This document shows, piece after piece, positions 1 through 57,637 of a stretch of 57,637 nucleotides of DNA. The position numbers and the translations under genes were made by a program. The stretch's first letter is position 1. Each line of letters begins with the position of its first letter. The notes under the pieces were generated by a model. The model saw nothing but the letters and a program-made list of their open reading frames with translations, was not told where the DNA came from and made no database searches. This DNA is from Saccharibacillus kuerlensis DSM 22868 (GTDB taxonomy: Bacteria > Bacillota > Bacilli > Paenibacillales > Paenibacillaceae): positions 1-57,637 of the forward strand of contig NZ_KB899300.1 in the NCBI RefSeq assembly GCF_000378145.1. Reading direction: 5' to 3'.

Positions 1-76
1 TCAACTCCGCTCGACTTGCATGTATTAGGCATGCCGCCAGCGTTCGTCCTGAGCCAGGATCAAACTCTCCATTAAA
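1..76 (-). rRNA. rrs: 16S ribosomal RNA, 5' end only
   Basis: The reverse complement carries the universal 16S start AGAGTTTGATCCTGGCTCAG followed by GACGAACGCTGGCGGC, ATGCCTAATACATGCAAGTCG and the start of variable region V1. The mature 5' end is placed at the TTTAATGG that matches TTTATCGG in B. subtilis; this is an estimate. The gene runs off the left edge. It is the first gene of an rRNA operon transcribed leftward and is separate from the operon whose 3' end lies at the right edge. Confidence 0.97.
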
Positions 77-335
77 GTTGCGATTCCGAGGAATCGACTT
101 ATCTAGAAAGCACCATGTGCTCGTTAAAACGTGGCGGGAATTTTCATTCCCTATATTCTCTTCGCTTCAAGCTACGGTCCGAAGACTTTCACTTGTCGCG
201 GAAACTCCAAATCACTATGCCCGGCTGGGTTAAGTGTTTTTCGTTTCTAACTCACTCATTGTTCAGTTTTCAAAGAACAAACCTTGTTGTGCTTGTTTCT
301 TTTGTGCGTCACTGCATCTCAGCGGCGACTTTTAT
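77..335 (-). promoter_or_regulatory. rRNA operon leader with boxA antitermination motif
   Basis: This is the untranslated leader of the left rRNA operon. The minus strand contains TGTTCTTTGAAA (268-279), followed by ACTGAAC, the boxA-type motif common in Firmicute rrn leaders and thought to load the Nus antitermination complex. The segment nearest the 16S gene is likely half of the RNase III processing stem, whose partner would lie outside the window. No protein gene is supported here. Confidence 0.75.
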
Positions 336-365
336 ATCCTATCACAGTGGCGATCACTTCGTCAA
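336..365 (-). promoter_or_regulatory. rRNA operon promoter P2
   Basis: On the minus strand, -35 TTGACG (360-365) and -10 TAGGAT (336-341) are separated by 18 bases. It is the promoter nearer to the 16S gene. With the P1 element about 105 bases upstream it forms the tandem arrangement typical of rRNA operons. Sigma-A type by sequence. Confidence 0.75.
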
Positions 366-441
366 GCACTTTTTTGAATTTCTTTTTCAGTGCTGATTTC
401 CTGTTCGGTTGTGATGACTCTCTCTCGAAGAGCCGATTAAT

Positions 442-471
442 AATTTACCACGAACCAACCTAGCGAGTCAA
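442..471 (-). promoter_or_regulatory. rRNA operon promoter P1
   Basis: On the minus strand, -35 TTGACT (466-471) and -10 TAAATT (442-447) are separated by 18 bases. The sequence upstream is A/T rich (472-520), as expected for an UP element that boosts rRNA transcription. Confidence 0.75.
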
Positions 472-532
472 CACTTTTCTTCAAAAAACTTAAAAGCTTT
501 TTTCCGTTTCCTTTAATGGCCTTTTACACAAC

Positions 533-563
533 AAAAGCGGCTCGGAAGTCACCGGCCGCTTTT
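533..563 (-). terminator. Terminator after the small unknown gene
   Basis: The minus strand forms a 9-bp stem AAAAGCGGC / GCCGCTTTT with a 13-base loop. It ends in TTTTG rather than a long U run, so termination may be moderate. It separates the salA-side genes from the rRNA promoters. Confidence 0.65.
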
Positions 564-588
564 CCGCGCTATATAAGCCATCTTTGCA

Positions 589-816
589 TTATCGCTCTCC
601 GCTGTGACGCTTGTCCCGCACGTACTTGGATAACTCCTTAGGAGGCGCAACTCTCGCATACATTTGAAAGATTGTCTGGTATCGTTTAGAAATGGATTCA
701 CGCATACCTTTATCCAAACGCTTGTCGCTGAGATCGAACAACATCTCGTCCAGCTCCTTGCGCAGCACATATCCAAATTCTTTGCACTCCATATCGTTGA
801 ACATCATACCGAGCAT
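589..816 (-). CDS. Small conserved-looking protein of unknown function
   Basis: A 75-residue acidic and basic protein that I do not recognise. The start is the ATG (MLGMMFND) preceded by the strong ribosome site GGAGGGACTGTA; an upstream in-frame start has no such site. The sequence looks soluble and helical, with a charged middle (ECKEFGYVLRKELDEML) and a basic tail, and no signal peptide or membrane segment. It has one cysteine. It sits between the SpoIIM-like gene and the rRNA promoters and ends just before a hairpin. The good ribosome site and terminator support a real gene; the function is unknown. Confidence 0.7.
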   Translation of the reverse strand: MLGMMFNDMECKEFGYVLRKELDEMLFDLSDKRLDKGMRESISKRYQTIFQMYARVAPPKELSKYVRDKRHSGER

Positions 817-928
817 TACAGTCCCTCCTTCCTTCCGGATCGTCCTCAATGTTGATTTGCTATTTCAACTTTGATTTAACCCAAAATGAAGCAGGGATAA
901 CCTTTCGATGCGCAAAAGTTTACAAAAG

Positions 929-1549
929 TTAGCGAAGCAGGTGATAAGTAAATGTACTTTCAATAATCGCGGCTATAAAAAGGAGAATTACAATCCATAT
1001 AGCCGCATTAAGCATTTCTTTCATCCCCTGCTCCCACCGTGCTGCCAGACGATCTCTTTTACCCGCTCCGAGACTGAACAAACTGCCTATAACGAGACCG
1101 CCAAATTTCAATCCGTATCCGCATGCGATTACGATTGCAGGGAGTTCAACAATTCCGTGAGGAAGCAGCCCCAGAAAGATGAGTTCCGTTATATTTTCGC
1201 CTTGTCTATGCGCCACTTCTACTACAAACCCCAATACCATTCCGTTTAGCAGGAGAAAACCTATTGGAGCCAGGCCGAAGAATGCACCTAACAAGATCAC
1301 AGCTATCGACTTGATTGCATTATTTAAGAAGATGAAGGTAAAAAAACTCAGCTCTACATGATCGGACTGCTCCAGCGACTTGGAAACCGATTGCAATCCT
1401 TCTAATTGGGAGAGAAGCAGCTGCTGCAGATCTTCCGCTCGTACCGCACCGATTGCAATTCCCGCGATAAACAATACGGCTGCGCTCAGCATGTAACCTT
1501 TGTTGCTTCCTAATCCTTTTATGAAGTTCCAAAACGACAATATTGCCAT
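929..1549 (-). CDS. SpoIIM/DUF95-family integral membrane protein
   Basis: A 206-residue membrane protein of the SpoIIM (stage II sporulation protein M, DUF95) family. Hydrophobic segments lie at about residues 18-36, 77-112, 120-155 (two helices) and 178-198. The family signature is visible as FLNNAIKS before the second segment and HGIVELPAI in the third. True SpoIIM acts with SpoIID and SpoIIP in engulfment, but many family members have other or unknown roles, so I do not assign spoIIM itself. The ATG follows AAGGAGGGAATC. The gene begins 11 bases after the salA stop, so they are probably cotranscribed. In B. subtilis the genes after salA are gerD and kbaA; this protein resembles neither. 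Confidence 0.8.
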   Translation of the reverse strand: MAILSFWNFIKGLGSNKGYMLSAAVLFIAGIAIGAVRAEDLQQLLLSQLEGLQSVSKSLEQSDHVELSFFTFIFLNNAIKSIAVILLGAFFGLAPIGFLLLNGMVLGFVVEVAHRQGENITELIFLGLLPHGIVELPAIVIACGYGLKFGGLVIGSLFSLGAGKRDRLAARWEQGMKEMLNAAIWIVILLFIAAIIESTFTYHLLR

Positions 1550-1560
1550 GATTCCCTCCT

Positions 1561-2700
1561 TTACTCTGAACCCCCGCCTTTATTCGTCTTTTTTACGATA
1601 GCTTGCGCCACCTCATTGTACATTCCACCGGTAACCGTATCCGCTTTATAGACAGACGGCGAGAAGTCGGGTTCTGAAATGTGATTGTCCGGTACACCAA
1701 GAGGGATTTGAGCCAAAAGCTCGGTATGCAGCGTTTCGGCCAATCTGCCTCCGCCTCCACGTCCGAAAACATAGTCCCGTTCTCCGTTTTTCTCATAGTA
1801 AGCCATATTCTCGACGACTCCCAGAATCTCGTGCCCGGTTTGCAGTGCCATAGCGCCCGCTCTAGCCGCAACAAACGCTGCTGTGCCGTGTGGAGTCGTA
1901 ACGATGATCTGTTTACTCTGAGGCAGCAGCTGATGGACATCCAGCGCAATATCGCCGGTTCCTGGAGGGAGATCCAACAGCATGTAGTCAAGATCGCCCC
2001 ATTCTGTCTCTTCAAAGAACTGTCTCAACATTCGCCCTAGCAGGGGACCACGCCAGACAACAGGATTATTTTCACGAATAAAGAAGCCCATGGACATTAC
2101 CTTGACGCCAAAACGTTCAACCGGGCGCAGCAGTCCGTCAATCACTTCAGGACCTTCTTCGATCCCCATCATGTCCGGCACACTGAATCCGTAAATGTCC
2201 GCGTCAATCAGACCTACCTTTTTCCCGCGGCGGGCTAAAGCAACAGCCAGATTGACCGCTACAGTAGACTTCCCTACTCCGCCTTTGCCGCTTGCTACAG
2301 AAATGAATACGGTCGGGGAATCCTGGCTCAGCAGCGGAAGATGTTCAAGTCCCGCTGCATGCCCTTTAACCAGCACGGGATCTTCTTCGGGTTCATCTTC
2401 TTCGTCAGACCTAACTTGACTGTCTTTAATGATTGCCCGGCTGCGTTCTTTCTCCATATCTGTCGCTTCTTTGAATCGGATATGGACATTCTCGACCGCC
2501 AGCGACTGCAAAATGGAACGGATCTGCGTCTCCAGTCCTTGTCGGGTTTCTTCTTCATTATTCAGGCATACGACACTCAGTGATACCCGTCCTTCGCGAA
2601 TAACAACATCACGGATTAGCCGCAGGTCGGATAAACGCACACGATAGACCGGATCTATCACCGCTTCAAGCGCTTCCACAACTTCTTCTCTTGTTACCAT
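1561..2700 (-). CDS. salA: SalA-like Mrp/NBP35-family P-loop ATPase
   Basis: A 379-residue protein with an N-terminal DUF59/MIP18-like domain (about 1-80), an acidic linker (about 95-110) and a MinD/Mrp ATPase domain. The deviant Walker A SGKGGVGKST is at about 137-146, followed by GLIDADIYG and DLPPGTGD. Mrp/ApbC proteins carry Fe-S clusters using a CxxC pair near the C-terminus. Here the matching stretch reads ENMAYYEKNGERDYVFG and has no cysteines. That, with the location after rpsI in B. subtilis, favours SalA, the ATP-binding regulator that relieves scoC repression. The chosen ATG follows GAGAGAGGGTGAACAGC; a longer upstream frame lacks a ribosome site. Confidence 0.85.
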   Translation of the reverse strand: MVTREEVVEALEAVIDPVYRVRLSDLRLIRDVVIREGRVSLSVVCLNNEEETRQGLETQIRSILQSLAVENVHIRFKEATDMEKERSRAIIKDSQVRSDEEDEPEEDPVLVKGHAAGLEHLPLLSQDSPTVFISVASGKGGVGKSTVAVNLAVALARRGKKVGLIDADIYGFSVPDMMGIEEGPEVIDGLLRPVERFGVKVMSMGFFIRENNPVVWRGPLLGRMLRQFFEETEWGDLDYMLLDLPPGTGDIALDVHQLLPQSKQIIVTTPHGTAAFVAARAGAMALQTGHEILGVVENMAYYEKNGERDYVFGRGGGGRLAETLHTELLAQIPLGVPDNHISEPDFSPSVYKADTVTGGMYNEVAQAIVKKTNKGGGSE

Positions 2701-2716
2701 GCTGTTCACCCTCTCT

Positions 2717-2749
2717 CCCCGTATACGGGGAAATCTCATTCTTATTATA
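2717..2749 (-). promoter_or_regulatory. salA promoter -10 and downstream 14-bp palindrome
   Basis: The minus strand has a perfect -10 TATAAT (2744-2749) preceded by ATG, like an extended -10; no good -35 is seen. Just downstream of the expected start is the perfect palindrome CCCCGTATACGGGG (2717-2730), which ends next to the ribosome site. It could be a repressor operator or a 5' RNA hairpin. No known regulator is assigned. Confidence 0.5.
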
Positions 2750-2751
2750 CA

Positions 2752-2802
2752 TGAAATAAAAACACCGAACCGCTCTCCCCTTTCAGGAAAACGATCCGGT
2801 GC
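2752..2802 (-). terminator. Terminator after sat
   Basis: The minus strand forms a 10-bp stem CACCGGATCG / CGGTTCGGTG with G-T pairs, followed by TTTTTATTT. It lies downstream of sat and ends the cysH-sat transcript before salA starts. Confidence 0.85.
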
Positions 2803-2838
2803 TCCATCTTGAGTTCTATGCAAATCTACTGTCTAAGC

Positions 2839-4008
2839 TTATACCTGTTCCGCCAAACGTTCTCTCATGCCTTCGATCAGCACTTCCGCTACTTCCGGAC
2901 GTGTGAATTCAGGAGGCGGGCATTCTCCATTACGCAGCAGAGCGCGGACTTTGGTACCAGATAGAGTCAAATGTTTTTCTTTGCCGTGCGGACATGTCTT
3001 GCTTGTCGCCATATTGCCGCAGTGCGTGCAGAAGAAGCTGTGCTCGAAAAAGAGCGGGGTAATATCCAATTCTTCCGGTTGGAAGCCAGAGAAGATTTCT
3101 TGTGCTTCATATGTGCCGTAGTAGTCGCCTACACCTGCATGATCGCGTCCTACGATAAAATGTGTACATCCGTAGTTTTTGCGTACGATAGCATGGAAAA
3201 TGGCTTCTCTTGGGCCTGCATAGCGCATAGCTGCCGGGAATACGCCAAGAAACGTTCTTGCGGACGGATAATAGTTTTCGAGCAGTACCAAATAACTTCT
3301 CATTCGAATATCTGCAGGAACGTCATCCGACTTGGTCTCCCCCACAAGAGGATTTAGGAAGAGGGCATCGACTGTCTCCAAAGCGGATTTTTGAATGTAC
3401 TCATGCGCTCGGTGAACCGGATTACGGGTCTGGAAGCCAACAACGGTTTTCCAACCTTTTTCCGCAAAGAGTCTTCTTGTCTCCGAAGGATCGAAATAAA
3501 ACTCGTTAAAACGCTCGGGCTGCGGACGATTGAGCACCTTCACTTTGCCGCCAATGCGTTCAACCGGACGTTCATACAGCTTCTTGACTCCCGGATGCTC
3601 TTGATCGTCTGTTTTGAACACATTTAGAGCTTCCTTCTCGCGATCGATACTGTAGACACTCTCCACATCCAAGATTGCATATACGACTCCATCTTCTTCT
3701 CCTACAAGCGCTACTCGTTCACCTTTAAGTGAGACATCGGCACCTTCAAGGGGAAGCGTAATCGGGATGCTCCATACGGTACCATCCGCCAAACGCATAC
3801 GACTGACCACACTCTCGTAGTCCTCTTCATTCATAAATCCTGTTAGCGGAGAAAAAGCGCCTACAGCAATCAAATCAAGATCGGACAGCACCCATGCATT
3901 AATCGGAATTTGCCGAAGCGTACGGGCCTCTGCAAGCAGTTGTTCGCGTTCCTCTCCCTCAGCGAGAAGATTGATCAGAATGCCGCCGTGCGGCTTGATA
4001 GAAGTCAT
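2839..4008 (-). CDS. sat: Sulfate adenylyltransferase (ATP sulfurylase)
   Basis: A 389-residue enzyme that joins sulfate and ATP to give adenosine 5'-phosphosulfate (APS) and pyrophosphate, the first step of sulfate assimilation. The nucleotide-binding motif [11 protein letters not shown] holds the two catalytic histidines, and [12 protein letters not shown] forms the second active-site loop. A cysteine cluster near the C-terminus ([16 protein letters not shown]) is the zinc site of the single-subunit bacterial type. There is no APS kinase domain, which fits the neighbouring cysH that uses APS directly. It follows cysH by 39 bases with ribosome site AAAGGAGCGA, so the two form an operon. Confidence 0.97.
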
Positions 4009-4047
4009 ATTCGGCAGTCGCTCCTTTGTCGGGTTCTTAAGCTTCTC

Positions 4048-4740
4048 TTACTTATGCAATCCGCATTCTGTCTTGTCATTGCCCGCCCAGCGGCCAGCAC
4101 GAGGATCTTCTCCTGGCATAACCTGGCGTGTGCACTGCTCGCAGCCGATACTTGGGAAATTGCGATCATGCAGCGGGTTGTAGATTACATCGTTGTCCCG
4201 GATATATTTCCATACATCTTCGCTCGTCCAATCGGCCAACGGATTAAACTTCATCAAGCCAAACTTGTAATCGTACTCTACTTTTTTCGAATTCGCACGT
4301 GTTGGAGCCTGATCGCGACGAATTCCGGTAATCCAAGCATCGTAACGCGACAGATTTCGGGTCAACGGCTCAACTTTGCGGATATTGCAGCATAGGTTGG
4401 GATCGATAGTCCACAGCTTCGGCTCATGCTTCGCATCCTGTTCTTCCGGAGTCAGCAGCGGCGATACACGTACGAAGTCCAGGCCATAGCGATCTACCAT
4501 ACGGTCGCGAGTTTCGTAAGTTTCTTTGAAGTGAAAGTCGGTATCCAAGTAGAAAATGTCTGTATCTGGACTGATGTGCTGCAGCATATCAACAATAACT
4601 ACGTCCTCTGCTCCGAAGCTGCAGGCAAAGGTAAGGCTTGAATACTGCTGAGTAGCAAAACGGATTACTTCTTCTGCGCTTAAATGCTCCAACTCTTCGG
4701 CTTTCACACGGGCAAAGTCTTCTTTTTCCAGCAAGTTCAT
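4048..4740 (-). CDS. cysH: Adenylyl-sulfate reductase, [4Fe-4S] type
   Basis: A 230-residue enzyme of the CysH family that reduces APS to sulfite using thioredoxin. The nucleotide loop reads SFGAED. The pattern CC (in NLCCNIRKVEPL) followed by CEQC, about 80 residues later, supplies the four cysteines for a 4Fe-4S cluster; this marks APS-reducing members, while PAPS reductases lack it. The catalytic cysteine is in the tail motif ECGLH. The conserved substrate motif ITGIRRDQAPTR is present. The ATG follows GGAGGGTTTAAACA. It is the first gene of the cysH-sat operon, with its own promoter upstream. Confidence 0.96.
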   Translation of the reverse strand: MNLLEKEDFARVKAEELEHLSAEEVIRFATQQYSSLTFACSFGAEDVVIVDMLQHISPDTDIFYLDTDFHFKETYETRDRMVDRYGLDFVRVSPLLTPEEQDAKHEPKLWTIDPNLCCNIRKVEPLTRNLSRYDAWITGIRRDQAPTRANSKKVEYDYKFGLMKFNPLADWTSEDVWKYIRDNDVIYNPLHDRNFPSIGCEQCTRQVMPGEDPRAGRWAGNDKTECGLHK

Positions 4741-4889
4741 TGTTTAAACCCTCCATCTCTGAATGGCAAATTAAATAGATTGAAATCCCATACGGCAGCT
4801 GCGGAAAAGAATAGCCGGCGGGCAGGCAGTTATAAGGTCACTTGACACTTTAGCGAATTAAACCAACTATTCTAATCTGAATTATGATA
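4741..4889 (-). other. cysH 5' untranslated leader, control unknown
   Basis: About 145 bases separate the predicted start of transcription from the cysH ATG. I looked for the S-box (SAM riboswitch) core and did not find it. The segment just after the -10 is A/T rich and could hold a CymR or LysR-type operator, but no site matches well enough to name. Some short G/C-rich inverted pairs occur around 4790-4825. The remaining bases to 5023 hold the promoter and no gene. Confidence 0.4.
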
Positions 4890-4918
4890 AGTATAAAACT
4901 TTCGCCGTAAACAATCAA
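4890..4918 (-). promoter_or_regulatory. cysH-sat promoter
   Basis: On the minus strand, -35 TTGATT (4913-4918) and -10 TATACT (4890-4895) are separated by exactly 17 bases in an A/T-rich setting. It is the only good sigma-A promoter between the rpsI terminator and cysH. Confidence 0.75.
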
Positions 4919-5023
4919 TTCTTTATTTCAAAATGAGAAAAACTTTTTTTGATGTTTGCTACTTGGACAAAACTTACTTGAATGTAGTTGTAAGAAAAGC
5001 AGGATCCCCTACTGTAGATACAA

Positions 5024-5054
5024 CAAAAAAACCCAGCCACAAGGGGCTGGGTTT
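5024..5054 (-). terminator. Terminator after rpsI
   Basis: The minus strand forms AACCCAGCC / GGCTGGGTT with a short loop, followed directly by a run of T. It is a strong intrinsic terminator that closes the rplM-rpsI operon. Confidence 0.93.
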
Positions 5055-5067
5055 GTAGAAACGAATA

Positions 5068-5460
5068 TTAACGCTTCGAGAACTGTGGAGCGCGACGTGC
5101 GGCTTTGAGACCGTACTTTTTGCGTTCCTTCATACGTGGGTCACGAGTCAGGAAGCCCGCTTTTTTCAGCGAACCGCGCAGCTCAGGATCTGCTTTAAGC
5201 AGAGCGCGCGAGATACCGTGACGGATAGCGCCGGCTTGGCCCGAAGTGCCACCGCCGTGTGCCAGTACGATTACATCGTACTTGCCAATCGTTTCAGTCA
5301 GGTTCAGTGGTTGGTTGACGATCAGTTTGAGCGTCTCCAGACCGAAGTATTCGTCGATTTCACGTTTGTTGATGACGATGCGTCCTTCACCCGGTACGAG
5401 GCGAACACGTGCTACCGAATGTTTACGACGACCAGTCCCATAGTATTGTACAGTTGCCAT
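5068..5460 (-). CDS. rpsI: 30S ribosomal protein S9
   Basis: A 130-residue S9 protein. The C-terminal signature [16 protein letters not shown] is typical; this basic tail reaches the decoding centre and contacts P-site tRNA. The middle holds the family motif [19 protein letters not shown]. The ATG follows AAAAGGAGGACCCTTTC. It follows rplM by 19 bases and ends the operon. Confidence 0.98.
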
Positions 5461-5479
5461 GAAAGGGTCCTCCTTTTAT

Positions 5480-5917
5480 TTAGCCGCGAAGTTCGTAAAC
5501 TTCCGGTTTCTGTGCTGCATGTGGATGCTCTGCTCCGGCATACGCTTTAAGTCTAAGTTTCATTCTGTCGCCCATACGAGTTTTAGGAAGCATGCCGGCT
5601 ACAGCAAGTTCCAGAATACGTGCTGGCTTGTTTTTGATCATTTCGCCCGCGCTTGTTACTTTCAGACCGCCCGGGTGCATCGAGTGACGATAGTACTTCT
5701 TGTCCTGAAGCTTGTTGCCTGTCAGGTGGATCTTCTCTACGTTGATCACAACGACGAAGTCGCCGCCGTCAACGTGAGGAGTGAATTGTGTTTTGTGCTT
5801 GCCGCGGATGAGGGCAGCAGCTTCGCTAGCCAGACGGCCCAGCGTTTTGCCTTCGGCGTCGATGATGTGCCAGTTGCGCTCAACTTCGCTCGGCTTAGCC
5901 ATGTAGGTAGTACGCAT
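5480..5917 (-). CDS. rplM: 50S ribosomal protein L13
   Basis: A 145-residue L13 protein, an early assembly protein of the large subunit. Family landmarks are [16 protein letters not shown] near the start, [12 protein letters not shown] in the middle, and MHPGG followed later by [11 protein letters not shown]. The ATG follows AGAAGGAGGAACTTATTC. It is the first gene of the rplM-rpsI operon. The upstream leader can fold as the L13 autoregulatory element, so L13 probably represses its own synthesis. Confidence 0.98.
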
Positions 5918-5965
5918 GAATAAGTTCCTCCTTCTAATCTTTGCATTAAATTCGTTTTTCGGTGT

Positions 5966-6013
5966 CAGAACGTTCCATGCCGCCGGGCTAAGATCCGGGG
6001 CTGCCGGAACGAT
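5966..6013 (-). promoter_or_regulatory. Candidate ribosomal L13 leader
   Basis: The minus-strand RNA contains CGTTCCGGCAGCCCCGG and then CCGGCGGCATGGAACG, which pair into a branched hairpin closed by GTTCC / GGAAC. Its place just upstream of rplM and its shape match the Firmicute L13 leader class known to bind L13. A covariance search was not possible here. Confidence 0.65.
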
Positions 6014-6063
6014 TTATGTTTGCGATCATGGATAATTAAAAGTTAAAACAGTTGGTACTGCCC

Positions 6064-6103
6064 GTTTTCTTGATTGGGGGCCGTGGGAAGCCTTCAAGAA
6101 AAC
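6064..6103 (-). promoter_or_regulatory. Second hairpin at the 5' end of the rplM transcript
   Basis: A perfect 10-bp stem (GTTTTCTTGA / TCAAGAAAAC) with a 20-base loop rich in G and C lies just after the predicted rplM transcription start. There is no U tract, so it is not a terminator. It may protect the 5' end or belong to the L13 leader fold. Confidence 0.5.
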
Positions 6104-6112
6104 ACAACTTTT

Positions 6113-6141
6113 ATTCTACATGATTATTTCGCAAACCGCAA
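6113..6141 (-). promoter_or_regulatory. rplM-rpsI promoter
   Basis: On the minus strand, -35 TTGCGG (6136-6141) and -10 TAGAAT (6113-6118) are 17 bases apart. It lies between truA and the L13 leader and would give an untranslated leader of about 190 bases. Confidence 0.65.
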
Positions 6142-6175
6142 TACATTTAAAAACAATTCCCTAAAGAACTTTCAA

Positions 6176-6961
6176 TTACTGCGGCAGAAGATCGCCATAG
6201 TCTACATTCCACAGCGCCAACCCTTTACTTACTGCTGTTGGTCCAGCTGCTGCACGGTCGCAAGCGAGCAGAATAGTCTTCATATCCTCCGGTCTTCGCT
6301 TGCCTTCTCCCACCTGAAGAAGAGTACCGGTAATAATACGGACCATATGCTGCAAAAACCCTGTTCCCGTTAGAAAGATGTGAATGAACCCCTGATCAGT
6401 CGTTCCAGGCCGGCAGGTGCTCACGTCCACTTCAATCCAGGCTTCAAGCAAAGTGCGTACATGATTGGTCTTCTGCGAATGTCTGGAAGCGAACGACGTA
6501 AAGTCGTAAGTCCCGATCAGATACTGAAGTCCTTCTCTCATGTCTTCAATGTTCAGCTGCGGTGCAGGATGATGAAACTGCATATGCCGCTGGAACACAT
6601 CCGGGAAACGGTTCGCATTGATTGTATAACGATACGTTTTACGCTTAGCTGCATGCCGGGAATTAAACTCAAGCGGAACTTCCCATGAACGGGTTAAGAC
6701 GATATCTTGAGGCAGCCGGGCATTGAGCGCCAGCGGCCAGCGATCCGCAGGAATTTGCGAAGAAGTATGGAAGTTGAACACTTGAGCATACGCATGCACA
6801 CCAGCGTCGGTCCGGCCCGAAGCAATGATCTTGGGTTTATCGCCGGTTAGAGCCAGAATGGATGCTTCCAGTTCGTCCTGGACGGTCTGCCCGATCGGCT
6901 GCGTTTGAAAACCGTTGTAATGGGTTCCGTCGTAAGCGACGGTCATGCACAGGTTGCGCAA
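6176..6961 (-). CDS. truA: tRNA pseudouridine(38-40) synthase TruA
   Basis: A 261-residue pseudouridine synthase that modifies positions 38-40 in the anticodon arm of tRNAs. The catalytic aspartate is in SGRTDAGVHA, and the N-terminal YDGTHYNGFQTQP and C-terminal GTGFLQHMVRIITGTLLQVG motifs are typical. The predicted start is a TTG (6959-6961) served by GGAAGGTGATCTC; the next ATG would remove part of the first strand. In B. subtilis three ECF transporter genes lie between rplQ and truA; here truA follows the rplQ terminator directly. No clear separate promoter was found. Confidence 0.95.
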   Translation of the reverse strand: MRNLCMTVAYDGTHYNGFQTQPIGQTVQDELEASILALTGDKPKIIASGRTDAGVHAYAQVFNFHTSSQIPADRWPLALNARLPQDIVLTRSWEVPLEFNSRHAAKRKTYRYTINANRFPDVFQRHMQFHHPAPQLNIEDMREGLQYLIGTYDFTSFASRHSQKTNHVRTLLEAWIEVDVSTCRPGTTDQGFIHIFLTGTGFLQHMVRIITGTLLQVGEGKRRPEDMKTILLACDRAAAGPTAVSKGLALWNVDYGDLLPQ

Positions 6962-6988
6962 GAGATCACCTTCCTCGTTCTTCGAGTC

Positions 6989-7036
6989 AAAAAAAAAGAA
7001 ACGGCTCTGCCGCCTTGGACAGGCGGCATACGTTTC
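6989..7036 (-). terminator. Terminator after rplQ
   Basis: The minus strand forms a long stem with GAAACG and GCCGCC on one side and GGCGGC and GTTTC on the other, then nine T. It ends the S10-spc-alpha transcript. Confidence 0.93.
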
Positions 7037-7088
7037 TCGGGAATCCAGTGGGCGGGGTCACCCCCGGCCCGAACCGTTACACCGACGA

Positions 7089-7454
7089 CTAGGCGCGGTC
7101 AACCAGTTCCAGGTAAACCATAGGTGCTGCATCGCCACGGCGAGGTCCCAGCTTCAGGATACGAGTGTATCCGCCCGGACGGTCCGCATAACGCGGTGCC
7201 AGATCAGCGAACAGTTTTTGGATTGCATCTTGCTCACCATCGATCGTTTCGCGACGAACGTATGCAGCCACTTGACGGCGTGCATGCAGATCTCCACGTT
7301 TGGAAAGGGTGATCAGTTTTTCAGCAACGGAGCGGGCTTCTTTCGCTTTCGCTTCCGTCGTTTCGATACGCTCATACAGGAACAGGTCGGTTACCAGGTC
7401 GCGAAGCAGAGCTTTGCGCGCGCTGGAGTTACGTCCCAACTTTTGGTATGCCAT
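7089..7454 (-). CDS. rplQ: 50S ribosomal protein L17
   Basis: A 121-residue L17 protein. The N-terminus [20 protein letters not shown] and the C-terminal [21 protein letters not shown] are typical of the family. L17 lies near the peptide exit site. The length is normal for Bacillales. The ATG follows GAAGGAGGGAAAACA. It is the last gene of the alpha operon, after rpoA. Confidence 0.98.
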
Positions 7455-7487
7455 TGTTTTCCCTCCTTCACATAATGCTCTTCGTTC

Positions 7488-8432
7488 TTAGTCTTCTTGA
7501 CGAAGACCGAGTCCCAGCTCTTCGAGCTTCTCTTGAACTTCTTCCAAAGACTTGCGGCCCAGATTACGAACCTTCATCATGTCTTCTTCGGATTTCGTGG
7601 TCAGCTCTTGTACCGTATTGATGCCGGCACGTTTCAGACAGTTGTAGGAACGCACGGAGAGATCGAGTTCTTCGATCGTCATCTCCAACACTTTTTCCTT
7701 CTTGTCTTCTTCTTTTTCGACCATGATTTCCGCGTCGCGAGCTTCGTCGGTCAGACCCACGAAGAGCAGCACGTGCTCGGTCAAAATTTTGGCGCCCAGG
7801 CTTACCGCTTCTTCCGGACGAATGCTGCCATCAGTCCAGACTTCAAGTGTCAGCTTGTCGTAGTTTGTGACTTGTCCAACCCGAGTGTTTTCCACTGCGT
7901 AGTTTACGCGGGAAATCGGGGTGTAGATCGAATCGATCGGAATAACACCGATCGGTTGATCGTCATGTTTGTTTTTGACGGACTGGACATATCCGCGGCC
8001 GCGGCCAGCGAAAATGCGCACATGCAGTCTCGATCCCGGTGCCAGAGTGGCGATATGCAAATCCGGATTAAGGATCTCCACATCGCTATCTGCGCGGATG
8101 TCGCCGGCCGTTACAAGACCTTCGCCTTCCGCGTCGATTTCCAGTACCTTTTCTTCATCGGAATGAATCTTCAGCGAAAGAGCCTTCAGATTCAGAATGA
8201 TTTCCGTTACGTCTTCCGTAACGCCGGGGATCGTCGAGAATTCGTGCAGAACGCCGTCGATTTGGACCGAAGTGACCGCTGCGCCGGGAAGCGACGACAG
8301 CAGGATGCGGCGAAGCGAGTTTCCAAGCGTCGTACCGTATCCACGTTCCAAAGGCTCAACGACAAATTTACCGTACGTGCCTCCGTCATTGATCTCTACG
8401 GTCTCAATTTTCGGCTTTTCGATTTCTATCAC
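7488..8432 (-). CDS. rpoA: RNA polymerase alpha subunit
   Basis: A 314-residue alpha subunit. The N-terminal domain (about 1-225) drives dimer formation and carries [20 protein letters not shown]. The C-terminal domain (about 245-310) contains [15 protein letters not shown] and [10 protein letters not shown], which bind UP elements and activators. The start is a GTG with AAGGAGGGG just upstream. It follows rpsK by 70 bases in the alpha operon. Confidence 0.98.
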
Positions 8433-8502
8433 TACAATACCCCTCCTTCAAAACGTCGCTTCCGTGAAACCAAGCATACTGAACACATAATGCTTATGAA
8501 TA

Positions 8503-8898
8503 CTATACGCGGCGACGCTTAGGAGGACGGCATCCGTTGTGAGGAACCGGAGTTACGTCCTTGATCAGGTTGATTTCCAGACCTGTAGCTTGCAGCGAGC
8601 GGATTGCCGCTTCACGGCCCGCGCCAGGACCTTTAACCATAACTTCAACAGTTTTCAGGCCGTGTTCCATTGCGGCTTTAGCAGCTGTTTCGGCAGCGAG
8701 CTGAGCGGCAAATGGAGTCGATTTACGGGAACCTCTGAAACCGAGATTACCTGAGCTTGCCCAGGAGATCGCGTTTCCGTGCGGATCCGTAATGGTAACA
8801 ATCGTATTGTTAAACGTGGAACGGATGTGTGCCACGCCAGATTCGATATTTTTACGGTCGCGACGTTTCGTACGTACGACTTTTTTAGGTTTAGCCAT
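8503..8898 (-). CDS. rpsK: 30S ribosomal protein S11
   Basis: A 131-residue S11 protein, part of the small-subunit platform. Family features are [20 protein letters not shown] text (seen as [16 protein letters not shown]), [19 protein letters not shown] and the C-terminal [18 protein letters not shown]. The ATG follows AGAAAGGGGGATAACTGAAA. It lies 19 bases after rpsM. Confidence 0.98.
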
Positions 8899-8917
8899 TT
8901 TCAGTTATCCCCCTTTC

Positions 8918-9286
8918 TTACTTCTTCTTGTTCGCTACAGTACGACGAGGACCTTTACGAGTACGAGCATTCGTTTTCGTACGTTGTCCGCGTACCGGCA
9001 ATCCACGACGATGACGGATACCACGATAAGATCCGATCTCGATCAGACGTTTGATGTTCAGAGACACTTCGCGACGCAGGTCGCCCTCTACCTTCACATT
9101 AGCGTCAATCGTTTCACGCAGCTTGCTTACCTCATCCTCAGTCAGATCGCGAACACGAGTGTCCGGGCTGATTCCTGTTTGGCTCAGGAGTTTTTGGGAA
9201 GTCGTTTTACCGATTCCGAAGATATAAGTCAAGGCGATCTCAACGCGTTTGTCACGTGGCAAATCCACACCAGCAATACGAGCCAT
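8918..9286 (-). CDS. rpsM: 30S ribosomal protein S13
   Basis: A 122-residue S13 protein of the small-subunit head, contacting P-site tRNA and bridge B1 to the large subunit. It begins [21 protein letters not shown] and has the signature [20 protein letters not shown] near the C-terminus, which touches tRNA. The basic tail ([11 protein letters not shown]) is normal. The ATG follows AGAAGGGGGTGTAGCGTA. Confidence 0.98.
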
Positions 9287-9307
9287 TACGCTACACCCCC
9301 TTCTAAG

Positions 9308-9529
<222 letters not shown>

Positions 9530-9745
9530 TTATTTACGGTAAGTGATACGGCCGCGAGTCAGATCGTAAGGCGATAACTGTACGACCACTTTGTCTCCCG
9601 TCAGAATACGGATAAAGTGCATGCGCAGCTTTCCGGAAACGTGAGCGAGAATTTGATGACCGTTCTCGAGTTCCACCTTGAACATCGCATTCGGCAGCGG
9701 TTCGATAACCACGCCTTCGATTTCAATGACATCTTCCTTGGCCAT
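9530..9745 (-). CDS. infA: Translation initiation factor IF-1
   Basis: A 71-residue OB-fold protein that binds the A site of the 30S subunit during initiation. It starts [13 protein letters not shown] and has the RNA-binding motif [19 protein letters not shown] and the ending [12 protein letters not shown]. Two in-frame ATG codons occur; the second is chosen because AAAGGAGA lies at the right distance and the protein then matches the family start. Confidence 0.98.
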
Positions 9746-9747
9746 AA

Positions 9748-10056
9748 TCATTCTCCTTTCTGCTTAGCATTCTGTGCGTCGGATTCCATAAACACGTTAA
9801 CTGCATGGCGCAGCTTCGCATTTGTAACCCTGCCGCTCTCCTGCAAACTGTTTACGACTTCGCTGCTGATTGCCGTCTGGGATTCAAGGTGCAGCGGATT
9901 CTTCTTCTTTGGACGGTCAAACTTGCGTTTGTGTCCATCTGCGATCCAAATCCCCTGTTCCTCGTCCAGCCTTACGACCACCGCCACCTGCCCTGCATCG
10001 CGGCCTTTCCGGATCTTCACGAGTTGACCGATCTGCAGGGGATGTTCCTTTTTCAA
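9748..10056 (-). CDS. KOW-domain RNA-binding protein (L14e-like)
   Basis: A small basic protein of about 102 residues with a KOW motif near the N-terminus ([20 protein letters not shown]) followed by a charged stretch. Related proteins occur between map and infA in many Firmicutes and resemble the archaeal L14e/L27e group; their role is not clear to me, but RNA or ribosome binding is likely. Start choice is uncertain: a TTG (10054-10056) follows AGGTGAT at good spacing, while a GTG three codons earlier (10063-10065) touches the map stop and lacks a ribosome site. It ends two bases before infA. Confidence 0.85.
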
Positions 10057-10065
10057 GTGTATCAC

Positions 10066-10818
10066 CTACGCGCTCAATTTTGTGAAAATTTCCAGTCCGT
10101 CTTTCGTAACCGCCACTGTGTGCTCAAAGTGAGCGCACAGCGAACCATCTACTGTTACGACGGTCCAGTTGTCCTCCAGCGTCCGAACCAGTCTTCCGCC
10201 AAGGTTAACCATCGGTTCGATTGCCAGCACCATACCGGGTTTGAGCAGCGGACCGCGACCCTCGATGCCGTAATTCGGTATCTTCGGTTCTTCGTGCAGG
10301 TCACGACCGATGCCGTGACCGACGAACTCCCGAACAACCGACATTCCAGACTGTTCGATATGGCGCTGAATCGCATGCGAAATGGTAAACAGACGCACAT
10401 CCGGCTTCAAAAGTGCCAGTCCTGCGTACAGGGAGCCTTCCGTAACGTCCAGCAGCCGCTGGGCTTCCTCGGAAATACGCCCTACCGGGTAAGTCCAGGC
10501 GGAATCGCCATGGTATCCGCGATACTGCGCTCCGATATCGATTGATACGATATCGCCTTCCCGAAGCTTGCGCTCGCTGGGGAATCCGTGTACCAGCTGG
10601 TCGTTAACCGACGCACAAATGCTGGCCGGAAAACCATTATAGCCTTTGAAAGACGGCACCGCATCCTGGCTGCGGATGGTTGCATCGGCCAGCGCATCAA
10701 GTTCGGCCGTCGTAACGCCCGGTTCGATCGCCCCTGCCAACACTCGGTGAGTCTCAGCCACAATCCGTCCCGCTTCTCTCATAAAGCCGAGCTCCGTTTC
10801 GGACTTGCAAATGATCAT
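10066..10818 (-). CDS. map: Methionine aminopeptidase, type I
   Basis: A 250-residue cytosolic metalloprotease that removes the N-terminal methionine of new proteins. The metal-binding residues fit [19 protein letters not shown] (two aspartates), [12 protein letters not shown] (histidine) and LAIEPM (glutamate), with a further glutamate in the EDNWTVVT region context. There is no N-terminal zinc extension, so it is type Ia. It starts 5 bases after adk, with ribosome site GAGGTTAA. Confidence 0.97.
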
Positions 10819-10823
10819 TACAG

Positions 10824-11489
<666 letters not shown>

Positions 11490-11561
11490 TTACCCATGCA
11501 TGCCTAACAGCACAAAAGGCGCCGGGCGAGCGCATGGAGTCGGACCCGTCCGGAACCTGAG

Positions 11562-12860
11562 CTATTTATTGATAAAACCTTTATAGTGCCGTTTAATCAA
11601 CTGACTTTCGATTGTCTTCATCGTATCCAGTGCTACCCCGACGACGATCAGCAGCGAAGTGCCGCCAATTTGAACCGACTGGGGAAGGCCGGAAAGCGAA
11701 CCGAATGCAATCGGCAGTAGAGAAATTACAGTTAGGAAGAGTGCGCCGGTTACAGTGAGTCGCGACATCACGCGAGTGATGTACTTCTCAGTTGCTTTAC
11801 CCGGACGAACTCCAGGAATGTAGCCGCCATTTTTCTTCATGTTCTCTGCCATCTGCTGAGGATTAATCTGCACGAAGGTATAGAAGAACGTGAAGCCGAT
11901 GATCATGACTGCATAAAGCACCATGCCAAGCGGTTGGCTGTGGTTCAAGTTATTTTGCACCCATTCTGCCCACGCGTACGTTGACCAGAAGTTTGCAAGG
12001 ATAACCGGGAATTGCAGCAGAGATATGGCAAAGATAACCGGGATAACACCCGCAGCGTTAACTTTCAACGGAATGTGGGTATTTTGACCGCCGTACATTT
12101 TATTGCCGACGACCCGTTTTGCATATTGAACCGGAACTTTCCGGATCCCCTGCTGAATAAAAATAACACCGATAATAATTAGGATCAAGACAAGAACAAT
12201 AATCACGGTCTTCATTGCGTTCAGGAACGTTTGTCCGTCTACGATGAAATCGGATTGAGCTGTTGTCGAGATATAACCTGGAATGTTTGCAACGATACCG
12301 GCAAAGATCAGGATCGAAATCCCGTTACCGATACCTTTTTCTGTGATCTGCTCGCCCAGCCACATCAAGAGGGCTGTACCGGCAGTCAAGACAATTGCAA
12401 TCAGAATGTAGTCGACGGTCGTGGCATTCGGAATCATTTCCGATTGATAAATACGGTTGAATCCGATTGCCGTGGCGAACGCCTGAATCAAACCCAGAAC
12501 TATGGTGCCGTATCGGGTGATCTGCGCCAGCTTTTTCTTTCCGTGTTCACCTTGTTTAGACCACTCGGTGAATTTCGGAATGACATCCATCGACAGCAGC
12601 TGTACGATGATCGATGCCGTTACGTACGGATAGATGCTGAGCGCGAAGATCGAGAACTGCATAAGCGCCCCTCCGGAGAAGGTGTTAAGCAGCCCCATCA
12701 ACTGGCTGCCGGCCTCATTGGCCGACTGGAGTACGTCCGTGTTAACTCCCGGAACCGGGATGAACGTACCGATACGGTAGATGACCAAAACCATCAGCGT
12801 AAACAGAATTCGTTTACGGAGGTCGTCGACCCGCCATATATTCTTCAGGGTATTGAACAT
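11562..12860 (-). CDS. secY: Preprotein translocase channel subunit SecY
   Basis: A 432-residue membrane protein with about ten hydrophobic segments, forming the protein-conducting channel with SecE and SecG. It begins [20 protein letters not shown], and the plug and first helix region GTFIPVPGVN is clear. The cytosolic loops include the GIRKVPVQYAKRVVG segment that meets SecA and ribosomes. Its ATG overlaps the rplO stop by one base (TAATG) and uses GAGGTGATC as ribosome site, suggesting translational coupling. A 93-base gap with some G/C-rich pairing follows before adk. Confidence 0.98.
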   Translation of the reverse strand: MFNTLKNIWRVDDLRKRILFTLMVLVIYRIGTFIPVPGVNTDVLQSANEAGSQLMGLLNTFSGGALMQFSIFALSIYPYVTASIIVQLLSMDVIPKFTEWSKQGEHGKKKLAQITRYGTIVLGLIQAFATAIGFNRIYQSEMIPNATTVDYILIAIVLTAGTALLMWLGEQITEKGIGNGISILIFAGIVANIPGYISTTAQSDFIVDGQTFLNAMKTVIIVLVLILIIIGVIFIQQGIRKVPVQYAKRVVGNKMYGGQNTHIPLKVNAAGVIPVIFAISLLQFPVILANFWSTYAWAEWVQNNLNHSQPLGMVLYAVMIIGFTFFYTFVQINPQQMAENMKKNGGYIPGVRPGKATEKYITRVMSRLTVTGALFLTVISLLPIAFGSLSGLPQSVQIGGTSLLIVVGVALDTMKTIESQLIKRHYKGFINK

Positions 12861-13300
12861 TAGATCACCTCGGTTTTACCGCCGGCAGCCTCGATTTTCT
12901 CCACCGCAGATTGAGAGAACTTGCTTGCTTTGACAGTCAACTTAACTGTCACATCGCCATTACCGAGAATCTTGATGCCGCTCTTTGTATCTTTAACGAT
13001 ACCTTGTTCCTTAAGCAGCTCAGGAGTTACTTCGGTGTTTTCTGCAAAGTTGTTCAGCTCTTCGATGTTCACGATGGCATATTCTTTACGGGTTGGATTA
13101 ACAAACCCACGTTTTGGCAAGCGACGATACAGCGGGTTCTGACCGCCTTCGAAGCCTGGACGAACACCGCCGCCGGAACGAGCGTTTTGGCCTTTATGAC
13201 CGCGACCGGCTGTTTTACCCGTACCGCTACTCGTACCGCGACCGATGCGTTTGCGCTCTTTAGTCGAACCCGGAGCTGGAGAAAGCTCATGTAACTTCAT
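12860..13300 (-). CDS. rplO: 50S ribosomal protein L15
   Basis: A 146-residue L15 protein with the usual glycine-rich N-terminal half ([20 protein letters not shown]) that threads into 23S rRNA. The chosen ATG ([12 protein letters not shown]) follows AAGGAGGTGCAACGAACG; four codons upstream is another possible start without a site. Overlaps secY by one base. Confidence 0.97.
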
Positions 13301-13359
13301 CGTTCGTTGCACCTCCTTGATTCATTCTATTGGTTCGCTTCTTTCAAAGCGATATTTTT

Positions 13360-13545
13360 TTAAGCTTCGATTTCTTTTACGGAAACCAAGTGCTGGACTT
13401 GGTTGACCATACCGCGAATCGCTGCGTTGTCGTTTTGTACAACAACTTGGTTCGTTTTACGCAGTCCCAACGTGTTAACGGTCGTGCGTTGGTTTTTCGG
13501 ACGTCCGATCAGGCTGCGTACGAGGGTAATTTCCAATTTAGCCAT
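13360..13545 (-). CDS. rpmD: 50S ribosomal protein L30
   Basis: A 61-residue L30 protein. It begins [20 protein letters not shown] and contains the family segment [25 protein letters not shown]. The ATG follows AAGGAGGGAAAAGCA. It lies 13 bases after rpsE in the spc operon. Confidence 0.97.
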
Positions 13546-13558
13546 TGCTTTTCCCTCC

Positions 13559-14059
13559 TTAGCCTCTCAGTTCTTCGACGGATTTTCCGCGAAGCTTTGC
13601 CACATCTTCGGCACGCTTCAAACGGGACAATCCTTCCAAAGTCGCGTTGACCATGTTCATGGAGTTCGAAGAACCCAGGGATTTTGTCAAGATGTCGCCT
13701 ACGCCTGCAAGTTCCAGTACTGCACGTACCGGACCGCCAGCGATAACGCCTGTACCTTCGGATGCTGGTTTCAGCAATACGCTGCCCGCTCCGAATTTAC
13801 CTGTAACCAAGTGAGTGATCGTTGTTCCAACGAGAGGAACATGGATCATGTTCTTCTTAGCATCTTCGATGCCTTTGCGGATCGCATCCGGAACTTCTCC
13901 GGCTTTACCGATTCCTGCTCCGACGTTTCCGTTACCGTCGCCTACGACAACCAGTGCGCTAAAGCTGAAACGGCGTCCGCCCTTTACAACTTTTGCTACG
14001 CGGTTGATGTGTACAACGCGTTCCGTCAGTTCTCCTACAGTGCTCATATCTACACGCAA
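13559..14059 (-). CDS. rpsE: 30S ribosomal protein S5
   Basis: A 166-residue S5 protein, involved in decoding accuracy and helicase action of the 30S entry tunnel. It starts at a TTG (14057-14059) served by AAAAGGAGGTAAACGAC, giving the normal start [19 protein letters not shown] and the same length as B. subtilis S5. The longer frame to the left has no family match. The spectinomycin-site loop reads [11 protein letters not shown] with the key residues intact. Confidence 0.97.
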
Positions 14060-14084
14060 GTCGTTTACCTCCTTTTGTCTCGGT

Positions 14085-14453
14085 TTAGAATTCCAGTCCG
14101 GCTTCGCGGGCTGCGTCGGCCAGTGCTTGAATCCGTCCATGGTAGAGGTATCCTCCGCGGTCGAAAACGACTACGGCATAACCTTTTTCCTTAGCGCGGT
14201 TTGCAACCAGGGTTCCGACTTTACGGGCAGCTTCAACGTTGCCGCCGTTTGTGATTTCGCTTTTCAGCTCTTTGTCCATTGTCGAAGCGGAAACGATGGT
14301 TACACCGCTCACGTCGTCGATCAGTTGGGCATAGATGTGCTTCTCTGAACGGTACACGTTCAGGCGAGGGCGTTGAGCCGTACCTTGAATTTTCTTACGC
14401 ACGCGCAAGTGTCTTTTCAGGCGGCCTTTATTTTTATCACCTTTGGTAATCAT
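14085..14453 (-). CDS. rplR: 50S ribosomal protein L18
   Basis: A 122-residue L18 protein that binds 5S rRNA. It contains [20 protein letters not shown] and ends [16 protein letters not shown], both typical. The ATG (MITKGDKNK) is preferred over a GTG four codons upstream because that GTG overlaps the ribosome site GGAAGGAG. Confidence 0.97.
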
Positions 14454-14531
14454 GACTACTTTCACTCCTTCCCATCTGCTTATTAGGCAGCTTCACATAA
14501 ACAAGCTAAGGGTAATGCGAAGGAAAGCGGC

Positions 14532-15074
14532 TTATTTCTTCTTGCCGGCTTTACCTTCTTTACGGATGATGCGTTCGCCTTCGTACTTGATACCTTTGCC
14601 TTTATACGGCTCTGGTTCACGTACCGAACGGATTTGAGCAGCATAAGCGCCTACGCGCTCTTTGTCGATCCCGCGAACGATGATCTTCGTGTTCGAAGGA
14701 ACTTCGAACTCGATGCCCGATTCCGGAGTGATTTCAACCGGGTGGGAGTAACCTACGTTCAAAACGATTTTTTCTCCGGACTTGCTGGCACGGTATCCGA
14801 CCCCAACCAGTTCAAGCGACTTGGAGAAACCTTCCGTTACACCACTTACCATGTTGCTGACAACGCTGCGAGTCGTGCCGTGAAGGGAACGATGCTCTTT
14901 GTTGTCGGAAGGACGTTCTACTGTAATTGTATTACCTTCCACCGTTACTTTCATATCTCTATGAATTTCACGAGTGAGAGTACCTTTAGGACCTTTGACC
15001 GTAATCACCGTGTTGTTCAGTGTTACTTCAACGCCACCTGGTACTTCGATTGGTTTGCGACCAATACGAGACAT
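14532..15074 (-). CDS. rplF: 50S ribosomal protein L6
   Basis: A 180-residue L6 protein with the two repeated folds of the family. Starts [17 protein letters not shown]; the C-terminal half has [20 protein letters not shown], which lies close to the sarcin-ricin loop. ATG after AAGGAGGTGCAACAAAT. It follows rpsH by 31 bases. Confidence 0.98.
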
Positions 15075-15105
15075 ATTTGTTGCACCTCCTTGTGTTCTGA
15101 CGTAA

Positions 15106-15504
15106 TTACCAAACGTAGCAGATTACTTCGCCGCCAGCTTTCGCTTGACGAGCTTCTTTGTCGGTCATAACTCCCTTGGACGTGGAGACAATCGCGATAC
15201 CCAGGCCGCCCAGCACGCGAGGAACTTCGTTGCTCTTCGTGTACACGCGCAGACCCGGCTTACTGATTCTTTTCAGACCAGTGATAACGCGCTCGTTGTT
15301 TTGTCCGTATTTCAGGAAGATACGGATGATGCCCTGCTTGTTATCCTTTACGAATTCCGCGTCGCGGATAAAACCTTCACGTTTCAGGATCTCAGCAATT
15401 TGCTTTTTCATCGCAGAAGCCGGCATTTCGACTTTCTCGTGACGAACCACGTTCGCGTTGCGAATGCGTGTAAGCATATCTGCAATCGGATCGGACATAG
15501 TCAT
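15106..15504 (-). CDS. rpsH: 30S ribosomal protein S8
   Basis: A 132-residue S8 protein, a primary 16S rRNA binder. It has [21 protein letters not shown] near the N-terminus and the C-terminal [20 protein letters not shown], the family signature. The first ATG fits GGAAGGAGGTTCACACATT; the second ATG two codons later is also possible. Confidence 0.98.
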
Positions 15505-15537
15505 AATGTGTGAACCTCCTTCCTTGTTATGCGGTAA

Positions 15538-15723
15538 TTACCAGCTTGCTTTTTTAACGCCAGGGATCTGGCCTTTATGAGCCAATTCGCGGAAGCAAAT
15601 ACGGCAGATCTTAAACTTTTGTAACACCGAGTGTGGACGACCGCAACGTTCGCAGCGCGTGTATGCACGCACCTTGAATTTAGGTGTGCGTTGCTGTTTA
15701 ACTTTCATCGAAGTTTTTGCCAC
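15538..15723 (-). CDS. rpsN: 30S ribosomal protein S14, zinc-binding type Z
   Basis: A 61-residue short S14 with the zinc ribbon CERC and CRIC, ending [14 protein letters not shown]. It begins at a GTG ([16 protein letters not shown]) placed after AGGAGGTGTCAGGCTAAA; the upstream extension has no family match. As the C+ form it depends on zinc; many Bacillales hold a zinc-free copy elsewhere for zinc-poor conditions. Confidence 0.97.
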
Positions 15724-15795
15724 TTTAGCCTGACACCTCCTGGGTAGTTTCGGAAGAACAGGGTCATGGATCATGGCCCTAGATACTGGCCGATA

Positions 15796-16338
15796 TTATT
15801 TTGCGAAAGGCATTCCGAGACCTGCGAGAAGCTCGCGGCCCTCTTCGTCCGTTTTCGCCGTAGTTACGATAACGATATCCATACCGCGGACTTTGTCCAC
15901 TTGATCGTATTGGATTTCTGGGAAGATAAGCTGTTCTTTCAGACCAAGTGTGTAGTTACCGCGGCCGTCGAAGGCTTTGTTGGATACACCCTGGAAGTCA
16001 CGTACGCGTGGAAGCGCAACGTTGAACAGTTTGTCGAGGAACTGGTACATACGCTCGCCGCGCAGAGTTACCTTTGTTCCGATCGGCATGTTCTCACGCA
16101 GTTTGAAACCTGCGATCGATTTCTTAGCACGAGTGATAACTGGCTTTTGACCAGCAATTTGCTCGAGCTCAGCTACTGCAGTATCGAGAACTTTCGAGTT
16201 GGATACGGCTTCGCCGACACCCATGTTGATGACAACCTTCTCCAGTTTCGGAACCTGCATAACCGTCGTATAGTTGAACTTCTGCATCAGAGCAGGAGTA
16301 CTTTCGTTCAAATAACGTTCTTTCAATCTTGTTACCAT
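15796..16338 (-). CDS. rplE: 50S ribosomal protein L5
   Basis: A 180-residue L5 protein that binds 5S rRNA and contacts P-site tRNA. Typical segments are [31 protein letters not shown] and the C-terminal [24 protein letters not shown] after AAAGGAGGTTCATCCTTC. Next to rplX and rpsN in the spc operon. Confidence 0.98.
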
Positions 16339-16370
16339 GAAGGATGAACCTCCTTTCCGTAAAAATAAGA

Positions 16371-16727
16371 TTATTCGATAACTTCTCCGGATCTTTTCGC
16401 AACGCGCACTTTTTTACCGTTGTCCAGCGTCTTGTAACCTACGCGGGTTACTTTGCTGCCGTCTTTCGGGTCAATATGCATCACGTTCGATACGTGGATC
16501 GAAGCTTCCTGCTCAACGATTCCGCCTTGCGGGTTCGCTTGGCTTGGCTTTTGGTGTTTTTTCACCATGTTCACGCCTTCGATCAACACGCGGTTTTCAC
16601 GAGGGTAAGCTGCGATAACGCGGCCTTTTTTGCCTTTGTCTTTACCGCTAATCACGATAACGACATCGTCTTTTTTCACGTGAAGTTTGTTGTTGTGAGA
16701 TTCCAGAACCTTTTTCACTCTTGCCAT
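16371..16727 (-). CDS. rplX: 50S ribosomal protein L24
   Basis: A 118-residue L24 protein, the assembly starter of the large subunit. The KOW motif region [18 protein letters not shown] is clear, followed by [14 protein letters not shown]. The ATG ([10 protein letters not shown]) fits AGGAGGTGTACCTA; an ATG three codons earlier overlaps that site. The C-terminal tail is slightly long. Confidence 0.97.
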
Positions 16728-16787
16728 TAGGTACACCTCCTATGACTTACCGGCCGGCGGCCGACAAGAAAATCGTGCATGCTTATA

Positions 16788-17156
16788 TTAGATAACTTCC
16801 GGTGCCAAGGAAACGATTTTCATGAAGTCCTTGTCGCGAAGTTCACGGGCAACTGGTCCGAAGATACGCGTACCACGTGGGCCACGATCGTCTTTTACCA
16901 CTACCGCTGCGTTTTCGTCGAATGCGATGTAAGATCCGTCTTTACGACGTACCGAACGCTTCGTACGAACAACTACCGCTTTAACTACGTCGCCTTTTTT
17001 GACAACGCCCCCTGGTGTTGCTTGTTTTACCGAGCACACGATCAGGTCTCCGATGTTAGCTGTGCGACGTCCCGTACCACCAAGTACGCGGATACACATC
17101 AGTTCCTTCGCACCGGAGTTATCGGCTACAGCCAAACGAGTAAATGGTTGAATCAT
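16788..17156 (-). CDS. rplN: 50S ribosomal protein L14
   Basis: A 122-residue L14 protein at the subunit interface. Starts [20 protein letters not shown], with the signature [25 protein letters not shown] after AAAGGAGGACATCAACA. It lies between rpsQ and rplX. Confidence 0.98.
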
Positions 17157-17194
17157 TGTTGATGTCCTCCTTTCGGATGAGCTTTATCGTTCAA

Positions 17195-17461
17195 TTAGAT
17201 AGTGATCGCTTTTTCAGTGACTGCAGTCAGTCTCCAGCGCTTATCTTTCGACAGCGGGCGAGTTTCAACGATTCTTACCGTATCGCCAATTTTCGCTTCG
17301 TTGCTTTCATCATGCGCTTTGAATTTCTTCGTCGACTTAATGCGTTTATGATACAGATCATGTTTTTTGTAAGTTTCTACAGCAACAACGATCGTTTTAT
17401 CCATTTTATCGCTCACGACTTTACCTACCAGCACTTTACGCGAGTTGCGTTGTTCGGTCAT
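17195..17461 (-). CDS. rpsQ: 30S ribosomal protein S17
   Basis: An 88-residue S17 protein with OB fold, a primary 16S rRNA binder. It has [22 protein letters not shown] and the signature [24 protein letters not shown] follows GGAAGGAGGCTAACC. The length is normal. Confidence 0.98.
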
Positions 17462-17515
17462 GGTTAGCCTCCTTCCTGAATAACGGGTTCACCTACCCGG
17501 AGGGGTTCAAAGGAA

Positions 17516-17716
17516 TTACGAAGTAATTCCGAGTTCTCTTTGACGCAGAACAGTTTTAGCACGAGCGATTTCCTTACGGACTACGCTGATGCGGGTTGGG
17601 TTATCGAGTTGACCAGTAGCGAGCTGAAAGCGCAGGTTAAAGAGTTCCTCTTTAAAACCGGAAACCTTCTGTTCGATCTCGGCAGTGGTCAGGTCACGCA
17701 GTTCCTTAGCCTTCAT
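17516..17716 (-). CDS. rpmC: 50S ribosomal protein L29
   Basis: A 66-residue helical L29 protein near the peptide exit, next to L23. The family core [17 protein letters not shown] is present. The ATG (MKAKELRDL) overlaps the last 11 bases of rplP and uses GGTGGTGAAGCAA as ribosome site; a longer frame upstream lies inside rplP. Confidence 0.96.
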
Positions 17717-18140
17717 TTGCTTCACCACCCAATTCTTCACGTTTCACAAACTTAGTTTTGACAGGCAGTTTGTGAGAAGCAAGACGCATCGCTTCGCGAG
17801 CAATCTCTTCCGATACACCGGCAAGTTCAAACATGATCTTACCCGGTTTCACGACTGCTACCCATCTTTCAACGTTACCTTTACCGCTACCCATCCGGAC
17901 CTCGAGAGGCTTTTGAGTAATCGGCTTGTCAGGGAAAATTTTGATCCAAACTTTACCGCCACGTTTGATGTAACGAGTCATAGCGATACGCGCTGCTTCG
18001 ATCTGACGGTTCGTGATCCAAGAAGGTTCAGTTGCCTGCAGGCCGAATTCGCCGAAGTTCAATTCAGTACCGCCTTTAGCACGACCGGCCAGACTGCCGC
18101 GTTGCTGTTTACGGTGTTTTACACGTTTAGGTACCAACAT
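17706..18140 (-). CDS. rplP: 50S ribosomal protein L16
   Basis: A 144-residue L16 protein near the A site and peptidyl transferase centre. It starts [15 protein letters not shown], has [21 protein letters not shown] and [16 protein letters not shown], and ends with an acidic tail. Overlaps rpmC by 11 bases, starts just after rpsC. Confidence 0.98.
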
Positions 18141-18142
18141 GA

Positions 18143-18808
18143 TTAGTTGCCTCCTTCCTGAGCAGCTTGTTTCTTAGCTGGGGGAAGAATCTCTCCACGG
18201 TAGATCCATACTTTAACGCCGATACGACCGTAAGTCGTGTGCGCTTCTGCTGTACCATAGTCGATATCGGCACGCAGGGTATGAAGTGGAACAGTTCCTT
18301 CGCTGTAGCCTTCCGAACGAGCGATTTCCGCGCCGCCAAGACGACCGCTAACCGCAGTTTTGATTCCTTTAGCACCGGAACGCATAGTTCTTTGCATTGC
18401 TTGCTTCAGAGCACGACGGAACGATACACGACGTTCCAATTGTTGTGCAATGCTTTCTGCAACCAGGATAGCGTCCAGCTCTTGATTTTTGATTTCCGCA
18501 ATGTTGATGTGTACTTTTTTGCCTTTAGCAATCTTAGTGATCGCTCCACGCAGTACCTCAACTTCCGCACCACCACGTCCGATAACCATACCCGGTTTAG
18601 CAGTATGAATGGTTACGTTAACGCGGTTCGCAGCTCTTTCGATCTCGATCTTGGAGACAGCGGATTCTTTAAGTTTTGCTTTCAGGTATTCGCGAATTTT
18701 CACGTCTTCCATCAGCAGATCGCCGAAGTCTTTACCAGCGTACCATTTAGATTCCCAGTCACGGATAATTCCTACACGGAGTCCGACCGGATTTACTTTT
18801 TGTCCCAC
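18143..18808 (-). CDS. rpsC: 30S ribosomal protein S3
   Basis: A 221-residue S3 protein at the mRNA entry site. The KH domain core is [16 protein letters not shown]; the C-terminal domain has [18 protein letters not shown] and [24 protein letters not shown]. Begins [15 protein letters not shown] after AAGGAGGGATACGTGTG. It lies 12 bases after rplV. Confidence 0.98.
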
Positions 18809-18820
18809 ACGTATCCCTCC

Positions 18821-19153
18821 TTACTTTTCAGATACAGCCACAGTGATATGACTGGTGCGTTTATTGATCCGGCTTGCGCGTCCCATTGCCCGAGGGCGGA
18901 AACGTTTGAGAGTCGGTCCTTGGTTAACGTAAACCTGCGAGATTACCAGTTTGCTTACGTCCATCGAATGATTGTGCTCCGCATTGGCGATAGCCGAGTT
19001 CAGCAGCTTCTCCAGGATTGGCGATGCCGCCTTCGGAGTGTGACGCAGAATCGCGATCGCTTCACCTACTTGCTTGCCACGGATCAGGTCCGCTACGAGC
19101 TTAGCTTTACGAGGAGCGATGCGGGAATATTTCAAATGCGCTTGTGCTTCCAT
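18821..19153 (-). CDS. rplV: 50S ribosomal protein L22
   Basis: A 110-residue L22 protein lining the peptide exit tunnel. Begins [20 protein letters not shown] and ends in [21 protein letters not shown], the loop and tail of the family. The extended loop residues near macrolide contact sites look normal. ATG follows AGGGAGGTTATGATAGA. Confidence 0.98.
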
Positions 19154-19192
19154 TCTATCATAACCTCCCTTCGGACTTTACTTAGGTCCGTT

Positions 19193-19471
19193 TTAGCGTC
19201 TTGTTTTCTTATCGTCGTCGGTATGGCCTTTGTAAGTACGCGTCGGCGCGAACTCACCCAGTTTGTGTCCAACCATGTCTTCCGTCACATAAACCGGTAC
19301 ATGCTTACGTCCGTCATAAACGGCGAAAGTGTGTCCGATGAATTGTGGGAAAATCGTGGAGCGTCTGGACCAAGTTTTGATAACGGCCTTTTTGCTGGCT
19401 TCGTTCATTACTTCTACCTTTTTCAGCAGGTATCCGTCAATGAAAGGGCCTTTTTTGAGACTGCGTGTCAT
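19193..19471 (-). CDS. rpsS: 30S ribosomal protein S19
   Basis: A 92-residue S19 protein of the small-subunit head. Starts [18 protein letters not shown] and includes [20 protein letters not shown] and [19 protein letters not shown] after AAGGGAGGACTACAATCG. Followed by rplV after 39 bases. Confidence 0.98.
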
Positions 19472-19541
19472 CGATTGTAGTCCTCCCTTCAGCTGGCTTG
19501 TTCCATAACCCTAGCCGGCGAAGCAATGCGGGATAAGCGCA

Positions 19542-20372
19542 TTACTTCGTGCGGCGACGGATGATGTATTGATCCGAAGATTTGTTTTTCTTGCGTGTTT
19601 TGTAACCAAGTGTCGGCTTGCCCCAAGGAGACAGCGGGGACTTACGTCCGATCGGAGCACGGCCTTCACCACCACCGTGTGGGTGATCGTTCGGGTTCAT
19701 AACTACGCCGCGGACTTCAGGACGCTTGCCCAACCAGCGGTTACGACCGGCTTTACCGATTTTCACGAGTTCGTGGTCTTGGTTGCCTACCGAACCAATT
19801 GTAGCACGGCAAACTTTAAGAACGCGACGAACTTCGCCCGAAGACAGGCGGATCGAAACGTAACGCTCTTCTTTACCCAGCAGCTGAGCTTCTGTTCCGG
19901 CTGCGCGAACCATTTGGCCGCCTTTGCCTGGCTTCAACTCGATGTTGTGGATAACTGTACCTACCGGAATGTTTTCCAGTGGCAGTGCGTTACCGATTTT
20001 GATGTCTGCATCAGGACCGGAGAAGATCGTGTCGCCAACTTTCAGACCCTTAGGCGCCAGAATGTAGCGCTTTTCGCCGTCTGCATAGTTGATCAATGCG
20101 ATGTTCGAAGTACGGTTTGGATCGTATTCGATTGTAGCAACGCGGCCTGGAATTCCATCTTTAGTCCGCTTAAAGTCGATAATCCGGTATTTACGTTTGT
20201 GTCCGCCGCCTTGGTGACGAACCGTAATTTTACCTTGGTTGTTGCGGCCTGCTTTGTTGAAGAGCGGCGACAACAGCGATTTCTCCGGCTGGTTCGTTGT
20301 GATTTCTTCGAACGTCGACACGCTCATTGCGCGGCGGGCCGGGGATGTTGGTTTATACTTTTTGATTGGCAC
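19542..20372 (-). CDS. rplB: 50S ribosomal protein L2
   Basis: A 276-residue L2 protein, needed for subunit joining and peptidyl transfer. It begins [18 protein letters not shown] and has the signature [19 protein letters not shown], whose histidine lies near the catalytic centre. ATG after AAGGAGGGAAACCAACGT. It follows rplW by 14 bases. Confidence 0.98.
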
Positions 20373-20386
20373 GTTGGTTTCCCTCC

Positions 20387-20680
20387 TTACTCTGCAGATT
20401 CAAAGAATTCGAGCGATTTGCTATCTGGAGTCAGCGTCACGATCGCTTTTTTCCATTCGCTTGTATAACCGGAGTGACGGCCGTAGCGTTTCGGCTTAGC
20501 CGGCACGCGCAGAACGTTGACTTTCAGCACTTTTACGCCGAAAATCGATTCTACTGCCTTCTTCACTTCCGTCTTGTTAGCGCTCATTTGCACTTCAAAC
20601 ACGTACTTCGATTGACTCATCGCTTCAGCTGTACGTTCCGTAATAATCGGACGTTTGATAAGGTCGCGAGGATCTTTCAT
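20387..20680 (-). CDS. rplW: 50S ribosomal protein L23
   Basis: A 97-residue L23 protein at the exit of the peptide tunnel; docking point for trigger factor and the signal recognition particle. Contains [17 protein letters not shown] and [21 protein letters not shown]. Its ATG overlaps the rplD stop by one base (TAATG) and reads GAGGAGGTATTCGCATA upstream, so they are translationally coupled. Confidence 0.98.
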
Positions 20681-21303
20681 TATGCGAATACCTCCTCTAC
20701 CTTCTGTACTGCGTCCTTCGTGATGATAAGCTTATCATACACGAGCACGTCGAGAACATTAATGCCGTCAGCCTGGACGAACTTGACGCCCGGGATGTTA
20801 CGAGCGGACAGAGCAACATTGTTGTCGTATTCCGGAGCCACTACAAGGGCTTTACGGTCTACGTTCAGTTTGCTCAGAATAGCCGCGAATTCTTTAGTCT
20901 TCGGAGCGTTCAGGCTCAGTGCATCCAGAACGATAATTTCGTTCGCGATGACTTTCGAAGACAGTGCCGATTTGATCGCCAGACGACGAACTTTTTTAGG
21001 CAGTTTGAAAGAGTAGCTGCGCGGAGTTGGTCCGAAGACGATACCGCCGCCTCTCCACTGTGGAGAACGAATGGAACCTTGACGAGCACGTCCTGTACCT
21101 TTTTGTTTCCAAGGTTTACGACCGCCGCCACGAACTTCCGAACGTCCTTTGACTTTATGCGTACCGGAGCGCAGGGATGCTTGCTGCATCACTACTGCCT
21201 GGTGAAGCACATGTCCGTTAGGGTTGATTCCGAATACCGAGTCGCTCAGTTCGATTTCACCAACTTCGCTGCCTTCGATATTGAAAACTGTTACTTTAGG
21301 CAT
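20680..21303 (-). CDS. rplD: 50S ribosomal protein L4
   Basis: A 207-residue L4 protein, with an exit-tunnel loop. Core segments include [20 protein letters not shown] and [17 protein letters not shown], which reach the tunnel wall; no insertion or loss is seen in this macrolide-relevant loop. ATG after AGAAAGGAGGAACATGAA. Overlaps rplW by one base. Confidence 0.98.
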
Positions 21304-21333
21304 TTCATGTTCCTCCTTTCTTCTAAAAATCTA

Positions 21334-21957
21334 TTATTTCTTCACCGATGCGCGAACTTTAACGAAGCTGTTTTTAGGACCCGGAATGGAGCCTTTAACG
21401 AGCAGCACGTTACGTTCAGCATCAATTCTTACGATTTCGAGGTTTTGAACAGTGATCGAGTCGTGACCCATGTGTCCTGGCAGGCGTTTACCTTTCGGTA
21501 CACGGTTAGCCTGGATGGAACCCATCGAACCCGGTCTGCGGTGGTAACGCGAGCCGTGCGCCATTGGTCCGCGGCTTTGTCCCCAACGTTTGATAACGCC
21601 GGCAAAACCTTTACCTTTGGATACGCCGCTTACGTCAACGAATTCGCCTTCTGCAAATACGTCCGCTTTAAGCACTTGTCCAACCTCGTAAGTTCCGAGG
21701 TCAACACCGCGAAGTTCGCGAATGTAGCGCTTAGGTGCAGTATCCGCCTTTTTGGCGTGGCCTGCCTCCGGTTTGTTGGAACGAGTAGTCTTCTTATCCG
21801 CAAAACCGATTTGTACCGCTTCATAACCATCGTTTTCCAGGTCTTTCTTCTGCAGAACCACGCAAGGGCCTGCTTCGATAACCGTTACCGGAACGACGTT
21901 ACCTTCAGCGGTGAACACTTGGGTCATACCCAGTTTTTTCCCTAAGATACCTTTCAT
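21334..21957 (-). CDS. rplC: 50S ribosomal protein L3
   Basis: A 207-residue L3 protein, with a loop reaching the peptidyl transferase centre. Begins [19 protein letters not shown]; contains [31 protein letters not shown] in family order (motif 120-155). The ATG after AAAAGAGGTGTCAAC is used; an earlier ATG six codons upstream overlaps the same site and adds residues not in the family. Confidence 0.97.
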
Positions 21958-21996
21958 GTTGACACCTCTTTTCATTTATGTCCTTATTCAGGAGTA

Positions 21997-22492
<496 letters not shown>

Positions 22493-22547
22493 CAAAAAGA
22501 AAACGAGGCCCTATCCCGACTCCGGGATAAAGGCCCCGCCTCGTGTT
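22493..22547 (-). terminator. Terminator after tuf
   Basis: The minus strand pairs CGAGGC with GCCTCG outside and ATCCCG with CGGGAT inside, then runs TTTTCTTTTT. It separates the str operon from the S10 operon. Confidence 0.93.
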
Positions 22548-22616
22548 TCGTTTACAGTACATTGTTACTCGTTCCAGTACACTGTTGCTTTATAAACGGT
22601 CTTTTGAGGAACCGTA

Positions 22617-23807
22617 TTATTTTTGGATTGTTGCTACGGCACCTGCGCCTACTGTACGTCCGCCTTCACGAATGGAGAACTTAGTTCCTTCTTCGATAGC
22701 GATCGGGTTGATCAGCGAAACAGTAACCGTGATGTTGTCGCCTGGCATTACCATCTCCGCGCCTTCTGGCAGGTTGATGATGCCTGTTACGTCAGTTGTA
22801 CGGAAGTAGAACTGAGGACGGTATCCTGTGAAGAAAGGCTTGTGACGGCCACCTTCTTCTTTAGTCAGGACGTAGATTTGAGCTGTGAACTCAGTGTGCG
22901 GCTTAACCGAACCTGGTTTCGACAGAACTTGTCCACGCTCGATTTGCTGACGGTCTACACCGCGCAGCAGGGCGCCGATGTTGTCGCCGGCTTGAGCGGA
23001 ATCCATCAGCTTACGGAACATTTCTACGCCCGTAACAACCGATTTCTTGGACTCTTCAGCGATACCTACGATTTCGATTTCGTCGCCGATCTTAACCGTA
23101 CCACGTTCGATACGACCAGTTGCTACCGTACCACGACCAGTGATCGAGAACACGTCCTCGACTGGCATCAGGAAAGGCTTATCTGTGTCGCGCTCTGGAG
23201 TTGGGATGTACTCATCGATGATGTTGAACATTTCAACGATTTTCTGAGCCCACTCGCCCTCTGGGTTTTGCAGAGCTTCACGAGCCGAACCTTGGATGAT
23301 TGGAGTGTCGTCGCCTGGGAAGTCATATTCGCTCAGCAGGTCACGTACTTCCATTTCAACCAGTTCCAACAGTTCAGCATCTTCAACCATATCGCATTTG
23401 TTCAGGAATACGACGATGTAAGGAACGCCTACCTGACGGGAGAGCAGGATATGTTCGCGAGTTTGCGGCATTGGGCCGTCAGCTGCGGATACAACCAGGA
23501 TAGCTCCGTCCATTTGAGCAGCGCCAGTGATCATGTTTTTAACATAGTCGGCGTGTCCTGGGCAGTCAACGTGTGCGTAGTGACGAGCAGGAGTCTCGTA
23601 TTCTACGTGTGCTGTCGAGATCGTGATACCACGTTCTCTTTCTTCTGGAGCCTTATCGATTTGGTCAAATGCGATAGCAGCGCCACCATAAGTTTTCGAC
23701 AGTACAGTTGTGATAGCGGCAGTCAGGGTCGTTTTACCATGGTCGACGTGACCGATAGTACCGATGTTAACGTGCGGCTTATTACGTTCAAATTTAGCTT
23801 TAGCCAT
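22617..23807 (-). CDS. tuf: Elongation factor Tu
   Basis: A 396-residue GTPase that delivers aminoacyl-tRNA. G motifs are GHVDHGKTT (residues 19-27), DCPGHADY and NKCDM; the last G motif reads GSAREAL where B. subtilis has GSALKAL. Domains II and III are complete. The ATG follows AAGGAGGAACTGTCTCAA. It is last in the str operon, 98 bases after fusA. That gap has a hairpin (GGGAGGCG-type stem at about 23857-23889) and TATAAT (23837-23842), so a separate tuf promoter is possible but its -35 is poor. Confidence 0.98.
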
Positions 23808-23905
23808 TTGAGACAGTTCCTCCTTAATTTAGAAAAATTATAGGTTTAAATTAATCCGGGAAGCGATCTCCATAAGGATCCGCCTCCCAGCGGTGAAAAC
23901 GAGGA

Positions 23906-25984
<2,079 letters not shown>

Positions 25985-26033
25985 GAATGGGAATCTCCCT
26001 TCAAATATCAGTATTGGTTGCTAAGCCGAAATC

Positions 26034-26504
26034 CTACCAGCGGTAGTGAGCAAACGCTTTGTTCGCTTCAGCCATTTTGTGCGTGTCTTCGCGTTTCTTC
26101 ACAGATGCGCCTGTATTGTTCGATGCATCGATGATTTCAGCCGCCAGACGCTCTTCCATTGTCTTCTCGCCGCGGTTGCGGGAGTAGTTAACGAGCCAAC
26201 GGAGACCAAGAGCCGTCCGTCTTTCTGGTTTAACTTCGATCGGTACCTGATAGTTGGCACCACCTACACGGCGGGCTTTAACTTCGAGAACCGGCATGAT
26301 GTTCTTGATTGCAGCTTCAAATACTTCCATCGGGTCGTTGCCCGTCCGTTCTTGAATCAACTTGAACGAGTTATACAGGATGTTCTGAGCTACACCGCGT
26401 TTACCGTCGATCATAATGCGGTTGATCAGACGAGTAACCAGTTTGCTGTTGTACACCGGATCCGGCAGTACGTCTCTTTTGGTAACTGGACCTTTGCGTG
26501 GCAT
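26034..26504 (-). CDS. rpsG: 30S ribosomal protein S7
   Basis: A 156-residue S7 protein, the head assembly starter, touching E-site tRNA. Starts [20 protein letters not shown] and contains [20 protein letters not shown]. The ATG follows AGAAAGGGGGATATCC. It sits between rpsL and fusA, 46 bases after rpsL. Confidence 0.98.
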
Positions 26505-26550
26505 GGATATCCCCCTTTCTCCAATAGTTGAACGCCCTTAGGCGCTCAAA

Positions 26551-26973
26551 TTAATTTTTCTTTTCTTTTGGACGCTTAGCGCCGTATTTCGAACGGGCTT
26601 GCATACGTCCGTTTACGCCTGCAGTATCAAGAGCACCGCGAACGATATGGTAACGTACACCCGCCAAGTCCTTTACGCGACCTCCGCGAACCAGCACGAC
26701 GCTGTGTTCTTGCAGGTTGTGTCCGATACCCGGAATGTAAGCAGTCACCTCGATACGGTTCGTCAAACGAACACGGGCATACTTACGAAGCGCGGAGTTC
26801 GGTTTACGTGGAGTCATCGTACCTACACGAGTGCAGACACCGCGTTTTTGCGGGGCGCTCAGGTTTGTTTCCTCACGCTTCAGTGCGTTGAAACCCTTTT
26901 GCAATGCTGGGGATTTCGACTTTACGACTTTCGCTTGACGTCCTTTACGGACGAGTTGGTTAATAGTTGGCAT
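26551..26973 (-). CDS. rpsL: 30S ribosomal protein S12 with streptomycin-site changes
   Basis: A 140-residue S12 decoding-centre protein. It starts [12 protein letters not shown], chosen because GGGGGTGGC fits this ATG better than one two codons earlier. The loop that normally reads TPKKPNS here reads TPRKPNS: Arg56 (codon CGT, 26806-26808) replaces the lysine of E. coli mature Lys42, or B. subtilis Lys56. The second loop KDLPGVRYH reads KDLAGVRYH: Ala104 (codon GCG, 26662-26664) replaces the proline of E. coli Pro90. Both positions are known sites of streptomycin resistance or dependence changes. First gene of the main str operon after the L7Ae-like gene. Confidence 0.97.
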
Positions 26974-27133
26974 TTTCATTGCCACCCCCTTCCCATATTG
27001 ATAAACATCCTTGTTATAAACCATTTTCCCAAGTCCACAGACCCAGGTGGTTCATAAAAGAACAAATGAAAGTTTTTGCCCCAGACGCTCATTGCTTCTG
27101 AAACAAAAACGTTCTTACACAGTTATGACTTGC

Positions 27134-27382
27134 TCACTTCAGAACCGCAACCATCGCCGCTCCGACTTCGATCCCACAAGCTTTGCCGAGCTCTCGCATC
27201 GTCTCAACTTCGGTGATCTTTACGCCGGACTTGCTGCACAACGATGTGATCTTTGCGATCATCCGCTGATCTGCGTCCATGGCTACATAAACTTCGGAAG
27301 CTTCACCAAGTTCGACCGCACGTACGGTCTGCTTAGCGCCGATTTTGACATGAGCATCCTGGAGTCCTTTATCATTAGACAT
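27134..27382 (-). CDS. rplGB: L7Ae/L30e-family kink-turn RNA-binding protein (YbxF-like)
   Basis: An 82-residue protein of the L7Ae family, matching B. subtilis YbxF by size and by place between rpoC and rpsL. The core VKIGAKQTVRAVELGEASEVYVAMDAD and the later VGAAMVAVL fit the fold that binds kink-turn RNA (motif residues 12-38). In B. subtilis it binds the ribosome only weakly and is not essential. Start ATG after GGAGGATATGCCGA. Preceded by its own promoter; 109 bases without features separate it from rpsL. Confidence 0.92.
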   Translation of the reverse strand: MSNDKGLQDAHVKIGAKQTVRAVELGEASEVYVAMDADQRMIAKITSLCSKSGVKITEVETMRELGKACGIEVGAAMVAVLK

Positions 27383-27436
27383 TCGGCATATCCTCCAAAA
27401 GACAGGATTGGTACTGCCTGCTCACGCACCTTTGCT

Positions 27437-27466
27437 ATATTAGCATTTGATCTAGAGGTATGTCAA
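27437..27466 (-). promoter_or_regulatory. Promoter of the rplGB-rpsL-rpsG-fusA-tuf operon
   Basis: On the minus strand, -35 TTGACA (27461-27466) and -10 TAATAT (27437-27442) are 18 bases apart, with TGC just before the -10 (extended type). It lies directly after the hairpin behind rpoC. Confidence 0.78.
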
Positions 27467-27467
27467 G

Positions 27468-27524
27468 CAAAGAATTTCGGGGCTTCAGAGGAAGATCGCT
27501 CTCCCTCTCCACCCCAATTCTTTG
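27468..27524 (-). terminator. Long hairpin after rpoC
   Basis: The minus strand pairs CAAAGAATT with AATTCTTTG, then GGGG with CCCC, with an inner AGAGG / CCTCT stem. There is no U run, so it may be a weak terminator or a 3' stability hairpin. It touches the -35 of the next promoter. Confidence 0.5.
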
Positions 27525-27539
27525 AAAACTGCAGCGGCC

Positions 27540-30500
27540 TTATTCGGTCGTTACAGGTTCCATGGATTCTTCTCCGCTTTCCATGCCTTCCGGATCTTCA
27601 AAACGAATATTGCGATAACGACTCATACCGGTACCGGCAGGAATCAGCTTACCGATCAAGACGTTTTCTTTCAGGCCAAGCAGTTGGTCGACTTTACCTT
27701 TGATCGCTGCGTCGGTAAGGACGCGAGTCGTTTCCTGGAACGATGCGGCCGACAGGAAGGAGTCAGTCTCCAGGGATGCTTTCGTAATACCGAGCAGAAC
27801 CGGTTTGGCTACAGCAGGGTCTTTGCCCTTCAGCATCGCTTCCTTGTTGGCTTTTTCGTACTCATGAAGATCGACGAACGATCCCGGCAGCAGTGTCGTT
27901 TCGCCAGCGTCTACAATGCGGATCTTGCGCAGCATTTGACGAATCATGACTTCGACGTGCTTGTCGTTGATTTCTACGCCCTGGTTCCGATATACGCGCT
28001 GAACTTCCTGAAGGATATAGTTCTGCACGCCGCGGATACCTTTAATGCGCAGCATTTCTTTTGGATCGATCGAACCATCTGTCAGCTCGTCTCCAGCTTC
28101 TACAGTCACACCTTCGCGTACACGCAGACGGGAACCGTAAGTGACCAGATACGTTTTGCTTTCGGCTTCGCCTTGAATTTCAATCTCGCGACGGTCTTTC
28201 GCTTCGCGGATCTCTTTCACGACGCCGTCGATTTCGCTGATCGTGGCTTGACCTTTAGGGTTACGAGCCTCGAACAACTCTTGGATACGCGGCAGACCCT
28301 GCGTGATGTCATCGCCGGCAACGCCGCCGGTGTGGAACGTACGCATAGTAAGCTGTGTTCCTGGTTCGCCGATCGATTGAGCGGCGATGATACCAACCGC
28401 TTCGCCGATCTCGACGTGTTTACCTGTAGCCAGGTTTCGTCCATAGCACTTTTTGCACACACCATGACGGGCGCGGCAGCTGAGTACGGAACGAATTTGC
28501 AGTTTCTCAACGCCGGCTTTGATGATTTCTTCCGCTTTGTCAGAAGTGATCAGCTCATTGCGAGTGGCGATGATTTCTTTGGTTTCCGGATGGCGAACAG
28601 TCTCGAAGCAGTAACGGCCTTCAATACGGTCGTACAGATCTTCGATCACTTCTTTGCCGTCTTGGATACGACTTACCATAAAGCCTTTGTCGGTTCCGCA
28701 GTCGTCTTCGCGCACGATCACGTCTTGAGCCACGTCAACCAGACGACGGGTCAAGTAACCCGAGTCGGCCGTACGCAGGGCGGTATCGGCAAGACCTTTA
28801 CGCGCTCCGTGTGTGGACAGGAAGTACTCGAGGACCGTCAGGCCTTCGCGGAAGTTCGACTTGATTGGGAGTTCGATGATCCGACCGGATGGGTTGGCCA
28901 TCAGACCACGCATACCGCCCAGCTGGGTGATCTGCGATTTGTTACCACGGGCTTTGGAGTCGACCATGAGCATGATGGAGTTGTAACGGTCCATGGATTT
29001 CATCAGAATGTCACTAATTTGATCCTTGGCGTGCGACCAAATTTCGATTACACGGTCATACCGTTCTTCGTTGGTGATCAGACCACGACGGTATTGGTTT
29101 GTAATAACCGCAACCTTCTTGTCCGATTCCTCCATCAGATCTTTCTTCTCAGGCGGTACGACAACATCAGACACGGCTACCGTTACACCCGAACGAGTCG
29201 AGTACGTAAAGCCAAGCTGTTTGATTTCATCGAGGATCATCGAAGTTTGAGTCGTCTGGTAAACCTCGAAGCAGCGTCCGATGATTTCGCCCAGATACTC
29301 TTTACCGATGCCCTTCGTTTGCGGAGCATTGATGATACGATCGGTAACATTTTCACCTTTTTCATAGATGAAGAAGTCTTCCGCCACGCCGTCAAACAAG
29401 TTCGCACGAGTCGCGTCATTGATATACGGGAAGCTTGCCGGGAAAATCTCGTTAAAGATAATCCGACCGACTGTCGTAATCAACATAGCGTCCTGCTGTT
29501 TTTCGGTGAAGCTTGTTTTATTGAGAGCTTTAACCGGAATCGCCACGCGAGCGTGGAGGTCGGCTGTGCCGCGCTGATAAGCGGACACCGCTTCATTGAC
29601 GTTGCGTAAGATCATACCTGCGCCCTTGGCTTGATTGTTGTCCATCGTCAGATAGTAGATTCCGAGAACCATATCCTGCGAAGGAGTAACAACAGGCTTG
29701 CCGTCTTTCGGGTTCAGGATGTTACCGGATGCCAGCATCAGGATACGGGCTTCCGCCTGCGCTTCCGCAGAAAGCGGAACGTGCACGGCCATCTGGTCAC
29801 CGTCGAAGTCGGCGTTGTAAGCCGTACATACGAGTGGATGCAGACGAATCGCTTTACCTTCAACCAAGATCGGTTCGAACGCTTGAATACCGAGACGGTG
29901 AAGCGTAGGGGCACGGTTCAACAGAACCGGATGCTCCTTAATTACTTCTTCGAGAACATCCCAGACTTCGGCGCTTACGCGTTCAACTTTGCGTTTCGCA
30001 CTCTTGATATTATGAGCCAGTCCTTTGTTGACGAGTTCTTTCATTACGAAAGGCTTGAACAGTTCCAACGCCATTTCCTTCGGAAGACCGCATTGGTACA
30101 TCTTCAGGTTCGGACCTACGACGATAACGGAACGACCGGAATAATCGACACGTTTACCGAGAAGGTTCTGACGGAAACGTCCCTGTTTACCTTTAAGCAT
30201 GTGGCTGAGGGATTTGAGTGGACGGTTACCTGGACCTGTGACAGGACGACCACGACGGCCGTTGTCGATCAAGGCATCTACCGCTTCCTGCAGCATACGC
30301 TTCTCGTTCTGAACAATGATATCCGGAGCACCAAGATCAAGCAGTCTTTTCAGACGGTTGTTCCGGTTGATTACGCGGCGATACAGATCATTCAAGTCGG
30401 ACGTTGCAAAACGGCCGCCATCCAGCTGTACCATCGGACGCAGTTCCGGTGGAATAACCGGCAGTACATCGAGGATCATCCAGTCCGGATTGTTACCCGA

Positions 30501-31154
30501 ACTCTTGAACGCTTCGATAACTTCCAGACGTTTGATCGCCCGGCTTCTGCGCTGTCCCTGCGTTGTACGCAGTTCTTCTTTGAGGAACTCAAGTTCCTTG
30601 TCGATATCCATATCCTGAAGGAGCTTCTTCACTGCTTCGGCACCCATGCCCGCATGGAATCCGTAGCCATACTTTTCGCGGTAGCTGCGGTATTCTTTTT
30701 CGGACAGAAGCTGCTTTCTTTCCAGTGGCGTTTCGCCCGGATCGGTTACAACGTAAGAAGCGAAGTAAATGACTTCTTCGAGCGAGCGCGGCGACATGTC
30801 CAGCGCCAGACCCATACGACTCGGGATTCCTTTGAAGTACCAGATGTGGGAAACCGGAGCGGCGAGCTCGATATGGCCCATCCGCTCGCGGCGTACTTTT
30901 GCACGGGTAACTTCAACGCCGCAGCGATCGCAGACGACGCCTTTATAACGAACCCGTTTGTACTTTCCGCAGTGGCATTCCCAGTCTTTGGTCGGTCCGA
31001 AGATCTTTTCGCAGAAAAGACCTTCTTTCTCCGGTTTGAGCGTACGATAGTTGATCGTTTCCGGCTTTTTCACCTCGCCCCGGGACCAAGAACGAATCTT
31101 GTCCGGCGAAGCGAGCCCGATCTTGATAAACTCGAAGTTGTTTACATCCAACAA
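27540..31154 (-). CDS. rpoC: RNA polymerase beta' subunit
   Basis: A 1204-residue subunit. The N-terminal zinc ribbon [20 protein letters not shown], the catalytic [16 protein letters not shown] with its three aspartates, and a second zinc site ([15 protein letters not shown]) are present. The start is TTG TTG GAT, reading [20 protein letters not shown], with GGGAGGGTTGCTCC upstream; B. subtilis RpoC has the same start region. Forty bases after rpoB. No breaks or insertions noticed. Confidence 0.98.
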
Positions 31155-31194
31155 GGAGCAACCCTCCCTATATGCGGTTCCTGATTTTTAAAAC

Positions 31195-34100
31195 TTATTG
31201 TTCCGCGCCGACTTCCGAACCTTCCAAATTGAGGCCCAGTTTGTCGCCGCCGGTCGGTTCTTCCTCGTCGTCCAATTCTTTCATTTCGATCTCCTGCTCG
31301 TCTTCGCCAAGGATTTTAACGTCCATGCCCAAACTCTGCAGTTCCTTGATCAAAACTTTGAACGCTTCCGGTACACCAGGTTCCGGAACGTTCTCGCCCT
31401 TAACGATGGACTCGTACGTTTTCACGCGGCCAACCACGTCATCGGACTTGACAGTTAGAATTTCCTGCAGCGTGTATGCCGCGCCGTAGGCTTCCAGTGC
31501 CCATACTTCCATTTCCCCGAAACGCTGTCCACCGAACTGAGCTTTACCACCCAGAGGCTGCTGTGTAACGAGCGAGTAAGGACCCGTGGAACGGGCGTGG
31601 ATCTTATCGTCAACCATGTGCGCCAGTTTGATCATATGCATGACGCCGACCGTAACTTCACGCTCGAAGCGTTCGCCGGTACGTCCGTCGTACAAGATCG
31701 TTTTACCGTTGCGCTGCATGCCGGCTTCTTCCATCGTATCGAATACATCGTACTCGTTCGCTCCGTCGAATACCGGAGTGGCTACGTGGATACCCAGACG
31801 CTGTGCCGCCATGCCCAGGTGGACTTCCAGTATTTGTCCGATGTTCATACGCGAAGGTACGCCCAGTGGGTTCAGTACGATCTGAACCGGCGTGCCGTCC
31901 GGCAGGAACGGCATATCTTCCTCAGGCATGATGCGCGATACGACACCCTTGTTACCGTGACGTCCGGCCATCTTGTCGCCCTGGGAGATCTTCCGTTTCT
32001 GTGCGATATACACACGAACAAGCTGGTTAACGCCCGGAGGCAGTTCGTCGCCGTTTTCGCGGGTGAAGACTTTGACGTCCACAACGATTCCGTCGGTACC
32101 GTGAGGTACACGCAAGGAAGTATCGCGAACTTCGCGGGCCTTCTCGCCGAAGATTGCATGCAGCAGACGCTCTTCCGCCGTCAGTTCCGTTACGCCCTTA
32201 GGCGTGACTTTACCGACAAGGATATCGCCAGCAGCAATTTCCGCACCAATGCGGATAATGCCGCGATCGTCGAGGTTCTTCAGCGCTTCTTCGCCGACAT
32301 TCGGGATATCGCGCGTGATTTCTTCCGGTCCGAGCTTCGTATCGCGTGCATCGGATTCGTATTCCTCGATGTGAATCGAAGTGTATACATCTTCCTTAAC
32401 AAGCTTTTCGCTCAGCAGAATAGCATCCTCGTAGTTGTAACCTTCCCAAGTCATGAAGGCTACGACAACGTTGCGGCCCAGAGCCAATTCGCCCATTTCG
32501 GTCGAAGGACCGTCCGCCAGAATATCACCTTTTTTCACGACGTCGCCTGCGCGAACGATCGGGCGCTGGTTGATGCACGTCCCTTGGTTCGAACGCATGA
32601 ATTTGTGTAATTTATAAGTGACCAAGTCGCCTTTGACTTCTTGCCCATCGACCATCTCGACGCGGCGCAGCGTAATTTCACTTGCAGTCGAGCGTTCGAT
32701 GTAACCGTCATGCTTGGCGACGATACATACACCGGAGTCTTTAGCCGCCTTGTGTTCCATACCGGTACCTACAAGAGGTGCCTTAGGAATCAACAAAGGA
32801 ACGGCCTGACGCTGCATGTTTGATCCCATCAGTGCGCGGTTGGAGTCATCGTTCTCAAGGAACGGAATGAGCGCCGTCGCGACGGATACGACCTGTTTTG
32901 GCGAAACGTCCATGTAATCGACGCGAGTACTCGGCATCGGGAGGATGTTGTCGGCCTGTTTGTTGTAACGAACGATAACCATCTCGTCGGCGAAAGAGTC
33001 ATCTTCGGTCAGCTGGGCATTAGCCTGAGCCACCACATAGTTATCTTCTTCGTCGGCTGTCAGATAGTCGATATGTTCCGTTACCTTGTTGGTCTTCGGA
33101 TCGACTCTGCGGTAAGGCGCTTCGATGAAGCCGTACTCGTTAATCCGCGCGAACGTGGACAGCGAGTTGATCAGACCGATGTTCGGTCCTTCCGGCGTCT
33201 CGATCGGACACATCCGGCCATAGTGACTGGCGTGAACGTCTCGAACTTCGAAGCCCGCACGTTCGCGGGTTAGACCGCCGGGTCCGAGTGCGGACAGACG
33301 ACGTTTGTGCGTCAACTCTGCAAGCGGGTTCGTCTGGTCCATGAACTGGGAGAGCTGCGAACTACCGAAGAACTCCTTGATCGATGCGATAACCGGACGT
33401 ATGTTGATCAGAGCCTGAGGCGTGATCACGTTAGCGTCCTGAATCGACATCCGTTCGCGTACAACACGTTCCATCCGGGACAAACCGATACGGAACTGGT
33501 TCTGAAGCAGTTCGCCTACGGAACGCAGACGACGGTTGCCCAAGTGGTCGATATCGTCGGTATCGCCGATACCGTGCAGCAGGTCGATAAAGTAACTGAT
33601 CGAAGCTACGATGTCAGCAGGCGTAATATTTTTGACCGACTTGTCGATCAGGCCGTTTGCAATAACTTTGACGACTTTACCGTCTTCAATCGGCGAAAAT
33701 ACATCGATCGACTGCATCGGAATGTCGTTGGCATCAAGAACGCCGCCTGCAACGTGATACGTCTTCACGCTGTGCTCGCTTTCCAGATAAGGCAGAATTT
33801 CGTCAAGAAGACGACGATCTACCATCTGGCCCGCTTCAGCGATGATTTCACCTGTTACAGTGTCGACCAGAGTTTCAGCCAACCGCTGGTTGAAGAGACG
33901 GTTTTTGATATGAAGCTTTTTGTTGATTTTATAACGACCTACATTGGCGAGATCGTATCTCTTTGGATCGAAGAAGCGTGCAATCAGAAGGCTTCTCGCA
34001 TTATCCAATGTTGGTGGTTCACCCGGACGCAGACGTTCGTAGATCTCGATCAGTGCTTTTTCCGTCGAGTCTGTGTTGTCCTTGTCGAGCGTGTTGCGGA

Positions 34101-34746
34101 TATACTCGTCATTGCCGAGCAGATCCAGAATTTCGGCATCGCTGCCGAAACCGAGCGCACGAAGCAGCACCGTAACCGGGATCTTTCTTGTACGGTCAAT
34201 TCGGACGTAGATAATGTCCTTGGCGTCCGTTTCGAGCTCAAGCCATGCGCCGCGGTTCGGGATGACAGTCGCGCTGTATGTTTTCTTTCCGTTTTTGTCC
34301 ACTTTATTATTGAAGTAGACGCTTGGAGAGCGAACCAACTGACTGACAATAACCCGTTCCGCACCGTTTATGATAAACGTACCGGTTTCGGTCATCAGCG
34401 GGAAGTCGCCCATAAATACTTCCTGCTCTTTGACTTCGCCCGTTTCTTTGTTGATCAGGCGGACTTTCACGCGCAGCGGCGCCGCGTATGTTACGTCACG
34501 CTCTTTGGCATCGTCTGTCGTGTATTTCGGTTCCCCAAGGCTGTAATCGATAAATTCCAGAATCAGATTCCCGGTAAAGTCCTGGATCGGCGAAATATCA
34601 TGAAACATCTCGCGAAGACCTTGCTCTAGAAACCAGTCGTACGATTTCTGTTGAATCTCGATCAGATTCGGAACTTCGAGCACCTCATGAATTCGCGAAT
34701 AACTCCGCCGAGTGCGTCGACCATATTGAACAAGATGTCCCGTCAA
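31195..34746 (-). CDS. rpoB: RNA polymerase beta subunit
   Basis: A 1183-residue subunit. The rifampicin pocket reads [33 protein letters not shown] in the order expected for sensitive strains (about residues 470-505). The catalytic region [15 protein letters not shown] is present. It starts with TTG (34744-34746), giving [16 protein letters not shown], with GAGGGGTGAGTATAG upstream, as in B. subtilis. The acidic C-terminal tail is long and shares the ending style of Paenibacillus-type RpoB. A long leader lies upstream. Confidence 0.98.
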
Positions 34747-35128
34747 CTATACTCACCCCTCAATGTCTACTCAACTTTAGGCACTTTTTGGATGAAAAAT
34801 GCCGAGTTTAAAAATTCCATTGCGACCCTTACTTTGAATCACGTATAATGTAATCAAAACGGGCGCGACCCTTACATGCAGAAAAGCCCTTATCGAGTAT
34901 GATTCGAAAAAAGAGCGTCGCATGGCCGGATCATTAATGAATCAAAGCATAAATGAAAAACGTCGCTGCATACCTTTCACGGTGCCGTCAAAAATGCCCG
35001 CACATCCACCTTCACACATCAAAACATTAAGCCCCAAACAAAACCGCGCTTCCTTTGCTGTTTTGCGGAGCCTCTTGACATTTTAATATGCTAAAGCCAC
35101 GTAGGGCATTCTATACTGACATTTTACA
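34747..35128 (-). other. Long rpoB leader with direct repeats and a palindrome
   Basis: About 375 bases separate the predicted start of transcription from rpoB, with no gene. It has two direct copies of GTAAGGGTCGC on the minus strand (34822-34832 and 34865-34875). Between them lies an imperfect 26-bp palindrome (34833-34858) that starts TTTGA and ends TCAAA. No known leader class is recognised. The rest to 35239 holds the promoter and the end of the methyltransferase gene. Confidence 0.55.
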
Positions 35129-35157
35129 ACTATAACATGATCTTTATGGCCGGTCAA
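35129..35157 (-). promoter_or_regulatory. rpoB-rpoC promoter
   Basis: On the minus strand, -35 TTGACC (35152-35157) and -10 TATAGT (35129-35134) are 17 bases apart, with TGT just before the -10 as an extended element. Transcription would start near 35122. Confidence 0.78.
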
Positions 35158-35239
35158 TCCCTTTTCCGAATTTTATCGAAAAAGATAATTTGCTCCGTCT
35201 TACTTCAGGTCTTTTCAATAAGCCGTATCCCGAGAAATG

Positions 35240-35839
35240 TTATTCCCCTTTTACTGCTTTATAGATCCGATACCCTTTGTCTTTCGTTACTTCTTCTACA
35301 TATTGAAACAGCATCTCCAGCTTGGCTTTTGCCGACGGCGCTCCCTGCTTTTTCTGTATCACGATCCACAACGCTCCGCCAGGATTCAAACATTCGCTTG
35401 CCTGTTCGAACAAACGATGTACCGTTTCTTTGCCTGCCCGAATCGGAGGATTGGTGATAATGACATCAAAGCGTTCTCCGGCTACCGCCTGAAGCAGATC
35501 GCTCTGCGCAGCCTTAACGTTCGAAATGCCATTGGCCGCCGCATTTTCGCGTGCCAATTCCACCGCACGCTCGTTAACATCCAGCATAGTGATACTTGAA
35601 GCGCCCATAATTCCAGCAGCAATACCGATTGGTCCGTAGCCGCATCCGACATCCAATACAGAAGCCCCTTCGGGAATATCCAGCGCATCAATCAGCACTC
35701 GGCTTCCGTAGTCAAGACCACCTTTGGAAAAGACACCTGCATCCGTAACCAAATGAACTTTTTTGCCGCGTAGATCGGCTTCGATCGTCTTACGATCGTG
35801 AGCCGCAGAGGGACGGTTGGAATAATAATGATCCGACAT
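35240..35839 (-). CDS. ybxB: Class I SAM-dependent methyltransferase, RsmC-like (YbxB)
   Basis: A 199-residue methyltransferase. The SAM site is DVGCGYGPIG at about residues 58-67, followed by LDVNERAVELARENA, and the catalytic NPPI motif is in ITNPPIRAGK. NPPx motifs of this kind methylate amino groups in nucleic acid bases, and the single domain is like the C-terminal half of RsmC (16S rRNA G1207), so an rRNA target is likely but not proven. The ATG (MSDHYYSNRP) follows AAAGGGGTTGAATCGG; upstream extension not supported. It lies between rplL and rpoB, as in B. subtilis. Confidence 0.92.
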   Translation of the reverse strand: MSDHYYSNRPSAAHDRKTIEADLRGKKVHLVTDAGVFSKGGLDYGSRVLIDALDIPEGASVLDVGCGYGPIGIAAGIMGASSITMLDVNERAVELARENAAANGISNVKAAQSDLLQAVAGERFDVIITNPPIRAGKETVHRLFEQASECLNPGGALWIVIQKKQGAPSAKAKLEMLFQYVEEVTKDKGYRIYKAVKGE

Positions 35840-35941
35840 CCGATTCAACCCCTTTATCGGTGATCGAAGGCTCAAAGCCTACTCCAAAACAAAACGAAAT
35901 AAAAACGACTTGTTTCGAAATTGGCATCAAATACGAGAACA

Positions 35942-35972
35942 GACCCCCGAAGCAGGATAACTTCGAGGGTCT
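35942..35972 (-). terminator. Hairpin after rplL
   Basis: The minus strand pairs AGACCCTCGAAG with CTTCGGGGGTCT over 12 bp with one G-T pair. What follows (GTTCTCGTATTTG) is a poor U tract, so it may only partly stop transcripts that continue to ybxB. Confidence 0.6.
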
Positions 35973-36001
35973 GCCCTGTGTAACGCTTATTTAAAAAGCA
36001 A

Positions 36002-36364
36002 TTACTTCACTTCTACGGAAGCGCCTGCTTCTTCGAGCTTTGCTTTTACAGCTTCTGCATCTTCTTTAGAAGTTTTTTCTTTGATTGGTTTTGGAGCGTT
36101 GTCTACTACTTCTTTTGCTTCTTTCAGGCCAAGACCTGTGATTTCGCGAACTGCTTTGATAACGTTGATCTTCGAAGCGCCAGCGCTTGTCAGGATAACG
36201 TCGAATTCAGTTTGCTCAGCTTCAGCTGCTGCTGCGCCGCCGCCTACCATTGCCATAGGAGCTGCTGCAGTTACGCCGAATTCTTCTTCGATTGCTTTAA
36301 CCAGGTCGTTCAGTTCCAGTACAGTCATGCCTTTGATGGCTTCAAGGATTTGCTCGTTGCTCAT
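36002..36364 (-). CDS. rplL: 50S ribosomal protein L7/L12
   Basis: A 120-residue stalk protein. The N-terminal helices (residues 1-35) dimerise and bind L10; an alanine-rich hinge (about 36-50) leads to the C-terminal domain with [26 protein letters not shown], which recruits translation GTPases. Starts [20 protein letters not shown] after GGAGGTTCAATC. It follows rplJ at 180 bases. Confidence 0.98.
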
Positions 36365-36543
36365 GATTGAACCTCCATTTGGGTATGTGGGATCAGCCGA
36401 TTAAGGCTGTCAGTTTTGTGAAACGGGATGAAACATGCCCAATCTGTTTATTCAGCAGATCAGGGCTTCCGAATATTCGGACGAAGTCCAAATACTCGGT
36501 CCCTCAAATCGCTTCAGCACGCATCCGCGATTCTCGGTACTTC

Positions 36544-37050
36544 TTAAGCGCTTTGCTGCTCGTCTTTTTCCGCAACGGCTTTGACTGCCAGCGCGAAGTT
36601 GCGCATAGGAGCCTGAAGCACGCTGAGGAGCATGGACAGCAAACCTTCGCGGGAAGGCAGGGAAGCCAGTGCTTTCAGTTCGTCGGCACTTACTACACGT
36701 CCTTCTACCACGCCGCCTTTAAGTTCCAGAGCGTCGTTCGCTTTCGCGAAGTCGTTCAGGATTTTAGCAGGCGTTACAACGTCTTCCGTACCGAACGCGA
36801 TTGCCGTCGGTCCTGTGAGAACCGCGTCAAGATCGCTCAGTTCGGCAGCTGCAGTCGCACGGCGAACCAGCGAGTTTTTCAGAACCTGGAACTCGATGCC
36901 CGCTTCACGCAGCTGTTTACGCAGCTCGGTAACTTGAGCAACGTTCAGACCACGGTAATCGACAACCACGGTTGTCACGCTTTCGCGCAATTTACCAGCG
37001 ATTACGTCTACCGCTTCTTGTTTGGATTGAATCACTTTTGCGTTAGCCAA
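36544..37050 (-). CDS. rplJ: 50S ribosomal protein L10
   Basis: A 168-residue stalk base protein that anchors L7/L12 dimers. It starts at a TTG (37048-37050), reading [16 protein letters not shown], with CAGGAGGTGTACGAT just upstream. Family parts are [20 protein letters not shown] and [10 protein letters not shown]. The C-terminal helix (after residue 130) holds the L12 binding sites. It is preceded by a clear L10 leader that should repress or attenuate rplJ-rplL when free L10-L12 complex accumulates. Confidence 0.97.
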
Positions 37051-37149
37051 ATCGTACACCTCCTGTTGAATTCGAGTGAAACGCGGAACCGCCTTACAGA
37101 CGGCCCATTCGTTCCCCACTGTTGCTGCATTTTCAACGTAAGTTAAAAA

Positions 37150-37272
37150 TGCACCGTAGGCAATAAGAAAAGCCTCCGCAGAAGACGAAGGCTTGACGAA
37201 TCAGCAAAGCTGAAATTCTATCACGACACCTCGGTAGGAAATTAAGCCCAAGAGCACCTACTGTCTACGGTA
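37150..37272 (-). promoter_or_regulatory. Ribosomal L10 leader with attenuator
   Basis: The minus-strand RNA has the conserved CCGTAGACAGTAGGTGC and CTTAATTTCCTACCGAGGTG blocks of the Firmicute L10 leader class. They pair to form the L10-L12 binding kink-turn region. An attenuator-like stem (37170-37194, AAGCCTTCG / CGGAGGCTT followed by TTCTTATT) lies after it. The rest of the rplA-rplJ gap holds only the promoter. Confidence 0.88.
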
Positions 37273-37325
37273 AGCATATTCAAATTTAGCAATCGTTCCG
37301 AAGAACTGATTGAAACAACTTCTAC

Positions 37326-37355
37326 AGATTATCAGAAACGTTGACGTTAGTCAAC
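37326..37355 (-). promoter_or_regulatory. rplJ-rplL promoter with inverted repeat over the -35
   Basis: On the minus strand, -35 TTGACT (37349-37354) and -10 TAATCT (37326-37331) are 17 bases apart. The -35 is inside an inverted repeat GTTGAC-TAAC-GTCAAC (37340-37355). The start would lie about 50 bases before the L10 leader core. Confidence 0.7.
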
Positions 37356-37361
37356 ATTTTT

Positions 37362-38054
37362 TTATTTGTACGAAGTTGTGTTAACGCGAACGCTCGGTCC
37401 CATCGTTGCGGACACTGCTACGCCCTTCAGGTAAACGCCTTTGGCAGCAGCTGGTTTCGCACGGTTCAGTGCGTCCATCAGTGCTTTCAGGTTTTCGTTC
37501 AACTGATCCTCACTGAACGACGCTTTGCCGATCGGTGCATGGATTTGGCCTGCTTTGTCCAGACGGTATTCGATTTTACCGGCTTTGATTTCTTGAACAG
37601 CCTTGGTAACGTCGAAAGTAACTGTACCTGCTTTAGGGTTAGGCATGAGGCCTTTACCACCCAGCAGACGACCCAGTTTACCGACTTCGCTCATCATGTC
37701 AGGCGTTGCTACGCAGACGTCGAACTCGAACCAACCTTGTTGGATCTTGTTGATCATATCCTGATCGCCTACGAAGTCAGCTCCGGCAGCTTCCGCTTCC
37801 TTTGCTTTATCGCCTTTTGCAAATACCAATACGCGCTGCGTTTTACCCGTGCCGTGTGGCAGGACAACGACGCCGCGAACGGCTTGGTCTTGTTTACGTG
37901 GGTCTACACCCAAACGTACTGCCGCTTCGACTGTTTCGTCGAATTTAGCTGTAGCTGTCTTTTTAACGATGCTTACAGCTTCGGCTGGTTCGTAAACTGC
38001 TTCAACGTCAATCAGTTTGGCAGCTTCGAGGTACTTCTTACCGTGTTTAGCCAT
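37362..38054 (-). CDS. rplA: 50S ribosomal protein L1
   Basis: A 230-residue L1 protein that forms the mobile L1 stalk near the E site. Starts [16 protein letters not shown], after AAAGGAGGAATACACA, and includes [30 protein letters not shown] longer frame upstream has no family match. It may autoregulate the rplK-rplA messenger in other bacteria. Confidence 0.98.
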
Positions 38055-38142
38055 TGTGTATTCCTCCTTTGTGGTGTTAGCGGGTAACCCTCCCACGTAT
38101 GCCGCACTGCCTTGAGGCTCGGCTTTGGACGATACTCAAGAA

Positions 38143-38568
38143 TTAGTCTTGGATCGTGATACCCATGCTGCGTGCTGTACCTTCAACCATACGCATTGCG
38201 GACTCAACGCTCGCAGCGTTCAGGTCAGGCATTTTTTGCTCGGCGATTTGGCGAACAGTATCGCGGTTAACCGTAGCAACTTTCTTTTTGTTCGGTTCGC
38301 CCGAACCCTTCTCGATCTTCGCAGCGACGCGCAGCAGAACTGCAGCCGGTGGAGTTTTCGTGATGAAAGTGAACGAACGGTCTTCAAATACGGAGATCTC
38401 GACCGGAATGATCAGACCTGCCTGGTCGGCTGTGCGAGCATTGAATTCTTTACAGAATGCCATGATGTTCACACCTGCTTGACCCAATGCTGGACCTACT
38501 GGAGGCGCTGGGTTAGCTTTGCCTGCAGGAATTTGAAGTTTCACCATTTTAATGACTTTCTTTGCCAT
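38143..38568 (-). CDS. rplK: 50S ribosomal protein L11
   Basis: A 141-residue L11 protein. The N-terminal domain has [21 protein letters not shown] with the two prolines that matter for thiostrepton; they are intact. L11 also senses uncharged tRNA with RelA. ATG after AAGGAGGTGTTTCTCAG. It follows nusG by 24 bases. Confidence 0.98.
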
Positions 38569-38592
38569 CTGAGAAACACCTCCTTGCGTTAA

Positions 38593-39126
38593 TTAAATCT
38601 TCTCGACTTGCGTGTAATCCAATTCAAGCGGCGTTTCGCGCCCGAACATGTTGACATGAACCTTCAGCTTGCTTTTCTCGAGCAGAATTTCTTCCACTGT
38701 TCCGACAAAGTTTGCAAAAGGTCCCACTTTGATGCGCACGGATTCCTTTAGATCGAATTCGATCTTCGGTTTCGGTTCGGACATGCCCATGTGCTTCAGA
38801 ATTTGTTCTACTTCTTCCGGAAGCAGGGCTGTCGGCTTGGAACCGGAACCCGTTGAACCTACAAAACCTGTGACTCCAGGCGTGTTGCGTACAACGTACC
38901 AAGAATCATCGGTCTGGACCATTTCCACCAAGACATAACCCGGATAGACCTTACGCATGACGGTTTTTTTCTTACCGTCTTTGTCGACCACTTCTTCTTC
39001 CATAGGAACAAGAACCCGGAAAATCTTGTCTTCCATGCCCATCGATTCTACGCGTTTTTCCAAATTGGCTTTGACTTTGTTCTCATACCCGGAATAGGTA
39101 TGAACGACGTACCATCTTTTTTCCAT
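38593..39126 (-). CDS. nusG: Transcription elongation factor NusG
   Basis: A 177-residue factor with an N-terminal NGN domain that binds RNA polymerase (MEKRWYVVHTYSGYENKVKA, VYPGYVLVEM, RNTPGVTGFVG) and a C-terminal KOW domain (KVGPFANFVGTVEEI). The ATG follows TGTAGGTGGCTTGAT. It couples elongation, pausing and termination. It lies between secE and rplK. Confidence 0.98.
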   Translation of the reverse strand: MEKRWYVVHTYSGYENKVKANLEKRVESMGMEDKIFRVLVPMEEEVVDKDGKKKTVMRKVYPGYVLVEMVQTDDSWYVVRNTPGVTGFVGSTGSGSKPTALLPEEVEQILKHMGMSEPKPKIEFDLKESVRIKVGPFANFVGTVEEILLEKSKLKVHVNMFGRETPLELDYTQVEKI

Positions 39127-39150
39127 ATCAAGCCACCTACAGGCCTTTCC

Positions 39151-39348
39151 TTAAATTATCGCTTCAATCGCATAGGAGAGTCCGATGTCGATTACCCAAA
39201 AGAATACAGCCATCACAACAATCGTACCAAGCACGACCAGCGTGTAATTGGTTAGTTCTTTGCGATTGGGCCAGCGAACCTTTTTAAGTTCAGCCCAGCT
39301 TTCAGAGAAAAAGGAAAACATAGACTTGAAGCTCTTTTTCACGCCCAT
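39151..39348 (-). CDS. secE: Preprotein translocase subunit SecE
   Basis: A 65-residue protein with one membrane helix (about 38-60: LVVLGTIVVMAVFFWVIDIGL) after an amphipathic segment ELKKVRWPNRKEL, the SecE signature. It stabilises SecY. It begins MGVKKSFKSMF after TTGGAGGTGTC. It lies between rpmG and nusG. Confidence 0.97.
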   Translation of the reverse strand: MGVKKSFKSMFSFFSESWAELKKVRWPNRKELTNYTLVVLGTIVVMAVFFWVIDIGLSYAIEAII

Positions 39349-39363
39349 GACACCTCCAACAGA

Positions 39364-39513
39364 CTATCTAGTCTCACGATGAGGAGTTTGCGAGTTACAA
39401 TACTTGCAATACTTCTTCATCTCCATGCGGTCAGGGTGATTACGTTTGTTTTTCATCGTTGTATAATTGCGCTGCTTGCATTCTGTGCATGCCAACGTGA
39501 TAATAACCCGCAT
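39364..39513 (-). CDS. rpmG: 50S ribosomal protein L33, zinc-binding form
   Basis: A 49-residue protein I read directly from the minus strand: [17 protein letters not shown] and then [29 protein letters not shown] in order. The CTEC and CKYC pairs bind zinc, so it is the C+ form. The ATG follows GGGAGGTGTACATCT. It lies just before secE, as in B. subtilis (rpmGB). The promoter upstream includes a perfect 22-bp palindrome. Confidence 0.96.
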
Positions 39514-39563
39514 AGATGTACACCTCCCGAAGATATCCTTCAATCAAGAAGAACTCGTATTGA

Positions 39564-39585
39564 GCCTAAAATCATGATTTTAGGC
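39564..39585. promoter_or_regulatory. Perfect 22-bp palindrome before rpmG
   Basis: Each half reads GCCTAAAATCA to the centre, so the whole is perfectly symmetric. It begins about 5 bases after the expected start of the rpmG-secE-nusG transcript. It may be an operator or a 5' hairpin; the sequence does not fit the Zur or Fur consensus I know. Confidence 0.6.
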
Positions 39586-39596
39586 CTACCTAAAAC

Positions 39597-39625
39597 ACTT
39601 TAGCATAGCCGACATATACTGTCAA
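39597..39625 (-). promoter_or_regulatory. rpmG-secE-nusG promoter
   Basis: On the minus strand, a perfect -35 TTGACA (39620-39625) and -10 TAAAGT (39597-39602) are 17 bases apart, with TGC before the -10 (extended type). Confidence 0.82.
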
Positions 39626-39663
39626 CGAAAACCTTGAAGCGACGCGGTTTTTTCGTAATATGC

Positions 39664-39691
39664 AAAAAGACTCCGATATCGGAGTCTTTTT
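39664..39691 (-). terminator. Terminator after sigH
   Basis: AAAAAGACTCCGA paired with its reverse complement and a two-base centre; T run on both strands, so it can act both ways. It stops sigH transcripts before rpmG. Confidence 0.9.
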
Positions 39692-39749
39692 CTGTCTTTC
39701 ATATTTCAGATGGAGCTTTCTATAAGCCGACCGGCTCTCCGGCATATGC

Positions 39750-40397
39750 TTATACTTGGTCGCGCACTTCCAAGTACCGTTCCAATTTCCGCTTAACTCG
39801 CTGCAGCGCATTATCGATCGATTTCACGTGTCTTCGAAGGTCAACTGCAATTTCTTGGTAAGAACGTCCGTCCAAATAAAGCATCAGGACCTGACGTTCC
39901 AATTCACTTAAAATTTCCGCCATTTTGTCTTCCAGCCCACTGAATTCTTCCCGGTTGATGACCAATTCTTCCGGATCGCATACTTGGGAGACACTGATGA
40001 CATCCAGCAGTGTACGTTCCGAATCTTCTTCATAAATCGGCTTGTCCAACGAAACGTACGAATTGAGCGGAATATGTTTTTGCCGCGTCGCCGTCTTGAT
40101 CGCCGTTATGATCTGCCGGGTAATGCACAGCTCAGCAAACGCCTTGAAAGAAGCCAGCTTGTCTCCGCGAAAATCACGAATCGACTTATACAGGCCGATC
40201 ATGCCTTCCTGGATAATATCCTCGCGGTCTGCTCCGATCAGAAAATAAGACCGTGCCTTGGCCCGGACAAAATTTCTATACTTATTGATCAGATATTCCA
40301 ACGCTTCGCTGTCGCCGGTATGTACCGCTTCCACAACTTCTTCATCACTCTGAAAATCATAGGGTGAAACCATGACGTCTTTGAGATCTACACTCAC
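39750..40397 (-). CDS. sigH: RNA polymerase sigma-H factor (Spo0H)
   Basis: A 215-residue sigma-70-family factor almost identical in its central part to B. subtilis SigH: YRNFVRAKARSYFLIGADRE, IIQEGMIGLYKSIRDFRGD, ELCITRQIITAIKTATRQKH (region 2). Region 4 contains GRSYQEIAVDLRRHVKSIDNALQRVKRKLE. SigH directs early stationary-phase and sporulation genes. A GTG (40395-40397) is chosen with GGAGGGATTGCTG at the right distance; the TTG two codons before is too close to it. Confidence 0.96.
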   Translation of the reverse strand: MSVDLKDVMVSPYDFQSDEEVVEAVHTGDSEALEYLINKYRNFVRAKARSYFLIGADREDIIQEGMIGLYKSIRDFRGDKLASFKAFAELCITRQIITAIKTATRQKHIPLNSYVSLDKPIYEEDSERTLLDVISVSQVCDPEELVINREEFSGLEDKMAEILSELERQVLMLYLDGRSYQEIAVDLRRHVKSIDNALQRVKRKLERYLEVRDQV

Positions 40398-40452
40398 CAG
40401 CAATCCCTCCGGCCGCGGCGCAAGTTTCGAGCCTGTCTTAAAAGTTAGCCTC

Positions 40453-40482
40453 AGTATATATTATGTCACCTTACACAGTCAA
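40453..40482 (-). promoter_or_regulatory. sigH promoter
   Basis: On the minus strand, -35 TTGACT (40477-40482) and -10 TATACT (40453-40458) are 18 bases apart in an A/T-rich stretch. In B. subtilis sigH has a sigma-A promoter repressed by AbrB; this may be similar. Confidence 0.75.
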
Positions 40483-40544
40483 CTGCATAACGTGCAAAAG
40501 AGAGCTGTTGTACCGTATAATTCCTTTTTGTTCACCAATTGATA

Positions 40545-40593
40545 AAAAAACGCTTACTTTTTGCTTGGGAAGAAAGCGCCGCTTATTGGCGGC
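40545..40593 (-). terminator. Weak terminator overlapping the end of rae1
   Basis: The minus strand pairs GCGCCGC with GCGGCGC around the rae1 stop codon, followed by TTTCTT and a little later by a longer T run (TTTTTTT). Likely partial termination. Confidence 0.5.
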
Positions 40594-41107
40594 GCCAGCG
40601 TTCAAACATTTTGAGCTGCTCAGGCGTCAGTTTGCCGTCAAGCGTATTGCGGTGGCCTTGACGTGCCTGCTCGGCAATCTTTTTCCCGATCTCCTTTTCG
40701 CTCTGCTCGACATCGACCAACAATTCAAGCGCCGGTACTCTCAGCGCTCCCTGTGCAAAAGCGACACTTTGCTCCATAAAGTCGCTCGTCGCCACATAAA
40801 TTAGACGGCGCTTTACCCGGAGCTGTACGGCAAAACGTTCGATCGCTTCGTCCGCAGTCTCTTTTTCTTTTGTAAAGTAGACTTCGACTCTGCCCTGCTC
40901 AAACGTTTTGCCTTTGCCGGGCACCCGGTAGGCATCAAATACCGCAATCACTCTCCGGCCTGTAAAAGCCTGATAATCGGCCAGACGCTCAAGCAGGCGG
41001 TCACGTGCCTCATTCATGTCGATTTGCGACAGCGAAGCCAGGTCGGGCCAGGCTCCGATCATGTTGTAGCCGTCCACCAGAAGCACATCCCGCAAATCGG
41101 CCATCAT
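40583..41107 (-). CDS. rae1: NYN-domain ribosome-dependent endoribonuclease Rae1 (YacP)
   Basis: A 174-residue NYN/PIN-like nuclease. The acidic active-site residues lie in LLVDGYNMIGAWP (residues 9-21), VIAVFDAY and ETADEAIER, and VATSDFMEQ. In B. subtilis, Rae1 enters the ribosomal A site and cuts messenger RNA during translation. It follows rlmB with only a 6-base gap. Two ATG codons (41107, 41104) are possible; the ribosome site GGAAGAAAG lies in the end of rlmB. Confidence 0.9.
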   Translation of the reverse strand: MMADLRDVLLVDGYNMIGAWPDLASLSQIDMNEARDRLLERLADYQAFTGRRVIAVFDAYRVPGKGKTFEQGRVEVYFTKEKETADEAIERFAVQLRVKRRLIYVATSDFMEQSVAFAQGALRVPALELLVDVEQSEKEIGKKIAEQARQGHRNTLDGKLTPEQLKMFERWRRQ

Positions 41108-41113
41108 CTTACG

Positions 41114-41860
41114 CTACTTTCTTCCGCTGCGCTGGCGCAGCACTTCATACATGACTACGCCGGCGGCGACGGAAGCGTTAAGCGAGTTGATTCGGCCCTG
41201 CATCGGCAGCTTGATCAGAACATCGCATTTTTCGCGAATCAGGCGTCCCATACCTTCGCCTTCATTGCCGATCACAATCGCCAGCGGTCCTTTGAAGACG
41301 TCCGTATCGTAAATTTCGCCTTCGGCGCGGACGTCGGTACCTGCGATCCAAACTCCGGATTCTTTAAGCTTTTCCATTGTTTGCACCAAGTTTGTTACCC
41401 GTGCGACCGGAACGTATTCAGCAGCGCCAGCGCTTGTTTTCGAGACTGTAACATTGACCTGTGCCGAACGACGCTTTGGGATGATCACGCCGTGAACTCC
41501 TGTGCAGTCGGCGGTACGCAGAATCGAACCCAAATTATGCGGATCTTCAATCTCGTCCAGAATAAGCAAAAACGGATCTTCGTCTTTCGCAGCAGCTGCT
41601 GCAAGCAGATCTTCAACTTCCGCATAGACATACGGCGCAGCTTGTGCAACTACTCCTTGATGCTGAATGCCGGGTACGAGCGTATCCAACTTTCGTTTAT
41701 CCGCCGATTGAACAATGACGCCTCGTTTTTTCGCTTCTGTCAAAATTGGCTGCATCTGCTTCTGCTGCGTACCCTCCGCGATCCAAATTTTGTTGATGCT
41801 TCGTCCGGCTCTCAGCGCCTCGGCGACTGAGTGCTTGCCGGCAATCAATTCTTCATCCAT
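41114..41860 (-). CDS. rlmB: 23S rRNA (guanosine-2'-O)-methyltransferase RlmB, SpoU family
   Basis: A 248-residue SpoU/TrmH-type methyltransferase. An N-terminal substrate-binding domain (residues 1-80, IAGKHSVAEALRAG) precedes the knotted SAM domain with LDEIEDPHNLGSILRTADCTG, IVIGNEGEGMGRLIREKCD and the final motif LPMQGRINSLNASVAAGV. Such proteins modify G2251 of 23S rRNA. ATG after AAAGGGAGTTACAAC. In B. subtilis this is YacO. Confidence 0.95.
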   Translation of the reverse strand: MDEELIAGKHSVAEALRAGRSINKIWIAEGTQQKQMQPILTEAKKRGVIVQSADKRKLDTLVPGIQHQGVVAQAAPYVYAEVEDLLAAAAAKDEDPFLLILDEIEDPHNLGSILRTADCTGVHGVIIPKRRSAQVNVTVSKTSAGAAEYVPVARVTNLVQTMEKLKESGVWIAGTDVRAEGEIYDTDVFKGPLAIVIGNEGEGMGRLIREKCDVLIKLPMQGRINSLNASVAAGVVMYEVLRQRSGRK

Positions 41861-41915
41861 GTTGTAACTCCCTTTCTGCCGGCGTCATTTGTTCGCCGCT
41901 TTCTAAAATAATCGT

Positions 41916-42380
41916 TCATGTGCGTTCCGGCGGATCTGACGCTTCGGCATCGGAAGAAGCAAGTCCCTGACGAACCAGCTCTTCCAGACGTCCGACGCGG
42001 CCGCTGTAATAGAGATAGCCGGCCAGGCACTCCAATGCCGTTGCGTGCCGATACTCCAACGCATCCGCATTTTTTGGAATAGATCCCGATTTGGCGTTAC
42101 GCCCTCGACGGACGATATCCGCTTCTTCTTCGGTCAACTCCCCCTCGATCCGAAACAACATCCGCGCCTGTGCACCGGCCGAGACCAATTTGGTCGCCTC
42201 CCGATGCAGATGATGGGGCCGAAGGTTGGTATGACCGATCAAATACTGTCGGATTGCTACCTCAAATATCGCGTCGCCAATATAGGCCAGTACGATTGGC
42301 GGCAGCAGTCCCGGAGCCTTGGACGGAGGAAAACCGAACAGCATGCCGTCCATCCCGTCTCTTCCCTCGTGATCGGTCAT
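41916..42380 (-). CDS. mrnC: Mini-ribonuclease III
   Basis: A 154-residue RNase III-like protein without the double-strand RNA-binding domain. The catalytic signature is LAYIGDAIFEVAIRQYL near residues 31-47, and the later glutamate lies in LEYRHATALECLAGYLYY. In B. subtilis it matures 23S rRNA with L3 as helper. The ATG is one base after the cysS stop, with GGAGG inside the cysS end, so translation is coupled. Confidence 0.94.
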   Translation of the reverse strand: MTDHEGRDGMDGMLFGFPPSKAPGLLPPIVLAYIGDAIFEVAIRQYLIGHTNLRPHHLHREATKLVSAGAQARMLFRIEGELTEEEADIVRRGRNAKSGSIPKNADALEYRHATALECLAGYLYYSGRVGRLEELVRQGLASSDAEASDPPERT

Positions 42381-42381
42381 C

Positions 42382-43785
42382 TTATTTCCTCCGCCATCTC
42401 ATGCCCTGCGGCGTATCTTCCAACAGAATCCCCTGCTCCGCCAACAGATCGCGAATTTCGTCGGAGCGGCTCCAGTTTTTCATCTTGCGAGCTTCCGTAC
42501 GCTCGACGATCAAAGCTTCCACTTCTTCGTCCAGCAGTTCCGCACCCGGTTCGGATGCAATACGGAGCACCCTGTTCATTTTGCGGAACGTATCCAGCAG
42601 CGCTTCGAGGTCGGCCTTTCTCGCCACTTCCCCACGCAAAATCAGATTCGCTTCGTTCACCCATTCGAAAATTGCGGTAACCGCATCGGGCGTATTGAAA
42701 TCTTCGTCCATTTTCGCATAAAAGTCATTCAGTACGGCCTCCAGCTTCGTACGAAGCTCATCCGATACGCCTTCTCCACCAACCGTCGCTGTTTCGAGAC
42801 GGTGATGAACACCGCTCACGGCATTTTCAATCCGTTCTACGCTGTTGATCGACTGCTGCATGTTGTCCGCACTGAAGTTCAACGGGTTTCGATAGTGGGT
42901 CGAGAGGACAAAATAACGCAGCGCTTCTTTTTTGTACCGCTTGCGCAGATCTTGTACCGTAATGCCGTTGCCGAGCGATTTGGACATTTTTTCGTTATTG
43001 ATGTTGACGTAGCCGTTATGCATCCAGTAGTTGGACAACGAGTGGCCGCTCAGGCACTCCGATTGGGCAATTTCGCACTCATGATGCGGAAACTGCAGAT
43101 CCTGTCCGCCTCCATGAATGTCCAGCGTATCCCCGAGGTAGCGGCGCGCCATTGCCGAGCATTCGATATGCCAGCCCGGACGACCCGCTCCCCATGGGCT
43201 ATCCCAAGAGATTTCACCAGGCTTGGCGCCTTTCCACAGAACGAAGTCCTCTTGATTCTCCTTGCGTGCGTCGACTTCGATCCGGATGCCGAACTGCAGC
43301 TGTTCCAGGTTCTGACGCGACAATTTGCCATATGATTCGAAGCTGGAAGTCCGGAAATAGACGTCCCCGCCGCTCGGATACGCATGCCCCGTTTTCACCA
43401 ACTCGTCGATAAAGGCGATGATATCGTCCATATTTTCCGTTACCCGAGGGTTCAGCGTTGCTTTCTCCACTCCAAGTCCTTCAATATCTTCGTAATACGC
43501 CGCAATAAACTTCTCTGCCACTTCCGTAACCGTTGTGTTCATCGCTTCCGCCTTGCGGATCAGCTTGTCATCCACGTCCGTAAAGTTAACTACGTATTTG
43601 ACCTCGTAGCCGCGGTCTTCCAAGTAAGCGCGCACTACATCAAAAAAGATAACCGGACGCGCATTCCCGATATGAATATAGTCGTAAACGGTTGGACCGC
43701 ACACATACATATTCACCTTGCCTGGAGTAACGGGTACAAACTCTTCTTTCTCTCTTGTCATCGTGTTATAAATTTGCAAAGTCAT
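42382..43785 (-). CDS. cysS: Cysteinyl-tRNA synthetase
   Basis: A 467-residue class I synthetase. The zinc and cysteine binding start [16 protein letters not shown] includes the HIGN motif; [30 protein letters not shown] gives the other zinc ligands in order; KMSKSLGN is the second catalytic motif. ATG after AGAGGAATGTGACTA. It follows cysE by 27 bases and is controlled with it by the upstream T-box. Confidence 0.98.
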
Positions 43786-43812
43786 TAGTCACATTCCTCT
43801 CTTTCACATCGC

Positions 43813-44493
43813 TCATTGCTGTCTGTCTCCGTTACCTGCCGCACGCGGCGGTTCCCTATATGCATCCCGCCGGACCTGTTCGAGTTCCCTCTGCAGCTCT
43901 CCGATCTGGCGGCGCAGCTCGCAGATCGCATCGCGCGAAGGATCAGGCATCTGGTGGCTGAGGCGATCCACCTTGCGTCCGTGCTGCCGAACGATCTGTC
44001 CAGGTATGCCGACTACCGTACTGTTCGGCGGCACTTCCTTGAGCACGACAGAATTTGAACCGATATTGCTCTGATCGCCTATTGTAATGGAACCGAGCAC
44101 TTTGGCACCCGAACCGATTACCACATTGCTGCCGATCGTCGGATGCCTCTTTCCTTTTTCTTTACCCGTACCGCCCAGCGTGACGCCCTGATAGATGACG
44201 ACATCGTCACCGATCTCGCACGTCTCACCGATCACGACACCCATGCCGTGGTCAATGAACAGACGATTGCCGATGGTCGCCCCCGGATGAATCTCGATTC
44301 CCGTGAAAAAGCGACTGGTCTGCGAAACGAATCTTGCCAGCGTAAAACGCCGCCATTTGTAGAGTTTATGCGCTACCCGATGTGCCCAAATCGCATGCAG
44401 CCCCGAGTAGGTAAATACGACTTCAAACAAACTTCTTGCCGCCGGATCATTGTCGAATACCGCCCGGACATCGGATCTGATCGATTTGAACAT
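43813..44493 (-). CDS. cysE: Serine O-acetyltransferase
   Basis: A 226-residue hexapeptide-repeat enzyme that makes O-acetylserine, the carbon frame for cysteine. The N-terminal helices are short (gene type of Firmicutes), followed by the left-handed beta helix [22 protein letters not shown] and [20 protein letters not shown] with its catalytic histidines. The last 45 residues form an unusual charged helix ([18 protein letters not shown]) that could make a coiled coil. First gene after the T-box; ATG after GGAAGCGAGGAAGCGAG. Confidence 0.95.
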
Positions 44494-44521
44494 CTCGCTT
44501 CCTCGCTTCCATTACCCAAAA

Positions 44522-44860
44522 TAAAAACGCCCCGGCAGCATGATGCTGCAGAGGCGTTTGACCGCGGTTCCACTCTGCTTGGATTTCCGGGTAACCAGGA
44601 AATCCATCTTGTTCAAAGTCCGTAACGGGGACTGGCCGGCGGATTCTAGACGCAAACGCCCGCAGAGGCTGTTCACGCTTCGAATCCGCAGCTCCCAGGC
44701 GCATTTCCGCCTACCGACTCCGGACGGCTCCCAGCCGTCTGCAGAACGCCACTGCGGCGTCCTGCAGCGGCCGTCCTCTCTGGGGAATCGGCGTACGACG
44801 TACTTCTCCTGTTCTTCGCTATCCAATATTCGATTAATAACAACTTTGTATCGATCTTGT
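44522..44860 (-). promoter_or_regulatory. Cysteine-specific T-box riboswitch of cysE-cysS
   Basis: The minus-strand RNA has the T-box core AGTGGAACCGCGGT (44561-44574), which pairs with the tRNA acceptor end. It is followed by a terminator (ACGCC... GGCGT stem with GCAGC / GCTGC inside, then TTTTTATTTT). Stem I has AGTA on its 5' side, CAGAGAGG at the AG-bulge place, and GGAAATGCG on its 3' side. The TGC there (44701-44703) fits the specifier codon for cysteine, which matches the downstream genes. Uncharged tRNA-Cys should allow read-through. Confidence 0.92.
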
Positions 44861-44866
44861 GTAGCC

Positions 44867-44895
44867 ATTATAAACGAATCGCCTGGGTCTGACAA
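44867..44895 (-). promoter_or_regulatory. cysE-cysS promoter
   Basis: On the minus strand, -35 TTGTCA (44890-44895) and a perfect -10 TATAAT (44867-44872) are 17 bases apart, just before the T-box. Confidence 0.8.
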
Positions 44896-44966
44896 TCGGG
44901 TAAAGCCGCCGAGCGTCGTTTCGTTAATTACTTTTGATCGGGAATCGCTTCTGATCCTGTCTGGGC

Positions 44967-46427
44967 TTAGGCCGTCTGAGCTTTAAGCCGTTCGATAACC
45001 GTTTCCTTGCCCAGCAGGTAGATGGTCTGGTTGAGGTCGCGACCATGCATTTGTCCAGTCAGCGCTACGCGGATCGGCATGAACAGCTGTTTGCCTTTGA
45101 TTCCGTTCTCCTTCTGCACTTCCTTGATCAGGGCAGCCATACGCTCTGGCGAGAATTCTTCTGAAGCTTCAACTTTGGCCAGAAACGCTCCCAAAGCAGC
45201 AGGCGCTTTCTCGTCGGCGAGCACGGCACTTTCTTCTTCGCCGAACTCTACTTCTTTGCGGAAGAACATCTCCGACAAGCTTACGATGTCCGAAGCGGCG
45301 TTCATCTGCTCCTGGTACAGGGCCACCAGACGCTGTGCCCAATCCTGCTGCGCGGCATCCAACGTTTCCGGCAGAAGACCCGCTTTTTGCAAATGAGGAA
45401 TGGCCAAATCGGCGATCCGCTGCGGATCGGCATTCTTGATGTAATGGTTGTTGATGTGCGCCAGCTTTTGCGGATCGAATACGGCGGGACTCTTCGAGAG
45501 ACGGCTTGCATTGAAGATCGAGATCAATTCTTCACGGCTGAAGATTTCCTCTTCACCTTCCGGCGACCAGCCGAGCAGCGCGATATAGTTGAACAGCGCT
45601 TCAGGCAGGTAGCCCAGCTCTTCATACTGCGAAATGAATTGGATAATCGATTCGTTTCGCTTGCTCAGCTTCTTATGGTCGTCGCCTACGATGAGCGTCA
45701 TATGTGCAAAGCGCGGCGGCTCCCAGCCCAGTGCTTCGTAGATCATCAATTGACGCGGTGTATTGGAGATATGGTCTTCTCCGCGCAGTACATGCGAGAT
45801 TTTCATCAAATAGTCGTCGATGACTACAGCGAAATTATAAGTAGGGATACCGTCTCTTTTTACAATAACGAAGTCGCCCGTATCTTCGGTCGTAAAGGAG
45901 ATTTCGCCTTTAACCATGTCGTCGAACGTATATGTTTTGTTTTCAGGCACGCGGAAACGTACGCTCGGTACGCGTCCTTCGGCTTCAAATGCTTGGCGCT
46001 GCTCCAGCGTCAGATTTCGGTGCTTGCCCGAATAGCGCGGAGTCTGGTTGGCCGCCATCTGTTCTTCGCGTTCTTTTTCAAGCTCTTCTTCCGTGCAGTA
46101 GCAAAGGTAAGCCAATCCTTTGTCCAGCAGCTCCTGCCAGTACGTCTTATAGATGTCCACGCGTTCCGTCTGGCGGTAAGGGCCGTATTCCCCGCCGATA
46201 TCGATACTTTCATCCCAATCGATGCCCAGCCACTGCATATACTTGAGCTGGCTTTCTTCTCCGCCGGCTACATTCCGCTTCACATCGGTATCCTCAATAC
46301 GGACGATAAATTTGCCCCCTTGATTGCGGGCATACAGGTAATTAAACAGTGCCGTTCTGGCGTTGCCGATATGCAGATGTCCTGTCGGACTCGGTGCGTA
46401 ACGTACGCGTACTTCCTTACTCATCAT
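44967..46427 (-). CDS. gltX: Glutamyl-tRNA synthetase
   Basis: A 486-residue class I synthetase. [21 protein letters not shown] holds the HIGH motif, and [11 protein letters not shown] is the KMSKS-type motif. In Bacillales this enzyme also charges tRNA-Gln with glutamate for later amidation. ATG ATG after GGGAGGAAGACA. It precedes cysE and ispF as in B. subtilis. No clear intrinsic terminator between it and the cysE promoter was seen. Confidence 0.98.
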
Positions 46428-46458
46428 TGTCTTCCTCCCGTGTCGTTTCTAAACTCTT

Positions 46459-46947
46459 TCAAGATGATAGCATACCCTTTGTCAGGCAGACAACGGCCTG
46501 TGCCGCGATTCCTTCGCCGCGGCCGGTAAAGCCCAGCCACTCGGTTGTCGTCGCTTTAACATTAACCTGCGATTCGTCGGCGCCCAGAGCGCCTGCAATG
46601 ATTGTCACCATTTGCGGAATGTAAGGCGCCATCTTCGGCTTCTGCGCAATGATTGTAGCATCAACGTTGCCGAGAACGTATCCGCGCTCCTCCGCCATTT
46701 TCCAGACATGCTTCAGCAGCTTCAGACTGTCCGCATCTTTGAATTCCGGATCTGTATCGGGAAAATGCCGACCGATATCGCCCAGCGCCAGCGCTCCCAA
46801 GATGGCGTCGCTGATCGTATGCAGAAGCACGTCGGCATCGGAGTGCCCGAGCAGCCCTTTTTCATGCGGAATGGTGACACCCCCGATAATGCAGGGACGT
46901 CCCTCCACCAGTTGGTGCACATCAAACCCTTGTCCTATTCTGATCAT
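46459..46947 (-). CDS. ispF: 2-C-methyl-D-erythritol 2,4-cyclodiphosphate synthase
   Basis: A 162-residue enzyme of the non-mevalonate isoprenoid route. [11 protein letters not shown] and [21 protein letters not shown] give the zinc ligands; [19 protein letters not shown] is the family end. It overlaps the end of ispD by four bases (ATGA), so both are coupled. Confidence 0.97.
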
Positions 46948-47645
46948 GACTCTGTCTCCTTCCGCTCCGACCGAATCAAAAATTCCGCGTAATCCAGATC
47001 CTCGGGCGTCGTAATCTTGATATTCGTATAGTCGCCGCGTGCTACGCTGACCGTCACGCCGAGCCGTTCAATCAGCATGGAGTCGTCGGTACCGACAAAT
47101 CCTTCTCCGGCTGCCTGTTCGTGTGCACGAAGCAGTTCCTCGGTCCGGAACCCCTGCGGAGTCTGAATGGCCCACAGCAGACTGCGGTTAGGCGTATCGA
47201 CAATCATGCCGTCTCCGCCTACGGTCTTGATCGTGTCTTTGACCGGTACAGCCAATACGGCCGCACCAGTGCGAAGCATCTCCCCATAGCAGGATTCGAT
47301 ATCTTCTACCCGGATAAAAGGTCTCACGCCGTCGTGTACCATCACCCATGGCGAAGAGGCCTGCTTAAGTCCTTGGTAGACGGAATGCTGACGTTCTGTT
47401 CCGCCAGCTACGACCGTCTTTACGCGTAGGCAACCCGCTTGTTCGATATAGCGTCTGCAGCGCTCGACATCTGCTTCACCTGTTACCACAATGATCTCCG
47501 CAGTCGCATCGAATCGTCCAAACGCTTCGATCGCCCGCAGGAACAACGGACGTCCGCCCAGTTCGAGAAACTGCTTGCTTTCTTTCGTACCCATGCGCGA
47601 CCCGCGACCGGCCGCGACTACGATTGCGCTCAAGTTCCGTTCCAT
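46944..47645 (-). CDS. ispD: 2-C-methyl-D-erythritol 4-phosphate cytidylyltransferase
   Basis: A 233-residue cytidylyltransferase of the same isoprenoid route. [22 protein letters not shown] is the nucleotide-binding start; VHDGVRPF and [14 protein letters not shown] are family motifs. The chosen start ([10 protein letters not shown]) gives the normal length; an ATG nine codons earlier is possible, and neither has a strong ribosome site. In B. subtilis yacL lies just upstream; here it is absent. Confidence 0.94.
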
Positions 47646-47757
47646 TGCTTCAAGCCCCGCCTTTATCCCCATTTCGCTGTTTTCGCGTCTCTTTAGTATA
47701 CCCGCGGCAGGCCGCGAAAACTACAATCCGGCATGAAAACTTACAGGAGCACATATG

Positions 47758-47787
47758 AAAAAAGCGCCTTTCCCAAGGAAAGACGCC
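47758..47787 (-). terminator. Terminator after disA
   Basis: The minus strand pairs GCGTCTTTCC with GGAAAGGCGC (one G-T pair), followed by six T. It separates radA-disA from ispD. Confidence 0.88.
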
Positions 47788-47805
47788 TGTTCTCTCATTT
47801 TGCGA

Positions 47806-48885
47806 TTATACCTGCCGTTCAATAAACACCTGATCCTGCAGACGCCGCAGTCCTTCCTTGATCGTCCGCGCACGAGCGCCGCCAATGCCGTCGACCTCAT
47901 CCAGATGTTCAAGTTCCGCGCGTACCACATGCCCCAATTGACCGAAGTGTTCGGTAAGATTGTTCACGATGATGTTCGGAAGACGAGGAATCTTGCTCAG
48001 CACGCGATATCCACGGGGCGTAAGCAGTTCTTCCGTAACCGATGCCTGCGCCGGATAACCGAGCAGCCGTACGATATGCGTCGTATCGAGCAGTTCTTCG
48101 TCCGTAGAACGGCGGAGCGAGGACAGCACTTCTTTAACTTTGTCCTTGTCGTCTCCCGGATGGGCAATATAGTCCTTGAGCAGCAGCAGCACTTCGCGCT
48201 CCGTATTGCCGACAAGCTCTTCCATCTGCATGGAGATCAATCGGCCTTCGTTGCCCAGCTCGCTGACATAACGCTGAATTTCCGTTTTGATCCGGAGCAC
48301 CATTTCAACGCGGCGGATGACTCCGACGACTTCTGCCAGCGTGACCAGCTCTTCGAACTCGGAAGCGGTCAGGTTGGTCAACGCCTGCGTCAGCACTACC
48401 CTGTATTTTTCAAGAGTTTGAATAGCCTGGTTAGCTTTGGTCAGGATGACTCCGACTTCTTTAAGCGCATAACGCAGATTCCCTAAATATAAAGTAATAA
48501 TATTGCGCCGCTGCGAAATGGACACGACCAGTTTGCCGGTCTGCTTTGCTACCCGCTCCGCTGTCCGGTGCCGAATTCCTGTCTCTGACGAAGAGATCGC
48601 CGGGTCCGGAATCAGCTGGGTATTAGCGTACAGGATGCGTTTCAGATCTTCGCTGAGAATGATCGCACCGTCCATTTTGGCCAGCTCATACAAATAGTTC
48701 GGCGAAAAATCGCAGTTGATCGAAAATCCACCGTCGACAACTTCCATGACTTCCGGACTGTAACCGACTACGATTAACGCGCCCGTTTTGGCTCGCAGCA
48801 CATTCTCAAGCCCATCGCGAAAAGGAGCCCCCGGCGCGACAAGTTTGAGCAGTTCATTCATTTTCACAGATTCCGCTTCTTTCAT
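47806..48885 (-). CDS. disA: DNA integrity scanning diadenylate cyclase DisA
   Basis: A 359-residue protein that makes cyclic di-AMP and scans DNA for branched damage. The cyclase domain has the DGA motif in MDGAIILS and RHR in [12 protein letters not shown] helical spine follows, and the C-terminal helix-hairpin-helix reads [25 protein letters not shown] follows GGGAGGTAGGCA. It is coupled with radA as in B. subtilis, where RadA limits DisA activity. Confidence 0.97.
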
Positions 48886-48960
48886 TGCCTACCTCCCACT
48901 GCGTTGACCGCTTTAATTGTTTCTCTCAGCTCATCTCATCGATCCAACCCGGTCAACGCC

Positions 48961-50337
48961 CTACTCCAGCGCTGCTTTAAGCGCCTGCGAAACGGTCTCG
49001 ACGCCGATCAGTTCGATGCCTTTGGGATGCTTCCATCCTTTTAAACTCTTACTCGGCATAATTACCCGTTTGAAGCCCAACTTCTGCGCTTCCTTGACCC
49101 GCTGTTCGGCCCGTGCCACGGCACGCACTTCTCCTGTCAGACCAATTTCGCCAAATACAGCGTCATAAGGCCGGGTCGGCTTGTCCTGCACGCTGGACGC
49201 AATACTAACGGCCACAGCCAGATCGACCGCCGGTTCATCGAGACGGACGCCGCCCGCTACATTAACGTAAGCATCCTGCGTCTGCATGTATAGACCCATA
49301 CGTTTTTCCAATACAGCGATAATCAGATTCAAGCGATTGTAATCAATACCGGTTCCCATGCGTCTAGGCGATGGAAAATGTGTTGTCGCAACCAGCGCCT
49401 GGATCTCGACCAATACGGGTCTTGTTCCCTCCATGCTGGCCACTACGGTTGTTCCCGATACGCCCATCGCCCGTTCGGATAGAAACAGTTCCGAAGGATT
49501 GGTGACTTCGTCCAGGCCATGCTCCCGCATCTCGAAGATTCCCATCTCGTTTGTTGATCCGAACCGGTTTTTGACCGCTCGAAGAATCCGGTACGTGTGA
49601 TGGCGTTCTCCCTCAAAGTAAAGGACACAGTCCACCATATGCTCCAACATACGCGGCCCTGCGATCGCACCTTCCTTCGTCACATGACCGACCAATACAA
49701 TGGCAATGCCGCCGTTCTTCGCCAAACGCATAAAGCGGGCTGTACATTCCCGCACCTGCGATACGCTGCCCGGTGCACTGGTCACATCCGGTTGATATAC
49801 CGTCTGAATGGAGTCAATGACGAGGAAGTCGGGAGCGATCTGTTCAATCGCCTGCTCGATCTGCTCCATGTTACTCTCGCAGAGTACATACAGTTGTGCA
49901 GAAAGCGCGCCGAGACGTTCGGCACGCAGCTTGGTCTGCTTAACCGATTCTTCGCCGGAAATATATAGAACTTTCAATCCCGAAGCGGCTAACGAATGCG
50001 ACGCCTGCAGCAGCAGGGTCGACTTTCCGATACCGGGATCGCCGCCGACAAGAATAAGCGAACCAGGCACGACGCCTCCGCCGAGCACGCGGTTCAACTC
50101 ACCGATCTTCGTATCGACCCGCGGCTCTTGACCTCCTTCAATATCGACAATAGAAAGAGGTTTTTGCGTTCCTTGGAACAGGGAAGCATTCATGCCGCTC
50201 ATCCCCTGAGTTTTTACGCTGCTGACCGTTTCCTCCACCATGGAGTTCCAGGATTGACAGCCTGGGCATTTCCCATACCATTTTGGCGACTCATAGCCGC
50301 ACTCGGTGCAATAAAACTTTGTTTTTGTTTTGGCCAT
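48961..50337 (-). CDS. radA: DNA repair protein RadA
   Basis: A 458-residue RecA-like branch-migration helicase. The zinc finger CTEC and CPGC lies in residues 10-30; Walker A is [14 protein letters not shown]; the RadA-specific KNRFG is present; and the C-terminal Lon-protease-like domain has [26 protein letters not shown] after AGAGAGGAGATCC. It lies between clpC and disA. Confidence 0.97.
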
Positions 50338-50478
50338 GGATCTCCTCTCTTACCGGTTATCCCGGCATACCGAACCCGTCCGCTCGCCTCCGGCCTACGG
50401 AAAGCTCTTTATTAAAAGTTTATCATTTATCGCTTGTAAAAGTAAGGGTTCATCCGCATGCAAACTCCCCTGCCAAGC

Positions 50479-50520
50479 AAAAAAGCCGAACCGCGAAGAC
50501 AAAACTTCGCGGCCCGGCTT
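50479..50520 (-). terminator. Terminator after clpC
   Basis: The minus strand pairs AAGCCGGGCCGCGAAG with CTTCGCGGTTCGGCTT, then TTTTGC. A strong stop for the ctsR operon before radA. Confidence 0.92.
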
Positions 50521-50612
50521 TGACGGCCGGCAGACCGGAGGAGCGCAAAGCATCGCCCGGCCCGGGCCTTGTATATAATTAGCCGGCTTCTAATGAAGCT
50601 TGGCCACTACCT

Positions 50613-53075
50613 TTACTTATCTGATTTTTCAATCGTTACAGCCGGCTGCTCTTCCGTCTTATCGACAGTAAGCGCACCGTCCTTCTCGTCGATCAGCAGC
50701 GAATCGCCTTGAGTTACGCGGCCTGTCAGCAGTTCTTCGGACAGACGATCCTCAATGTGCTTTTGGATCGCCCGACGAAGCGGTCGAGCGCCGTATGCAG
50801 GATCATAGCCTTCCTTAGCCAGGAATGCTTTCGCAGCATCGGTCAACGTGAAGTTCACGCCGTATTCGTTCAACCGCTTGCGCAGTTCTTCCGACATCAG
50901 CGTCACAATCTGGCCGATGTGCTTCTCTTCCAGAGAGTGGAAGACGATGACTTCGTCGATCCGGTTCAGGAACTCCGGACGGAAACTCTTTTTGAGCTCG
51001 TCCATGACTTTCCCTTTCATATTGCTGTATTCCGCTCCACTGTCCACAGCAGCCGTAAAGCCCAGCGTCGAATTGCGACGAATCGCATCTGCGCCAACAT
51101 TGGATGTCAGAATGATCAGCGTATTGCGGAAGTCGACAACGCGGCCTTTGGAATCGGTCAGACGTCCGTCTTCCAGCACCTGCAGCAAAATGTTGAATAC
51201 TTCAGGGTGCGCTTTTTCGATCTCATCCAGCAGTACAACGGAATACGGTTTACGGCGAACCTTCTCGGTCAGTTGACCGCCTTCTTCATAACCCACGTAT
51301 CCTGGAGGAGCTCCGACAAGTCGGGAAGTCGAGTGTTTCTCCATGTACTCGGACATGTCGATTCGGATGACCGCATTCTCGTCGCCGAACATTGCTTCCG
51401 CCAACGCACGTGCCAGCTCGGTTTTACCGACACCAGTAGGGCCGAGGAAAATGAACGAGCCCATCGGACGCTTCGGATCCTTCAGACCGGCACGAGCACG
51501 GCGAAGCGCGCGGCTGACAGCAACAACAGCTTCGTCTTGGCCGATGACACGGTTATGAAGCAGTTCTTCCATATTCAGCAGGCGTTCCGTTTCTTCTTCC
51601 TTCAGCTTTGTTACCGGCACGCCGGTCCAACTGCTGACAACGTCCGCGATATCTTCCGGCGTTACTTCGGAATCGGTACGACCCTGCTTTTCCTTCCACT
51701 GGTTCCGGGTTACTTCCAGCTCTTCGCGAATCTTTTGTTCGGTATCGCGCAGAGCTGCCGCTTTTTCGAATTCCTGACTTTGAACCGCGGAATCCTTCTC
51801 CTTGCGGATGTCTTCAAGACGATTCTCCAACTGCTTCAAGTTTGGCGGTACCGTATACGTATGCAGCCTTACTTTCGATCCCGCTTCGTCGATCAAGTCG
51901 ATCGCTTTGTCCGGAAGGAAACGGTCCGTGATATAACGGTCCGACAGCTTAACCGCCTGTTCAATCGCCTCATCCGTAATTTTGACACGGTGATGCGCTT
52001 CGTAACGGTCACGCAGTCCCATCAAGATCTGAATCGCTTCGTCGACCGAAGGCTGATCAACCGTGATCGGCTGGAAGCGGCGTTCCAATGCGGCATCTTT
52101 TTCGATATATTTGCGATATTCGTCCAGCGTTGTCGCTCCGATACACTGCAGCTCGCCGCGTGCCAACGAAGGCTTGAGGATATTGGAGGCGTCAATTGCA
52201 CCTTCCGCTCCGCCCGCACCGATCAGCGTATGAAGCTCATCGATAAACAGGATAACATTGCCCGCCTGACGAATCTCATCCATAATCTTTTTCAGACGAT
52301 CCTCGAACTCACCGCGATATTTAGTACCCGCTACGACAGAGCCCATATCAAGCGTCATGACTCTCTTCTCGCGCAGCGTTTCGGGAATTTCGTTATTGAT
52401 AATCTTTTGCGCCAAGCCTTCGGCAATCGCCGTCTTACCTACACCAGGTTCGCCGATCAGCACCGGATTATTTTTGGTCCGGCGGCTCAGAACCTGAATG
52501 ACGCGGTCGATTTCTTTGCTGCGACCGATTACCGGATCGATATTGCCATCTTTCGCATAAGCGGTCAGATCGCGTGCCAAGCTGTCCAATGTAGGCGTAC
52601 TGACATTGGCCGGCGTACCGTGATGACTGGATACAGCTTCACTGCTGCCAAGCAGCTGCAGAACCTGCTGCCGGGCTTTGTTCAAGCTGATGCCCAGGTT
52701 GTTCAGCACCCGTGCCGCTACACCTTCACCTTCACGAATCAGGCCGAGCAGGATGTGCTCCGTACCGACATAAGTGTGGCCGAGCTTACGTGCTTCGTCC
52801 ATCGACAGTTCGATGACCTTTTTCGCCCGCGGAGTATATGCGATATTCGTCGGCTGTTCCTGACCGCGTCCGATCAGCGTCTCGACTTCGTTCTGGATCT
52901 GTTCCAATCCGAGTCCGAGTCCGATCAACGCTTTGGCTGCGATCCCTTCGCCTTCACGAATCAAGCCGAGCAGAATGTGTTCGGTGCCAATGTTGTTATG
53001 TCCGAGTCTTACCGCTTCTTCTTGGGCAAGAGCCAGAACTTTTTGCGCGCGTTCCGTAAATCTGCCAAACATCAT
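50613..53075 (-). CDS. clpC: ATP-dependent chaperone ClpC
   Basis: An 820-residue Clp/Hsp100 unfoldase. The N-domain has two repeats with [15 protein letters not shown]. Walker A sites are GEPGVGKTA and GPTGVGKTE; the middle UVR/M domain ([27 protein letters not shown]) binds adaptor proteins such as MecA or McsB. It feeds substrates to ClpP. The start is an ATG ([11 protein letters not shown]) with GGAGGTGCTTTGCAT; a TTG two codons earlier is too close. Last gene of the ctsR operon. Confidence 0.97.
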
Positions 53076-53141
53076 ATGCAAAGCACCTCCAGAAAGTAGT
53101 TAGCTCCTGGCCAAATAATTATTCAGCCGTCGAACCGGATG

Positions 53142-54206
53142 CTATTCTTTACTTTTAACCAGTTTATCCCGGATTAACTGCGCCCGGTACATATCCTTCT
53201 CTGATGTGTTCATTGTAGCACCGAACGTTTTCTGAAGGAAATTTGGTTGAGTCAAAATGGTCAATTCGTTCAGCAGCGTTATCGGAAGCCCTTCGATCCA
53301 GCCAAGATCCACACCAAGACGAAGATCGGACAGCCGCTGCGCGGCTTCTTTTCCATCGATGATTGCTGCATGGGTCAGAATACCATATGATCGCATGACC
53401 CGATCATACAGCCGAATCTTGGACTCACTGACAAGCCGACTGCGCGCCTGACGTTCATATTCAATGATTTGCGCGACAATTCCTTCGAGGTTGTCCACAA
53501 TCTCTTTCTCGCTCTGACCCAGAGTAATCTGATTGGAGATCTGAAACAGATTGCCCTGAGCCTCGCTGCCTTCTCCATAAATGCCGCGAACCGTCAGACC
53601 TACCTGGGAGACGGCGTTCAATACGCGGCCAATCTGATGCGTCATAACAAGCGCGGGCATGTGAATCATAACCGAAGCCCGCAGACCTGTTCCGACATTC
53701 GTCGGACAACTGGTCAGGTAGCCTCTACGGTCGTCAAAAGCATAATCCACATGGGCTTCGAGCGCATCGTCTACCGAAGTTGCCCGTTCCCACGCCTCCT
53801 TCACCTGAAATCCCGGACGGAGACATTGAATACGGATATGATCTTCTTCATTTACCATAATGCTCAGCGATTCATCGGTGCTGAGCACAACGGCCGCTTC
53901 CCTGGATTCATTCACAAGCGCCGGACTGACCAAGTGCTTCTCAACCAATACCTGCCGATCAATCTCGTTCAGCTCTTCAAGCCGAATCGGCTGCATTGGG
54001 CCCAGCTCTTCAGCCGCCTGTTCAGACGCTGCGATAACCGCCTGTCTGACTTCTTCCGCCTGCTCCTCGCTTGCAACGAGCGGGAACGGCAGCGATCGCA
54101 GATTGCGTGCAATTCGCACTCGGCTGCTGATAACGATGTCGGAATCTTTTCCTTCACCCTTCATCCAACTGCTAAGCGCATTTTTCGTAAATGCAAAATC
54201 CGACAT
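53142..54206 (-). CDS. mcsB: Protein arginine kinase McsB
   Basis: A 354-residue member of the guanido kinase family that phosphorylates arginines, marking proteins for ClpC-ClpP and inactivating CtsR. Features are SSRVRIARNL (ATP binding), NEEDHIRIQ, and SCPTNVGTGLRASVMIHMP with the essential cysteine. ATG after AAAGGAGGGCCGGTCC. It follows mcsA by 14 bases. Confidence 0.97.
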   Translation of the reverse strand: MSDFAFTKNALSSWMKGEGKDSDIVISSRVRIARNLRSLPFPLVASEEQAEEVRQAVIAASEQAAEELGPMQPIRLEELNEIDRQVLVEKHLVSPALVNESREAAVVLSTDESLSIMVNEEDHIRIQCLRPGFQVKEAWERATSVDDALEAHVDYAFDDRRGYLTSCPTNVGTGLRASVMIHMPALVMTHQIGRVLNAVSQVGLTVRGIYGEGSEAQGNLFQISNQITLGQSEKEIVDNLEGIVAQIIEYERQARSRLVSESKIRLYDRVMRSYGILTHAAIIDGKEAAQRLSDLRLGVDLGWIEGLPITLLNELTILTQPNFLQKTFGATMNTSEKDMYRAQLIRDKLVKSKE

Positions 54207-54220
54207 GGACCGGCCCTCCT

Positions 54221-54745
54221 TTAACGCTGGGACCGCTGCAGCTCAAGCTCGCGTATGCGGTCTCTAAGCTGTGCGGCCGTTTCGAATTCCTGCTTTTCGA
54301 CCCGCTGCTGCAGTTCCTGCTTGAGCGTTTCGATCTCTCGCTGAAGCTGAAGATCAGCTCCTCCGCGCTTCGGTACCTTGCCGGCATGCACGGTTCCCCC
54401 ATGTACACGTTTGAGCAGCGGATCGATCTTGCCGTCAAAATGCTTATAACAGGAGCTGCATCCGAAACGTCCAATCTTGCGAAACTGCGCATAAGTCATA
54501 CCGCACTCTTCGCAATGAAGCTGCTGGGCCTGCGCGGCTCCTCCAGACTGTGTCTTACCGGTCATATCAAAATCCAGAAATCCTGAAAGCAGGTTATGGA
54601 TCGAGAATCCGCCGGATGTTCCCGGAATCATCTCACCCTTTTCCCGTGCACAATGTTCACAAATATGAAATTCGTTTTTTTCACCGTTGATGATTTTCGT
54701 AAAATGCAGGGTTGCGGGCCGCTGCTGGCATTCCTGACAAAGCAC
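54221..54745 (-). CDS. mcsA: McsA, activator of McsB
   Basis: A 174-residue zinc protein that activates McsB. CxxC pairs are CQEC, CEHC, CEEC and CSSC, forming two zinc fingers. The C-terminal UVR domain (EIETLKQELQQRVEKQEFETAAQLRDRIRELE) can bind ClpC. The start is a GTG (LCQECQQRPATLHF) after AAGGAGGTGGGGCGA; the longer frame includes the ribosome site itself. Confidence 0.96.
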   Translation of the reverse strand: MLCQECQQRPATLHFTKIINGEKNEFHICEHCAREKGEMIPGTSGGFSIHNLLSGFLDFDMTGKTQSGGAAQAQQLHCEECGMTYAQFRKIGRFGCSSCYKHFDGKIDPLLKRVHGGTVHAGKVPKRGGADLQLQREIETLKQELQQRVEKQEFETAAQLRDRIRELELQRSQR

Positions 54746-54799
54746 TCGCCCCACCTCCTTCACAAAATAAACGCGGGTTAACCCGATCTGCTCACCGAT

Positions 54800-55267
54800 T
54801 TATTCCTGCTGCCCCATCAGAGCAATCAGCATCGCTTTCATAATACGCGCGCGCATCTCATCTCGATAGGGAAGCTTAAGAAGCAGCGTATTGCGCGAAA
54901 CAGCCGAACGAATCAGCGCGGCTTCGCGTCCCGTAATCAAATTCGCTTCCTGCAGCCGATAGATCAGCCCTTCTGCAGCCGACTGGCTCATTTGACTGCC
55001 AATCGTTTCATGAACATGGGCATGAAGCTCGGAATGGGTCGGCAGTTGAATTCGCTGAATACGAATGTACCCGCCGCCGCCGCGCTTGCTTTCGACCAAG
55101 TAACCTTTTTCCAAAGTAAAACGTGTACTGATAACATAATTGATCTGAGAAGGTACGCAGGAAAAACGATCGGCCAGATCATTGCGCTGAATTTCGATCA
55201 TGCCTCCCTGACTTTCCTGCAAAACCGTCTTTAGATAATGCTCAATGACATCGGAAATGTTACGCAT
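54800..55267 (-). CDS. ctsR: Transcriptional repressor CtsR
   Basis: A 155-residue heat-shock repressor. The winged helix has RFSCVPSQINYVISTRFT, and the glycine-rich wing GGGGYIRI (about residue 60-70) senses heat in relatives. The C-terminal domain mediates dimer formation. ATG (MRNISDVIEHYLK) after GGAGGGCGAATCA; the upstream extension has no family match. A perfect CtsR operator lies in its own promoter, so it autoregulates. Confidence 0.96.
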   Translation of the reverse strand: MRNISDVIEHYLKTVLQESQGGMIEIQRNDLADRFSCVPSQINYVISTRFTLEKGYLVESKRGGGGYIRIQRIQLPTHSELHAHVHETIGSQMSQSAAEGLIYRLQEANLITGREAALIRSAVSRNTLLLKLPYRDEMRARIMKAMLIALMGQQE

Positions 55268-55510
55268 TGATTCGCCCTCCACGATCTGCCTGAGCCGCCG
55301 CCCGACTTGATATCCGGATGTGGAGCCTACTCTTAAAATAACCCTTCCGCAAAAAGGAAGAAACGTCTGGTTTTTTCGAGCATTCTGAACGCACTCATTC
55401 TATTCAAAAGAAATCCGTTCAAGATGCGAGGCACCGTTCGCTTGCGGCGTATTGCAGGGTATTAAAGTAACTGCTGTCCAGCTGACTTTGACTTTCTTTG
55501 ACTTATATTT
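55268..55510 (-). promoter_or_regulatory. ctsR operon leader with CtsR operator
   Basis: The CtsR box AGTCAAA-GAA-AGTCAAA (55487-55503, minus strand) lies just downstream of the -10 and fits the known heptad direct repeat. A second, weak match to a sigma-B type promoter (GTTTCT, 14 bases, GGGTTA at 55339-55364) is closer to ctsR. The rest of this 210-base leader shows no gene. Confidence 0.85.
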
Positions 55511-55538
55511 ATTATATCATATTTTCTTCGATTGCCAA
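55511..55538 (-). promoter_or_regulatory. ctsR-mcsA-mcsB-clpC promoter
   Basis: On the minus strand, -35 TTGGCA (55533-55538) and a perfect -10 TATAAT (55511-55516) are 16 bases apart. The CtsR box begins 8 bases downstream, so bound CtsR would block the start site. Confidence 0.85.
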
Positions 55539-55560
55539 GTGCTCTGCTTCTCTTACATGC

Positions 55561-55588
55561 AAAAAAAGACTGCGGTCTCCCGCAGCCT
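55561..55588 (-). terminator. Terminator after the beta-helix gene
   Basis: The minus strand pairs AGGCTGCGG with CCGCAGTCT (one G-T pair), followed by seven T. Confidence 0.9.
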
Positions 55589-55619
55589 TCTTCTGTTGCT
55601 TCGGTTCCATTCTATCCGA

Positions 55620-56747
55620 TCAGAAACCGCTGTTTCCCTCGGCATGAATTTCTCCTTTTTTAAACGTTGTTGCGCCTTCTCCGGAATTTGTAACTTGATT
55701 GGACGTAAAGTAAATATTGCCAATCTTTCCGTCTCCCCAGATTCCAATTCCGGCGTTAACCGATTTGGAAATGATGTTTTTGTCAAAACGAACTTCATTA
55801 ATGCTGCCCTCGGAAGCGAAAATCAGTACATTCGGATGATCGTCAGTCGGTCTTGTGCCGGACTTGATCACCGTATTGCCGCTTATTCCCACATTGTTGA
55901 CGTTGCGAGTTTCAAAACCCGCTTCGACCGCGATATAGATGCCGGCCATTTCGGTGTTATTGATTTTGTTTTTCTCGATCAAGACGTCACTACCGCCTAC
56001 TACAGAAATACCACGCGCTTTTGAAGCATAACCGACCGAATTTTCACGAATCACAATATTACTTGTCATCGCTCGGTCCTTTTTGTAGCTTACAACCGCA
56101 ATTGCGTCGTCGCCTGTCTTTTTGACGGTATTGTGTTCGACGGTAATCCGCTGGCTTCCTCCTGTAATGTGGATACCGTCTGCTTTCGTGCTTTTGACAA
56201 GATTGTTAGAGATTGTTCCATCAACAGCGCTATCCCGCACCAAAATGCCGGCCGTTCCTGCTCCCACGATACGGACATTTTGAATCACAAAGTTAGAAGC
56301 GCCGAGCACTGTTATGCTGTTCTTGGCATCGGCTCCATCGCGCTTACCCGTTTTTTTGTACACATGCGCCAGGTTTTGCAGTTCTACATTCTCGCCTCTA
56401 AGATCAATAGAACCGCTTTCCGAGTTAGTCGATGTTAGAATAGACCGCTCCGCTCCGGCTCCGATTACTTTTACACCATCTATCGTCAAGCGACCACTTA
56501 GTAAGAAGTTTCCTGCCGGTATGTATACACTTTTACCCTGCTTTTTGGCTGCCTTGATCGTCTTCTCAAAAGCCTTAAGCGAGTCCGTTTTACCGTTTCC
56601 GATTGCTCCATAAGCAGTAACAGAGAGAGAATTTGCAGGCTTGGCCGCTTGAGCCGACGAAAGGGGGCCCAAACATACAACAGCCAACATCAAGATGACT
56701 CCACCTATCCATTTCATCCGCTTTCCTTTTAAACTTAATTTCTTCAT
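55620..56747 (-). CDS. Secreted right-handed beta-helix protein (pectate-lyase-like)
   Basis: A 375-residue exported protein. A signal peptide fits residues 1-34: basic start, hydrophobic WIGGVILMLAVVCLG, and cleavage after AQA. The first domain matches the Pectate_lyase_3 pattern (VTAYGAIGNGKTDSLKAFEKTI, then VYIPAGNFLLSG). About ten beta-helix rungs follow, such as GILVRDSAVDGTISNN and GIHITGGSQRITVEHNTV. I see no sure catalytic residues; it could bind or cut a polysaccharide. ATG after TTGGAGGAATGGG. It stands alone between an rRNA operon and ctsR, with its own terminator, so it looks like an accessory gene. Confidence 0.85.
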   Translation of the reverse strand: MKKLSLKGKRMKWIGGVILMLAVVCLGPLSSAQAAKPANSLSVTAYGAIGNGKTDSLKAFEKTIKAAKKQGKSVYIPAGNFLLSGRLTIDGVKVIGAGAERSILTSTNSESGSIDLRGENVELQNLAHVYKKTGKRDGADAKNSITVLGASNFVIQNVRIVGAGTAGILVRDSAVDGTISNNLVKSTKADGIHITGGSQRITVEHNTVKKTGDDAIAVVSYKKDRAMTSNIVIRENSVGYASKARGISVVGGSDVLIEKNKINNTEMAGIYIAVEAGFETRNVNNVGISGNTVIKSGTRPTDDHPNVLIFASEGSINEVRFDKNIISKSVNAGIGIWGDGKIGNIYFTSNQVTNSGEGATTFKKGEIHAEGNSGF

Positions 56748-57044
56748 CCCATTCCTCCAATTTTAACTTTTTATTTTTTACTAAGTTTATAAACCGAAAT
56801 GCTTGCTGCCTTAAACATAATTTCCAAAATATAAAAATAAATAGTTTGGGGATAACTTATTATTTATCATCATTAAAGAAACAAAATAATACATTTATTT
56901 ACCGAGAACCTTGAAACTCGGTGGATAACTTCTTTAGAAAGCTGTTTTTGTGGAGAACCTGTGTGTAATCGAGTCGATAAAAGGATAACTTTTAAGCAAA
57001 ACCAAGAAAGTTATCCTCGGAGTGTGGGGAACCTGTGGAGGACC
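56748..57044. other. A/T-rich intergenic region with DnaA-box-like motifs
   Basis: No gene seen. Four copies of GGATAACTT or its complement occur (56850-56858, 56923-56931, 56983-56991, 57008-57016); the last two form a 9-bp inverted repeat. Three 9-mers differ from TGTGGATAA (complement of the DnaA box) by one base: 56847-56855, 56920-56928 and 56949-56957. A near-duplicate GTGGAGAACCTGTG / GTGGGGAACCTGTG is at 56950-56963 and 57024-57037. Confidence 0.6.
56857..56884 (-). promoter_or_regulatory. Candidate promoter of the beta-helix gene
   Basis: On the minus strand, -35 TTGTTT (56879-56884) and -10 TAATAA (56857-56862) are 16 bases apart. A DnaA-box-like motif overlaps the expected start of transcription. 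Confidence 0.45.
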
Positions 57045-57156
57045 GCGGGCCTTTTTCGACCTGCGCTTCGTTGCCCTTTCCCCTTTCTCATTGAACGAAC
57101 ACCGTCTGGAGGAAAAGGGGAAAGGGCAAAGGCGCTCCGGTTCGAAAAAGGCCCGC
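57045..57156. repeat. Long inverted repeat (112-nt hairpin)
   Basis: The arms start with a perfect 15-bp pair GCGGGCCTTTTTCGA / TCGAAAAAGGCCCGC. They continue after a few mismatches with GTTGCCCTTTCCCCTTT paired to AAAGGGGAAAGGGCAA. The loop is about 26 bases. Three smaller hairpins follow: TCTCAAGC / GCTTGAGA (57179-57202), CTGGCT / AGCCAG (57228-57245) and GCAGC / GCTGC (57254-57272). No gene is seen from here to the 5S terminator. Confidence 0.75.
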
Positions 57157-57364
57157 TCTCGGGGTGAGGTGGAAGGCTTCTCAAGCTTCTGACCGCTTGA
57201 GAGTTTAGGGAATCAGGATAAGGGAATCTGGCTGGATTCAGCCAGGGAAAGAGGCAGCGGCTTTGCCGGCTGCGGGGTGGAAGGGCGGGCAGATCACAAT
57301 CACACAAAATTCATAATAATATCAAGGGCAATACTTGCAAATACAAAAACAAACATAAACACAA

Positions 57365-57403
57365 AAAGAGCCTCTACCGTGTATACGGTAAAGGCTCTTT
57401 TTC
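57365..57403 (-). terminator. rRNA operon terminator
   Basis: The minus strand pairs AAAAAGAGCCT with AGGCTCTTTTT and inside TACCGT with ACGGTA, ending in a T run. It follows the 5S gene closely. Confidence 0.95.
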
Positions 57404-57407
57404 ATCG

Positions 57408-57524
57408 GCTTGGCAGCTTCCTACTCTCCCAGGACCCTGCGGTCCAAGTACCATCGGCGTTAGAGGGCTTAACGGTCGTGTTCGAGATGGGAACGTGTGG
57501 AACCCCTCTGCCATCACCACCAAA
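57408..57524 (-). rRNA. rrf: 5S ribosomal RNA
   Basis: The minus strand reads TTTGGTGGTGATGGCAGAGG at its start, contains CCATCTCGAACACGACCGTTAAGCCC-like text in the 5S order, CGCCGATGGTACTT, and ends GAGAGTAGGAAGCTGCCAAGC-type closing (117 bases). Ends pair as in the family. Last gene of the right rRNA operon. Confidence 0.95.
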
Positions 57525-57609
57525 CCTAATACAGGATTTGCACCCTGAAAACCGGATCCGAAACGATCTACCTTTGCGTCAACAAAGTGTGCTTTCTGAG
57601 AAAGCGATA

Positions 57610-57637
57610 GGATAAGCCCTCGACCGATTAGTACAGG
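57610..57637 (-). rRNA. rrl: 23S ribosomal RNA, 3' end only
   Basis: The last bases on the minus strand, CCTGTACTAATCGGTCGAGG then GCTTATC, are the usual 3' end of 23S rRNA. Exact mature end is an estimate. The gene continues off the right edge; the 85-base spacer to 5S has no tRNA. Confidence 0.9.

What the first reader, a model, noticed from the sequence alone, without database searches (positions are those of the whole stretch)
26551..26973. Ribosomal protein S12 carries Arg56 and Ala104 at two streptomycin-site positions
The sequence shows TPRKPNS and KDLAGVRYH, where most bacteria have TPKKPNS and KDLPGVRYH. The first position equals E. coli mature Lys42 (B. subtilis Lys56); Arg there is a classical resistance change. 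The second equals Pro90, also a site of resistance or dependence changes. The Arg codon is CGT, which cannot arise from AAA or AAG by a single base change, so this looks fixed in the lineage, not a fresh laboratory mutation. I infer natural streptomycin tolerance and altered decoding accuracy.
Basis: partly seen in the sequence, partly recalled or inferred. Interest (0 to 1): 0.7.

Follow-up and report, generated by a model that had tools for sequence, protein, structure and literature searches.

The report
Natural streptomycin-resistance-type ribosomal protein S12
This bacterium naturally carries two changes in ribosomal protein S12 that in other bacteria can each give streptomycin resistance; the two are found together, never singly, in about a third of the related genomes examined, and may explain patchy natural resistance in that family.

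Summary
rpsL lies on the minus strand (26973 to 26551), is the only S12 gene found, and encodes Arg56 (CGT) and Ala104 (GCG), E. coli mature positions 42 and 90. The genome is a Saccharibacillus.

It is not a private oddity. Among 394 genomes of the family, codon patterns for Arg56 and Ala104 hit the same 132. In 141 S12 genes read directly, 58 are R+A, 83 K+P, none mixed. Outside the family Arg56 was found in 8 S12 genes, all with Pro104. On an RpoC tree the pair switches at least 9 times; identity profiles suggest that some switches were local replacements of rpsL, so the pair seems to move as one allele, and a single old origin is not rejected.

Both changes are published streptomycin-resistance mutations. 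A P. taichungensis-like isolate appeared resistant, and a P. amylolyticus strain grows at 5000 ug/mL for an undetermined reason; but two other P. amylolyticus strains are susceptible, so the link is unproved. Natural resistance is the best reading. An effect on decoding accuracy is unsupported: K42R is called non-restrictive in Mycobacterium smegmatis.

The parts
26551..26973 (-). rpsL, ribosomal protein S12, 140 aa, start ATG at 26973
   Evidence: translation; Pfam PF00164 hit over its cut-off, one place in the genome
26806..26808 (-). codon 56, CGT, Arg (E. coli mature Lys42 site)
26662..26664 (-). codon 104, GCG, Ala (E. coli mature Pro90 site)
26034..26504 (-). rpsG-like ORF, downstream neighbour (name by recognition only)
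   Evidence: ORF list
23906..25984 (-). fusA-like ORF (EF-G), used as a control for linkage (name by recognition only)
27540..31154 (-). rpoC-like ORF, used for the tree (name by recognition only)

Best explanation
The gene is the ordinary and only rpsL, in a natural form of the streptomycin-resistance type. Arg56 replaces a lysine at the streptomycin site and Ala104 a proline in a nearby loop of the decoding centre (the proximity is recalled; PMC9456066 names both positions as drug-site residues). Together they should stop streptomycin from acting on the 30S subunit while leaving growth near normal. In the family the two residues form a pair that is inherited and exchanged as one rpsL allele, probably by homologous recombination, and is probably kept by exposure to streptomycin-like compounds in soil. 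Shown: the residues, their complete linkage in the genomes examined, at least 9 switches on an RpoC tree, and one clear local change of identity at rpsL (G109). Inferred: resistance of this strain, the selecting agent, and why Ala104 accompanies Arg56.
For: Same 132 of 394 genomes carry Arg56 and Ala104; 0 mixed in 141 genes read. Control: 0 of 412 variable RpoC columns and 0 of 282 variable EF-G columns separate the two groups, S12 has two. K42R and P90A are each published resistance changes. No ANT(6)-type or APH(6)-type hit and RsmG present in the own genome. P. taichungensis DSM 19942 is R+A, and an isolate nearest P. taichungensis appeared streptomycin-resistant. Unexplained growth of a P. 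amylolyticus strain at 5000 ug/mL.
Against: No phenotype is known for this strain. P. amylolyticus FSL H7-689 and ClWae19 are reported susceptible; their rpsL was not read here. P. polymyxa is reported resistant to a 10 ug disc although P. terrae, a near relative by my recollection, is K+P. The paper on ClWae17B calls it resistant once and speaks of its sensitivity later. The APH(6) search had only a weak positive control. Arg56 occurs with Pro104 in 8 other Bacillota genomes, so Ala104 is not strictly required. The S12 double form has never been assayed as far as I found.
Confidence: 0.65

Rival explanations
1. A neutral or mutually compensating alternative: Ala104 offsets the effect of Arg56, so the pair is a lineage variant without meaningful streptomycin resistance.
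For: The two residues are fully linked in the family, and two strains named P. amylolyticus are susceptible.
Against: P90A alone is listed as resistant, not as a suppressor; resistant Paenibacillus are reported near R+A P. taichungensis.
Confidence: 0.2
2. An adaptation of decoding accuracy, as proposed for the equivalent Arg in thermophilic archaea, with resistance as a by-product.
For: The equivalent K60R reduces stop-codon readthrough in old flies and raises heat resistance in yeast, worms and flies (PMC8570412).
Against: K42R is called non-restrictive in M. smegmatis. The archaeal change is described as isolated, while here it comes with Ala104. I have no sign that these bacteria are thermophiles (not tested).
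Confidence: 0.1
3. A sequencing error, contamination or a spontaneous laboratory mutation.
For: K42R is a common laboratory resistance mutation.
Against: Identical protein in 10 of 16 genomes of the genus, some of them several percent apart in rpsL DNA, and a three-step CGT codon.
Confidence: 0.01

Closest known systems
Selected rpsL streptomycin-resistance mutants (K42R; P90A in Thermus thermophilus)
   Same: Same residues at the same two positions.
   Different: Those are single changes selected with drug; here both occur together as wild type in many species.
Arg in place of RPS23 Lys60 in thermophilic and hyperthermophilic archaea (PMC8570412)
   Same: Natural Lys-to-Arg at the equivalent lysine.
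   Different: Described there as an isolated change in archaea; here in Bacillota and always with Ala104. That survey covered archaea and eukaryotes, with E. coli as outgroup.
Arg56 with Pro104 S12 of 8 unnamed Bacillota genomes (L291-L296, L298, L361)
   Same: Natural Arg56.
   Different: All 8 keep Pro104; three also differ at E. coli position 87 (L292, L295, L296).

Membership tests
Ribosomal protein uS12 (rpsL) | Matches the S12 family profile, full length | tested here: met
   PF00164 over its cut-off; end-to-end alignment to solved S12 chains
Ribosomal protein uS12 (rpsL) | Lies between rpoC and the rpsG-fusA genes | tested here: met
   ORF order, names by recognition
rpsL streptomycin-resistance allele (K42R type) | Arg at E. 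coli mature position 42 | tested here: met
rpsL streptomycin-resistance allele (P90 type) | A resistance-type residue (Ala) at position 90 | tested here: met
   Ala listed as resistant
rpsL streptomycin-resistance allele | Raised streptomycin MIC due to the allele | not testable with these tools
   no measurement for this strain; mixed reports on relatives
rpsL streptomycin-resistance allele | No other streptomycin-resistance cause | tested here: inconclusive
   PF04439 and PF04655 no hit, RsmG present; own 16S not found in the assembly; other modifying enzymes and efflux not searched
Error-restrictive (hyperaccurate) S12 | Reduced misreading | not testable with these tools
   K42R alone is called non-restrictive; the double form is unmeasured

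The most novel reading that the evidence does not exclude
R56+A104 is an alternative, epistatically locked state of the decoding-centre face of S12, kept as an old balanced polymorphism across a bacterial family and passed between lineages by short rpsL replacements under natural streptomycin exposure. It would be the real cause of the unexplained high-level streptomycin resistance of wild Paenibacillus.
Probability: 0.35. Interest if true: 0.7.

Novelty: new variant of a known kind. Interest (0 to 1): 0.5.

Why it matters
S12 position 42 is treated as nearly invariant, and Arg there as a selected mutation or, in the archaeal and eukaryotic survey of PMC8570412, as a trait of thermophilic archaea. 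A bacterial family in which 132 of 394 genomes carry it, each time with Ala104, is a natural experiment: sister species with either allele can be compared for cost, accuracy and resistance. It gives a simple sequence test for a resistance whose cause was guessed to be an efflux pump (PMC12246864). It also warns that rpsL rules built on E. coli or Mycobacterium would call such wild types mutants.

Tried and rejected
Rejected: sequencing error or laboratory mutation. Not claimed: nine independent double mutations, because the S12 DNA tree does not reject one R+A clade and some switches look like rpsL replacement.

Looked for a partner change in 16S: of 36 genomes asked for, 18 had a match and 16 gave full-length copies among the loci kept (28 copies; 10 R+A and 6 K+P genomes); no alignment column separated the types; one copy (L314) lacked the h27 motif searched for and was not pursued; the own genome gave no 16S. 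Looked for a partner in EF-Tu and 15 ribosomal proteins in 20 genomes plus the window: of 757 variable columns one (L6 column 34, 13 rows) separated the types, which I take as chance; S8 and L6 had only 14 and 12 fetched rows. Papers on natural K42R with P90 (0 papers) and on intragenic compensation of K42 (0 papers) were not found.

Rows and parts: 118 of the 148 family genomes (own included), 2 more of the genus and 20 chosen for Arg56 hits were read; G031 was fetched too, lost there by a start motif and recovered as K+P. Of 11 Arg-pattern hits outside the family, 4 are not S12 (L288, L289, L290, L297). In one search, G211 is not S12, and second hits in G221 and G312 were set aside from their letters alone (they encode TPSKPNWA and TPRKPNWA). 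Structure prediction and fold search were not run: a fold model of S12 alone would not show rRNA or drug contacts.

Full report
What is there. Bases 26551-26973 on the minus strand are a complete rpsL; the plus strand there is not S12. The order rpoB, rpoC, a small L7Ae-type ORF, rpsL, rpsG, fusA, tuf is usual (ORFs; names other than S12 by recognition). One S12 place was found in the assembly of 4.70 Mb, 99.91% complete. PDB chain 3j9w_AL (B. subtilis by recollection) aligns without gaps and has Lys56 and Pro104 where this protein has Arg56 and Ala104; these are E. coli mature positions 42 and 90.

Who it is. The protein is identical to those of Saccharibacillus sacchari and S. endophyticus. 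Of 16 genomes of the genus, window included, 10 carry this identical protein and 6 carry K56+P104; G011 and G006 of the ten match the two named records at 100% over the 3.4 kb locus.

How common it is. In 394 genomes of the family a codon pattern for Arg56 hit 133; one (G211) is not S12, leaving 132. A pattern for Ala104 hit 132 of 394, the same genomes, in 5 of 19 genera. No hit does not by itself prove Lys or Pro. Reading S12 directly gave 58 R+A and 82 K+P in 140 genomes and K+P in G031: 141 genes, none mixed. Twenty of these were chosen for their Arg56 hits, so 58 of 141 is not a frequency.

Outside the family. Of 398 genomes sampled in the phylum, 391 are outside the family; 11 had an Arg-pattern hit, of which 7 are S12 genes, all with Pro104, and 4 are not S12. 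The Ala104 pattern hit 0 of these 391 (it asks for KDLAGVRYH and would miss variants). Of 205 genomes sampled in the class, 188 are outside the family; one (G834) had a hit, an S12 with Arg56 and Pro104. So in these samples Arg56 is rare elsewhere and can live with Pro104, and Ala104 was seen only with Arg56. Phyla other than the window's were not sampled.

Is the linkage more than chance? 0 of 412 variable RpoC columns and 0 of 282 variable EF-G columns (a partial EF-G) separate the R+A from the K+P genomes; S12 has two such columns, 56 and 104. Two more S12 columns lean the same way: Lys99 in 47 of 58 R+A and 0 of 82 K+P, Leu74 in 44 of 58 and 0 of 82. The window itself has Arg99 and Ile74.

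How it spread. On a FastTree RpoC tree of 140 genomes the pair changes at least 9 times even when only branches at 95 or more are trusted, and in 9 of 9 independent pairs both sites change (sign test p 0.0039). These need not be nine mutations. The K+P genome G109 is 89-97% identical to its R+A sister G144 in windows outside S12 (85% in one window that is low for the other close relatives too) but 84% in the S12 window, where it is 92% identical to G123, another K+P genome; this looks like replacement of rpsL. G387 and G359, both R+A, are 77-88% identical upstream (lower in a variable spacer) and 92% in S12, but stay at 83-92% downstream, so that case is weaker. For most other switching lineages the nearest S12 DNA of the same type in another genus is no nearer than that of the opposite type, so no recent donor is evident. 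The S12 DNA tree without the two codons needs 6 changes, at least 2 on strong branches, but one R+A clade is not rejected (p-AU 0.716). Arg codons among the 58 are CGT 50, AGG 7 (one genus only) and CGG 1, which fits a second origin or old synonymous drift.

What it should do. PMC9456066 (passages) lists for T. thermophilus K42R and P90A among resistant changes and P90E/M/R/W as dependent. PMC2916820 (part 1 of 3) says K42R gives high-level resistance and is non-restrictive. PMC4224418 (passages) reports P90W and P90L as hyperaccurate, with a structural effect opposite to that of streptomycin; these are not Ala. In the own genome PF04439 (its control rang in B. subtilis) and PF04655 (its control rang only below the cut-off) gave no hit, and RsmG is present without internal stops. 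The own 16S was not found. In 28 copies from 16 relatives no column separates the types, the 530 loop is canonical in all 28 and the h27 motif in 27. If this strain is resistant, S12 is the likeliest cause among those tested.

Phenotypes in print. P. taichungensis DSM 19942 is R+A (L011); its 3.4 kb locus is 98.8% identical to R+A genome G099. ClWae17B, nearest P. taichungensis by genome, appeared streptomycin-resistant by disc, though a later sentence speaks of its sensitivity (PMC11769508, passages). A P. amylolyticus strain grew at up to 5000 ug/mL, and its authors suspected the ykkCD pump (PMC12246864, passages; the same dose is used for selection in PMC12599307, passages). Y5S-7 (P. amylolyticus) and Y5S-9 were isolated on streptomycin-containing agar (PMC11237614, whole text). 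Among milk isolates, P. amylolyticus FSL R5-192 and Paenibacillus sp. R7-269 and R7-277 were streptomycin-resistant; P. amylolyticus FSL H7-689, P. lautus H8-457 and P. glucanolyticus R5-808 were not (PMC3902026, passages). Against my reading: FSL H7-689 and ClWae19 are P. amylolyticus and susceptible, and P. lutrae, P. chitinolyticus and P. polymyxa are all reported resistant to streptomycin discs (PMC6955709, passages) although P. terrae, which I recall as near P. polymyxa, is K+P. I read no rpsL of P. amylolyticus, P. polymyxa, P. lautus or P. glucanolyticus under those names, and that P. amylolyticus is close to P. taichungensis is my recollection.

Is it new? Listings for K56R (9 papers), Paenibacillus with rpsL, Saccharibacillus with streptomycin and P90A/P91A/P104A showed no title or abstract start that reports this allele; most of those papers were not opened, and the library lacks most subscription journals. 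PMC8570412 (passages and section 8) says that Arg at the equivalent site is present only in hyperthermophilic (elsewhere: thermophilic and hyperthermophilic) archaea; its survey ran from archaea to eukaryotes with E. coli as outgroup.

Verdict. A real, natural pair of streptomycin-site residues shared by part of a family: known residue changes in a natural, coupled form that I did not find described. Resistance is likely and unmeasured in this strain; an accuracy effect is unsupported.

Noticed in passing
L295 and L296 (unnamed Bacillota, one family code): S12 reads GGAVPDLPG: besides Arg56 it lacks the usual Arg and Lys at E. coli positions 85 and 87, Lys87 being another classical streptomycin site.
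   Followed up: no
L292 (unnamed Bacillota): S12 with Arg56 and Arg in place of Lys at E. coli position 87 (GGRVRDLPG).
   Followed up: no
S12 columns 74 and 99 in 140 family genomes: Leu74 and Lys99 occur only in R+A genomes (44 and 47 of 58), so the allele may include more than two residues; the window has neither.
   Followed up: partly
L183 (G109), rpsL and flanks: Identity to its sister genome drops at rpsL only, as after replacement of a short segment of a highly conserved gene.
   Followed up: partly
L314 (one 16S copy of G359): The h27 motif matched in the other 27 copies was not matched here; G359 also has low-scoring 16S copies.
   Followed up: no
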